Below the pieces are notes generated by a model. The model was not told the origin of the DNA. It saw only the letters and a program-made list of their open reading frames with translations, and searched no databases. 64,000 nucleotides of DNA from Gossypium raimondii (Eukaryota; Streptophyta; Magnoliopsida; Malvales; Malvaceae). The stretch covers positions 42,055,924 through 42,119,923 of the forward strand of contig NC_068570.1 of NCBI RefSeq assembly GCF_025698545.1, written 5' to 3'. Shown here one piece after another: positions 1 to 64,000 of this stretch (positions are counted from its first letter, which is position 1; every line of letters starts with the position of its first letter). Both the position numbers and the translations under genes were made by a program.

Positions 1-1734
1 AGAAAATAATTAAAGAACAGTATTCAAGGAAGAAGAATGAGCTTTTCCTGAACTCTTCTTACATATATATAACTCATCCTATTCGGTGGAATTTACAAGT
101 GTCTCACATTTCAGAATTTCCCTTCTTATTGGTCTATAGTTTTCAAGAGAAATATAAATGAGAATCTCGTATGATAAATATAAGACTAGTCTATCTAGTT
201 GGTTCCTAACCAGGTTACTTTACAACCTAACTAGCACAATACTTTAGACAAACAAGGTGTACTATACTTTTGACGATAATTCATATCATACTTACCCCTT
301 TTTGCTTAACACTATCTTTTCCTTTAAATAGCATAATATCTAGAAACAAAATCTTCACTTACATACACAGTAGTTACAATACGCCCAGATCTATGCACCA
401 AAAGAAATATATGGACGGATTACACTTCGCCAAACATATTATTTTGTCGCTATTCGCCAAAATCTTAAGTCTACCAAACTTGGGGTGTGACAGGGGGTAG
501 CAGTAGATAGTCCAAAAATGAACTCATTAGGAAAAATATGCTTTAAAATGACAACTTCATTGCCATCAGTGAGGAAATGCACCTCCAAAACAACTACCAC
601 AACTACAACTACGACTGTTGCAACATTGCCTCATCCTCCTCTGCTATTTTAGCGTATGGATATACTACCTAAGACACGATGTGGGCTTAATAAGCCTAAA
701 TGTATTCAATGTGGCAATATTGCACATTCTAGGTTAAAGGGAAATCTCTTCTTCTTCTTCTTCTTCTTCTTTTTGTTGTTTAAATTTTATTTTCATATGT
801 AGTTATGGGATTTTTTTGTGTTGCAATTTACCCTCGAAAGAACAAATGATTTTAGTTTAGCTGTCAATTGTTGTTATTTGGTTTTGTTTGGTCAAAAGTT
901 GTAGGACCATTGTAAAATTTGCAAACTTTGTAATTCAATTTAGATATTTGATTAGTTAATCCATTCAAGTTCTAACAATCTCATTGATGGTGTTTGAAAA
1001 TAATTCTTTTAGTGGTTTGCTGGGAAATGAAAGAACATGAAAAAGAAAAAGAAGGAAAAAGAAAGGAAAATAAAGAAATAAAAAAAAGAAAATAAATATT
1101 TTAATATTAAGAAAAGAAAGAAAAAAAACATGTGACACATTTAACATGCCACGTCAAACGCACGTTACTAAATAACGGTAGCAAAGGGTTGAGTGGTATT
1201 TTTGTAATAACGTGATAATGTTAGTGACATCTTCATAAGTTTTAAAAAGTTGGTGGCAAAAATTATAAATTAACCAAAGTTCTGTGGCATTTGGTGTAGT
1301 TTACCCTAAATATTTTACTATTATAAAGTGAATATCCATTAGAATAAGAAATTTGATATACTTTAGGACTCTAATGTCTTTTAGGAATAGAGATTTATTT
1401 TGTTTATATTTTTATGTCTATAAATATAGAAATCATTGTAAATATTTTGTTTTCTTATTTTTCTTATTTTTTATTTTATAACGTCAATGATATAATTAAT
1501 CTTATTTTTAATTTTAAATTATTGACATACAGACACAAAATTTAAAAACAAATGTGCACCAACCATTGAATCCTTTGACAAGTAAACTTGGGGTAGGTAA
1601 ATTTTCACATGGATCAAAAGGGTTTTGATAAAAGTCTTGTTGCAAATTTACCTTAAACTAAAGGGTTTTTTTTCTTTTACGTTTATTAAATTTATATACT
1701 AATCATAAGTCAAATCGAAACCAAATTGACACAC
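1..1734. other. AT-rich intergenic sequence, no gene seen
   Basis: There is no convincing coding sequence. Near 480-500 the text reads GGGGTGTGACA followed by a G-run, which resembles an LTR end next to a polypurine tract, but I cannot find the rest of such an element. A purine-rich stretch (about 1020-1130) and a CTT microsatellite are the only other structure. Short ORFs here are low-complexity or lack any recognisable domain. Confidence 0.5.
747..771. repeat. (CTT)n microsatellite
   Basis: A simple trinucleotide tract of about eight CTT/TTC units is seen directly. Confidence 0.9.
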
Positions 1735-1737
1735 TTA

Positions 1738-1891
1738 GGGTGAGTTTAGATGGGCCGTATGTTTACTTGCGGTTAGTGTAAAAATAGCGGTGGCGATAAG
1801 ATTAGATACTGTAGCGATACTATAACGTGAGACAAAAAGTAAGTTAAACGCACCGCACCGCATGCACCCAATCGCCCATCCAAACCCACCC
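1738..1891. mobile_element. Harbinger/Tourist-like MITE
   Basis: This 154-bp element starts GGGTGAGTTTAGATGGGC and ends GCCCATCCAAACCCACCC, so its ends are inverted repeats of about 18 bp with two mismatches. It is flanked on both sides by TTA (1735-1737 and 1892-1894). A 3-bp TWA target duplication with G-rich termini is the hallmark of PIF/Harbinger MITEs. It has no coding capacity and would need a transposase supplied elsewhere. The superfamily call is inferred from the TSD and length. Confidence 0.8.
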
Positions 1892-1894
1892 TTA

Positions 1895-2223
1895 GTCTTG
1901 TACGAGTAAACCAAAAAGGTAATTGTGAAATTTACACCTATTGAATTTATTTAGATACAATAAATGTAATATAAAATAAAATCGAACCCATATTTTCTAC
2001 CAATTTTATGGTCCTCAAATCGCATTTGTGCACTCTGTTGCAATGTTCATTGGACATCCACGATCTAACTAGACAGACCTCTTCTATACAGAAAAATTAA
2101 ATCAAAAGGGAAAATGTAAAACCCAGAAAAAGGAAATTAAAATTAAAACTAAAAAGGTAAATGAAAACCGTAACACATATGAATACCCAGTCTTAGGAAA
2201 CTTTCAAGAACTGGTTGTCTTGT
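1895..2223. other. 3' flank of the ERF gene
   Basis: AT-rich sequence between the MITE and the ERF stop codon. It probably contains the ERF 3' UTR. No other feature is seen. Confidence 0.4.
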
Positions 2224-2835
2224 TTAAGTTATCCGATTCTGATCCTTTATTAGGGGACTCCCTGTTGTCTTGCTCTCTGATTCCGATATGGATGCCCCAA
2301 ATGAAATCACGGTGGAGCTACTACCTGAACCACAGGTTGTTTCTTCCAATCTTTTTGAGCTTACATTCGGCCGTAATCTTTGAACCGATGATGGTTCCAC
2401 CGAAACTTCAGCTGGGAAATTCAGTAAAGCCTTTGAACCACGCATCCTATAAGCTGCCTTGTCATAAGCCAAAGCAGCAGCTTCAGCTGTTTCGAATGTG
2501 CCTAGCCACATCCGTGCCCCTTGTCGAGTGGAGTCACGGATCTCGGCGGCGTATTTACCCCATGGGCGACGCCTGACTCCCCTGTAATGCTTCTTGGGTG
2601 AGTTCCTGGCTGGTTCAAGCGTGGTTTGGTTTGTTGCGGTTACCTGAAACTGAAACTGATGGCAATAGTTATTGAGTGGGAGGGCGTGATGAGCGTTGGC
2701 TTCGTCCAAGACTTGGAAGATGAACATGTCTTGTGAATCATTCTCATTAAGTGGGAGATGATGATCCATATTCTGGGACTGGGAGACTTCAACCATGGAT
2801 TCCTTTCGGACCTTTTTTGCTCTATGGGATGTCAT
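2224..2835 (-). CDS. AP2/ERF-domain transcription factor (ERF group IX-like)
   Basis: A single-exon 203-residue protein. One AP2/ERF DNA-binding domain spans about residues 82-141. It begins [19 protein letters not shown], contains the [16 protein letters not shown] segment and ends in ALLNFP. Counting from the leading H, domain positions 14 and 19 are Ala and Asp, the ERF-subfamily signature linked to GCC-box (AGCCGCC) binding rather than DREB-type DRE binding. The N-terminus has a basic patch (KKVRK) and an acidic stretch (ENDSQD) that could help activation. The C-terminus is Ser-rich, with a GSGSSS run. Length and lack of introns fit group IX ERFs, which act in the nucleus in ethylene, jasmonate and wound responses. 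The first ATG is chosen because it gives the longest frame; Met14 and Met23 are possible later starts. A TATA box lies about 95 bp upstream. The exact ortholog is not resolved. Confidence 0.93.
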
Positions 2836-2930
2836 GTTGGGTTGATGAAGCCCTCAAGTTTGTACAGAGTGGCTCTAGTCTACACTTGTATTTAATTTAA
2901 GAAACTATAATCGTGATTATGCGTAGTATA

Positions 2931-2938
2931 TATTTATA
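2931..2938 (-). promoter_or_regulatory. TATA box of the ERF gene
   Basis: Read on the minus strand this is TATAAATA, about 95 bp upstream of the ERF start codon, a sensible distance for a core promoter with a short 5' UTR. No GCC box or other defined element was recognised nearby. Confidence 0.6.
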
Positions 2939-3016
2939 TCCTCGTTTAAAATATGCTGAGATTTGTTCGAAGATACCATCATTCTTTTTCTTTCCTTAAT
3001 ATTCTAATATCATATA

Positions 3017-3054
<38 letters not shown>

Positions 3055-3400
3055 CAAAGTTATTAAATTTTTAATATGTTTATACAATAAAAATTTGACA
3101 TGCGATAAAAAATTATTTACGGAGAAAAATTTTGCAACATAAACCCTTTAGCTTTTTATATAATTTTTAAACGTGTTTGCAAGTTATATCTTCATGATAA
3201 GTGCTTTCAATTTGCTTATATTCACTAATTCAACTTACAATTTTACATTATATGTCACTATAAATTTTAAAACAGTTTAATAATTTTTTAAAAATATTAT
3301 CACTATTTTCACAAATTAAATAAACTATTATAATTGAATAACCTTTTTAATATTTGAATATAAAATTTTAACTTTAAAATTCCAAATAATTTTATACAAT
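2939..3400. other. AT-rich upstream region of the ERF gene
   Basis: Distal promoter and spacer. It contains the AT microsatellite at 3022-3052 but no other recognisable element. Confidence 0.4.
3022..3052. repeat. (TA)n microsatellite
   Basis: About fifteen perfect TA units are seen directly, in the distal upstream region of the ERF gene. Confidence 0.95.
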
Positions 3401-3864
3401 AATTCCAAGTAATTTTAGAACATAGTACTTTTTAGAAACTATTTTAAGAATGTTTTTTAGAAAAAAATGATAAGTTTAAAAATGACATTAAGTATTTTGA
3501 AAATTATTTATACTGTTAGAATATTTGTTTCATATATATAATATTCATTTTAAACTAATATATAAAAATTATGTTTTAAATTTTATTTGTGTCATTTATA
3601 ATTCTGACATTTGTTCATACTTCCGATCATATTATGTTTTAATTTTTATCTCATTATAAAATTATATTATGTTTTTAAATTTTAATACTTAATTTTTTAT
3701 ATATTAGTTTAAAATGAATATTATATATATGAAACAAATATTCTAACGGTATAAATAATTTTCAAAATACTTAATGTCATTTTTAAACTTATCATTCTTT
3801 TTCTAAAAAAACTTTCTTAAAATAGTTTTTAAAAGTACCATGTTCTAAAATTACTTGGAATTTT
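3401..3864. mobile_element. Long inverted repeat (foldback/MITE-like element)
   Basis: The arm at 3401-3570 is nearly the reverse complement of 3691-3864. For example, CCAAGTAATTTTAGAACAT on the left matches ATGTTCTAAAATTACTTGG on the right, and the match runs for about 170 bp with scattered mismatches and small indels. About 120 bp of AT-rich loop separates the arms. The structure is typical of a foldback transposon or long-TIR MITE. Exact termini and target duplication could not be fixed, so the family is unassigned. If transcribed it would form a long hairpin. Confidence 0.75.
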
Positions 3865-6303
3865 ATAGAAATTTGTATATAGGCACAAGGATGATGTAAG
3901 AAATTTCGTATAAGAAATCAAAATAAAATTAAAAATATTTGAGAGACTAAAGCTAAAACTTTTTGTTAAAATAATTTAAATTGAACAAATAATTTTTGAG
4001 GGACTAAAATGCAATTTTTATTTGGCCAATGCTAAAACAACTAAAATAAATTCTTAATGTTATGTGGTTATTAATATAATAACATAAGGAAAAATTATTT
4101 GATAAATATGTATTACATAGATAGATATACAATAAAGAATAATTAATACAAATTTATATTTAAATTTAGAAATATTAGTAAAAAATATTTTAAAATTAGA
4201 CCTCTTTAATTTAATTAAAAATTATACCTTCACTTATGCAAAAACAAGTAATGTGAATGACTAAAATTACTAATTTATATTAAATTATTACTAATTTATA
4301 TTCTAAAATATGATAAAATTAATCGTAATACCAAAAGTAGCATTAATGTATTATATAAGCAAAAAGAAGGTGAGAGAAACTAGAGATTCTACTTTATTTC
4401 TTGATTGGAATTTATAAAAGATGAAATTTTACCCTCATATTTTTAGTTTCTACATGAATTTATTTCATTTTCTTTAACTATATTGGATCATGACATATCT
4501 ATAATATTGGTGAAAATGATTATATAATAAATTTGTAAAATATATAAGTTAAATATGTAAGTTGGGAAAGTGAAAATTATGTCTCAAATTCCTACCCTTT
4601 TATATGTATGCATATATTTCTTAGATTTTGTATTAAAAAATACAAAAATCTTCCTAAAATAATATTTATTACATTGAATAAATAATGTGTTTTAATAAAT
4701 TTACAATTGAGTTCAAACCGGTTGATAGATGACACCTACTCAATTAAAATCTTAAATAATAACATAAATTGGATACCATTGTTAAGATAATTATATGACC
4801 AATTGAGGTAAGTTCGATATTCATATATATATTTTTGATATTTGCCATGTTCGTTTTGTGGTACATGTTTAAGGCTCGTGACTGTTTTTCTTAATAATAT
4901 TATCTTTAAAATTGAATATAAATTCTCCTTTTAGGAATACAATATATTTCACTATTAAATTAAACACTTGTTGATCCTACAATAATATATATCCTTTTAG
5001 GCTCCTTGGTATCTGAAAGAGAGTATAAAAATGGTAAAGGATGAGATATTTAGTTTCAATTTATTATAGATTTAAGTAAAAAAAAATATTGAATTTAGTA
5101 ATATTACGTGGCATAAAGATTATGAATGTACCAAAAACTTGAAGGAGTTGTGAGAGGGTGAGGGACATATGCTCGTTTGGGAAAAATAGCATAGGATTGT
5201 CTTAAATGAATAATTTTCATTGGAAAAGCAAAGTTAGGTTGGACGTCAATTTTGAACACTTCATTTCGTTGAATGTAGCTTTGATTGCGTAGAAACATGT
5301 GCAAACACATTGAAAAGCAAAAGGCTGAAAAAGCTAATGATTTCCCACGAAAATTCTACAAGTTTAAAATCCACAAGTTTTTTTATTTTTATTTATCAAA
5401 AAGAATCTCATAAATATCCATTTCATAATTATAATAATTATTTTTTAAAATTCGATAGTTAAGTTAGTTGAACCCTTTTATATCAACATCTAATGACGAA
5501 AGAGTTTGGCATCCATTGGAATGATTGAGGTCAGCAAGGTCGTCATGTTATTACTAGAACACCAGAGTCCTTTTCGAAATAAATAGCTGGAAATCAAGTC
5601 GATCTCCGCCTTGACTTTTCAACTTGTACAGAGCAATGAAAAACCTGATACAACTCCATCCCTTCTTAAATTGTTGCCCACAGCTTCTAGAGTATAAAGA
5701 ATTCCACCAGTCCACGCAATATAAAATTATTTTAATATTATCAAATGAAAACTTTGACCTGCGTTATCGAGTTTAAATAATAATTTTTAAAATATATAAT
5801 TTTTTTTAAAAATCTCTTCATATATTATAATTATATTTGTTATTTTTTTATAAATAGTGTGGGTCTAAAAGAATCTTTTGAATAGATTAAATTATTGTTT
5901 TATTTATTATATTATATTATTGGATTGAGAATGAATGATTTGTTACTATTATATTATATGAAATATTACAAGGTGTTTTTCGTGGTAGACGCAGAAATTT
6001 TCGAATTAATTATAAAATATATATATGTTGCAAGCCAAAATTATCATGGTTAAAATGATAATATTATTGTTTCATAATTTTTTCAATTAACTTAAATTAA
6101 TTAAAAGATAAATAATAAAATTTATAATGCCACTAATTAAATTAAATTAAATTGATTAAGTAATAATATCAAATTATTATTTTATCTCTATCTAATTAAA
6201 TTAATTTGAGATAAATAATAAATAAAATAGTTTAAATATTTTTTATCACTTTAAACGGATGGTTTACATTCCACAATAACTGTCATTTACTTAAAAAAAT
6301 AGC
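3865..6303. other. AT-rich intergenic sequence
   Basis: Mostly low-complexity AT-rich DNA. A less AT-rich island at about 5510-5710 reads on the minus strand as one open stretch of about 45 codons (including SCGQQFKKGWSCIRFFIAL), but I do not recognise it and it soon meets stops. A 68-codon minus ORF at 5104-5310 has no recognisable domain. Phrases like 'gggactaaaatgcaattt' near 4000 are common in old cotton-type LTR sequence. Confidence 0.4.
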
Positions 6304-8884
6304 TGTAACAGCCCGTTTTTCAGTGGTATCAGAAACAGTGGTTTTAGAGTCACCAAATTCAACGAGTAAGTTCGTAATTATTATTTAATATTTACGAGTT
6401 AACTATGGTTTTAAAAATATTTTTAATATGATAATTTATGCTATTCGAATGATTAATTAAGTTCAAGTGGTAAGACACTAAGGTTAAGTGGTTTTAGAAA
6501 ATGAGGTATCGAGACCTCATCTCTATAAACCGAGTCGTAAATATTTTTATAAATATTTACAAAGTGTCATTAAGGTGGTATTAAAGTTTCGTTGAAAAAT
6601 TTTAACATTTCGATAGTTAATTAATTAAAAGGACTAAATTGTAAAGATGTAAAATTTAATCACTATTTGATTTGAGTGATTAAATGGTTAATTGAATAAA
6701 GGAAAAGAGACTTAAACGGTAACTAAACCATGTTCAAAGTTTCCAAGCAATGGTGTTATGATTGAATCCACTAGCTTTTGGATTAATTGTTCTTTTAGTC
6801 CTAATTAGTTTGAGATTAAGTTGTAAATAAATTTATTTAGTTAGAATTTAATTAAATTGAAGGACCAATTGTGAAATTAAACCTTCCTTTGATGGTAATT
6901 ATGCCATATATTTATGTGATGGACAAATATGGACATGAGTTTGGTGTTTTATTTATTTATTTAATCAAGGGCAAAATAGTAATTTGATAATTAAATTAAA
7001 TTAAATTAAAAGAAAAAGTTTCGTCCATTCTTTTAATGGTGCATGTAAGTTCAATTTAGCCCCGTTTTCAATAATTTTTTATGTTTTTGATATCGTTGGA
7101 ACTAGGTCCAGCTAGCCCGTACCTTCGATTTTGAAACTGCTAAAGATTGTGAATGTTTCCATTGATGAATCTATATGATTTTAGCTATTAAATGATGAAT
7201 TTGAGATGCTGGTATATATTTAAAAGTATTTTGTTAAGTAATTTTGATGAATTTTCCAATTAGGGACTAAATTGTTAAAATAGAAAAATACAAGAGTTTG
7301 TTGTGAAATTATTGCAAAAATGGGCTGTAATGAATGCCATGAATATTAGAATAGCATGAGCTTGCATTAAAAATGGTTAATTTGCATGTTTTAGGCTCAG
7401 GGACTAAATTGAATAAAAGTAAAATGTTAGGGGCAATTTTGTAAAAATGTAAAAATACTAAATTTCATAAAATAAATTGTTTTATTGTTTGAACTAATAA
7501 ATTGAATGAAATTATTAATTTAGATTAAGGTCGAGTGAAAAATCGAGGAGAATAGAAAATTGACCAAAATGTCCCTATACTTTGACATTTTTACAATTTA
7601 GCCAGGTAAGTTCGTACGGTTAGAATTTAACATCAATATGAATTTTTGAGTAGATTAGCTGGTACAAATTGTATATTTATTTTTAATTATTGATAATTAA
7701 TGGTAATTTGAGATATAATATTGAATTTGATTACTCGGATTGGATTGAATGCAGGATAGAGTACAGTCGTGATTTGGTGTGTTTGGCTGGACTAAAAATG
7801 TACTCATATCATAAGTCATTTTTCTTATGGAAAATCTCGGTAAGGTAATTTTTTTAATGAATTTGAAAGATTTGTTATTTATTGAATATTGACTTGAACA
7901 TAAATGAATTCATCAGTTGAGATTTTGTAAATGTGATAATGTGCAAATATGATAATTGGATATTAGTTGTATTTGGAAAGTGAATTGGAGCCCTATTAAC
8001 TATATCAGGCTGAGTCGGGTATAGATGACATGCCATAGGATAGGAAGAGTTCAGGAATTTTTTCGACTTCGAGTCGATGAGGCTGGGTGCCAATTTACTT
8101 TGGTTTAACCGATGAGACATTAGATGTCAAATTTATATAGCGCTAGGCACATTTAGTACTTCGGATTTATCCGATGAGGCACTGGGTACCAAACTGGTGT
8201 GTTGGTTGGATCCGTGTATCCGTTCGATTCCAAGTCGTGTTAATAGGGGTAATTAAATAAAACGGTAAGATTTGTAGAAATGGCTTGGAAATGGTCATTT
8301 TCTTGTCTACACGGCCTAAGACACGGGCGTGTGTCTCAGCAATGTATGACACACGGCTTAAAACACGGGGGTGTGTCTCAGCCGTGTGTGACACACGGCC
8401 AGGTGACACGGTCGTATGTCCTCTGTAGTTTTTAAAGGGTTACAAGTCAGGCTGTTACATGGCCTAACACACGGCCTGGCACACGAGTGTGTGAGATTAC
8501 TTCGAAGGGTACACGACCTAGCACAGGAGCGTGTGACTTGGCCATGTGACCAAGTCAGAGAGTTACACGGCCTAAGACACAGGCGTGTCTCCCGATCGTG
8601 TGAGTCACACGGCCTGACCACACGACAGTGTGACCCCTACAATGTGAATTTTTCTATCTTTTTCCATGAAGTTCTACATGTTTCCGATTTAGTCTTGACT
8701 TGTTTCTAATGCGTATTTAGGGTCTTGAGGGCTCGTATAAGGGACAGTATATAAGATTTTGATTAGTTTTATTATGAATATTTATATGTTATTAAACGTT
8801 TCAAAATTCTATCTATTTGATCCGTAAACCCGGTAATACTCTGTAACCCTGTTCCGGCGACGGACACGGGTTAAGAGTGTTACA
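6304..8884 (+). mobile_element. Solo LTR, Gypsy-type (about 2.6 kb)
   Basis: It begins TGTAACAGCCCG and ends GTGTTACA, forming the TG...CA inverted ends of an LTR. The preceding 5 bp (ATAGC, 6299-6303) and following 5 bp (CTAGC, 8885-8889) match at 4 of 5 positions, so this is an insertion with a slightly mutated target duplication. No internal region or second LTR adjoins it, so recombination between two LTRs probably left this one. The 3' third carries a cluster of ACACGGCC/GTGTGTC motifs. It inserted just upstream of the TATA box of an older LTR. ORFs inside are frame accidents of the repeats. Confidence 0.8.
8311..8640. repeat. Cluster of degenerate ACACGG...CGTGTG motifs inside the solo LTR
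   Basis: Short units such as ACACGGCC, GACACGGGCGTGTGTC and CGTGTGA recur about ten times in both orientations. Many are self-complementary and could form small hairpins. Similar motifs, more degraded, occur near 14610-14700 and 23060-23175 in the Gypsy LTRs, which suggests a shared LTR regulatory or structural module. Confidence 0.75.
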
Positions 8885-9184
8885 CTAGCACTATAAAAGG
8901 GAGTCACCTTCAAGTCATTCTACACATTCACAAATTTAGAAATTTAAAAATTCTCTAAAGGAAATATTTTGCATACTTGAAGCCCTTTCTAAAATTTCAA
9001 AAACTTTTTGAAGAAATCTTGATGAATACTAAATCAATTCTAAACAAAGTTGTGTTCCTACTTGTCCAACTAAAGAAAGGAGGTCAAAACTTATTTCTAA
9101 AAAATATCATGTTTCGATATTGTTTAATTGAAAAAAAAGAGGTCTAAACCTGTTTTAGGAGTACGTCACGACAACACTTGAAGC
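8885..9184 (+). mobile_element. Remnant LTR (left part), Tat-like element
   Basis: This segment has a TATAAAAG box, then what looks like an R/U5 leader. It is interrupted at 9184 by the Copia element and resumes at 24932, ending at a primer-site-like sequence at about 25118-25139. It is therefore read as an older LTR, later split by insertions. Its 5' boundary was not found. Confidence 0.5.
8892..8899 (+). promoter_or_regulatory. TATA box in the remnant Tat-like LTR
   Basis: TATAAAAG followed by GGAG and a C/A-rich leader is typical of a Pol II LTR promoter. The solo LTR sits only 7 bp upstream, so the original U3 has been displaced by about 2.6 kb. Confidence 0.5.
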
Positions 9185-9362
9185 TGTTGGAAAATATGTA
9201 ATTTTAGAAAACTTTGAGGCATATTCTCGATTAGTAAAGGTGGATAGTTGAATCATAAAATTATGGTTTTATATTCTACTCCAATAAACCTCTACAACGG
9301 TATATCATATGCTCAAAATGGTCGAGTGATGAATGAGAAATTTACCCTCAAAGTAAGCTACA
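9185..9362 (+). repeat. 5' LTR of the Copia element (truncated)
   Basis: About 178 bp match the 3' LTR pieces at 13460-13524 and 23937-24046 (for example the shared GGTATATCATATGCTCAAAA). The match stops after AAGCTAC. The 3' LTR continues about 880 bp further, so this copy carries an internal deletion. Confidence 0.8.
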
Positions 9363-9780
9363 ATAGAATTGATTTTCATTTTGTTTCAGAATATTAATTC
9401 TGCTGTTTAACAAAATCAAAGGGTAATATAAATTGGAAATTAAAATTTTTATTTATTATGGCATTAATTATGGCTTTAAATTGTGAAAACTTAAATTGTA
9501 GCTTCAAAATTGTGACATCAAAGAAAAAGAAATTTATCAACGATGAATTAAAAAGACAATATGAGAGTGCATGTCTACGATTGGTTCTTTGAAAGACTTG
9601 GTATTTAAGCACACCAAGTGCACCACCTGTCGTTCAGAGTTACCTACCTGGTGCATTATTTTATTATGTTTTTGATTAGGCCGTATAAACTTTTGTTCTG
9701 GGTTTTATTAAATTCCTGTTGTCTAACAAAAGTTGATAATTTTTCTAATTCTGGTTTTGTTTCTGAAATCTTAACAAAGA
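9363..9780 (+). other. Residual Copia gag/leader region
   Basis: Sequence between the truncated 5' LTR and the recognisable pol. No open gag frame can be followed. Short ORFs at 9394-9612 (minus) and 9618-9836 (plus) have no recognisable domain. Confidence 0.4.
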
Positions 9781-12700
9781 ATGGAAACTCCCACCAACGC
9801 TGTGGAAGATATGAGCTTATGTGTTGTGATTTCTGAAGTCAACATGGTTGGCTCAAATCCAAGAGAATGGTGGCTTGATATTGGTGCCACACGTCATATC
9901 TGTTGTGACAAAAACTCCTTTTCTGAGTTGGAGCCTTGTGAAAGTAGGGAGAAGCTCTATATGGGCAATGCTGCGACTTCCAAGATCAAGAGGAAGGGTA
10001 TTATGGTCTTGAAGATAACTTCTGGCAAAAAACTTAAGCTTCAAAATGTGTTGTATGTGCCTGACATACGGAAGAATCTTGTTTCTGAAACACTCCTTAG
10101 TGCGCACGGCTTTAGGATTGTGTTTGAATCCCAAAAACTAATTTTGTCTAATGGGGGAATGTTTGTAGGAAGGGGATATGTATTAAATGACATGTGGAAA
10201 CTTAATGTAATCTCTGTAAAAGCCAAAACTATGAATAAAAATGTTGCTTCTTCTTCTGTTTATATGCTTGAGTCATTTAATTTATGGCGTGGTAGGCTCA
10301 AACATGTTAATTATGATACTTTACAAACATTAATTAACTTAGAGCACATTCTTTCATTTCACATTAACTATAAACATAAATGTGAAACTTGTGTTGAGGC
10401 AAAATTAACAAGGTCTTAATCTCAAACTGTTGAAAGAAGCACAGATTCACTTGATCTAATGCATATCGATACTTGTGACTTAAAGTTTGTTCAAATGAGA
10501 GGAGGGAATAAATATTTTATTACCTTCATTGATGATAACACAAAATATTGCTACGTATATTTGCTTAAGAGCAAAGACGAAGCTATAGAGAAATTTATTC
10601 TCTATAAGCGTGAAGTTGAAACCTAACTTAATAAAAAGATTAAGATGGTAAGAAGTGATCGTTGTGGTGAATATGTTGTATCATTTTGTGAATACTGTGC
10701 ACAACATGGTATTATTCATGAAGTGACACTACCATTCTCTCTTCAAACAAATGGAGTAGCTGAGCAGAAAAATCAGACTCTAAAGGAAATGATGAACGCA
10801 TTGCTAGGAAGCTCTAGGTTATCACAGAACATGTGGGAAAAAGCTATTCTGTCAGCTAATTACCTTTTAAATAAGGTTCCCCGCAAGAAAAGGGACAAGA
10901 CACCATATGAGTTATAGAAAGATAGAAAATCTTCTTACAACTACTTGAAAGTGTGGGGGTGTCTTGCAAAAGTAATGGCTCTGTTACCAAAGCAAATGAA
11001 AAGAGGTCCTAAAACGGTGGATTGATTTGTATTGGCTATGCAGATCATAGCAATGCATATAGGTTTCTTATGTATAAATCAAAGAATCCTGACATTCACA
11101 ATAATACTATATTGGAATCAAAGAATGCTTCGTTCTTTGAAAATATCTTCCCTTGTAAAGCTAGGGAAGTTGATTCAAGTTCAACAAAACGAACTTCATA
11201 GACTATAAATGAAAATAGTCAAGAATAGGTTGAAACTGAGATAAAGCCAATGACGAGTAAAAGAGCAAGGGTGGAAAAATCTTTTGGATCGAATTTTCTA
11301 ACCTTTATGCTAGAGGTCGAACCTTAAGCGTATTATGATGCTATATAGTCATTAGAAAGCACCTCGTGGAAAGATGCTATTGAAAGTGAAATTGATTCCA
11401 TCATGCAAAATCATACATGGTAATTAGTGGACCTTCCTCCGAGAATTACACCATCAAATTCTAAATGGATTTTCAAATGGAAAATGGAAGCAGATGGAAC
11501 AATTGTTAAGTACAAGGCCAGATTGGTTATAAAAGGTTATAGACAAAAGGAAGGCCTTGACTACTTTGATCATTTTTCTCCAATATCCAGAAGAACTTCT
11601 ATAAGAATGATACTTGCAATTGTCACCTTACGAAATCTAGAAGTACATCAAATGGATGTTAAAACAACTTTTCTAAATGGAGATCTTAATGAAGAAATTT
11701 ACATGGAACAACTTGAGGGTCATGTAGTTTCAGGTCAAGAAAGGAAAGTTTGTAAATTGGTGAAGTCTTTATATGGACTTAAGCAAGCACCAAAACATTG
11801 ACATGAAAAGTTCGATAACGTCATGATGACAAATGGCTTTAAGGTTAATGAGCGTGACAAATGTGTGTATGTCAAAACTACTGATAGTGGATATATAATC
11901 TTATATTTATATATTGATGACATACTCATTGTTGGAAGTAACTATGAAATGGTAAAACGTACCAAAGACATGTTAAATTCAAGGTTTGACATAAAAGATA
12001 TGGGACTAGCTAATGTGACTTTAGGCATCCAAATCAGGAGGTCATCTGAAGGTCTCATATTAACTTAGTCACACTATATGAACAAGATTCTTAGGAAATT
12101 TAGCAAGGACAATTTTGGCATAGCCAGAACTCCAATAGATATGAGGCAACATCAGTCCAAGAACAAAGGTGAAAGTTCTAATCAAGTGGAATATGCAAGA
12201 GTCATAGGCAGTCTAATGTACCTTATGAGCTGTACTAGATAGATATTACTTTCATTGTAAGCAGTTTAGGCAAATTCACAAGCAATCCAGGGGAAAACCA
12301 CTAGAAAGCAATTATGAAGATACTGAGATATCTCAGATATACTCTAGACTATGGATTGCATTATTCCAAAGATCTTGCTATTTTAGAAGGATTCTCCGAT
12401 GCCAATTGGATATTTGATATTCAAGATACCAAAGGCACATGCCAATTGGATATTTGATATTCAAGATACCAAAGGCACAAGTGGATATGTTTTTACATTG
12501 AGAGGAGGAGCTGTGTCATGGAAATCCTAAAGACAAACTATTATAACCAGATCCACAATGGAATCTAAGTTTATAGCTTTAGACAAATCTGGAGAAGAGG
12601 CCGAATGACTTCAAAACTTCTTAGAGGATATTCTTGACTGGCCAAAGCTTGTGCCCACAATATGTATATATTGTGATAACCAAGCAACAATTGGTAGGGC

Positions 12701-12914
12701 ACAAAATGTAATGTATAATCATAAGTCAAGACATATGGGTCGTCGACACAATACAATTAGACAACTGATCTCAAACAGAGTTATCTCTATTGATTTTGTA
12801 AAATCAAAATATAACATTGCGGATCCACTAACTAAAGGCTTAAATCGAGATCGAGTTGATAAAATATCAAAAGGAATGAGACTAAAGCTCATGGAAATAA
12901 AAGGCGCTATGTGA
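9781..12914 (+). pseudogene. Copia pol polyprotein remnant
   Basis: Domains in order: protease around 9868-9905 (WWLDIGATRHIC, where the usual DSG is DIG); GAG-pre-integrase around 10285-10416 (LWRGRLKH, then a C..C pair); integrase core around 10450-10920 (HIDTCD, VRSDRCGEY, GVAEQKNQTL, which keep the D,D,E residues); reverse transcriptase from 11427 (NSKWIFKWK, QMDVKTTFLNGDL, LYGLKQAP, YIDDILIVG at about 11912); RNase H at 12651-12860 (CDNQATIG, ADPLTKG). The frame is broken repeatedly: stops at 10417, 10624, 10915, 11799 and 12066, plus frameshifts including a 40-bp tandem duplication. Several stops fit TGG to TAG/TGA or CAG to TAG changes. It encodes no functional polyprotein. Confidence 0.9.
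12399..12478 (+). repeat. Perfect 40-bp tandem duplication inside Copia RNase H region
   Basis: The unit starting ATGCCAATTGGATATTTGAT is present twice in direct succession (12399-12438 and 12439-12478) with no mismatch seen. Because 40 is not a multiple of three, it shifts the reading frame. Perfect identity in a decayed element points to a recent replication-slippage or repair event. Confidence 0.95.
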
Positions 12915-13459
12915 AGGAAAACCCTACCTAGCTGACTGGAGATCCCAAGATCTAGGTTTATAGGGATAACTTATTTGCATAGACCTGTGAGGTCACTCTA
13001 GGTTATTATCCCAAGTCCATTCCTATGATGTAAACAGTGACTAAAAATGGAATAGGTTAAGCAATGTTTTTAATGACCGTTGTGTGTTTCGGTGAGTCGA
13101 GCAACATAAGTCACCTATGTGAGAATGAAATGGGGTCACTTCGAGAAGACTATTAGAGAATAGTTCTCTCAAAATCTTTTAGAACCAGGAGATGTTCACG
13201 GTTATATGAACATACCTATGAGAACTAAAACCTTGCTAGAGAGGTAGTTATGTGAGGTATATCATTGTTTACAAAAAAGGCAGAATAGTTCAAAGGACAT
13301 CGCGTCTACTGGTCTGCTAGTAAAGTAAATATACTTTCACAAGGGAAGGTTCAAGTGTGGATGTCTACCTATCCTATGCAACTATCAATCGTAGATTCTA
13401 TCACCACATCGTGTCAATGTTTTTCGTTAAAAATATCAATTTTCATTCATGTGGGTGAT
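12915..13459 (+). other. Copia 3' untranslated internal region
   Basis: Sequence between the end of the RNase H frame and the 3' LTR. It is non-coding and ends in a polypurine-type GTGGGTGATT at the LTR border, as usual for Copia elements. Confidence 0.6.
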
Positions 13460-13524
13460 TGTTGGAAAATATGTAATTTTTGGAAACTTTGAAGCACATT
13501 CTTGATTGGTAAAGGTGGAGAGTT
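13460..13524 (+). repeat. 3' LTR of the Copia element, first piece
   Basis: It starts TGTTGGAAAATATG like the 5' LTR and runs 65 bp before the Gypsy insertion. The last 5 bp (GAGTT) are one copy of the degenerate Gypsy target duplication. Confidence 0.85.
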
Positions 13525-15743
13525 TGTAACATACCAAACCCGGCCTAGAGGTTATGGCTGAATTTGAAAATATTACGAAGAAGGGTTTTGAAACAAAACT
13601 TTCATGTTAAAATTTCTCGTATTAATTTTTACTAAAAGATTCCATGTTTTCGGAAAAACTTATTATACTATTTAAATGAAACCATCATTTATTGCCCTTT
13701 TAGGTAAAATGTAAATTTTTTGTGAAAGTTTGTAAGTCGTTATAGTTGAAAATCAAGCTTGTGTTTTCAAAAACATTTGTTTGCGTAAAACCGTTATTTG
13801 CCACATGTTGCAGTTTAAAATTCAAAACGCACCCAAAACTCAAATTATAAACAAACAGTCCAGAGAGTCCATAAATTACAAAACTCTCAAAATAATCTAA
13901 AATTTAAATAAAATCATTAATTAAACTAGTTTGCAAAATCGTGGTCACTGTTGAGACTACGCCACACTAAACCACCTATGTCTGAGGATTCTGAACAGAG
14001 CAGACAAACAAATGTGAGTTTTCATAAACTCAGAATGTAACTAAACAGAGTCATGCAAACACATAAACCTAGATTTCTCAATATATCACAACAGAAGCGG
14101 ACATAAGTCCTTAACAGAATCAGATCATATCAGAATCGGATTATTAGAAACATAAAGATATGCAAAGTCCTACCCCTATCTTCAATACACTATCTTTGAT
14201 CATCCTAACACACCATATGGGATATAAAACACCCACCCATCCCTACACACCACATAGTGTCTTTACGACACTTATCAGAATAGTTTGCAACCAAGCTGCC
14301 AGTATATCGGCGAAATGTCACCTCACAGAATACTTCCTCCACATACACAAATCCCACCCCATATAAAAATACAAAATATAGATAAATAGATATAACAGAG
14401 TTAACATGTCCAGCACGATCATATACAGATAACATACATGTTATACGAGTCAGTCAAATCATACATATCAATTTCTAAATGCTCAAATCAGTCTATCAGA
14501 ATAGTAGATATCATGCATTAGGGTTTGTTTTACCCTTACCGAACCTATGGAAAGCCCACTGTTGATTGGAATGACATATGTGACCCTAGGGAAAATTTTA
14601 GAATTATGGGCCCACGTGTGGCTCACACAGCTAAATTGGCCTTGCCCGTTTGGCATACCTGTCACATGGCTATGTGTCGCATACAGCCGACCACATGCTC
14701 ATATAAAACACCCATCCATACTTACACACCACATAGTGTCTTTACGTCTTTGTGGTGTCGATAGGCCACTTTTTCGGCTTTTGTCGAACCTCGATTTCTC
14801 GTGTTTTTGTTACACACCTAGTTTATTTTTGTTGTTATAGCAATCTCAAGACCATTAGAACTTATAATTCGATTAAGGATACTAAGTCAATAACCGAAAC
14901 GATTTATAGAACTAAAATCCCCAATTCAACGAAATGCTCACCTTTGATGAACAACACGTCCCAAACTTAATTCACCGCAGCATCGAATGTTTCCAACCCC
15001 TCTCCTAAACAATCAATCAATTCCAATGTTTAAAACCAACATTCATTAAAATTGCAAACTAATTCTCATAACAGAAAATCTCCAAAACGCAATGTATAGA
15101 GTAAAAATGCTACTTACGAAATGCTCCGACAGTAGAACAAACAATCTCAAGCATCCATACGATGAAGCAAAATCAATGGACTAACAAAGTCGTAATTTGA
15201 CCAAAAGAAAGAGAGGGAAGGGAAAAAGAAGAAGACAATATAGGAGATGGGGAAAAATAGAACGTGAAATTGGGAAGGGAAAATTTGGAAAGAGAAAGTA
15301 AAATTAATTAAAAAAACAAAATAAAATACAATGCCCCAAATTAAGCCATGATCTTTCATTCAAACCAACTCCAACTACCCACTCATTCATCCAGTATCAT
15401 AGACTTTCAATTCCATCCAAACTCTACTACATAACCAGCACACACGCCCAAAAGTAAAAAAATAGCATCCGTCGCTCACACGAGGGTTCAAACACGAGAC
15501 CTTAGGGCAAGTTAACACCTTACCACTTGAACCAGTAGACTCATTCTGATTTGATTTGACTAAAAATAGAATATAAGCCAAACCGCCAAGGGACAGGCTA
15601 AGATGAAAAATAGCAAAAATTTCCAAAGGTAGGACTCAAACCCGAGACCTCAAACACACAAACCCAGAACACTTAACAACTGAAGCAAATACATGTTTAT
15701 GACAGTATTCACAGAAAAAAATTAAATTAGTCAATGAGTTATA
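13525..15743 (-). repeat. Gypsy LTR (3' LTR of the minus-strand element)
   Basis: It starts TGTAACATACC and ends GAGTTATA, where the expected terminal GTTACA has one substitution. It aligns along its length with 21972-23931, roughly 85-90% alike by eye. It retains about 200 bp (around 15195-15405) that the other LTR lacks. Confidence 0.85.
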
Positions 15744-15760
15744 ACTCTACCCCCTAAAAG
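15744..15760 (-). promoter_or_regulatory. Polypurine tract of the Gypsy element
   Basis: On the minus strand this reads CTTTTAGGGGGTAGAGT directly before the 3' LTR, the site that primes plus-strand DNA synthesis in LTR elements. Confidence 0.75.
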
Positions 15761-15783
15761 AAATTTCAATTTCAAAATTTACC

Positions 15784-18700
15784 TCATCTGAACAAATGAG
15801 GATACTGCTGACTCATCGCATCCTCAGGTTCCCACGTGACTTTCTCAGTGCCATCATTCTGCCACAGAACCTTAACTAACGGAATAGAGTTCCTCCTCAG
15901 AATCTTTACGTCTTGATCCAAAATCTTAACCAGTTCCTCCTCAAAAGTCAAATCTGGTCTAACCTCAATCTCCTCAACCGAAACAACATGAGATGGGTCA
16001 AACCAATACCGCCTTAAAATAGAGACGTGAAATACGTCATGGATACGGTCTAACTCCAAAGGTAGCTATAACTAATAAGCGATCGCTTCCACACGCTTCA
16101 GAATCCGATACGACTCAATGAACCTAGGGCTCAACTTGCCCTTACGTTCGAATTGTAAAACTTTCTTCCAAGGAGATACCTTAAGAAAAACAAAGTCACC
16201 CTCAGAGTAGTCGATATCCCTCTTTTTCAAATCTACATAAGACTTCAGTCTATCAGAAGCCGCCTTAAGGTGATCCTAAATTAATCTGACTTTGTCTTCA
16301 GTCTCAGAAACCAACTCAAGACCCAAAACTCGTCGTTCACCTAACCCAGTCCAACACAGTGGAGTACGACACTTACGACCATACAAAGCCTCATACAGTG
16401 CCATCTGGATGCTAGACTAAAAATTATTGTTGTAGGCGAACTCGGCCAAAGGTAGAAAATCCTCCCAACTCCCTCAGAAATCAATTACACAACTCCGAAG
16501 CATATCCTCCAATATCTGCATCACCCCCTCGGACTGACCATCGGTCTGACAATGGAATGCAGTACTTAAGTCTAATCTCAAACCCAGAGCTTCATAAAGT
16601 TTATTCCAAAATTGAGAAGTGAAGCAAGGATCCGTATAAAATTTTATCAAAACCGGAACCCCGTGAAGCTCACAATCTCAGAAATGTAGAGTTTGGCCAA
16701 CTTTTGCAATGAGTAATATGTCTGAACTGAAATGAAATGGGCAGACTTGGTCAATCGATCCACGAGGACCCAAACAAAATCCTTCTTAGTATGTGTTAAA
16801 GGCAACCCACTAACGAAGTCCGTAGTCACATGTTTCCATTTTCATAAGAGAATCTTAACGGGTTTGAGTAAACTCAAAGGCAATTGGTGCTCAGCCTTAA
16901 CTTGTTGGCACGTCAGACAATGAGAAACAAAATTTGTTACCTCTCATTTCAAACTTGGCCACCGGTATAGTTCATGGAGGTCTCGGTACATCTTATTTCC
17001 ACCGGCATGCATAGCATGAAGGCTACTATGCGTTTCTATCAGAATCGACTGTCTCAGATCGGAATCGTTCGTTACACAAACTTGTCCTCAGAAACACTAA
17101 ACCCCATCATTATTCAGCCCAAAATCAGACATACTGCCACTGTCAACCTGACAGAAACACGGAACCAAAGAATCATCCCCCAACTATTTTTCCCGAATCT
17201 AATCGATCCAAGTCAGCTTAACTTGCAACTCAGCTAACAGACTCCCATCCTCAAACAGACTTAGACTTAAGACTCTTGTGATCGTTTTATATGATACACC
17301 TCTCACTATACAGATAATGCCTCCAAATATTTAAGGTAAAAACCACAGCAGTTAACTCGAGATCATGCATCAAATAATTCCCTCATGTGACATAAGCTGT
17401 CAGGACGCATAAGTCACAACCTTACCATCTTGCATCAATATACATCCCAAACCGATGTGTGAAGCATCACTATAAACCACAAACTCCTTACTAGATTCAA
17501 GTTGTATCAGAATAGGAGTCTCAGTTAGAACAGACTTAAGCTTCTCAAAGCTTGATTGTTGCCCATCATTTCAGACGAAAGGAGTTGCGTAAAAGCTTAG
17601 TCAAAAGAGTTGTAATCAACGAGAACCCCTCAACAAACTTTTGATAATTAACTGCAAGACCCAAAAAACTGTGGATCTCGAAAACATTCTTAGGTTGTTT
17701 CCAATTAAGTACAACCCTAATCTTTCTAGGACCAACTAGAATCCCCTCAACAGAAACCACGTGCCCTAGAAACGTTACTTCTCTTAACCAAAATTCACAC
17801 TTGCTCAACTTAGCGTAGAGCTATTTCTCTTGAAGCATCTGAATAACTACTCTAAGATACTCATCATGTTCATCTTCGGTCTTAGAGTATACCAGAATGT
17901 CGTTGATGAAGACTACGATGAACTTATCTAAATACGGTCGAAAAAATCAGTTCATCAGATCCATGAATACAGCTAGAGCTTTCGCCAAACCAAAAGGCAT
18001 AACTAGGAACTCGTAGTGCCCATAACTAGTTCTAAAAGCCGTCTTATGAACATCAACTTTCTTAACCCTAAGTTGATGATACCCAGAGCAGAATCTATCT
18101 TTGAGAATACTGAAGCCTTACAAAACTAATCAAACAAATCGTTGATCCTTGAAAGAGAGTACTTATTCTTCATAGTTAAATTGTTCAACTATCGGTAGTC
18201 GATGCACATCCTCATGGTACCGTCCTTTTTCTTGATGAAAAAAATCGGTGTCCCTCACAAAGACACATTAGGACGGACGAATCCATGATCCAAAAGCTCT
18301 TAAAGCTAAGCCTTAAGCTCCATAAGCTCCTTCGGTGCCATTCGATAAAGAGCAATAGACACTAGAGCTATACCCGATAAAAGCTCAATACCGAACTCTT
18401 CTTTCGATTCGGAGGTAAACTCTATAACTCATCGGGAAAAGCATCTAAAAATTCCATAGAAATTGAAATGCTTAGGTAGGCCAGATATGCCATACACTTT
18501 TCGAACCAGTTTTTTGGCCACTAAAGCAAAGATTACGTTGGATAAGTAATCCCAACGCTCGCCGATCACAACAACTTCCACATCATCCTCGATTCTCAAA
18601 ACTACCCTCTTAGTCGCACAATCCAAGCTGACTCAGTGCTCTACTAACCAGTCCATACCTAGAATCAAATCGACCACCCCAAATGGTAGCTCCATCAGAT

Positions 18701-18926
18701 TTGCTAGAAACACAACCCCTTGTACTTTTAGTGGTACATTCCTATACAGTCTATTTACCCAAACCGACTGACCCAGCAAACTTAATACAGAAATCTCACC
18801 TGAAGTACTCTCAACAGTAATCCCCAAGTTTCCGAAGACAGAACTAGCTACAAACGAGTGTGTTGACCCTATGTTTATCACTACAACATATGGAACATCA
18901 TAAATAAGAAACGTACTCGTAATCAC
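15784..18926 (-). pseudogene. Gypsy pol remnant (protease, RT, RNase H, integrase)
   Basis: Read from high to low coordinates. The protease at 18633-18926 has VVVINIGSTHSFVA, where the catalytic D(S/T)G is NIG. Reverse transcriptase covers about 17560-18300; the catalytic box reads [10 protein letters not shown] near 17890-17920 instead of FIDD, and KCEFWL...VTFLGHVVS follows. RNase H is degraded at about 17240-17560. Integrase core is at 16647-16829 (DFVSGLPLT...VDRLTKSAHFI). The C-terminus at 15784-16059 has IHDVFHVSILRRY, then PLVKVLWQN and VTWEPEDAM, a chromodomain-like tail typical of plant chromoviruses. In-frame stops separate these blocks. With both protease and RT active sites altered, the protein is certainly inactive. 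Confidence 0.88.
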
Positions 18927-18984
18927 ATCAAGGGCGTCTCTATCCTCATGGCATCGTGCAACATATACTAGCGCAGGCTGCCTC

Positions 18985-20479
18985 TGTTAGAGTATGCCCA
19001 AAGATCAAACATGAGATGGTTGTAATAACATACTTGATTTATCATGTTTATTAATATAAGGCGTTACCATTATTATTTCAGTTTCTTTTCTGTGTGTATA
19101 AATATACTATTTTATAATAATGTCCTAAGAATAATATGATTATTCTTAAAAGTTCCTTAGTCAAGTATTATTGTTGGATAGGACAATGATAATGCATTAA
19201 GACTAACATGTAGTTGGTTGATGATAAAGAGTTGTCATTGATATGGAATGTCAGAATCGATGCATGAATATGTGTGTTAGAGAACAACATATTGGACTGA
19301 CCCGTTATGAGTATGTTTCTTGGATTATTATGTCATTGTCACAATATTACTCATAGTGATTAATATGTATATGATCCTCAGACTTGAGATCATCATAATC
19401 CCAATATCTTGAGTTGTATATTTTGATACAGTCAAATGTACACCATAATTGGTTGTTCTATAAAGGCTGATGTTGGATATACCACGATCTATGTAGAGGG
19501 ATATGGTTGATCGAGATAGGATAAGCCCCTCCTACATAATGGGAGTAATATCTTAGGCCACTTGATTGAGTGAGACTAGAAATGCATGGCCATGCTCAAA
19601 TAAGTTGATATGAGATGTCATACTTATTTGTATATCGTAGTCTACTTAATATATCAAGGAACATGGAATGGACTATGTAAGTGTGACTATTCCATGACTT
19701 GAGTCCAATCCAGAGATAAAGGACTTAAGGATTATTGCATAAAAGGTTAATCATAAAAGGTTATATCGAATCATGATTTCTTGTGACTTAGGTAGCAATG
19801 ATGCATTGCTAGATGCCACTTATTGTTTGTAACATTGGAATCATTCTAGTATTACTGCTAACATTACAGGAACCTACAAGGTCACACCCTATAGTTGAAA
19901 TGAACGGAATAAAACATAGTTGGTATTGTGTTTGGTTGTCGCTTGAATTAAATTAATTATAGAATTAATTTAAATGGGTAATCAAATATCGAACACATTA
20001 TGTACAAGGTTGTTGTACGTATTATGAGAACATGAATTTGGTTAGTATATAAATTCAAATAAATATATAGTTTACCGAAATTATATTATAATTAATGTAA
20101 TTATAATTTTTGGTTTAAAATATTATTATATTTATTTTAATTTCTAGAAACCCTAAAAAATGATATATAAGAATCCCATTTTTTCTTTGCTTGGGTCTAG
20201 CAGCCGTCAAAGAAAATTCTTTTCAAAACTATTTTGGGGATTCCTTCCGTTCATAATCAACTGGGTGGATTACGTAGAGGCCGGGGTCACGATAGATTGC
20301 GGCTTGGTTCGATAGCAGATCAGACTACTCGTTGTTGAGGCATTGTTGTCTACTTAGAATAAACATTCAGTAATTTCGTAACCTTTATCACCCCGATTCG
20401 TTCCTCACACATGGATCCGTGGTTAGGGTCACCAAATTTTTATTTTTTTCTGCGCCGTAGGGGTGCCAGCGATCCAATA
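18985..20479 (+). mobile_element. Solo LTR, Copia-type, nested in the Gypsy element
   Basis: It begins TGTTAGAGTATGCCC and ends GATCCAATA, a near inverted match to TGTTAGA (expected ending TCCAACA with one C-to-T change). A perfect 5-bp target duplication GCCTC flanks it (18980-18984 and 20480-20484). It is 1495 bp with no internal region or second LTR, hence a solo LTR. A TATATAAG at about 20163 is a likely promoter with a leader downstream. It sits between the gag and protease parts of the host Gypsy, and removing it with one GCCTC copy rejoins them. Confidence 0.83.
20163..20170 (+). promoter_or_regulatory. Putative TATA box of the nested solo LTR
   Basis: TATATAAG lies about 310 bp before the LTR end, a usual U3/R position for Copia LTRs. 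Confidence 0.4.
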
Positions 20480-20511
20480 GCCTCGCCTCAGTCTGATTAC
20501 CACCTCGGCCC

Positions 20512-21640
20512 GGTACTCTCTGTCCTCTACCTAAACCATTACCATCCCTGCCCGAACCACGACCCCTAGGCGGTTGCTATACTGCCCTCTGAGGCTGAAA
20601 AATCCCAAAACTGAATCTTGCATCTAATCTGAATGCTGTGGGTACCTTCTAATATCATGATCCATCGACCCACAATGTAAACATGCCCCCAATCTCCTCC
20701 AATACTCGCCCGAATGGCGCCTACCACAGTCACTACATGGTTGAACCCCAATAGAAGTAATTGGAACTCCCACTCTAGAAGTCCCATCAAGTCTGGCCCA
20801 TTTGTTAAGCCTTTGAGCAAAATTAGAGGGCTCCAAATCCCTCTTATCCTTGCCTCTCTCACGATCCTTATTCTGGTGCTCCACGCGCTTAACCTCTTTG
20901 GCGATCTTCGCTTTGTCCACCAGAACGGTGAACTCTCGCTCCCTCTGAGGAGCTATCAGAACCCTCAAATTGTCCCTCAAACCATCCTCAAAATGAACAC
21001 ACTTCTCGTACTCAGATGCCACCATCCCTCGAGCATAGTGGCTCAGTCTCAGAAATTCAGCCTCATATTCAGCCACAGTTCTATCACCGTGTGTGAGATT
21101 CATAAATTCATGCCTACGAGCATCTACAAAGCTTGCTCCCACATACTTTCCCTGGAAGGCGGTCTTGAAATAATCCCAATTAAGATGACCCAGTTGAGTA
21201 CCCTCCTCAACTGATAACCACCACTGGTATGCCTCATCGCAAAGCAAAGAAACTACACCCTTCAGTTTCTTCTCAGGAGTGCAGTCGATACTATTCATTA
21301 TTCTCTTAGTGGTCTCTAACCAGTATTCAGCCACAGTAGGGGCGACTCCAACAACACCCTAAAATAGTTCAGCTTCATTGGACTAGAGTTGTTCAATAAC
21401 CGACCCACAGCTCTCAGATCTAGAATGAGGTCTAGAACCCTCTCCAAAAGCCTCAACATGGCTTGGAACAGTTTGTCGTCCCCAGCTGAGTGGCTTTGAG
21501 ACCCAGTCTCAGCAATAAGTGTAGCCAGAGTCTCGCTCATATCCAAATTTGGCATATTGCGCAAAGAGAAAGACTCATCTTGAGTCCACCTACGGCGCCC
21601 GTTGCGCCCACGAGTACCACGACCACGCGTTCCATGAGCG
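20512..21640 (-). pseudogene. Gypsy gag remnant
   Basis: The main frame at 20624-21334 has a retrotransposon gag core (YWLETTKRIMNSI, then EAYQWWLSVEEG and YFKTAFQGKYVG), then a Lys/Arg-rich segment and a zinc-knuckle region. The knuckle reads CLHCGSMDHDIRRY: the first Cys pair and the His are kept but the last Cys is Tyr, so nucleic-acid binding is probably lost. The N-terminal part continues in another frame at 21316-21564, so at least one frameshift is present. Downstream frames lead to the solo-LTR insertion. Confidence 0.85.
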
Positions 21641-21954
21641 CTTATTGTTTCAAAGTTTTATCTACATTACACAATTTTATGCATCAGTTTCAGTGTTTAT
21701 TAGCAATTTTTTTATGCTTCATACATTTATTAGAAGTTTTAGAAATCTTTCAAAAATTTGTCTCTAACTAACTCTGTATAGTTTCAAACAGTTCTAACTA
21801 TAGTATTTCTAAGTTCAGAAGTACTAATAGGATCGGCGCTGGAGACTTGGTGTACCACGTACTTAACTCAAAAGAAAAAAACTTTGTTTGAAAACCAGTT
21901 CTTTTACAATTATAATTTTGAACCCAAAATTCACAGCTCAACTTTTGCAACTTA

Positions 21955-21966
21955 GCTCTTATACCA
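21955..21966 (-). promoter_or_regulatory. Primer-binding site of the Gypsy element
   Basis: On the minus strand TGGTATAAGAGC lies 5 bp after the 5' LTR. It differs by one base from the common plant initiator-Met site TGGTATCAGAGC, so reverse transcription was primed by tRNA-iMet. Confidence 0.8.
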
Positions 21967-21971
21967 TTAAA

Positions 21972-23931
21972 TGTAACACCCCAAACCCGACCTAGACGTT
22001 CTGGCCGAATCTGAAAATGTTATGAAGAAGGGTTTTGAAACAAAACTTTCATTTTAAAATTTCTCATATTAATTGTTACTAAAAGAGTCCACGTTTTCGA
22101 AAACACTTATTATACTCTTTAAATGAGACCGTCATTTATTGCCCTTTTAGGTAAAATGTAAATTTGCAGCGGAAGTTTGTAACTTGTTATAATTGAAAAT
22201 CGAGCTTGCGTTTTCAAAAATATTTGTTTGTGTAAAACCGTTATTTGCCATACGTTGCAGTTTAAAAGTCAAAATGCACCCAAAACTCAAATTATAAACA
22301 AACAGTCCAGAGAGTCCATAAATTACAAAACTCTCAAAATAATCCAGAATTTAAATAAAATTGTTAATTAAACCAGTTTGCGAACACGTGGTCACCGTTG
22401 AGACTCCACCGTACTGACCCGCCTATGTCTGAGGATTACCTGAACAAAACAGACAAACAGATGTGATTTTTCATAAACTCAGTATGTAATAAACAGAGTC
22501 ATACATACACATAAACTTAGATTTCTCAATATATCAGAACAGAAGCGGACATAGTCTTTAACAGAATTAGATCATATCATAATCGGATTATCAGAAATAT
22601 ACAGATATGCAAAGTCCTACCCCCATCCTCTACACACCATCTCCGACCATCCCAACACATCATGTGGGGTATAAAACACCTACCTATCCCTACACACCAC
22701 ATAGTGTCTTTATGACACCTATTAGAATAGTTTGCAACCAAGTTGCCAGTATATCGGTGAAATGTCGCCTCACAGAACACTTCCTCCACATATACAAATC
22801 CCACCCCATATACAGATACAAAATACTGATATACAAATATAACAGAGTTAATATGTCCAGCATGCTCATATACAGATAACATACATGTTATACGAGCCAA
22901 TCAAATCATACATATCAATTTCTAAATGCTCAAATCAATCTATCAAAAAAGTAGATATCATGCATTAGGGTTTGTTTTGCCCTTACCGACCCTATGGAAG
23001 GCCCACAATTGATCGAAACGACATATGTGAGCCTAGGGAAAATTTTAGAATTATGCATGTGGGGCCACACGCCCATGTGGCTCACACGCCTAAATCGGCC
23101 TTGCCCGTGTGCCATACCTGTCACATGGCTATGTGTCGCATACTGCCAGCCACACGACTGAGCACACGCCGGTGTGGTGTCGGCATAATTTTTTTAGCTT
23201 TTGCCAAAACTCATTTTCTCGTGTTTTTGTTACACACCTAGTTCGCTTTTGCTGTTACAGCAATCCCGAGACCACCAAATCCTATAATTCGATTAAGGAT
23301 ACTAAGTTAATAACCGAAACGACTTACAAAACTAAAATCCCAAATTCAACGAAGTGCTCACCTTTGACGAACAACACTTCTCAAACTTAATTCGCCATAG
23401 AATCGAATGTTTCCACCCCCTCTCCTAAACAATTAACCAATTTCAACTTTTAAAACCAATATTCAGTAAAATTTCAAACTAATTTGCATAACAAAAAATC
23501 TTCAAAATGCAACGTAAAGAGTAAAAATGCTACTTACGAAATGCTCCGATAGTAGAACAAACAATCTCAAGCACTCGTACAATGAAGCAAAATCAATGGA
23601 TTAACAAAGCCGATCTCTACTACATAACCGACACACGCGCCCAGAAGAAAAAAAATAACATCCTTAGAACTTAGTTTGAACACAAGACCTTAGGGCAATC
23701 TAACACCTTACCACTTGAACCAACAAACTCATTCTAATATGATTTGATTAACAATACAATATAAGCCAAACGGCCAAGGGATAGGCTAGGATTAAAAATA
23801 GCAAAAATTTCCAAATGTGGGACTCGAACCCAAGACCTCAAACACACAAACCCAGAACACTTAACCACTAAAACAGATACATATTTATGATAGAATTCAC
23901 AGAAAAAAATTAAATTAGTCAGGGCGTTACA
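21972..23931 (-). repeat. Gypsy LTR (5' LTR of the minus-strand element)
   Basis: It starts TGTAACACCCC and ends GGGCGTTACA, and pairs with 13525-15743. It lacks about 200 bp present in the other LTR, by a deletion around 23613. Confidence 0.88.
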
Positions 23932-24926
23932 TATTTGAATCATAAAATTATGATTTTATATTCTACTCCATGAGACCTTTACAATGGTATATCATATGCT
24001 CAAAATGGTCGAGTGATGAATGAGAAATTGATGCTCAAAGTAAGCTACTTGTGAATATTTGTTGAGGAAAAGAAAAGCTTAGATCCCATATTTTTTAAAT
24101 ACCAAGTGTGAGATATGAATGAATATATATGAGAACCCACTTGAAGGGTTATTGAATGACTAAGCTTAAAACCCTACCTCGTATGCAAGGGGTGTAGATC
24201 CAAACCTATTGGGGTTGGGGTACACCCACACGACATGGGCGACGTGAAATGTTCAGGCCCAAGAAGGATATTTTAAGCCCAACACGAAATTTATTATTCT
24301 CAGCAAATATTATACATAATCCGTATTAAAAGGGAAAATATCTCGATTTTATTTTATTCCAAATAAATTGATTTTTAATTTGACTCGATTTTATTCAATT
24401 TGATTTAAAAGCTTCTTTAATGGAAAGATTTGTAACTTTCTTCATGGAAATTTCCAAAATTCCTCTATATTGAACGCCTATAAAAGCCTGTAGAATTCTT
24501 TACACTCACACAGAGAAATAACGAATCTTCACTCCCAAAAATTCTTTTCTTTTCTCTTCAAATTTCAAATGTTTGGGTGATAAAAGAAGGTAAGGTTAGT
24601 TCATTGATCACTGTAAAGGTACTACAACCGTGATCATTTTGTTGTTGTATCCTAGGAGACAGTTGACCAACGTTTCTCCAAGTACTATAGGAGCGACCGA
24701 ATTTGTCTTAAGGAAACTGTGAAAATAGACCTCAACATCTAGTAAAACTCGATTCCCTTTATTCGATCTTTGGTTTTCCAAAATCTTATTTATTTAATTG
24801 TTTTCAAATCTGATGTTTTAAATAAATATAATTTTTATTTAAATTTGGTGCTTTAACATAAATATAAATATTTGTTTATATAATTATTTATATTTATATT
24901 TGTTCGCTAACGTATTTTGTCCAACA
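23932..24926 (+). repeat. 3' LTR of the Copia element, second piece
   Basis: It resumes GAATCATAAAATTATG, matching 9251 onward, after the Gypsy target duplication, and ends GTCCAACA. A TATAAAAG box at about 24479 marks its promoter. It is the only full-length copy of the U3-R-U5 end. Confidence 0.85.
24479..24486 (+). promoter_or_regulatory. TATA box of the Copia 3' LTR
   Basis: TATAAAAG precedes a leader that runs to the LTR end. It could fire outward toward the flanking DNA, but there is no evidence of activity. Confidence 0.5.
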
Positions 24927-24931
24927 GAAGC

Positions 24932-25227
24932 AACTTACATTCATCCAAGATAATGTCTAAACGACCCTTGAATCAAAACTCAATCGAAAAGAATAATCAA
25001 AATAGTTCTCTTTGTAATCAAGAAATTCATGTATTGTAACTCTTTTGAAGTTAATAAATAAATTTTGACTCCAAAATTTTCAAAGTCAATTTATGACTCA
25101 AAATTTGTGTTTACAAATTTCTGGCATGCTCGGTGGGACAATCACTACCTTTCATCTCTTCTCTTTAAAAGTTAAAGTTCAAAGTTGCAATGGCTTCCAA
25201 AATCATCATCAACAAACCAGTTCGCAA
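24932..25227 (+). mobile_element. Tat-like element: LTR end, primer site and gag start
   Basis: Continuation of the LTR remnant from 8885-9184. At 25118-25139 TCTGGCATGCTCGGTGGGAC resembles the primer sites of plant Tat-lineage elements. About 50 bp later an ATG (25190) opens MASKIIINKPVR, a plausible gag N-terminus, cut at 25227 by the next LTR fragment. Lineage assignment is inference from the primer-site style. Confidence 0.5.
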
Positions 25228-27650
25228 TGTAACAACCCGTTTTTCAGTAGTGTCAGAAACAGTGATTTCTGGACTACAAATCTAATGAGTGAATTCGTAA
25301 ATATTATTAATAAATATTTATGAGTCATGTAACAGCCATATTTTAGTGGTGTCGTAAACAGTGGTCTTGGAAACAATCTAGGACTAATTTAAAACAAATT
25401 ATAACAACCAAACACAGTTTGAGCCTTAAATCACGTCCACGAAACATAAAAAAAATGTGTTAGAAACAATCTAGGACTAATTTAAAACAAATCAGAAAGT
25501 TTGAGAAAAAGTTGAAAAATTGAGAAACAGAGGTCACATGACCGTGTGACACAGCCCAGACCGCATGGAACTTGCACCTAACGTAATAAACCAGACACAC
25601 CATTTCATTAATAAAACATTCTAACAAATGTGCCATTTTAGGCACCTCAAATCATACCCATTCATAATGAACTACATGCACATCAAACATATAAGTGTAT
25701 ATATATAGATTGAGTCATTCATTCACAACCAAGAACTAAACTTGATTTTACAATTGTAGAACTTCCATTTATAAACATAAACTAGATGCCATAATATGTA
25801 CATAAATTAACAAAAAAATGACCTATATACATGCCACAATTATCCACAACAACTACAAAAGTTCTACCGAATAAAAATAATGATAGGTGTGAGCTTCCTT
25901 GCTGATCCGATTGACACGTTCTAAGTTCTAAAAATCTACAAAAACAGATAAAAAGTAGTAAGTATACCAAATATTCAAAAATAATTCAAATTGATCCATT
26001 TAAATAATTGCAATACTCAACAACTACCAGAAGAACTTGATCCATATATAACCCTCAATCACTTACGAGTTTCATTCTCATCTTCTCCATAGAATATCAC
26101 CATTGAAGGAAGAATTGAGAGCTTCAAAAATTGTATTCAATCTTTGCACGTAAGTGATTCTAAAATTCATTTTCCGTAAATTTTATGTTTTTTATATCGT
26201 TGTAGCTTGATTTAACTAACCCAAGTATTAATTCATAAAACTGTTAAAGTTTATAGAAGTTACCATTGATGACTTTTGAAGCTTTTGGTGTTCAAATGTT
26301 AGCTTTTAAGCTTAGAAATGAAAAAGATTGAATTATAAAGTTTAAATGCTAGTTTTAAGTATAATGACTAAAATAAAATAATTTGAAATTAACGTGAAAT
26401 TTATTTAATTATAGATATTAGGAGTTGCAGAATGATGTGATTGAAATCAAATTGCAAAATGGGAATTAAATGTGAAAGATATGATTGTTTCGATTTTAGG
26501 GACTAAATTGAATAAAATGTAAAACTTTAGAGAAATTGTGAAAAGTGAAATTAATATGTCATATACATGGAATGAGATAGTATAAGTGATTGAAATTGAT
26601 AAATTGAAATGAATTACTGAATATATCAAGATTTGAATCAACCGGTAGATAATCGAGGAAAAGGGAAAATTACAAATTAGTCCTCGACACCTCATTTGCT
26701 ATCGTTTTTTCAGGTGATTTCATATGGTAAAGTTATATATGCAAATCTAATGTATGTTTTTGAATTATAAATTTATCTTGTGTGAATGTATTTTGAATTG
26801 TATATGAATTAGGATAAAAAGGTGAGAAAATGATTGAATTGTAAAGAAATGAACTAATGTGTTAAATGTGCCCGGATGAACATAAGTAATGATAGGATAC
26901 AATTGGCATGCCAATAGCATTATTTGCACACAGTACGAGATATGGTATGTGATGATACTAATCTACGGAGAATTCACTGTTTATACTGGAATCCAACATT
27001 TGTTGCGGATTACCGAGCTTTGTCTCTACGGAGACCATTGTTACTAATTGTCTCTACGGAGACCTTGGTGTGTTCTGGAGAGGGATGTAATGTCTTATGA
27101 CATATGATGCCTACGAGCTCTTTGGTGCTTAGGCGTGTATTAGAGTTATCGCTCGAACAAGCAATCTCGTGTGTTTTGGTGGAGTAGTGTTTAACAACAA
27201 AGGAATTGAATGAATGGTATATGTAATGCGATAGAAATGAAAATATAAGACTGAATGATTGAAATGATGATATATGTTATGAACTAATATGTTATATAAT
27301 GATTGAATAATGTAATTAAAGTATATATATATGATGATAAATTATTAATAATGAGTTGTAATGAATTATTTTTATATTCTTACTAAAATATCATAATATT
27401 AACGAATTTGAATATTATTTAAATACATATTTTCATTTTCTATCATCATGCCTAAAATCAACATTTTATTTCTTGATAAAACTTTTCAAAATTCAAGTTA
27501 CAAAATTTAACTACGTCCACTTTTTTAAAAATATATTAATCCTTTTTATTTTTTATTTTTATTTTTAAAAGAATAAAATTTATCAGTGGTACTTACAAGT
27601 CCAATGAGAATTACTGGTCTCATCGAACTAGCGGATAATTAAAATGGATC
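25228..27650 (+). mobile_element. Fragments of LTRs related to the 6304-8884 solo LTR
   Basis: 25228-25327 starts TGTAACAACCCGTTTTTCAG and matches the first 100 bp of the solo LTR at 6304 closely. At 25328 a second LTR start, TGTAACAGCC, follows directly. Further on, phrases at about 26165-26300 and 26500 (for example ATATCGTTG, GGGACTAAATTGAATAAA) parallel 7080-7200 and 7400 of the same LTR family. GAAACAATCTAGGACTAATT occurs twice (25370 and 25461). Around 27029-27063 the palindromic GTCTCTACGGAGAC occurs twice. No end was found; ORFs here are not credible genes. Confidence 0.55.
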
Positions 27651-31841
<4,191 letters not shown>

Positions 31842-32215
31842 ACTTAAGTGGGGGCTTTGAAATTGAATGCCCTTTGTTCATACAAGCGTGAACAATATAT
31901 AAACCAGTTGACATTGTGGTTTGGATCATGTCAAATACAAACTAGTCTATGTTAGCTTGAGCTCTAGGACTTAAATGGTTTTTGTTAATGTCATGCATTG
32001 CTAAGACCTAAACCCATCTTAATTTTATATAAAGTTACAGCTTGCTTAGGATTTTGATGGAAACCCAAAATTAATACACGATCTGAGCTCCTGTAATGCA
32101 AGAGTTATATCGTAATTTATATATGTAATGAAAATTGAAAACTCCATATGGTACCTTGCTTGGCCTCTAGATGTCTGATTGCTAAAACTGTCAACTTATA
32201 CATGAACAAAAGGGT
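31842..32215 (+). other. RabA 3' UTR and spacer to the MULE
   Basis: Non-coding sequence after the RabA stop. It likely contains the 3' UTR and poly(A) site. No other element was seen before the MULE target duplication at 32216. Confidence 0.5.
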
Positions 32216-32224
32216 TAAAAAGGA

Positions 32225-32424
32225 GGGGAATTTACCACAAAAAGCCATTTTTTTCAAAATTTAACGAAATGGGCCGATTTTTTGATTATTTATCGGAATG
32301 GTCCATTTTACGGGAAATCGCGCCCACGTCAGCGCGATGTCAAGGTACATGGCAGGACATCGCGTCCACGTCAGTGCGACCTCCTGACGTGGAAGGAAAT
32401 CGCGCCCTCAAGGACGCGATGTCC
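32225..32424. repeat. Left terminal inverted repeat of the MULE
   Basis: About 200 bp matching the reverse complement of 39770-39966. The outer 90 bp are AT-rich; the inner part carries repeated ATCGCG(T/C)CCACGTCAG motifs rich in CG and ACGT cores, unusual against the AT-rich surroundings. Confidence 0.88.
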
Positions 32425-32445
32425 TCCGCGCATGAACAGTACCCC

Positions 32446-32504
32446 AACGGTCAAAAATTTGACCGTTGCCCCCCCCAACGGTCAAAATATATATATATAT
32501 AAAT
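32446..32504 (+). promoter_or_regulatory. Likely PMD gene promoter: hairpin plus TATA box
   Basis: AACGGTCAAA and TTTGACCGTT form a 10-bp inverted repeat with a 2-bp loop (32446-32467). A third copy of AACGGTCAAA follows at 32477, then TATATAAATA at about 32495-32504. This is a compact arrangement just inside the TIR and 210 bp before the PMD start codon. The same AACGG...hairpin logic recurs, degraded, before the second PMD copy near 47850-47950. A promoter role is inferred. Confidence 0.5.
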
Positions 32505-32716
32505 ACCCCCACCCCTTTATTTTTTTTCACAAACAAATCCTATCTAATTTTTCCTCTCTAATCTTCTCAATTTCCTTCTAAAATTCTCTCAAACCCATAT
32601 TTAATTTTAATTTCCTCTCAATTTCCTTCCAACATTCTCTCAAATCTATTTTTTAAAATAATTATAAATTTTTTTATTTTTTTAAAATAATTTTAAATTT
32701 TTTTATATTTTCATCA

Positions 32717-34696
32717 ATGGCCGGATCATTGATTCGTCTTGATAGCAATCACATATCGGTGGAGCAAATGAAAATGGTAAGTATTAAATTTAATTTGTAA
32801 TTATTATTTAAGATTTTTTTATTTAAGTATTTTTAGATAATTATTAATTTATTGTTTGTTATAAAAGTCTGAAGATCGGGTATTGGAATGCCATATTCGG
32901 AATATGCATGCTCCTCCATCACCGTTAGTAGAGAACTACCTGCAGGAAGCGGGTTTTTGGCACGTGGCGATGGTAGGCCAAGGATGCAAGTTGGACCCGA
33001 AACTGATTAGTGCGTTGATCGAGAGGTGGAGACCCGAGACGTACACATTTCATCTTCCATGTGGAGAGTGCACTATCACTCTAGAAGATGTCAACATGCA
33101 GTTGGGATTGCCGGTGGACGGGCACCCAATCACCGGGTTTGCCCAATCTAGCAATTGGGAGGCGGTGTGCTACGAGCTTTTGGGCGCTATTCCGGAAAAA
33201 ATGGATGGAAGTAAGGTCGAGATGGGCTGGTTACGTTCCACTTTCCCCGATCCGAATGCAAATTCAACCGAAATCCAAAGAATCCGATATGCTCGATCAT
33301 ACATTCTTCAAATAATTGGAGGTTATCTGATGCCGGACACGTCACGGAGCCGTGTACATCTAAGGTGGCTGCTAAAACTCATTGATTTTAGAAGAGCAGG
33401 TGAATTTAGTTGGGGGTCTGCCGTCTTGGCAACATTATATCAGGAGATGTGCGGGGCGACGCGACCGAGGAGAGCAACCATCGGAGGTTGCCTGTCACTA
33501 CTGCAATTATGGGCACGGTTTCGCCAAGTTATCGTGGATTACCGTCTGAACTTGAAGATATACGACTTCTATTGGACCAACGGTCAGAAGCAGAAGTAAG
33601 TATTATTGCAAATAGATATTTCCATACATTCGCTAGTCGATTGATATTTAGTATTTAGTATTTAGTATTATGTATATAACTAATATTTCTATCATGTTCA
33701 TATAGTTTCAATGGACACCATACGAGGATCCGACAATTCGGGCAGTAATCCCGGAAGAGTTTTTACAAAATTCGAACGCTTGGCACGTTAAAGTGGTGTT
33801 GATCAACTATGCAACCGTGGAGCCCCACCAGACAAACAGAGTGCTATGACAGTTTGGATGTAGACAACCGATTCCTGCGGACCCTGAGGAGTTTGACGAG
33901 CACCACAAAATTGACCTTCGACTATTAGGTACGGATTGGCTTAGATATTGGTCCGAGTACACGGAAATGTGGGAAAATCAGCATGAATATCTACCTACTC
34001 GGGAAGAAATCATCGTTCCGGAGTTAGCGTGCGTTCCAGAATACATGCCATGGTTTAGGATCCATGGCAAGCCATATTTACTTACGCCAGATGAGAGGCA
34101 ACGGTAATTATGTCTCGGAAGGGAAAGGCGCGGGCCTCTAAATCCAAGACGAGAAGACTTCGAATGCAGCCCCTCAACGAGGCCTAGACAGTCACCCGGC
34201 GCATCATCAGCGGGCATGCAATCACCGGCCCCAACGAGAGCACCGACGCAATCACGTGACGCAGCAATTCAACAGATGATACCCACGCAACTGCCTTTCC
34301 CTATGATGCCAGGTATGTTTCCTAGCCCTTATATGTACCCTAACCCTTACATGTATCCTTTTAGAATACTATGGCAGTTGGAGCCAAATGCGGTTCACTC
34401 CATTTCTGTTATGCCGAAGCGGACGATCGATATCTAGGCTGGCAGCAGGAGGGATCGCACATGCCTTCGGGGAGCTCTCCTTTTTACCAATATCCAGCAA
34501 CGTATGGCTTTCAAACACCGTCGTCGTTCATGATGCAAACACCTCCACATACCGACAACCAGATGCCGAACCGGAAGAACCACAATCACCACCGGAGGAA
34601 GAACAACCGCCGCTGGAAGCTAGAAGAAGGAGGAATCCAGCGCGCAACCGTCGACGGCCGCCATGTGGAACCGAATCCTCCGGGCATAGACATTGA
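32717..34696 (+). pseudogene. Plant mobile domain (PMD) gene, disrupted
   Basis: Exon 1 at 32717-32776 (MAGSLIRLDSNHISVEQMKM) ends at GTAAGT. Exon 2 starts about 32868 and carries the PMD core: ENYLQEAGFWHVA, then LIERWRPETYTFHLPCGECT, LQLGLPVDGHPI-type sequence (here MQLGLPVDG), and LLQLWARFR. Near 33515-33535 the frame is lost and sequence expected between WARFR and SYRGLPSELEDIRLLLDQ is missing. Exon 3 starts about 33706 (FQWTPYEDPTIRAVIPEEF), has a TGA at about 33847, then resumes to DYMPWFR-like PEYMPWFRIHGKPYLL and shifts frame at about 34107. The tail is Pro/Met-rich (MYPNPYMYPF) and ends RNPARNRRR...GHRH. PMD proteins, related to MAIN/MAIL1, help silence or express genes in the nucleus; databases often mislabel them 'phosphatase 7 long form'. 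This copy is not functional. Confidence 0.87.
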
Positions 34697-34805
34697 TTGC
34701 CGTATTTAAATTTATTATTTAATGTAATAAAATAGAAGTTTATTTGATGGAATACGCATAGAAATTTTTGAAGAAAATTTTGATATTATTTGATATAATA
34801 AAATA

Positions 34806-35808
34806 AAAACCCTAATTTAATTGAAAACACTAACCTAACCTAACCTAACTTAATTAAAAACCCTAACCCTAACCTAAATTAATTAAAAACCCTAACCCTA
34901 ACCTAAATTATTTAAAAACCCTAACCCTAACCTAACCTAACCTAAATAAAAACCCTAACCCTAACCTAACTTAACCTTAAACCCTAGCCCTAACCTAACT
35001 TAATTAAAAACCCTAATCCTAACCTAACTTAATTAAAAACCCTAACCTAACCTAAATTAATTAAAAATCGTAACCCTAACCTAAATTAATTAAAAACCGT
35101 AACCCTAACCTAAATTAATTAAAAACCCTAACCCTAACCTAAATTAATTAAAAACCCTAACCCTAACCCTAACCTAATTTAATTAAACACCCTAACCCTA
35201 ACCTAACTTAATTAAAAACCCTAACCCTAACCTAAATTAACTAAAAACCCTAACCCTAACCTAAATTAATTAAAAACCCTAACCCTAACCTAACTTAATT
35301 AAAAACCCTAACCCTAACCCTAACATAAATTAATTAAAAACCCTAACCCTAACCTAACCTAACTAAAAACCCTAACCCTAACCTAACTTAATTAAAAACC
35401 CTAACCCTAACCCTAACCTAACTTAATTAAAAACCCTAACCCTAACCTAACCTAACTAAAAACCCTAACCCTAACCTAAATTAATTAAAAACCCTAACCC
35501 TAACCTAACTTAATTAAAAACCCTAACCCTAACCTAACTTAATTAAAAACCCTAACCCTAACCTAAATTAATTAAAAACCCTAACCCTAACCTAACCTAA
35601 CTAAAACCCTAACCCTAACCTAACTTAATTAAAAACCCTAACCCTAACCCTAACCTAAATTAACTAAAAACCCTAACCCTAACCTAAATTAACTAAAAAC
35701 CCTAACCCTAACCTAAACTAATTAAAAACCCTAACCCTAACCTAAATTAATTAAAAACCCTAACCCTAACCTAAATTAACTAAAAACCCTAACCCTAACC
35801 TAACTTAA
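34806..35808. repeat. Telomere-like minisatellite, about 29-bp unit
   Basis: About 33 tandem units of consensus AAAAACCCTAACCCTAACC followed by TAAATTAATT, near 29 bp. Variants swap TTAATT for TTAACT or TAACTAA, or gain an extra CCCTAA. Each unit has two CCCTAA blocks and an AAACCCTAA telo-box. The hexamer CCCTAA differs from the normal plant telomere heptamer CCCTAAA, and the AT spacer is absent from telomeres, so this is an interstitial array within the MULE and not a chromosome end. It lies between the convergent PMD and transposase genes. Confidence 0.93.
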
Positions 35809-36150
35809 TTTGATAAATTTTACTAACCATTAACACAATTTTGGACTTAATAATTTTAGTTTATTTCATAAATTTTACTAACCATTAATACAATTTTTGG
35901 CTTAATAATTTTACATATTTTGATAATTTTACTAACCATTAACACAATTTCTAGACTTAATAATTTTAGTTTATTTCATAAATTTTCTAACCATTAATAC
36001 AATTTTTGGCTTAATAATTTTACATATTTTGATAATTTTACTAACCATTAACACAATTTTTGGACTTAATAATTTTAGTTTATTTGATAAAATTTACTAA
36101 CCATTAACATAATTTTTTGGCTTAATAATTTTACATAATTTTACATAATG
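35809..36150. repeat. Tandem repeat, about 55-bp unit in alternating pairs
   Basis: Six copies of a unit containing TTTTACTAACCATTAA and CTTAATAATTTTA. Odd copies end TAGTTTATTT and even copies end TACATATTTT, so the true period is about 110 bp (a two-unit higher-order repeat). It directly follows the telomere-like array and precedes the transposase 3' end. Confidence 0.88.
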
Positions 36151-36282
36151 TTAGATTTGGTAAAATGTTTTGACTGGTACTAAAAATTTGACAAGAAATT
36201 AAACTAATTTGATAATTTTACTAAAATTAAAACAATTATCAATTAATAATTGAAGAAAATATATTTTTTTCTAAAATTACAT

Positions 36283-39161
36283 TCAGCTATTGCGATTAGG
36301 GCATGATCGACTTGTACGGCCTGGGTTCCTACACCATCCGCACAACTTTTGTTGACTGGATGTTTCTCAGATATCCATATTGTTCCGTATTCTAGTGGAG
36401 CAAGGTCGACCCTTTGGTTTCTTGACGCAATTCTCTATCCGTAATGACTTAAAAGGAGCAAGAGATACGGGCGGCCACTTACGTTCATCTGGGACCGGTG
36501 GGAAAACGTGTCTCCATATGTTGTACATGTTTTCTAGTTTGTAGACTTTGTCCACATAACTCATCGGATCCAGACGGAGTTTCTGACAAGCTGCAATAAC
36601 ATGAGCACATGGATAACGAAGTGCATCAAACTTCCCACAGTCACAAGTCCTGTTTCGCAAGTGTACACGATACTGCCCGCCAATAACACCTTGGTGCGGT
36701 CTGTCAAACTCCGTCACGCGAAACCATAAATTGTCTCGATCGTGACACACTGTGTGCATGATGTTTGCCCTCGCCTTCGCCTTGTTAATTTCTTGAACTA
36801 CCTTACTGCACCATACATGTCCACCCTGCATCTGGCCAGCATAAGCTGCTGCTCACTTTGGAAATAGCGCCGCCAAACGGAAATATATCTCTCGCACAAC
36901 CGATGTTATCGATAGATGGCGCATTCCTTTAAGAATAGAATTTATGCATTCAGCCAGGTTCGACGTCATATGGCCATATCGTAGGCCTCCGTCGTATGCT
37001 TGTGTCCACTGTTCGAAACATATGTTACAAAGGTAGTCCGCCCCTTCTCCGTTTTGGGATCGTAAAATTGCCAACATCTCCTGAAAAAGATATTTATTTA
37101 TTTCATACTCTGCCAATATAAGATAATTGTGAATATTTTATACCACTTCTACCAATAAAACTAATTCAAATTGACAAACGAAATAATACAGTTATAAACT
37201 AAATACCCATGTTGGTCACTTATCGTCGTTCGATCTTGGACGGATATTGCCTGTAGTAGTTCGAAGCAACGTGTCTTAGGCAATATCTATGGTGTGTGCG
37301 CTGCCACAAGCTTCCCTCTCGATCAAATGCAGCTAGTATACCGACGCCCCGATCTGAAATAACACAGATATCAAGTTGGGGGCAGACATGCCTCCTTAAC
37401 CTAGAGAGAAAGAAATCCCAGTCATCAGATGGCTCCCCCGGTGTTATTGCAAATGCAATTGGAAGAATTCTCCCACTACCGTCCTGTGCCACTGCAACCA
37501 ATAGCCGATGAGTATACCTACCGAACATGAAGGTATCGTCAATTTGTACCAACGGCTTGCGGTATGGAAATGTGTCTCGGCATTGCTTAAAGGTCCAAAA
37601 TAGGCGTTTGAACACTTGGCATCCACGTAGCAATCGGCTGTTGTAGTACGCATGTTCCGTTTCAAGGTCTGTGATGGCACCTGGGACGTATCTCTCTAGC
37701 ACCTGACACCACTGCCATATTTCATTATATGAGGCGTCCCACCCACTATGCATCTTCTCCAACGCCTTTTGCTTAGCTATCCAAGCCTTGCGGTAAGAGG
37801 GCGTGTACCCTATTTGGCTACGGATATTGGCAATTATCACCGGCACTGAAGTCTTGGGATCTGCTTTTATCGTGGGCATTATCAAGCTGGCTAACATAGC
37901 TGAATCCATTTTGAGATGATCTTGTGAAACACCTACAGAGGGAGTACATTAAATAATGCAACATTGCAAAATAAAATTATTATTCAAATACATTCAATAT
38001 TGTACCTGCAGTACATGTATGTAGACCTTTGTACTTTTTTATCTCCCACAACCCTATCATTTTCCTTAACGAGGCGACGATTTTCCATGAACATGTGTCG
38101 TCTTGCACCGCACACTTCGCCTCAAACTTATCAGATTTTGGTTTAACGACGTGGTAATTAACGCCATTTTTGATGCTATGCTGTTTCAAAGCACCAATAA
38201 AACTATCCTTGTTGGTAAACTGTTTACCAACTTCAAGTTCACCGAAATCTACCCCCGAACTTGTACGATCGCGCAACCGGTATGGTAGATCTGGAAACTT
38301 TAACGCATCATCTGCTGACAGATCGACATTATGCATGTGGGCTGGAGGTGAGTTTGCTCTGAATCGTGGATTTACTTCATCATCTGAACTCCTTTCAGCA
38401 TCTTCACCTTCTGTTAAAATAGGCTCCGGTTTAGAAAATAATCCCACTTCTGCACCATCCGGCCTGGGCTCTCGAGGTGGATCCACATCGGAGTCATCTT
38501 CTAACCCACAATCATTTGCAGCGTACGACGTTCCCTCACCGGTTGACATCGTAGGTAGTACGTCATCCCTTCTTCTGGGCATTTGATAACGTCCCCAATT
38601 GGATGTAGATTGCCATCCACTAGAACTTGACGCAGTTCCCCAGTACGTATTTCCAGCATCAAACGTCAAGCCACCGACGTACATGTCCCATCCACCAATA
38701 GAGTGTCTTGCGGGGGATGTGCGTTCGACACCTCTACCGAACATGGGCTGTTCCGTATTTTGTAACCCGCTAACCGAGTGTCGGCCAGGGGTCGTGTATA
38801 CATCTCGAACACCGGACGGAAGTACATCAGTTGGCGACTTAAATTGTACATATAACTCAATATAAGTTGCTCCACTAGCAAGATGAGTCTGCACCATTGC
38901 CTTCAAGCTACGAGCACATTTTATGTCGAACGAGTCATATGTCACCAGATCAACACAAGAACAAAATCGATACGTGATTGACAGAACTTTCATTGGCGTC
39001 ATTCTGAAGATTTTACGCCTAATTCTTTTACGAAGTTCTGTCAAATCTATGTTCTGGTTAAATGACAGTCGCACCGTATTCTCCGACAAAAAAACAACAC
39101 CATTCTCGGTGTGGCAAACCTCACCATCGTAGTAAATAACAAAGACTAATCGTTCACTCAT
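36283..39161 (-). pseudogene. MuDR-type MULE transposase with three nonsense codons
   Basis: Three exons: 38006-39161, 37207-37932, 36283-37109, with GT/AG introns of 73 and 97 bp. The N-terminal 390 residues start MSERLVFVIYYDGEV, include an acidic middle (LEDDSDVDPP) and the MuDR DNA-binding region (VGKQFTNKDSF...HTCTAG). The DDE core follows: VQIDDTFMFGRYTHRLL, CVISDRGVGI and MTSNLAECINS hold the D, D and E. A SWIM zinc finger (CDCGKFDALRYPCAH) and a C-terminal zinc knuckle (CGWCRNPGRTSRSC, whose usual His is Arg) end the protein. In-frame stops lie at 37220-37222 (expected CAA to TAA), 36853-36855 and 36367-36369 (both CGA to TGA). Otherwise the frame is open, so inactivation is fairly recent. 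Transposases of this class cut and join at 9-bp targets and bind the TIRs. Confidence 0.92.
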
Positions 39162-39268
39162 TTTGAAATTCTAACTTTCTTAGCCTCTCTAAATTTTTTC
39201 TCGCTATGACTTATGCATTCTAAGAACATTTTCGCCTAATTTATAGCCTCGGCACAAACTTGTTATCA

Positions 39269-39620
39269 GAGCAAAATCGCGTCCACGGTAGCGATTTCAC
39301 AATTCTTCTCAAATAGCATCTGGTAGAAGCGATTTTATACTATTTGCTCAGAAACGTCAACAAAAAAATTATTTCTTACATGACCTACTGTAGCAAAATC
39401 GCGTCCACGAGGGCGCGATTTCACAATTTCTTCTCAAATAGCATTCTCGTAGAAACGATTTTATACTATTTGCTCGAAACATCGAAAAAAATTATTTCTT
39501 ACATGACTAATCGTAGCAAAATCGCGCCCACGGTAGCGATTTCACAATTCTTCTCAAATAGCATCCGGTAGAAGCGATTTTATACTATTTGACCAGAAAC
39601 GTCAACTCGAAATAATTTAT
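39269..39620. repeat. Tandem repeat, about 123-bp unit, upstream of the transposase
   Basis: Three copies of a unit running AGCAAAATCGCGTCCACG...GCGATTTCACAATT...TCTCAAATAGCAT...GATTTTATACTATTTG...ATTATTTCTTACATGAC. Each carries the ATCGCG(T/C)CCACG motif also found in the TIRs. Its position 100-450 bp upstream of the transposase start suggests transposase-binding or promoter repeats; that role is inference. Confidence 0.85.
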
Positions 39621-39769
39621 TCCAGAACATTTTCTGCCTAAAAAACCTGACCCTAAACCCTAAAAGCCAAAAAAACCAAACGTGAAAAATACGTCAAAAT
39701 CGCGTCCCCAAGAATGCGCTACGTGGCGGACATCAGCGTCACGTCGGTAGCGACTGTTGACGTGGAAGG

Positions 39770-39966
39770 AAATCGCTCCCTCAAGGACGCGATTTCCTTC
39801 CACGTCGGCAGGTCGCCGACGTGGACGCGATGTCCTGCCATGTACCCTGACATCGCGCTAACGTGGGCGCGATTTCCCGAAAAATGGACCATTCCGAGAA
39901 ATAATCAAAAAATCGGTCCATTTCAGTAAATTTTAAAAAAAAAGGACTTTTTCTGGTAAATTGCCC
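39770..39966. repeat. Right terminal inverted repeat of the MULE
   Basis: Reverse complement of 32225-32424 with scattered mismatches. Its inner side continues into extra ACGTCGG/ATCGC motifs (39700-39770), one pair of which (GGAAATCGC...GCGATTTCC at 39767-39800) forms a further local hairpin. Confidence 0.88.
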
Positions 39967-39975
39967 TAAAAAGGA

Positions 39976-41240
39976 CTCCATTTATAATTAATATCAATGA
40001 AGCAAAAACTATGATGCCAGTACACGCTACGATCTCGTCCAATTTATCGTGAAACCAAACATGTCCACTGAGTAGAAAGAAACAAGTTGTCAAAAATTAA
40101 AGATGAGTTTTTAAAACTTTTCAATTTAAATGTATTCACTTAATTTAATTTAATGCGCCAATAAACTTTTCAATTTAAATGTATTCACTTGAATTAAAAT
40201 TTTAAATTAAATACTGTTGAAACAATTTGTTAAATCTTTTTAATTTTTTACATAATTCTTACTACTCTTTTAATGTGATTTTTTAAATTTTTAGATAAGT
40301 TTTTCTTTTCAACCCTTTTATCATTTTTTTTACTTACCTTCTTCTCCTTGCACTTTTTTTTATTATAGAGGTTAACCCAGCATTAACTATTTTAAGCAAA
40401 ATATATAGTAAAGAATGAAAAATTTTATTTTTAAGAAAAAAAATACATAGGTTTTGATCGGGGTGAAAGGAATCGAAACTGATGTTTAAAAACAGAAAAG
40501 AAATCTGTTGGAATTTGGGTTTTGTCATCGAAAACTGGATTCGGATGAAGTTTTTCAACGAATTCTTAAATATTTTGTCACTAGAGTTTTTGGGCCTGAA
40601 GAACAAAAGAGATTAATATATTTATAATTTAAAAAAAAACTTATATGTCAAAAAAAAACTCTTAACAGAATGCAAACAAAAAATCAATTAAGCTCCTATA
40701 TTTTATCACTAGAGTTTTTGACACATGATTGTTTTAGTTTAATTTAATATTTTTCCCATAAAAATATTAAAAATAAGAAAAATCAGACAAATTTATAAAA
40801 GTTATCAAAAAGTTAAAATTATTAAATATTTAAAATATGAAGAAAAAATAAAATTGATATCAACTTATAAAAATATAAAAATATAAAAAATCTAATAAAT
40901 TATAGAAAATTAATAAAACATATTTAAAATATTTAAAATTTTATAAAAATCATAAAAAAACTTAAATTGTACAGAATCAGTCGGTTGGACCGATTAGATT
41001 GAAATCGACAAGAGTATTAGGCTGGAGAAAGCCATTATATCGATTGACCTGAGAACCGGACAGTTGATTCATTTTTTTTTAAATGTTTTATTTAGTTGAA
41101 CTAGACAAATCAATTGAACTGGCAATTTGATGGCCTGACCGGTTTGACCACCAATCCAGTTTTGAAAACCTTGGTTAGAATATGTCATTCTGACATATAT
41201 TTGGTTTGATAAAAATACTAAAATAAAATTGAAAGGTTTA
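39976..41240. other. AT-rich intergenic sequence
   Basis: No gene seen. 40975-41180 has GGTTGGACCGATT, CTGACCGGTTTGACC and CAGTTTTGAAAACC phrases that are common in plant MITE/SINE remnants, but termini could not be fixed. Confidence 0.4.
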
Positions 41241-42293
41241 AGGGTGTAAAAAGCCCTAAAATGTTTTTTTTTAAAGCAATTAAGTCCCTCTTTTTTTTTG
41301 CACTTAATTAGGTACTTCAACTTTTAAAATATATCAAAAAGACCCTCAAACTTTTTCAAAAAAATAATTTAGTCATTGTTTCTTCTTCTTCTTCTTTTTG
41401 GCACTCAATTGGGTACTTGAACCACCAAAATGCATTAAAAAAGTCATTTAACCATTAACTTTAATAGTTGACCATTAAAGTTACCAACCCCTATTTTTTT
41501 TCAGTTAAAGTCACCACATGTCACAACCACGGCGTGACGTGGTAAAAAATGATAAAAAAATCAATAAAATTTATAAAATTTTAATAAAAATATATATAAA
41601 TTAGAAAAAATTTAAAAAATTATAAAATTATAAAATTTTATAAAGTCGTAAGAAAAATATAAAATATAAAGAAATATAAAATTTATAAAACTATTATAAA
41701 ACTATTGTACCAAAATAAATATTTTATAATTTTCTATAATTTTTATTTATTTTATTTTTATCATTTTTGCCCAATGTCACACTATGTTGTGACATGTGAT
41801 GACTTTAATTGAAAAAGTGAGATTGTTAACTTTAACGTAAACGATTAAAGTAAATGGTTAAAGGGTTTTTTTATGTATTTTATACTTTTTATGATTTTTA
41901 TAAAAATTTCAATTTTATAGTTTTTTACGATTTTTATATTTTTTCTAATTTTAAATATTTTATTAATATTTAATAATATTTATAATTTTATTTATTTTTA
42001 TTTTTATAATTTTTTTCACATGTCACACCGTGGTTGGCTTTAATTGAAAAAATTAGGGATGATTAATTTTAACAGTCAACTATTAAAGTTAACGGTTAAA
42101 GAGAATTTTTATGCATTTTGATAGTTTAAGTACCCAATTGAGTAAAATAAGAGAGGGCTTAATTGTTTTTTTTGAAAAATTTTAAGAGTATTTTTGACAT
42201 TTTGAAAGTTCAAGTATCCAATTGAGCACAAAAAATAAGAAAGGGCTTAATATCTTTCTTTCTTTAAAAAAAGTTTTAGGGTATTTTACACCT
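41241..42293. mobile_element. Long inverted-repeat (Harbinger-like foldback) element
   Basis: The left end AGGGTGTAAAAAGCCCTAAAA pairs with the right end, reverse-complemented, AGGTGTAAAATACCCTAAAA. TTA flanks both sides (41238-41240 and 42294-42296). The inverted match continues inward about 300 bp with shared phrases: CTCAATTGGGTACTTGAAC-like text, TTTAATAGTTGACCATTAA, and CATGTCACA...CGTGGT. A third related block at about 41780-41870 shows internal duplication. The centre is very AT-rich and non-coding. Confidence 0.65.
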
Positions 42294-42529
42294 TTAAAAA
42301 ATTCAAATATTAAATAATTTGTTAAAATAATAAATTATATTAATAATTTATTGTATGATTAAATATAAATAATTAAATATCTATTTTAGTAATATTAAAA
42401 ATTATAATATTTTATATTAATATATTAATATTTGTAAATATTTTAAAATAAAATAAAATATATTATCAATATAATAATATTAAGCTTGATTTAAGTTAAT
42501 TTTTATATAAAAATAAAATTACTTGTAGA

Positions 42530-42715
42530 GGAGTTCTTTTCCAGAAAATGACTTAAGTTTTTCAAAAGGGTAAATCATTTTACAGGAAAAAAAGTTTATT
42601 TTTTGTTGATCTGTAAGTCATTTTCCGGTGACCAAACTCTTATATGTGAAACAAACACAAGAAAATAGAGAAAACATTTTTCTTAAGTCATTTTCCATGA
42701 AACAAATGGACCCTT
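42530..42715. mobile_element. Possible hAT-like MITE
   Basis: GAAAATGACTTAAG at 42544-42557 and its exact reverse complement at 42682-42695 frame a segment rich in AAGTCATTTTCC. The right end ATGAAACAAATGGACCCTT is of a kind common in plant MITEs; the left end is degraded, so borders and family are uncertain. Confidence 0.45.
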
Positions 42716-42719
42716 AATA

Positions 42720-43794
42720 TTGTTTCACTACCGCTTTTAATATTATTCCGTTGTCGTTTTTAATCTTGTTTGGATATTTTAGAACCTTTGTTTTATTAAT
42801 CTCTTGACAGTCTCAAACTATATGAATTAGTGTTTGATTCTTTATAAAATATAAAATATGAAATCGTTTAGACATTGTAATATGTTGGTAAAGAGTTGTA
42901 ATAGTCTATTGCATTTACTTTAGCAAATGCCATGTTTAGACTTACTTACTTTAGTAGTTGCCTTGTCTGCTAATTTTTGAAATGGAGATGGTAATGTGAA
43001 AATTTGTTTGACTATTGGATGTTCCCGTGGTTAATTCTTCATTTGATCATTATCTCCCTTGTAGGCCTGATATTATTTTTTACAATAACTTTGGCCTCTT
43101 CTTAGGAGTATAAACTAGGTTCTACTGCATATTGCAAACCTTAAAATGGCTACCTTATCATGCTCAAGTTATTATTGTCATATAACTTTTCCTAGAGAGG
43201 CTTGTATTATATCAGCTTGTCTGTGCATTTGAGTTTTGTGATGCATTGATTTCAGACCATATTAGAAGCTAATGAACTATTGTTCTTGATTCTTCATTTG
43301 ATCTTTTTCTCTCTTGTAGGCTTATTTAATTCTTATTTATTTTTAACTCAACTCGATTATCTTCTCTAGGGTTATAAGAATTAAAAATTTAATTCGAGTC
43401 GGACCTAAAATTCTATTATGGTCCGATCTGACCCGATCGATGAACACCTTTAATCCTTTTCATGAAGGTGGTGGTCGGGCCATTTTTCCCAAGTTAAAGT
43501 GCTTGTGAAGCTTGTCTTCTTTTAAGCCATTTTGGGCTTGTTCCACTGAGTCATTGGACCTTCATTTTTTTTCTACACTTGATTTGTTATCTTTTTGCTT
43601 ATTGAAATTACATAGGTTACAATGAAAAACGATAATGCCGTCGTCAAACGAAATCAATGCACCAACTCATGGCTTCGATCTAGTGGTTGAGTCCCATTAA
43701 TATGGCTTTGTTTTTGTGATGTTCATGATTTTTTTTCCTATTGTTACTTTCGTAGTAGGACTCTAAAGAGCAAATAATTATTTCAAGGTATTAT
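42720..43794. other. Intergenic sequence, nothing recognised
   Basis: Less repetitive than its neighbours. CTTCATTTGATC...TCTC(C)CTTGTAGGC occurs at 43027 and again at 43291, a weak direct repeat. No open frame or element termini were found. Confidence 0.4.
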
Positions 43795-44025
43795 GACAAA
43801 TTTGGCCACTAACGTTCATATTTTTTTTTGTCAAAATGGCCTTAATTGTATTTTTGATCCTTTTTTGGCCATCAATCTTTTTTTTTTCAAACTACTTTTT
43901 CTAACAGATTTGATGGAAGTACTATTAAAAAAATTGATGAGGATGTTGTGAAATATTTTTAATGAGATGTAATTTATTATTTAGGTAACCCCATAAGATA
44001 ATTACATATGAAAAATAATAAAATA

Positions 44026-44453
44026 TGTTGGGAATCAATCCGATTAAGCAACGAACAAGTAAAAATAGGAAAAAAATTGAGAATTTGAATACACAAATTT
44101 AACGTGGAAAAACCCTTCCAAAGAGGATAAAAAAACCATGGGCAAAGATAATTTTTACTTTAACGGCAAAAGAACGAAGAATACAAAAGACGAAGATAAA
44201 TATTAAACCCCAAAATCTGAAAACAAGGAACCCTCAAAACATAAATACAAAAATTCTCCATAAGTGTTATAAGTTCTAATCTTTAATGGGTCTATTTTTT
44301 AAGGTTGTAAAATAGCCTATTTATAGGTTAAATTCGTAGCTCAAGTAATAATAAAATAATCTAGACTAATCAAAGTTCGACTGAAACAAATAAGCAAAGT
44401 TTAACTAGGAGATTATCTCTCAAATTTGATTGAAATATGAGTCATACACAACA
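44026..44453 (-). repeat. Copia LTR (3' LTR of the minus-strand element)
   Basis: Aligns along its length with 45978-46400, with many substitutions, so the insertion is not recent. It starts TGTTGGGAATC and ends CATACACAACA. Confidence 0.85.
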
Positions 44454-44624
44454 AATCTCCACATTGACTCGTATTTTGACAATCTCATCTCTACCATAGC
44501 CCGCCACAGGCCTATCTTGAACTATGATAGAAGAATTCTAGCCTTAGAAGCTAGAAATATGCTTAGAAGCTAGAAGACTTCTAGCCTTCGACTTGTGTAC
44601 TGCCAAATTAAAAATAAATCGAGT

Positions 44625-45613
44625 CTAATTTTCACGAACATAGTGCCCTAGCTTTTCAAGACATGCATCCAAAAGAGAACCTCTCTTCAACGAAATGGTC
44701 ATACATCTTTCCCTCCTATGACCAAGTTGCCTCCGCTCTAAACAAGTTGACTTCGACTCCATAACAGACAGGGGACGTTCAGTTTCACCAGTCACTGTAG
44801 AACCTTCCAGAATATAAAGGTTGTCGGTCTTTTTACCTTTTAACAAAATGAGAGCCCCACGAGACACCTTAATGTCGTTCGACTCGATGTTGATTCTGCA
44901 ACCTTTCGAGTCTAAAATACTCAAAGAGATGAGATTTTTTCGTTAATCAGGTACATACCTGACATCTAAGAGTGTCCTAATCGTCCTATCGTGCATCCTA
45001 ATTTTAATAGTACGAATACCGATTACCTTACTAGATGAATCATTTCTCATACGCACAACTCCACCTCCAACAGAACTGTATTTGGAGAACCATTCTCTAT
45101 TGGGACACATATGGAAAGAACATCCCAAATCTAGGATCGACTCGAATGTAAGCTCAGAGCTATCACTTATTGACACTAATAAGAAATCATCACTGCTTTC
45201 ATCAGCCAAATTAGCACCAGCTACATCTTCCTCGATACTCTCAGCAGTCCTTTTATTTTACAATTTATAATAATTGCTTTAACGTGACCTAACTTCTTAC
45301 AATAGTGACACCTTTTGTCTAACTTATTTAATGCTGCTAAAACGGAAGCTTACTTTTCTGCCTTGCTATCCGAACCAAACTCATTGTCGCATTTGTCTTT
45401 ACTCCACAAATGACCCTTCACATTCTCGAACGAGAGTTTGTCTCTACCATAAATCAGGGTCTCTCTGAAAGAATTGTATAAAGAGGGTAAAAAGCACAAT
45501 AATAGCATAGTTTGATCTTCATCGTCAATCTTAACCTCAACATTCTGTAAATCATTTGAAAGAGTAATAAATTGACTAATGTGATCTCTAAGAAGCTCAA
45601 CTTCGTTCATGCG
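44625..45613 (-). pseudogene. Copia gag-protease remnant
   Basis: Read from high to low: a UBN2-type gag at 45350-45610 (LLRDHISQFITLSNDLQNV, then LLLCFLPSLYNSFRETL); a zinc knuckle near 45280-45310 (CHYCKKLGHVK, last Cys lost); protease at 44943-45209 (ILDLGCSFHMCPNREWF, where the catalytic DSG is DLG); and a GAG-pre-integrase start at 44625-44924 (KGALILLKGK-like and NLYILEGSTVTG). Frameshifts and stops separate the blocks and coding ends abruptly near 44625. Confidence 0.85.
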
Positions 45614-45977
45614 AAATGTAAATAGACGTTATTTTAACACTAAACGGTTAGCTAAAGACTTAGTCGAATAAAGAGTTTCTAACCTTTACCACAATGCGGA
45701 TGAGGTTTTCTCCATCAATACCTCCTATAATACCCTATTCGTGAGGCATAACTAGATTGCAGATAGGGCATATTCATCATGCTCTTCTCTTTCTATCTGA
45801 TTTAGATTCTCAGGCTTTTTCCAGGTAATGACCTTTTTCATGTCGGTCTAAACTAGAATTGTCATCATCCGAACTTACCACAGATTGAAGTTTGTGACAA
45901 CATCGAACTTCTTAATGTCAAACCTTATTGTTGCTATCTCTGAACGAGCTAATCTACGAAAATTGAACTAGCTCTGA

Positions 45978-46400
45978 TAAGGGAATCGACCCGATTAAGC
46001 AATGAACAAGCAAAAATAGTAAAAGAAATTGAGAATTTGAACACACAAATTTAACATGAAAAAATCCCTTCAAAGAGGATAAAAAACTACGGACGAAGAT
46101 AATTTTACAATAATAGAAAAAGAACGAAGAGTACAAAAGATGGAGATAAATACTAAACCTCGAAACCCGAAAATAAAAAACCCTCAAAACGTAAACATAA
46201 AAATTCTCCAAAAGTGTTATGAGTTCTAATCTTTAATGGGTGTATTTTCTAAGGTTTTAAAATAACCTATTTATAGGCTAAATTTGTAGGTCAAATAATA
46301 ATAAAATAATCTAGATTAATCGAGCTCATTGAAACAAATAAATAGAGTTTAAGCGGAGATTATCTCTCAAATTTGATTGAAATATGAGTCATACTCAACA
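45978..46400 (-). repeat. Copia LTR (5' LTR of the minus-strand element)
   Basis: Partner of 44026-44453. On the minus strand it starts TGTTGAGTATGACTC; its other end next to the primer site has lost the expected CAACA. Confidence 0.82.
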
Positions 46401-46874
46401 AAATAAATAAATCATACATGAAATTAAAAAATAACTCTTAATTTAAAGAAAATAAATGTAATTATCTAAAAAATATTTCAAAATGAATGCATACGTGTGT
46501 TTCTTGAGAGGTTTCAAAAGATAATTAATAAATCAAACCGAAAATACTTGAATGTATGCATTCATTTTGAAACCTTTTTAGATAATTACGTTATTTTCTT
46601 TAAATTAAGAGTTATTTTTTAACTTCATGAATTATTTATTTATTTTATTATTTTCCACATGTAATTATTTTATTGGGTTATCTAAGTAATAAATTATATC
46701 TCATTAAAAATATTCTACACATGAATTTTCACATCATCCCTTTAACTTTTTTATCTCGCACTTTCATCAAATCTATTAAAAAAAGTAATTTGAAAAAAAG
46801 ATGGCAAAAAAAAGCTCAAAATTATAGTTAGAGCCATTTGACAAAACATGTAAATGTTAGTAGCTAAATTTGTC

Positions 46875-48326
46875 ACTAAACTTTTTTTCAATGTGGTCTA
46901 TTTTCGAGTAGGCGCTCACACTCATGAGCGAGTCCAGAAGTTCTTTTAGTGGGAACAGAATCAGACAATATATTTTTCAAAACATCAAAACATAATTTTT
47001 TAATGTATTAAATTTTATTTTTAAAATAATTAAATATAATTTTCTTTTATTTTTAGGGTCAAAATATAATTTTACCATAAATTACTTTATAATTTAATCA
47101 TTTTAAATAGCAACTTCTCCATTTAGGGGGAGGGGGCCTGTCATTCGCCCCTACCTACAATGTTCTATATGATATGTTTAGCTTAAGCCTTAGTTCCTAT
47201 GTAATGGATTCGTTATGACTTCCTGTCTTTGAATGTTAAATCTTTTATATAATAATGTTTGCTTTCGTGTAATTTTGACGCTTTTTGATGAAAACAAAAT
47301 AGATATAAAATTTATAAACTAAAATGAAAAAATGTTGATATTATATATTAGAATATTTTTTTCCGTTTGTATGAATGTTGAGACTATATCTTCTATTCGA
47401 ATTAAATTATGATTTAATATTTTAAAAGTAAATAAACATTTACTATCTTTTAACCATTTTAATACTATTTTCATTTACAATTTTATTTATTCTAATATTG
47501 AATGTACAAAGATTAAACAGTGAAATGACTAATCGTTGTTTGAACTACTATTGATGGTTTTAGAGCAATTAATAATAGCAAACCAATCTGATTACAAAAA
47601 CATCATGATTGATATATATTAGATTAATTGTCATTGAACACAAGCTAAATGAGCGGAAGAGTCTAGTAATTTGTTACAAGTATCTGTTAATCATTAGCAA
47701 TTATGAGAAGTTCCAATCAATTATGATACACACAATGTGGGCATATATGCCGTTTTTGATAAATAATTAACTATTTAAGTCGAATTTTTTCGAAATTTAG
47801 GGAGGTAAATCGTTACGTGACAAAAGCGCTATACATTTTTTTTTTAAAAGTTAATCGTTGTATCTTTAACGGTTAGAAAATCAAGTTAATTTTCTAACTT
47901 TTGGACCAACGACTATAATATGAAAATAAAATCATTAAACAGCTTTCAACGGTTATAAAAATTTTCCTATATATCCCTTACACTTATAATTTTTTTCATT
48001 CAAACTTATTTATCTATTCTCTCAACTCTTTTATTCTTAATTTTCTATCTAATCTCTCAATTTTCTCTCAAATTATTCTTCTCTCAATTTTCTATCCTAA
48101 CTATTTGTAATTTCTTGGATTTTATTTGGTTTTCATCATTTTAAAGATTTCAAGTAAAATAAGGTAATTTATTTTTAATTTATTTACTTTTTAATAGGTT
48201 TAATATTTTTTATGTTAAACAAATTGTTAATTTAGTAATAATTTAATAATATTATATATTTTTAGTTTATTTAATTGTCTAAATTAATTAATCTTTTTAA
48301 TTTGATAAATGTTACAAATTTTAAAA
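46875..48326. other. Intergenic, with a possible decayed MULE left end
   Basis: 47745-47960 parallels the MULE interior: a TTTTTGATAAATAATT phrase, then AACGGTTAG and CAACGGTTATAAAA near 47925-47955, a TATATATCC box, and a CT-rich leader before a PMD exon. 46920-47160 holds GGGGGCCTGTCATTCGCCCC and other repeat-like text. No gene of its own. Confidence 0.4.
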
Positions 48327-49130
48327 ATGTCAATGTCTCTAATTTGTTTGGATCACACATTTTCAGTGTCTAATTACAAATGGTAAGAAAATATTATAAT
48401 ATTTTTTATTTTAATTATATCATTATTAAGTTGTTAATATTTTTTATTTTTTATGTTTATATAATCAAGATAAAGATTGGATTATCGAAACATATATACA
48501 TAATTTAAGTGTGAGAGAACCACATGTTATTGAATAATAGTTGGAAGAGGTGAGATTCTTACATGTGTCTCATATGCTTGGCGAGACTAAATTGGAGTCC
48601 GCATTTATCACTGCTTTGTTGGAAAGATGGAGACCTAAAACACACACATTTCATCTTTCGTGTAGTGAGTGTACAATTACAAACGAGGAGGTGACATTAC
48701 AACTCGGCCTACCAATTGATGGGCCAGTCGCTACGGGGGTACTGTGCATTGGTGGTTGGAGGCCAATTTGCCACCAACTATTAGGCAATGTGCCAGACAA
48801 GTTTAGTGGTAACTAGATAAATATGAAATGACTAGAAGATAATTTTCATACCTCAACAACTTTTCTAGTGTGGTAGAAAGACAACAATTCGCTCGAACAT
48901 TCATACTAAGGTTGATCAAAGTTCTTTCAATGCAAGATAAATCTCAAAATCTACTACATTTAAGGTGATTCCTACAACTAATCAACTTAAAAAAGGTCAT
49001 GTGACTCAGTTGGGATCAATTGTCCTAACTACATTGTATCGAGAGATGTGTCGGGGAACTAGAGCACAGAAAATTAAAATCGATGGTTGTATACTCTTTC
49101 TTCAGTCTTGGACATGGTATCTCTTACTTT
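48327..49130 (+). pseudogene. Second PMD pseudogene, older
   Basis: Exon 1 at 48327-48382 (MSMSLICLDHT, then a one-base frame slip) ends at GTAAGA, the same position as in the MULE-borne PMD gene. Exon 2 starts about 48468 (DWIIETYIHNL), meets two adjacent stops at 48535-48540, and then carries the PMD core: LLERWRPKTHTFHLSCSECT, LQLGLPIDGPV, GWRPICHQLLGNVPDKFSG. After a TAG at 48816 the rest is scattered over frames (GHVTQLGSIVLTTLYREMC, IDGCILFLQSW). It lacks everything after the LQLW-like segment. Its protein differs clearly from that at 32717-34696, so it is an independent, older copy. The 49296 CACTA end lies 165 bp downstream. Confidence 0.8.
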
Positions 49131-49295
49131 TATGTATCTTAGTAAACTTCCCTTATCAATTCTCACTCGTAATAAGGTAAGATTCATTTAATAATAGAAT
49201 TATCAGCTTATCTTTTCTATTATTATATTTTTAGAATAACATATTATTTGAACAAGTGAAACAATAACGCGAGTCATGTAAGTATACTAAACGAG
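49131..49295. other. Spacer between PMD pseudogene and CACTA end
   Basis: Short non-coding stretch. The three bases before the CACTA terminus are GAG, which do not match the ATT beside the other CACTA element. Confidence 0.4.
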
Positions 49296-49660
49296 CACTA
49301 CACCAAAACAGACTTTTAGCGGCGTTTTTTTAAGCGCCGCTAAAAGTAGCAAAAAATGCCGCTTTTGACAATGTTGCTAACGTTTGCGGCATTTTTAGAA
49401 ATAAACGCTGCTAAAAGTCATGACCGCTAAAGGTCATGACTTTTAGCGGCGCTTATCCCACGAACGCCGCTATAGATCATGACTTTTAGCGGCACTTTTT
49501 CCACAAACGCCGCTATAGATCATCACTTTTAGCGGCGTTTTTCCCATAAACGCTGCTATAGAATATATTTTTAGCGACGCTTTTTCGTACAAACGCGGCT
49601 ATAGAACAGACCTTTAGCGGCACTTTTCACACAAACGCCGCTAAAAACATATCTTTCAAA
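49296..49660. repeat. CACTA terminus and subterminal repeats
   Basis: About ten copies in both orientations of a TTTTAGCGGCG...AAACGCCGCTA motif, the arrays to which CACTA transposases bind. The spacing is about 35-60 bp. AGATCATGACTTTTAGCGGC recurs three times. Confidence 0.9.
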
Positions 49661-50079
49661 AAATAATTTTTTTTCAAATAATATTTATTTCTATGATAAA
49701 TATTATATTATGTTTTAAGGATATATAAAAAATATTATTTAAATTAAATTTTCTACGAAAATTTTAACTTTAAAACTAAATATAAAAATTAATAAATTTA
49801 AATTTAGAATTTAAAATAATAAATTAATAACACAATTAAAATCCAAAAGTTAGAACTCTTAAGTGATTAGTGTAGGTTTAATGCTAAGCAACTATGCTTA
49901 CAAAGGTACTAGTGACTAGCAATACATCTAAAGCTCGACACCTGAGAACTAAGTATAACGCTAATATTCATAACTGAACTAACTTACATCACAAGAAATA
50001 TGCAGCTTGGAAACTTTATCAACTTGAACCTTATAAGGTGCAATTGACAATTGGAAGTATAGCAAAGTCTCACACTCAC

Positions 50080-51550
50080 ATCTAAGTTTGCTTGAATCTC
50101 TGCATTTGCTTCAGGGGCTGGAACTGCTCGAGTAGGGCGTTCGTGACCCTTACTTCTCCTGGTAACATCAACTGCATTGACTTTGCCGGCTATATTTCTT
50201 TGTCTGTACAGGAAAAATGTATATCAGCAATCAACATGTAGCCAAATTAGGCAAAGAAAACAAAAGGTGAAAAGGGGAAGCTGGCCAACCGTCTTGCTTT
50301 TTCGTCTCTCAATTTTACATCAATTTCTTTACTGGGAGGATATTTTGGTAAACTTGATGGATTACAAGCATATGGTTCAGTCATAAAGAACTGCAAACAC
50401 AGAAACCAAATATTTCACAAACTGGTTTAAAGATAAGGCAGCAAGCCAATGGTGAGAACAGAATATCAAGTATTCCATAGTGGATATATGATAACGCAAA
50501 CGATAAACATCATGGAAGTCCCTGGCATGCACAACATGTTCTTGGTCTGGCTATCTAGCAAAGTAAATCCACAAAAGCTATTTTCAAATACTATAAATAG
50601 AGATTACAGGTACAGCAAAATATTGATTTTCTTGAGAGATGCATTAACTAAGGTGATACAACTCACTTCACTATTAAGAGCTGCAGTAACAGTATTCTGC
50701 TCTTTAGGGTCTATCGAAAGCAGAGTTTCAATTAAAGGTAAAGAAGAAGATGGAAAATCCTTGAAGGTTTCTGCTATACAGCGTTTGTATGGCTGTTGCG
50801 GCTTAAAGAGTGTTTCATTTGGCAATTTAGATTTCTTCCAATATTCCTCAGAAGGGGATCTACATAACTTGAATATCTTATGCAGTTGTTCAATCTATAA
50901 ATAGGACGTTAGCCCAATAAAAGAAAAGAAAATTTTTATCAAAAAATTGAAAATATTACATTACATAACTAAACCAATTAGAAGAAGCTCTAGTTATGGA
51001 ACAAACACCTGATAGTTAGATTTTAGACATCATAGCCACATAATATATTCATCTGACTTGACACCGGCAGCTCCACAACAAATACAATAAGCAACAAACA
51101 GGAAGACCAAATATTTCTAATCGTAATTACATAACCAATACCACTTGCATTCCATCAGATTCACAGAAAAGAAAAGACCGGAAGAATTCAAAAACTCAGC
51201 GAAGAAGAAAAGAAAAAGAGAAAAATTAATACCTCTGTCCTTCCTGGCATTATAGGCTTCCCTGAAAGCAGTTCTGCCAGAATGCAGCCAGCACTCCAGA
51301 AGTCAACCCCAACACCATAATGAGTTGCCCCAAGAAGTAGTTCAGGTAGACGGTACCAGAGAGTGATTACTCGACTAGTCAGGGGTTTCTTCTGCTCAGG
51401 GTCATAAGAAGTAGACAACCCAAAATCCGTAATTTTTAAAATGCCTTCACTGTCAATAAGCAGATTAGAACCTTTGATATCACGATGCAAAACACCTTGT
51501 TTGTGGCAATGCTCTAACCCTGATAGTAACTGCTTCATATAGCATTTCAC
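50080..51550 (-). pseudogene. Captured CDK-like protein kinase fragment (At1g54610/IBS1-type)
   Basis: Four exons with GT/AG borders: 51233-51550, 50667-50894, 50290-50390, 50080-50203. They keep one reading frame across all joins. The first holds VKCYMKQLLSGLEHCH, HRDIKGSNLL (catalytic loop), ITDFGLS and LWYRLPELLLGATHYG, where the usual RPPE is RLPE. The second has IEQLHKIFKLCRSPSEEYW and KPQQPYKRC. The third has NPSSLPKYPPSKE and the fourth RQRNIAGK then RAVPAPEANAEIQANLD. This is the C-lobe and start of the C-terminal tail of a CDK-related kinase of the IBS1 group. The N-lobe (P-loop, VAIK lysine) and the tail end are absent, so it cannot bind ATP as a kinase. Introns are kept, so the capture was of genomic DNA. 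Confidence 0.85.
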
Positions 51551-51785
51551 CTGCCAGAGGGAAGATACATCCAAATAAATGGATCATCCAAATTTAAAAT
51601 CTTCAGCCACGTAAACCTCATCATAAAACACAGACAACGACAGGTGCATCATGCCACAATCCATAGTCGGCCTTGCATTAGAATTCCTATCTTCCTTTCT
51701 AAACTCAATTCTGTCTTTAAGTCATGTAGCTTTGCATAAATAAATGCAAATCACATGGTTACTAAATGAGAAATTATTAGATTGA

Positions 51786-52036
51786 AGGGTATAAACCTCT
51801 TGTTGGCAGAGAAGGCTGGCTATACCCCTCAATTGCTGCTTTACAGCCACGAGCACGAAAGTGACTGGATTTCTTCTTTGAATGGCCAACAAGTTTGGGG
51901 TTAACCTATTGATTTTGCAATTCACAAATGACTCTTTTCTTCATTGTCAGATGCTTCACAGACATCTCTTCTTCTATATCATTTTTAACTTCTGGCTTCC
52001 TAGAATTTACTCCAACATTCCTGTTATCAACTGCAT
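51786..52036 (-). other. Unidentified exon-like sequence in the Pack-CACTA
   Basis: After a TTTTCAG acceptor-like site, the minus strand reads DAVDNRNVGVNSRKPEVKND and on to a stop near 51909. Shifting frame, KKKSSHFRARGCKAAIEGYS and SQPSLPTRGLYP follow. The composition looks like coding sequence but I do not recognise the source. It lies between the eS6 and kinase fragments and may be a third captured gene. Confidence 0.35.
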
Positions 52037-52239
52037 CCTGAAAATGTTCAAAATAGATGTGAAGCATCAAACAAAGAAGAAAAGAGCTACCATGAAATGC
52101 AAAAATCGAAATCCAAGATAAGCTTAACAAAAATTGTAGCTCAGAATTGTTGCAAACTTTGTACCAAAGAAAGAACAAATGGTACTCAGAAAATGCATTG
52201 AATTTTATCATAAAAGCAGCTTAATAAACTCACAGCTTA

Positions 52240-53111
<872 letters not shown>

Positions 53112-53552
53112 TTGTTCGATCGGTAAGGGTTAGTTATTGGACGTTCCATAACTAATTTACACAAGGAAGAGTTGGTGTCCGAGGCGTCCTTGGTAGCTAT
53201 AACTAGCTTATTGGAAAAGAGGAGTTCATCTAATTTCAAGGATCGGTTCAAAGACGAGGAAAACTCATGCCTAAAGCTGAGCTTATTCTAATTAATTTTT
53301 CTTCATATTTATTTAACTGCTTTTATTATTCTGTTTTCAACTTTTTCTTTTCACGCATTTTATTTATTTATTTCAGGTATTCAAATTTTATCCCTCCGAA
53401 CTTCTTGGGCACGGCAACTGCCTCGACATAAATCTGGTCAAAAGAGGAACAATTTGCAGTAAACCCAGTCTCTGAGGGATCGACCCTACTCCCTATACTG
53501 CTTAAATCGCAAATTAGGCGTAGATTTATATTGGTGGATTTGACACCCATCA
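53112..53552 (+). repeat. 5' LTR, truncated copy
   Basis: Nearly identical to 55787-56225 (GTAAGGGTTAGTTATTGGAC against GATAAGGGTTAGTTATTGGAC and so on), with only a few differences. This points to a recent insertion, although the first 780 bp are gone. Confidence 0.88.
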
Positions 53553-53556
53553 GTTT

Positions 53557-53574
53557 TGGCGCCGTTGCCGGGGA
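53557..53574 (+). promoter_or_regulatory. Primer-binding site, TGGCGCCGTTGCCGGGGA
   Basis: An 18-base perfect form of the site used by Athila/Tat Gypsy elements, complementary to the 3' end of tRNA-Asp. It lies 4 bp after the LTR. Confidence 0.9.
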
Positions 53575-55004
53575 CTGGCAACACTTACAATTGTTCTCGA
53601 GGAGTCCATAATTTAAATAATAGGTCGTCGAGCTAACGACATTAAACAAAGCGCTGTTGGGAGGCAACCCAAATTTTTCCCTTTATGCAAATAAAATTTT
53701 TGGTAAAATGGAAAATGAAAATGCATGTCGAGGATCAGTTCTGTCTAAGGAAAGACTTGGTACTTAAGAATGTCCATTGTGACTCACCTCTCTTTCCTGG
53801 GAACTTACTTGGTGCATGTATCACGACAGTTTTACCAAATCTTGTAATCTTGGTTTTTAATAATTTATTTCTCGAGTTTATAGCTTAGCTAATAAATTCA
53901 AGAAATAAAAAAAATACACATTTTAATTTTAATTTTTTTCTTATTATTTATTTTTATTTTTATTTTGCAGGGAGACATTCCAAGACAAAATTAAATCCCC
54001 CTTGTCAGCCCACAAAATTCTTTTAATTTCAGCCAAGGCCCAATCCACCTACCCACCATTTAACACCGTGGACACACACCTACTAGGCAACCCTCCACAA
54101 CGTTGAAATACATGGGGAGTTTCTTTTTCCTTTCCCTACTTACCTTTACTTTTTTATCATTTAATTCAATTCAAATTACATTAGGGACAATGTAAAATAA
54201 GTAGGGGGAAGGGAACATATATTGGTTCTATTTTGCTTATTCGTTGTCGCTGTTTTTGCATGTTATCCGTAAAAGGTAAAGTTTTTCTTTTGATAAATTA
54301 GGATGGTACACTTATGGTTTGACCTATTTAGCTATTTAGTTCTTTACACATAAACTTTTCAATAGCCTAGACTTAGTGGGTAAGAAATTTTTTTTTTTTT
54401 TAGGACTTATGAGTTTGCTTGACTGCCTACCTTATATCACATCTCAATTTTTTGCCTTCTCTTCTTAGAAAAAAAAGAGAAAAAAAGAAGAAATGAATAA
54501 ATACTCCTCTGATACGAATGTTAAGAGTGAAAAATTGGGGTTGTACATCGGGATGAGTAACCGGAATGTGGTGCTTGGGTTGTCATCACATCTCGCGCAA
54601 AAAGGTTCGTGTGACTATCTAATTTCTTTGCACTCACTCCGCTAACAAGCTAGCACGAGTAGGGTGAAATAACCCGCTTCGAGACATCCGAATCGAGTAA
54701 CCGGAACATGGTGCTTAGGTTGTAATCTTGTCTCGCGTAAAAAAATTCGAAAATGTCCTAAGTACACAAAAAATTATTATTATAAATAAAAATAAATTAG
54801 GGGTAGGTCTATCAAGCTCTAATAAATTCTGAAATATATTTACTTACTTATTAGGCTAGGTTATTTGAGATGTTACTGTGCTAGGATTAAATTGTTGAAT
54901 TGTGCAAACCATGGTGGTCATGTCCTATTTTTGAGAAATTTTTTTTTCTTTTTGCAGATATATACAAAATGCTCAAGGACTAGCATAAGCTAAGTAGGGG
55001 GATT

Positions 55005-56225
55005 TGATTAAATGCTAAAGTTACATATTTTAAGTAATTAAATTGGTTAATTTATGAGAGTGCACCACTTATTTTTCCATGTTTTTGTTGAATTTTGTGC
55101 AGGGGTGCAATTTGGGGCTAAATAGAAGAAAAATGAGACAATTGGGCTAGATTGAAGAAAGAAGCAAAGAAGGAGGACCAAAGCAGAATTTTTCCAAGAT
55201 TAATTAGCTGAAATTTTTGTTGACTTAGTGGGAGATTATGTAGGGATTTTTAATATTTTATTTTTTGATTTTCTATACTAGTTGGCTCTTAATTTAGCAA
55301 AGCCACTAATATAAATAGTGGGCTACTTTGTTCATTTTATCATGAAGTCTTGAATCAAGTCATTAATCAAGTTTTTAATTACCAAGTTTTTTTTATTAAG
55401 TATCCATTTCAGCTTTAGGCCGGAATTAGCCTCGTCAAAACCCGTGAGTTACGCACCCGAGCAAATTAACTCCTAAATTACAGTACTTATTATTTCTCCA
55501 GATTAAGAGTATGATTTTGTCAACTCACAAAGTCAGGTCAACATTAAGTCAAAAAAGACGTCGTTTGATTTAGTGTGGTTAGGCGTACAGTTGGAATTCC
55601 GAAAGGAACGTTTCTAATCGGTTTTCTGTGAACACATTGGCGTGCCAAGTGGAGATTGTTGTTTAGTTCCGTCAAGGGAAGTAGTAACTGGATTTAAATG
55701 TCCCATGCGGTTGAGGGCATTGGTTCGAGTTAGGCTCTTCTAGAACGCAAAGCTGTCGGAGTTCTAAATCACGAACGTTTCGTGGTTGTTCGATCGATAA
55801 GGGTTAGTTATTGGACGTTCCATAACTAATTTACACAAGGAAGAGTTGGTGTCCGAGGCGTCCTTGGTAGCTATGACTAGCTTATTGGAAAAGTGGAGTT
55901 CATCTAATTTCGAGGATCGGTTCAAAGACGAGGAAAACTCATGCCTAAAGCTGAGCTTATTCTAATTAATTTTTCTTCATATTTATTTAACTGTTTTTAT
56001 TATTCTGTTTTTAACTTTTTCTTTTCATGCATTTTATTTATTTATTTCAGGTATTCAAATTTTATCCCCCCGAACTTCTTGGGCACGGCAACTGTCCCGA
56101 CATAAATCTGGTCAAAAGAGGAACAATTTGCAGTAAACCCAGTCTCTGAGGGATCGACCCTACTCCCTAACTGCTTAAATCGCAAATTAGGCGTAGGTTT
56201 ATATTGGTGGATTCGACACCCATCA
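55005..56225 (+). repeat. 3' LTR, full length (1221 bp)
   Basis: TGAT...ATCA ends and an adjoining polypurine tract define it. It provides the reference for the truncated 5' copy. Confidence 0.85.
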
Positions 56226-56655
56226 AATAATCAGGCTAATACAAAGTAAAATTACAAAAACATACGACAAAATCAAAAATCAAAATATAACAGGATAAAA
56301 TTTTACCCATGATAACTAGCTATGGTGGGAAGTGGAGATTCATACATGAGAGTAGCACTTGGTGAGACTTAAACTTAAGTACCCATTGTAAAACCAAAGT
56401 ATCCAACTTTTGCCAACAAAACCAATGTTCGGTTAACCTTTTGTTCAGTTTTTATCTAATTTCTTAAATGCATAATGACAGTACTCCTAAAGTTTATCTA
56501 ATGTTTATTCATTTTGTTATTTTTGCTCTAAATGTATAATAACAGTTAGAATATGCTTACAAATCGATTTTAAATACCAAAATTACTTGATCCTACAAAC
56601 AAATTAAAATTATATATCAATACAAGATACATTCAGGCATTCGAAATGATACATT
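56226..56655. other. Spacer between LTR element and CACTA element
   Basis: AT-rich and non-coding. Its last three bases (ATT) are the left target duplication of the CACTA element. Confidence 0.5.
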
Positions 56656-57470
56656 CACTACACCAAAACAGGCTTTTAGCGGCGTTTAGATAAAAAACGC
56701 CACTAAATATCGATCATTAGCGGCGCTTTATGGAAACGCCGCTGAAAATAAGCATTAGCGACGTTTTCCAAAAAGCGCCGCAAAAAACCTAAGCCCAACG
56801 ACACCGTTTTCAGAGTTTTTGGGGATTTAGCGACGTTTTTAAGAAAGCGCCGCTAATGGTCAGGGCTTTAGCGGCGTTTTTGAGAAAGCGTCGCAAAAAA
56901 ACATAAGTCCAACGACGCCGTTTTGTGGGCTTTTGGGGATTTAGCGGCGTTTTTAAGAAAGCGCCGCTAATGGTCAGGGCTTTAGCGGCGTTTTTGAGAA
57001 AGCGCCGCAAAAAAACATAAGCCCAACGACGCCGTTTTGTGGGGGATTTAGCGGCGTTTTTAAGAAAGCGCCACTAATGCTCAGGGCTTTAGCGGCATTT
57101 TTGAGAAAGCGCCGCAAAAAACATAAGCCCAACGACGCCGTTTTGTGGGCTTTTGGGGATTTAGCGGCGTTTTTAAGAAAGCGCCACTAATGCTTAGTGC
57201 TTTAGCGGCGTTTTTGAGAAAGCGCCGCAAAAAAAATAAGCCCAACGACGCTGTTTTGTGGGCTTTTGGGGATTTAGCGGCGTTTTTAAGAAAGCGCCGC
57301 AAAAAAACATAAGCCAAACGACGCCGTTTTGTGAGCTTTCAGGGATTTAGCGGCGTTTTTAAGAAGGCGCCGCTAATGCTTAGGGCTTTAGCAGCGTTTG
57401 TGAGTAAGCGCCGCAAAAAAACCTAATCCCAACGACGCCGTTTTGTGAGCTTTCGGGGATTTAGCGGCCA
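56656..57470. repeat. Left subterminal tandem array, about 118-bp unit
   Basis: After the terminus, about six units repeat GATTTAGCGGCGTTTTTAAG, AAAGCGCCGCTAATG, CTTTAGCGGCGTTTTTGAG and CCAACGACGCCGTTTTGTG. Each unit contains several AGCGGCG/CGCCGC inverted pairs that can form hairpins. The ORFs on the minus strand across it simply read the repeats. Confidence 0.92.
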
Positions 57471-57539
57471 AAAAAATAATGACACGTAGAAATAATTTGA
57501 AATAAAACACATGGAAAAATTAAAATACTATTATTTAAA

Positions 57540-58140
57540 ATAATTGAAAAAGAGATAATAATAAATTTGTTTAGGGTTTTTGGTTTAGGGTATATGATTT
57601 ATCTAATATTTAAGGCCGATTTAAGGAGTATGGGTTTAGAGTTTATGGATTAGGGATTATGGATTAGGGGTTGGGATTTAAGGTTTAGGGGTTAGAGGGT
57701 TAGGGGTTTAGGGGTTAGACGTGCTAGGGGTTAAAAGTTAGGGATTTAGGGGTCGAGTTAGGGTTTTGGGTTTAGATTAATTATTTTTTAATTTATATTT
57801 TAAACATGTTCTTATATAATTGTAAAAGAGATAATAATAAATTTGTTTAGGGTTTTTAGTTTAAGGTATGTGATTAATTTAATATTTAATACCGGTTTAG
57901 GAGTTCATATTTTAAGGTTTAGGGAGTATGGATTTAGGGATTATGGTTTAAGTGTTGGGATTTAAGGTTTAGGGGTTGGGGGTTTAGGGGTTAGATGTTA
58001 GATGTTAGGGGTTAAGAGTTAGGGATTTAAGGTTTAGGGATTTAGGGGTCGAGTTAAGGTTTTGAGTTTAGATTAATTATTTTTTAATTTATATTTTAAA
58101 TATGTTCTTATATAATTGTAAAAGAGATAATAATAAATCA
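57540..58140. repeat. Duplicated block (two of about 285 bp) rich in TTTAGGG-like words
   Basis: 57540-57820 and 57825-58135 share AAAAGAGATAATAATAAATT, GTTTAGGGTTTTT, GGGATTTAAGGTTTAGGGG and GATTAATTATTTTTTAATTT in order. Words such as TTTAGGG, GGTTAGGGGTT and ATTAGGG give a telomere-like flavour, but there is no regular heptamer array. Confidence 0.8.
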
Positions 58141-58619
58141 AATATATTGAAATTATGAGTATAGTTTAAATTATTTAATAGATATATAATAGATAGACTT
58201 TATATGTATTGAATGGTTAATTTAGGGTTTACTTGAGATTTGTTAAATGATAAAATTTTGTACAATTAATTAATGCTTTATATTTAAAAAATTTAATCTA
58301 AACCTTTGATATATTTAAATATTAGTTTAAATAGAATTAATAAATAAGTTAAAAAAGTAATAGATTGATATGGATATTTAGGTATAATTATTTATTTTGG
58401 AGAGGACCAAATTATAAGAAAAAATACAAAAATAAAAATGAAATAAAATGATATGGATATATAGGTAATTATTTAATTTAGATAATTCTAACTTAATAAT
58501 TAATTACAACCATTTTATCATTTGTTTTCTTATTAAAATATACAATATATATTTATTTTGAGAGTACTTGTTTTTTTATTTTATAAAAATCAATTTATAA
58601 AAAGCGAAATAAAATTTTT

Positions 58620-59345
58620 AGCATAGCAAAAGCAGCGTCATTTTTTCAAAATGAAATAATATTTTGTAAGAAAACGCATAAAAAATAAATCAATTTATAA
58701 AAACAAAATAGCAAAAGCGTCATTTTGTTCAAAATGAAATAATATTTTATGGCGTTTTATAAAAACGCATAAAATACAAGCAATAGCGTTTTTTAAAAAT
58801 ACAAGCAATAGCGGCGTTTTTATTAAAAAAACGCCGCAAAAAATAAATCAATTTTAAAAAAATCAAAAAAAAAGGCATAGCAAAACGACGTCATTTTGTT
58901 CAAAATGAAATAGCGGCGTTTTTTATAAAAATGCCACAAAATATAAATCAATTTACTAAAAAATAAAAAAAAATTAGCATAGCAAAACGGCGTCATTTTG
59001 CTAAAGGTAAGCAATAGCGGCGTTTTTATAAAAAAACGCCACAAAATAATTTTACTTTAAAAAATAGCCCCCTTTCAGCATAGTATAGCAAAACGGCGTA
59101 GTTTTGTTTAAAATGAAAATTTTTTGCGACGTTTTTATGAAAAACGCTGCTAAAGTTAAGCAATAGCGGCGTTTTTATAAAAAACGCCACAAAATAATTT
59201 TACTTTAAAAAAATAGACCCCTTTCAGCATAGCATAACAAAACGGCGTAGTTTTCTTTAAAATGAAATTTTTTTGTGACGTTTTTATGAAAAACGCCGCT
59301 AAAGGTAAGCAATAGCGGCGTTGTTAGAGAAAACGCCACAAAAAT
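58620..59345. repeat. Internal AGCGGCG repeat array, about 130-140-bp unit
   Basis: About five blocks with AATAGCGGCGTTTTTATAAA, AACGCCACAAAATAA, and AGCATAGCAAAACGGCGT...TTTTG. It is related to but distinct from the left terminal array, and ends just before a leader-like region. Confidence 0.85.
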
Positions 59346-61430
59346 AATTTCACTCCATTTTATAAAATCCCCCTTCCGAAATTCCCTACTTTCCCCCCTA
59401 AAATCCCTAAGCCTTTCCTTTCAATTTCCAAAAACCAAAAATTGAACTCCACTCCGACAACACACACAAACGCCTCTCACATTTTTGCTTATTTTTAGGG
59501 TTCATTTTTTCTTCTTTTATTAACCTAAATTTCATTTCTCCATCCTAAAAATCCTTGGATCAGGTAACTTTTCCAATAAAGCTCATTCAGTTTTTTCCTT
59601 TAAATGTTTTTGCGGGTCAAATTTTTTTACCGTCCATTTGTTCATCTACAACTTTTTTGATCCTGGGTTTTGTCTAATATTAATAAAAAAATCTTTATAT
59701 TTGCTTCAAATTAAAAATCTCTTCTGCATGAAGAAAAGCAGCAAAATTATGATTGTTATTTTTCCAGGAATCTTGTTGTTCATTCTTGTTTGAAGATTAG
59801 ACATTATTATTGATGTATTATTGATGGTTTCACGCCCAAGGCCCTTGATGTATTTCGAAAAGAATTTGATTTCTTTGACATGGATTGTTTGGTGACATGG
59901 ATTGCAAAAAATGATTTTTTGGTTACCCGCTCATTACTCCCTCTTCTTCTCATCTCCGTCGTGCGCCCTAAATCCCCCAAATAAAAGTTTGTTTTCTTCA
60001 GCTGAAATCCCCAAATAGAAATCGGACCGAGCAGCTTTACATCAAGGAAGAAGAAGAGTCTGAAAACAAAAGCAGCTAAGTTGCCTTTATGGCTTGTGAA
60101 GGCGAGTATTTTGGCATGTAATTCAGCTACAAAATTTTCAGTTTTTTGTTTGGCAAAAATAGAAAGGCAAATCCCCAAAGCCCTTTGGATTAAATGGTTT
60201 TAATTATAGTAAATTTGACTTGCCCTTTTGTTTTACCTTAATCTACTTTTGCTAGTTTGTGGATGCTTTCCCTTTTCGTATTTTCTCTCTATTTTGATCA
60301 TCTTCCAACAGATCGGCTTCAGATGGGTGAGGTAGTCTCTACAATTCCAAGTAGGTTTGCCTTTGCCGGCTATTCTCTCAATTCTTTTTTATCATTCTTG
60401 TTTTGGGTTTTCATTTTTTTTCTAAATGACTGACAGCTTCGAAGCGCCATTTTTTTGAACTCTTTTTTTGCAGCAAGCAATGGCCCCAAAAGGTATTTGG
60501 ATTTTAGCTTTTACTGGTTTTAGTTTCATTGGACGTAATTGTTAACTCGATGATGACTCTCAAGCAAATGCATCAAAGCTAAAAGTTTATATTACTGGTT
60601 CATTGTTTTTATAGTTTTAAAAGTTGTATCTTTGGGTTTATTATGGTTCATTATTTTTTATTGGAATATGTAGTTGCTGCCCTCTTTGAATGTCAGTAGA
60701 AGCCAGCCAATTACAATATCTTTTGAAGTGATTTGTGTTAGATATTATTTTTGCAATGGCATTTGTGTATGCAGGGGCGAATCCATAATTTATTTTAGGG
60801 GCCAAAATTGAATTGTAATTTTCTGAGATGTCAAATATATATTTTATCATATATTAGTTTATGATTTTATAATTTTTGAAAGGATTAAGTATACTATTTT
60901 TCCATTTTTTGAGGGGGCTAAAGCATAATTTTCCTTTATATTGATTTATAATTTGGTCATATGTAAGGGGTTATAATTTGATCATATTATTGGTTTATCA
61001 ACTGTACAAAAATAATTAGAATCATGTTAATGAGTTGATATGTAGGGATTTCTTTGACTGGTTAGAGCAATTCTTATGAAATACAAAATTACAAATGATT
61101 CTTTTAGTAAAAACAAAGGAAGATTAGTTGATGTTGACAAGCTGTATATTATAAAACTAATGGTGGAATGGATCTTTTATCCTTAATCAAGCTAACTTCA
61201 AAGTATAATTGCATAATATGGGTACTTCTGAAATTTGAAATTTACTATTTCTAAAGAGCACCAAAACCAGATTTTCATTTTTTATTATTTTTTCTTTTCT
61301 GGGTTTTGTATTTAATATATATATACAGTCACAAAGAGCTCTCTTTGTTTTTTTAGCTGCTGTTGCTTTCTTTTTGCCACCATTTCTTTTCTTTTTCATG
61401 GTCTCTCATTTTACCATTTGTTGCCTTCAC
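59346..61430 (+). other. Interior of the Pack-CACTA: leader-like and unidentified sequence
   Basis: 59380-59565 is C-rich then CT-rich and ends GGATCAG|GTAACTT, like a 5' UTR with a donor site. At 60308-60362 ATCGGCTTCAGATGGGTGAG follows an acceptor-like CCAACAG, and at 60475-60500 a GCAG|CAAGCAATGGCCCCAAAAG|GTATTT exon-like piece occurs. None is recognised. 60775-60960 (AGGGGCGAATCCATAATTTA...) resembles a degraded repeat. A 123-codon minus ORF at 59807-60178 has no known domain and is probably chance. Confidence 0.4.
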
Positions 61431-61431
61431 C

Positions 61432-61519
61432 ATGGAGATGGAGAAAAGGCTTCTCTTTTCACTTCTTTTATTCTAGCTGCTTCTTCTTTTGGATTCCTCT
61501 TCAGCTCAGATGCAAGGTA
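61432..61519 (+). other. Possible captured signal-peptide exon
   Basis: The plus strand reads MEMEKRLLFSLLLF, a stop, then LLLLLDSSSAQMQ up to a GTATTT donor. A Leu-rich run ending SSAQMQ at a splice site resembles the first exon of malectin-like LRR receptor kinases. The match is short, so this is only a suggestion. Confidence 0.3.
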
Positions 61520-62032
61520 TTTCCTTTTATTTATATTTGTGTAGTTGTTTAATAAAATGGGTTCTCTTTGTTCGTTGTTTGCAACTTTCTCCATGTTTTG
61601 TGAAATTTATGCTTTTCTTGTGATATGTGGTTTAAGGGCATCGATTTTATGAGTTATCTCATATAAACTATTGTATTTTTAGGCTATTTTAACCTTATTA
61701 ATACCTCATCTATTCCTCTAGAAAAATGTTTAATCAATGTAGGCTACATTCTTGCTCATCCTTAATGAATTGCATGCTTTGGTTGTTGATTTTTATTTTT
61801 ATTTAAAATATAAAGCAAGCCTAAGCTTAGACATCCACAACCTAAATCCCTGCCATACAGACACAGTAACCAACAGGCAGGCTTAAAGAAAGTAATGCTT
61901 TAATTGGGTTGTAGAACATTCATTATAAAAATTCTTGACAAGGTATAGACTTGGAAATCCTAGAACCTACTATTGTCTTGTGTTAGAACTTTAATTATTA
62001 AATCAATATTTGTCTCTGACATATACTCCCAG

Positions 62033-62866
62033 TTATGCTAGATGTTGGTACTAACAATCTAAAGCTAATTGAAGACCCGCTTTGTAAAATATGTGCTTAT
62101 TTACTTTGTTATTCATAGAATGGAACATATGAAATGCTTGGTGGTACTTTGTTTTATTTACCGATTGTGGAGATTTCTTTTGACATGTTTCTCTTTGGGG
62201 GTTTGGACAGATTTAGGACTAAGACAACCAAGGTTAGAAGGGGAAGAATATTTATCAATTATTGATGAGTTCATCGAAGCGGTTTTAACACGTTGGCCTA
62301 AGGCTATTGTACAGGTTTCTCTCTTTCAGAAGTAAGACTTTTGTTTTATGCTTATACCATGATGTTTATTTGATGGTTACCCCATTTAGTTTGAGGATTT
62401 TCAAATGAAGTGGGCCTTTAAAACTCTGAAACGCTATCGGGAAAGGTTTTGCATGTTTAATGATGACGTACAGGTGAGCACTTGGCCTAGCAAGTTGCTA
62501 CTTTTATGGATAGGATTAGATTCTAGTGTAACTTAGATTGCTGCAGCATCACTATGAATGCCACCAATATTAGAAAGTTGTGGTTACTTAATTCTCTTAG
62601 GTAACTGCTGGAGTTGCACTTGCTGGATTGTTAGGAACTGTAAGAGAACAAGGTTGATCTTTGGATGATTTTCCAAACCACAAGATTGCTGTGGTGGGAG
62701 CTGGAAGGTATTTGGCTGACTTATAAAGCTTGGTCTTTCAATCTTTCACCATAATTTTTCTTTGGCTCATTGCATCCATTCCCTCACAGCTTTATTTCTC
62801 ATAAAAACTTTTCTTTCTGGCTTCCAGTGCAGGGCTTGGTGTTCTTAGCATGGCTGTTCATCCTAT
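62033..62866 (+). pseudogene. Captured NAD-malic enzyme fragment
   Basis: Five exons with correct GT/AG borders: 62033-62083 (MLDVGTNNLKLIEDPL), 62211-62314 (YLGLRQPRLEGEEYL, TRWPKAIVQ), 62390-62473 (FEDFQMKWAFKTLKRYRERF, CMFNDDVQ), 62601-62707 (TAGVALAGLLGTVREQG, stop, SLDDF, IAVVGAGS) and from 62828 (AGLGVLSMAV). This is the catalytic-to-NAD-binding junction of plant mitochondrial NAD-dependent malic enzyme, which decarboxylates malate to pyruvate. The FNDD acidic residues that bind the metal and the GAGSAG Rossmann loop are present. After SMAV similarity ends and a TAG follows soon, marking the capture breakpoint. A TGA at 62655-62657 replaces an expected CGA, and the GT of GTAG reads VT. 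The N- and C-terminal parts of the enzyme are missing, so it cannot be active. Confidence 0.87.
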
Positions 62867-63289
62867 TTGTGCAAAGCCTTTTATGTTCTTTTAGATATGT
62901 AATGTCCTTTCTCTTGTATAATGAAGATGTAGATTTTATGAACTAATCATGTAAAACTGTTTTGCTAGAAAATCATCTGCGGATTTCTTTTTATGATATC
63001 TACTTCATTCATAGTTTTCTTTCTTTTTAGTTTCTTACTTCTACGAGAAAATCTTTATGGTTTGACTCTAGGAATCTAAATTTTCTTATTTTAAATTCTA
63101 AAACTAAATTCATTAATTTTTATATTTAGTTTTAAAGTTAAAATTTTCATAGAAAATTTAATTTAAATAATATTTTTTTTATTTATCCTTAACAAGTATA
63201 TTTAAAGTTCAAATTTAAAAAATAAAACATAATATAATATTTATCATAAAAATAAATATTATTTGATTAAAATAATTTTTTTAAAGCTT
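62867..63289. other. AT-rich region inside the right end of the Pack-CACTA
   Basis: 63080-63289 is, reverse-complemented, closely similar to 49660-49840 of the other CACTA element (shared AAATTAAATTTTCTA(T/C)GAAA and ATAAATATTATATTATG). It is family-specific terminal sequence, not coding. Confidence 0.75.
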
Positions 63290-63543
63290 ATGTCTTTAGT
63301 GGCGTTTTTGCTACAAGCGTCGCTAAAGGTCATGTTCTTTAGCGGCGTTTGTGGGAAAAGTGCCGCTAAAGAACATGGTCTTTAGCGGCGTTTTAGTTTG
63401 TAAACGCTGCAAACGTTTGTGACGTTCTCGTTAGCGGCCTTTTTTGCGGCGCATATGGAAGCGCTGCAAATACCTTTAGTGGCATTAAAAAGCGCCGCTA
63501 AAGGCCTAAAAAAATGCCGCTAAAGACCTGTTTTGGTGTAGTG
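63290..63543. repeat. Right CACTA terminus and subterminal repeats
   Basis: Seven or so CTTTAGCGGCG / CGCCGCTAAAG motifs, ending CTGTTTTGGTGTAGTG. The order of motifs parallels that of 49296-49640 read in reverse, showing these are the same end type. Confidence 0.9.
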
Positions 63544-63546
63544 ATT

Positions 63547-64000
63547 TTATTGTCAAAATGTAATAGTAAATGGTTAAAACCCTAAACAGACCAAAGATTT
63601 AAAACTAGAATTAAGAGAGAAGAAGGAAGGTACCTTTAGGAAGATGAAGATGAAGATAAAGATAAATCAAGTCACTTTCGAACAGATTCCAATCGTGACA
63701 ATGTGGAATGCGAACGTCTTTAGCGAATGGAAACCCTAAAAACAGTTTTGAATTCACTAGATTATACAAGACAATGACTTTGAAATAAACAAAAAATTAA
63801 TATCTAACAATAATAACCCAAACCCTAACACCCAAAAACTGGAAATTAAACTGGTTCAAGCTTACCCAAAAAACAAAATATCCTCTACTCTGCCTTCGTC
63901 TAATTGCTATGATGAAACCGAAATAGATGCTCCCAATACGTAAACCGACGAAATGAAGAATCGAAGAAACCAATGCTAGTTATGTAGGTTCGACTATGTG
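63547..64000. other. Unannotated right edge
   Basis: GA-rich stretch (AAGATGAAGATGAAGATAAAG at 63641) and AACCCTAA words, but no frame that I can assign. It may belong to a neighbouring gene beyond the window. Confidence 0.35.

What the first reader, a model, noticed from the sequence alone, without database searches (positions are those of the whole stretch)
32225..39966. Complete MULE carrying both a plant-mobile-domain gene and its own transposase
Perfect 9-bp TSD and about 200-bp TIRs enclose a PMD gene and a MuDR-type transposase in convergent orientation. PMD genes are known to associate with MULEs, and silencing functions of host PMD proteins (MAIN/MAIL1) are established. A mobile PMD next to a transposase suggests the element may have used it to counter or exploit host silencing; that role is inference.
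Basis: partly seen in the sequence, partly recalled or inferred. Interest (0 to 1): 0.75.

Follow-up and report, generated by a model that had tools for sequence, protein, structure and literature searches.

The report
Dead cotton transposon with two genes
This is an inactivated copy of a large family of cotton jumping genes that carry both a cutting enzyme and a second protein related to plant gene-silencing factors; that layout was already known, but its copies give some evidence that the second gene mattered to the element.

Summary
32225-39966 is a Mutator-like element in Gossypium raimondii with a perfect 9-bp TSD, about 215-bp TIRs (87%), and convergent PMD and MuDR-type transposase genes. 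Both genes are broken in this copy.

PMD is a family part, not a passenger. Of 25 other TIR-selected loci, 20 carry both genes, 1 carries PMD plus a transposase remnant, and 4 are 1.0-1.1-kb copies with neither. Two truncated top-150 lists give 41 PMD/transposase pairs within 12 kb, all 41 convergent; 0.7 expected by chance. A close relative of this PMD is only 31-34% identical to host MAIL2/MAIN-type proteins.

Constraint on PMD is weak and the tests are mixed: shared stops are depleted and conserved sites spared, but overall N/S is not significant. Transposase is clearly constrained.

Antisense PMD in MuDR-group MULEs, including a G. raimondii element, is in print (PMC6446971), and so is the anti-silencing idea (PMC5418596). 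The most original observation is a one-stranded telo-box minisatellite between the genes. A silencing role remains untested.

The parts
32216..32224 (.). left target site duplication TAAAAAGGA
   Evidence: identical to 39967-39975
32225..32440 (+). left TIR (begins GGGGAATTTACC)
   Evidence: 87% inverted match to 39753-39966
32717..32776 (+). PMD exon 1 (starts ATGGCCGGATC; intron bounds inferred from GT/AG)
   Evidence: read from sequence; the same opening MAGSLIRLDSNH is read in copy L023
32868..33524 (+). PMD exon 2, open but cut off at its 3' end by a deletion
   Evidence: PF10536 E=2.5e-48; 148-bp deletion versus L012
33525..33595 (+). remnant of PMD exon 3
   Evidence: alignment to exon 3 of L009, cover 0.85
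33706..34696 (+). PMD exon 4 with proline-rich tail; stops at 33847 and 34105; 3' limit inferred from the tail read in L012
34834..35810 (+). telo-box minisatellite (29-bp unit, about 33 copies; AAACCCTAA on the PMD strand only)
35808..36133 (.). 55-bp AT-rich tandem repeat
36286..37092 (-). transposase 3' exon (SWIM; the C-terminal cysteine cluster looks like a zinc knuckle, label recalled); stops at 36855-36853 and 36369-36367
37220..37909 (-). transposase catalytic exon (MULE domain)
   Evidence: PF10551 E=1.2e-11
37980..39161 (-). transposase 5' exon (DBD_Tnp_Mut)
   Evidence: PF03108 E=6e-9
39270..39604 (.). 123-bp subterminal tandem repeat with AATCGCG motifs also found in the TIRs
39753..39966 (-). 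right TIR
39967..39975 (.). right target site duplication

Best explanation
The window holds a dead copy of a large MuDR-type MULE family of Gossypium raimondii. Active members encoded a transposase that acts on the TIRs, and a separate convergent PMD protein that is a standing part of the element. Shown: anatomy, pairing of the two genes across copies, loss of function in this copy, past selection on transposase and, more weakly, on PMD. Inferred: that the transposase acts on these TIRs, and what PMD did. I think most likely a nuclear accessory that helped the element be expressed or escape silencing, by imitating or titrating host MAIN/MAIL-type complexes (about 0.35); a direct helper role in transposition about 0.25; the rest open. 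The confidence below is for PMD being a standing, once-used part of the element.
For: TSD, TIRs and domains. Both genes in 20 of 25 loci, plus 1 with a transposase remnant. 41 of 41 pairs within 12 kb convergent, 2.1-6.4 kb apart, 0.7 expected. Two loci picked by divergent PMD (L034, L035) also carry convergent transposase. PMD and transposase distances covary, r=0.87, 21 copies. Transposase N/S falls from 2.59 (private) to 1.41 (shared by 3 or more), p=0.001; PMD stops fall from 35 of 407 private to 4 of 246 shared variants, p=1e-4. At PMD codons identical in three outside proteins, nonsynonymous changes are 133 of 303 private and 27 of 113 shared, p=2e-4; synonymous control p=0.88.
Against: Overall PMD N/S does not differ between private and shared variants (1.86 vs 1.75, p=0.73; 2.37 vs 1.68, p=0.11, 19 copies). 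The conserved-site test weakens at shared>=4 (p=0.02-0.08) and with only two outside proteins (p=0.036-0.65), and shows nothing at host-conserved sites (p=0.58). The same test gives no signal for transposase (p=0.71-1). dN/dS slopes are low in the true frame, but one antisense frame comes close. No expression, methylation or binding data. The host DOWN motif has no exact match in the element.
Confidence: 0.75

Rival explanations
1. PMD is a passenger: a host gene fragment picked up by the MULE (transduplication, Pack-MULE style) and never of use to the element.
For: MULEs capture host sequence (PMC13317346 passages); overall PMD N/S is not significantly below the private class.
Against: PMD is in 21 of 21 non-miniature TIR-selected loci. 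Relative P0001 is only 31-34% identical to host MAIL2/MAIN-type proteins and lies in a separate clade with Hibiscus proteins. Shared stops are depleted.
Confidence: 0.15
2. PMD assists transposition or target choice directly (a helper like the second gene of MuDR, recalled) and has nothing to do with silencing. This is a role within the best explanation, not against it.
For: Pairing with the transposase and covariation of the two genes.
Against: No direct evidence. Host PMD proteins act in silencing and gene expression (passages of PMC5418596; PMC7156037; PMC9899485).
Confidence: 0.25
3. The PMD gene and transposase are neighbours by chance or by nested insertion.
For: The genome gives thousands of candidate PMD places (5310 in the first look).
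Against: 41 pairs against 0.7 expected, all in one orientation and a narrow range of spacing; one TSD and one TIR pair around both genes.
Confidence: 0.01

Closest known systems
MUDR group (group 50) of plant MULEs in PMC6446971, Table 1
   Same: 9-10-bp TSD, TIR 30-320 bp, SWIM, 'PMD in antisense for most of them'; the text lists a G. raimondii element in the group.
   Different: I did not place this transposase on their tree. The paper's text does not spell out PMD ('plant mobile' 0 times); I take it as plant mobile domain. No telo-box array in the passages I read.
PMD-carrying MULEs of grasses and Amborella (PMC5418596)
   Same: MULE plus PMD, with an anti-silencing role already suggested.
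   Different: There PMD-C is described as fused to the transposase; here it is a separate convergent gene, and none of 26 listed transposase relatives shows PF10536.
VANDAL elements with VANC anti-silencing proteins (PMC5735166, PMC10398659)
   Same: MULEs with an extra gene and fast-changing tandem repeats of a short motif in non-coding DNA (passages).
   Different: Long TIRs here; the extra gene is PMD; no binding or demethylation shown.
Host MAIL2/MAIN (PMD-C) proteins
   Same: PMD domain PF10536; relative P0001 is 31-34% identical.
   Different: Separate clade with 100/100 support; proline-rich tail in the MULE copies.

Membership tests
Mutator-like element (MULE) | about 9-bp TSD | tested here: met
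   9 of 9 identical in the window. Of 20 other loci (ends allowed to shift by 12): perfect 9-10 bp in 10 (L011-L013, L017-L019, L021, L023, L025, L026), one mismatch in 3 (L014, L016, L028), none found in 5, not testable in 2
Mutator-like element (MULE) | long TIRs | tested here: met
   about 215 bp, 87%
Mutator-like element (MULE) | MULE/MuDR transposase domains | tested here: met
   PF10551, PF03108, PF04434
MUDR group 50 of PMC6446971 | PMD gene antisense to transposase | tested here: met
   window and 41 of 41 pairs, the window's own included
MUDR group 50 of PMC6446971 | transposase falls in that clade | not tested
   their alignment was not available to me
PMD protein (PF10536) | Pfam score above gathering cutoff | tested here: met
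   165.5 bits vs 34.9 for the exon-2 frame; a 46-residue piece of exon 4 scores 19.6, below it
PMD-C clade | groups with MAIL2/MAIN rather than PMD-A/B | tested here: inconclusive
   the tree has no PMD-A or PMD-B rows
Pack-MULE | captured host fragment and no transposase (definition recalled) | tested here: not met
   transposase present in the window and in 20 of 25 loci, remnant in 1
VANDAL/VANC anti-silencing system | short motif in non-coding tandem repeats | tested here: met
   telo-box array; analogy only
VANDAL/VANC anti-silencing system | VANC-type protein | not tested
   no VANC profile was run
VANDAL/VANC anti-silencing system | loss of methylation when the extra protein is expressed | not testable with these tools
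   needs plants

The most novel reading that the evidence does not exclude
The family runs a VANC-like anti-silencing system built from other parts: the PMD protein, alone or with host telo-box-binding TRB proteins, acts on the element's own telo-box minisatellite, which keeps its AAACCCTAA core while unit length changes between subfamilies.
Probability: 0.08. Interest if true: 0.8.

Novelty: new member of a known kind. Interest (0 to 1): 0.35.

Why it matters
PMD genes sit on both sides of the host-transposon conflict, and what a transposon-borne PMD does is an open question in print (PMC5418596 passage). This family offers many copies, evidence that PMD is a standing component, and a candidate cis target (the telo-box array), so the question becomes testable. 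It also suggests that some cotton gene models named 'serine/threonine-protein phosphatase 7 long form homolog' (7 of 120 rows shown bear that name) are MULE-type PMD genes: the two so named that I scanned, P0001 and P0084 (the latter from Hibiscus), have PF10536 and no phosphatase domain. I did not locate them inside elements.

Tried and rejected
Recent capture from host MAIL2: unlikely, 31% identity. Chance adjacency: rejected. Host DOWN motif CATGCAGTTT as a target: no exact match in the 26 stretches; one-mismatch matches in 9 of 26; in the window element the single one lies in PMD exon 2; window total 6 vs 5.3 expected. AlphaFold model of PMD relative P0001: mean pLDDT 55.6, not used, no fold search made. 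Cotton repeat papers PMC6264596 and PMC6944119: a text search for Mutator, MULE, terminal inverted and mobile domain found 0. Checking transposase hits without a listed PMD neighbour for a missed PMD: planned on 6 of 109, never answered. Whole-genome PF10536 search (first asked) and a right-TIR search: not completed. The transposase search of the first half ran on an empty set (file not read) and was redone.

The first form of the conserved-site test (p=6e-8) was dropped because the class depended on the family's own majority residue; one search replaces it, and repeats it on a fresh alignment (p=6e-4). Wrong-frame control: the true frame has the lowest dN/dS in both genes, but antisense +1 comes close (slopes PMD 0.48 vs 0.40, transposase 0.30 vs 0.19), so slopes alone are weak evidence.

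Full report
WHAT IS THERE. The window lies in genome G000 at C6:42055924-42119923 (750.8 Mb). The host is Gossypium raimondii: proteins so labelled (P0001; P0056 and P0103) sit on contigs of 63,188,200 and 61,935,901 bases, the lengths of C11 and C10. The element spans 32225-39966, with TSD TAAAAAGGA on both sides and TIRs of about 215 bp at 87%. PMD is on the + strand, the MuDR-type transposase on the - strand. The copy is dead: PMD lacks 148 bp relative to L012, across the end of exon 2, intron 2 and the start of exon 3, and has stops at 33847 and 34105; the transposase frame has two stops. Exon bounds are read from GT/AG and from other copies.

FAMILY. A 256-bp left-end query gave 2019 first-look candidates, 40 scored, 58 match rows. 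Leaving out the window's two ends and counting one element hit at both ends once, 37 other elements remain; I fetched the 25 best-scoring (20, 5). Of 25: 20 have PMD (cover above 0.25; lowest 0.45) and transposase (cover above 0.1; lowest 0.16) on opposite strands; 1 (L019) has PMD and a transposase remnant (cover 0.08); 4 (L022, L028, L031, L032) are 1.0-1.1-kb elements with neither. The 4 are 85-92% alike; at E<=1e-3 they match the window element in TIRs and subterminal motifs only. In one search, perfect 9-10-bp TSDs were found in 10 of the 20 loci, one-mismatch TSDs in 3, none in 5, and 2 lacked an end. The sample was chosen by similarity to the PMD-side end, so these are not unbiased frequencies.

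PAIRING GENOME-WIDE. PMD exon 2: 150 scored of 5310 candidates. Transposase core: 150 scored of 3513. Within 12 kb I find 41 pairs (the window's included), all 41 convergent, median 3.8 kb, range 2.1-6.4; chance expectation 0.7. 109 entries of each list have no partner in the other; as both lists are truncated, this neither shows nor excludes missing partners. Two of those 109 transposase hits, in L016 and L021, do have PMD. A test of six others did not complete. Two loci chosen for divergent PMD, L034 and L035, carry convergent transposase; only one TIR end of each was clearly matched by the query.

SELECTION. All 19 rows have at least one stop or frameshift. I compared variants private to one copy (mostly after insertion) with variants shared by three or more (while copies were active). 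With 25 copies, private variants of the 7 divergent copies and variants in exactly two copies were set aside: transposase N/S 2.59 private, 1.41 shared, p=0.001; PMD 1.86 and 1.75, p=0.73. Stops: PMD 35 of 407 private, 4 of 246 shared, p=1e-4; transposase 32 of 517 and 6 of 189, p=0.13. With 19 copies: PMD N/S 2.37 and 1.68, p=0.11; transposase 2.31 and 1.29, p=0.003; stops PMD 35 of 486 and 1 of 135, p=0.003; transposase 42 of 734 and 3 of 136, p=0.09 (p). At PMD codons identical in three outside proteins (P0031, P0065, P0084), nonsynonymous changes are 133 of 303 private and 27 of 113 shared, p=2e-4; synonymous 67 of 157 and 30 of 68, p=0.88. On a fresh alignment p=6e-4, with four outside proteins p=3e-4, at shared>=4 p=0.02-0.08, with two outside proteins p=0.036-0.65. 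At codons conserved in host MAIL2/MAIN, p=0.58. The same test on transposase with soybean and G. arboreum proteins shows nothing (p=0.71-1). dN against dS slopes are 0.40 (0.27-0.48) for PMD and 0.19 (0.12-0.23) for transposase; the frame control is. My reading: PMD was kept open and its conserved sites guarded, under weaker constraint than transposase. This is moderate and mixed evidence.

ORIGIN OF PMD. All 118 named rows among the 120 shown (of 996 relatives) are from Gossypium or Hibiscus. I call these MULE-type by similarity; whether they lie in MULEs was not tested. P0001 (73% identical to the L012 query) is 31% identical to P0205 of G. davidsonii and 34% to P0121 of Noccaea, which are 51% identical to each other. 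P0205 is MAIL2-type by its place beside proteins named MAIN-LIKE 2; P0121 is called MAIN-type because it is 91% identical to a bait recalled from memory. A 23-row tree separates the MULE-type clade from MAIL2/MAIN with 100/100 support; without PMD-A or PMD-B it cannot say which PMD class was the source. The transposase has 26 relatives within the tool's length limits (cotton, soybean, Arachis, one unnamed), none listed with PF10536.

TELO-BOX ARRAY. Between the genes lies a minisatellite of telomere-like units. AAACCCTAA occurs 344 times on the PMD strand and 0 times on the other in the 29 stretches (25 loci, the window element, L034, L035 and a cut second element L013b). Of the 25 stretches that hold coding genes, 20 have five or more; L021, L023, L029 and L035 (shortened elements) and L013b (cut by the end of the stretch) have 0-4; the four 1.1-kb elements have none. 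Unit length differs (21-22 in L034, 23 in L024, 27-29 in most others, 48 among others in L027) while the core stays. The remaining 56 kb of the window have 4 and 6. This resembles VANC target arrays, described as tandem repeats that vary between related elements (PMC5735166 passages). Host TRB proteins bind telo-boxes (PMC10167121, PMC13132431, abstracts in the listing). Any function of the array here is inference.

LITERATURE. PMC6446971 (passages, and part 1 of section 6): MUDR group 50 has 9-10-bp TSD, TIR 30-320 bp, SWIM, 'PMD in antisense for most of them', and includes a G. raimondii element. PMC5418596 (passages): PMD first described in a rice MULE; PMD-C fused to MULE transposase in grasses and Amborella; anti-silencing use proposed. 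PMC8616336 (passages) repeats the proposal. So neither the architecture nor the idea is new. For a telo-box array in MULEs I made two searches: four terms, 1 paper, an unrelated fungus; 79 papers with three of five terms, 12 listed, titles and abstract starts only, none on this; that is a thin search.

VERDICT. Ordinary in kind, well supported as anatomy, with moderate and mixed evidence for a past function of PMD and one unexplained feature worth a test.

Noticed in passing
34834-35810: Telo-box minisatellite on one strand only, recurring in 20 of 25 coding stretches with changing unit length.
   Followed up: partly
39270-39604: 123-bp subterminal tandem repeat holding AATCGCG motifs that also occur in both TIRs; all 9 AATCGCG of the window are inside the element. 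Possible transposase binding sites.
   Followed up: partly
31551-31841: C-terminal part of a Ras/Rab-type GTPase gene (PF00071) ends about 375 bp left of the element.
   Followed up: no
L022, L028, L031, L032: A 1.0-1.1-kb non-autonomous family with the same TIRs and, in L022, L031 and L032, long inverted ends of 322-337 bp at 91-93% (L028: 75%).
   Followed up: partly
P0001, P0027, P0056, P0077, P0084, P0103, P0104: MULE-type PMD proteins carry the name 'serine/threonine-protein phosphatase 7 long form homolog'; of these P0001 and P0084 were scanned and show only PF10536.
   Followed up: partly
996 annotated PMD relatives against 26 transposase relatives, perhaps because gene annotation masks transposases but not PMD genes; the search's length limits also play a part.
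   Followed up: no
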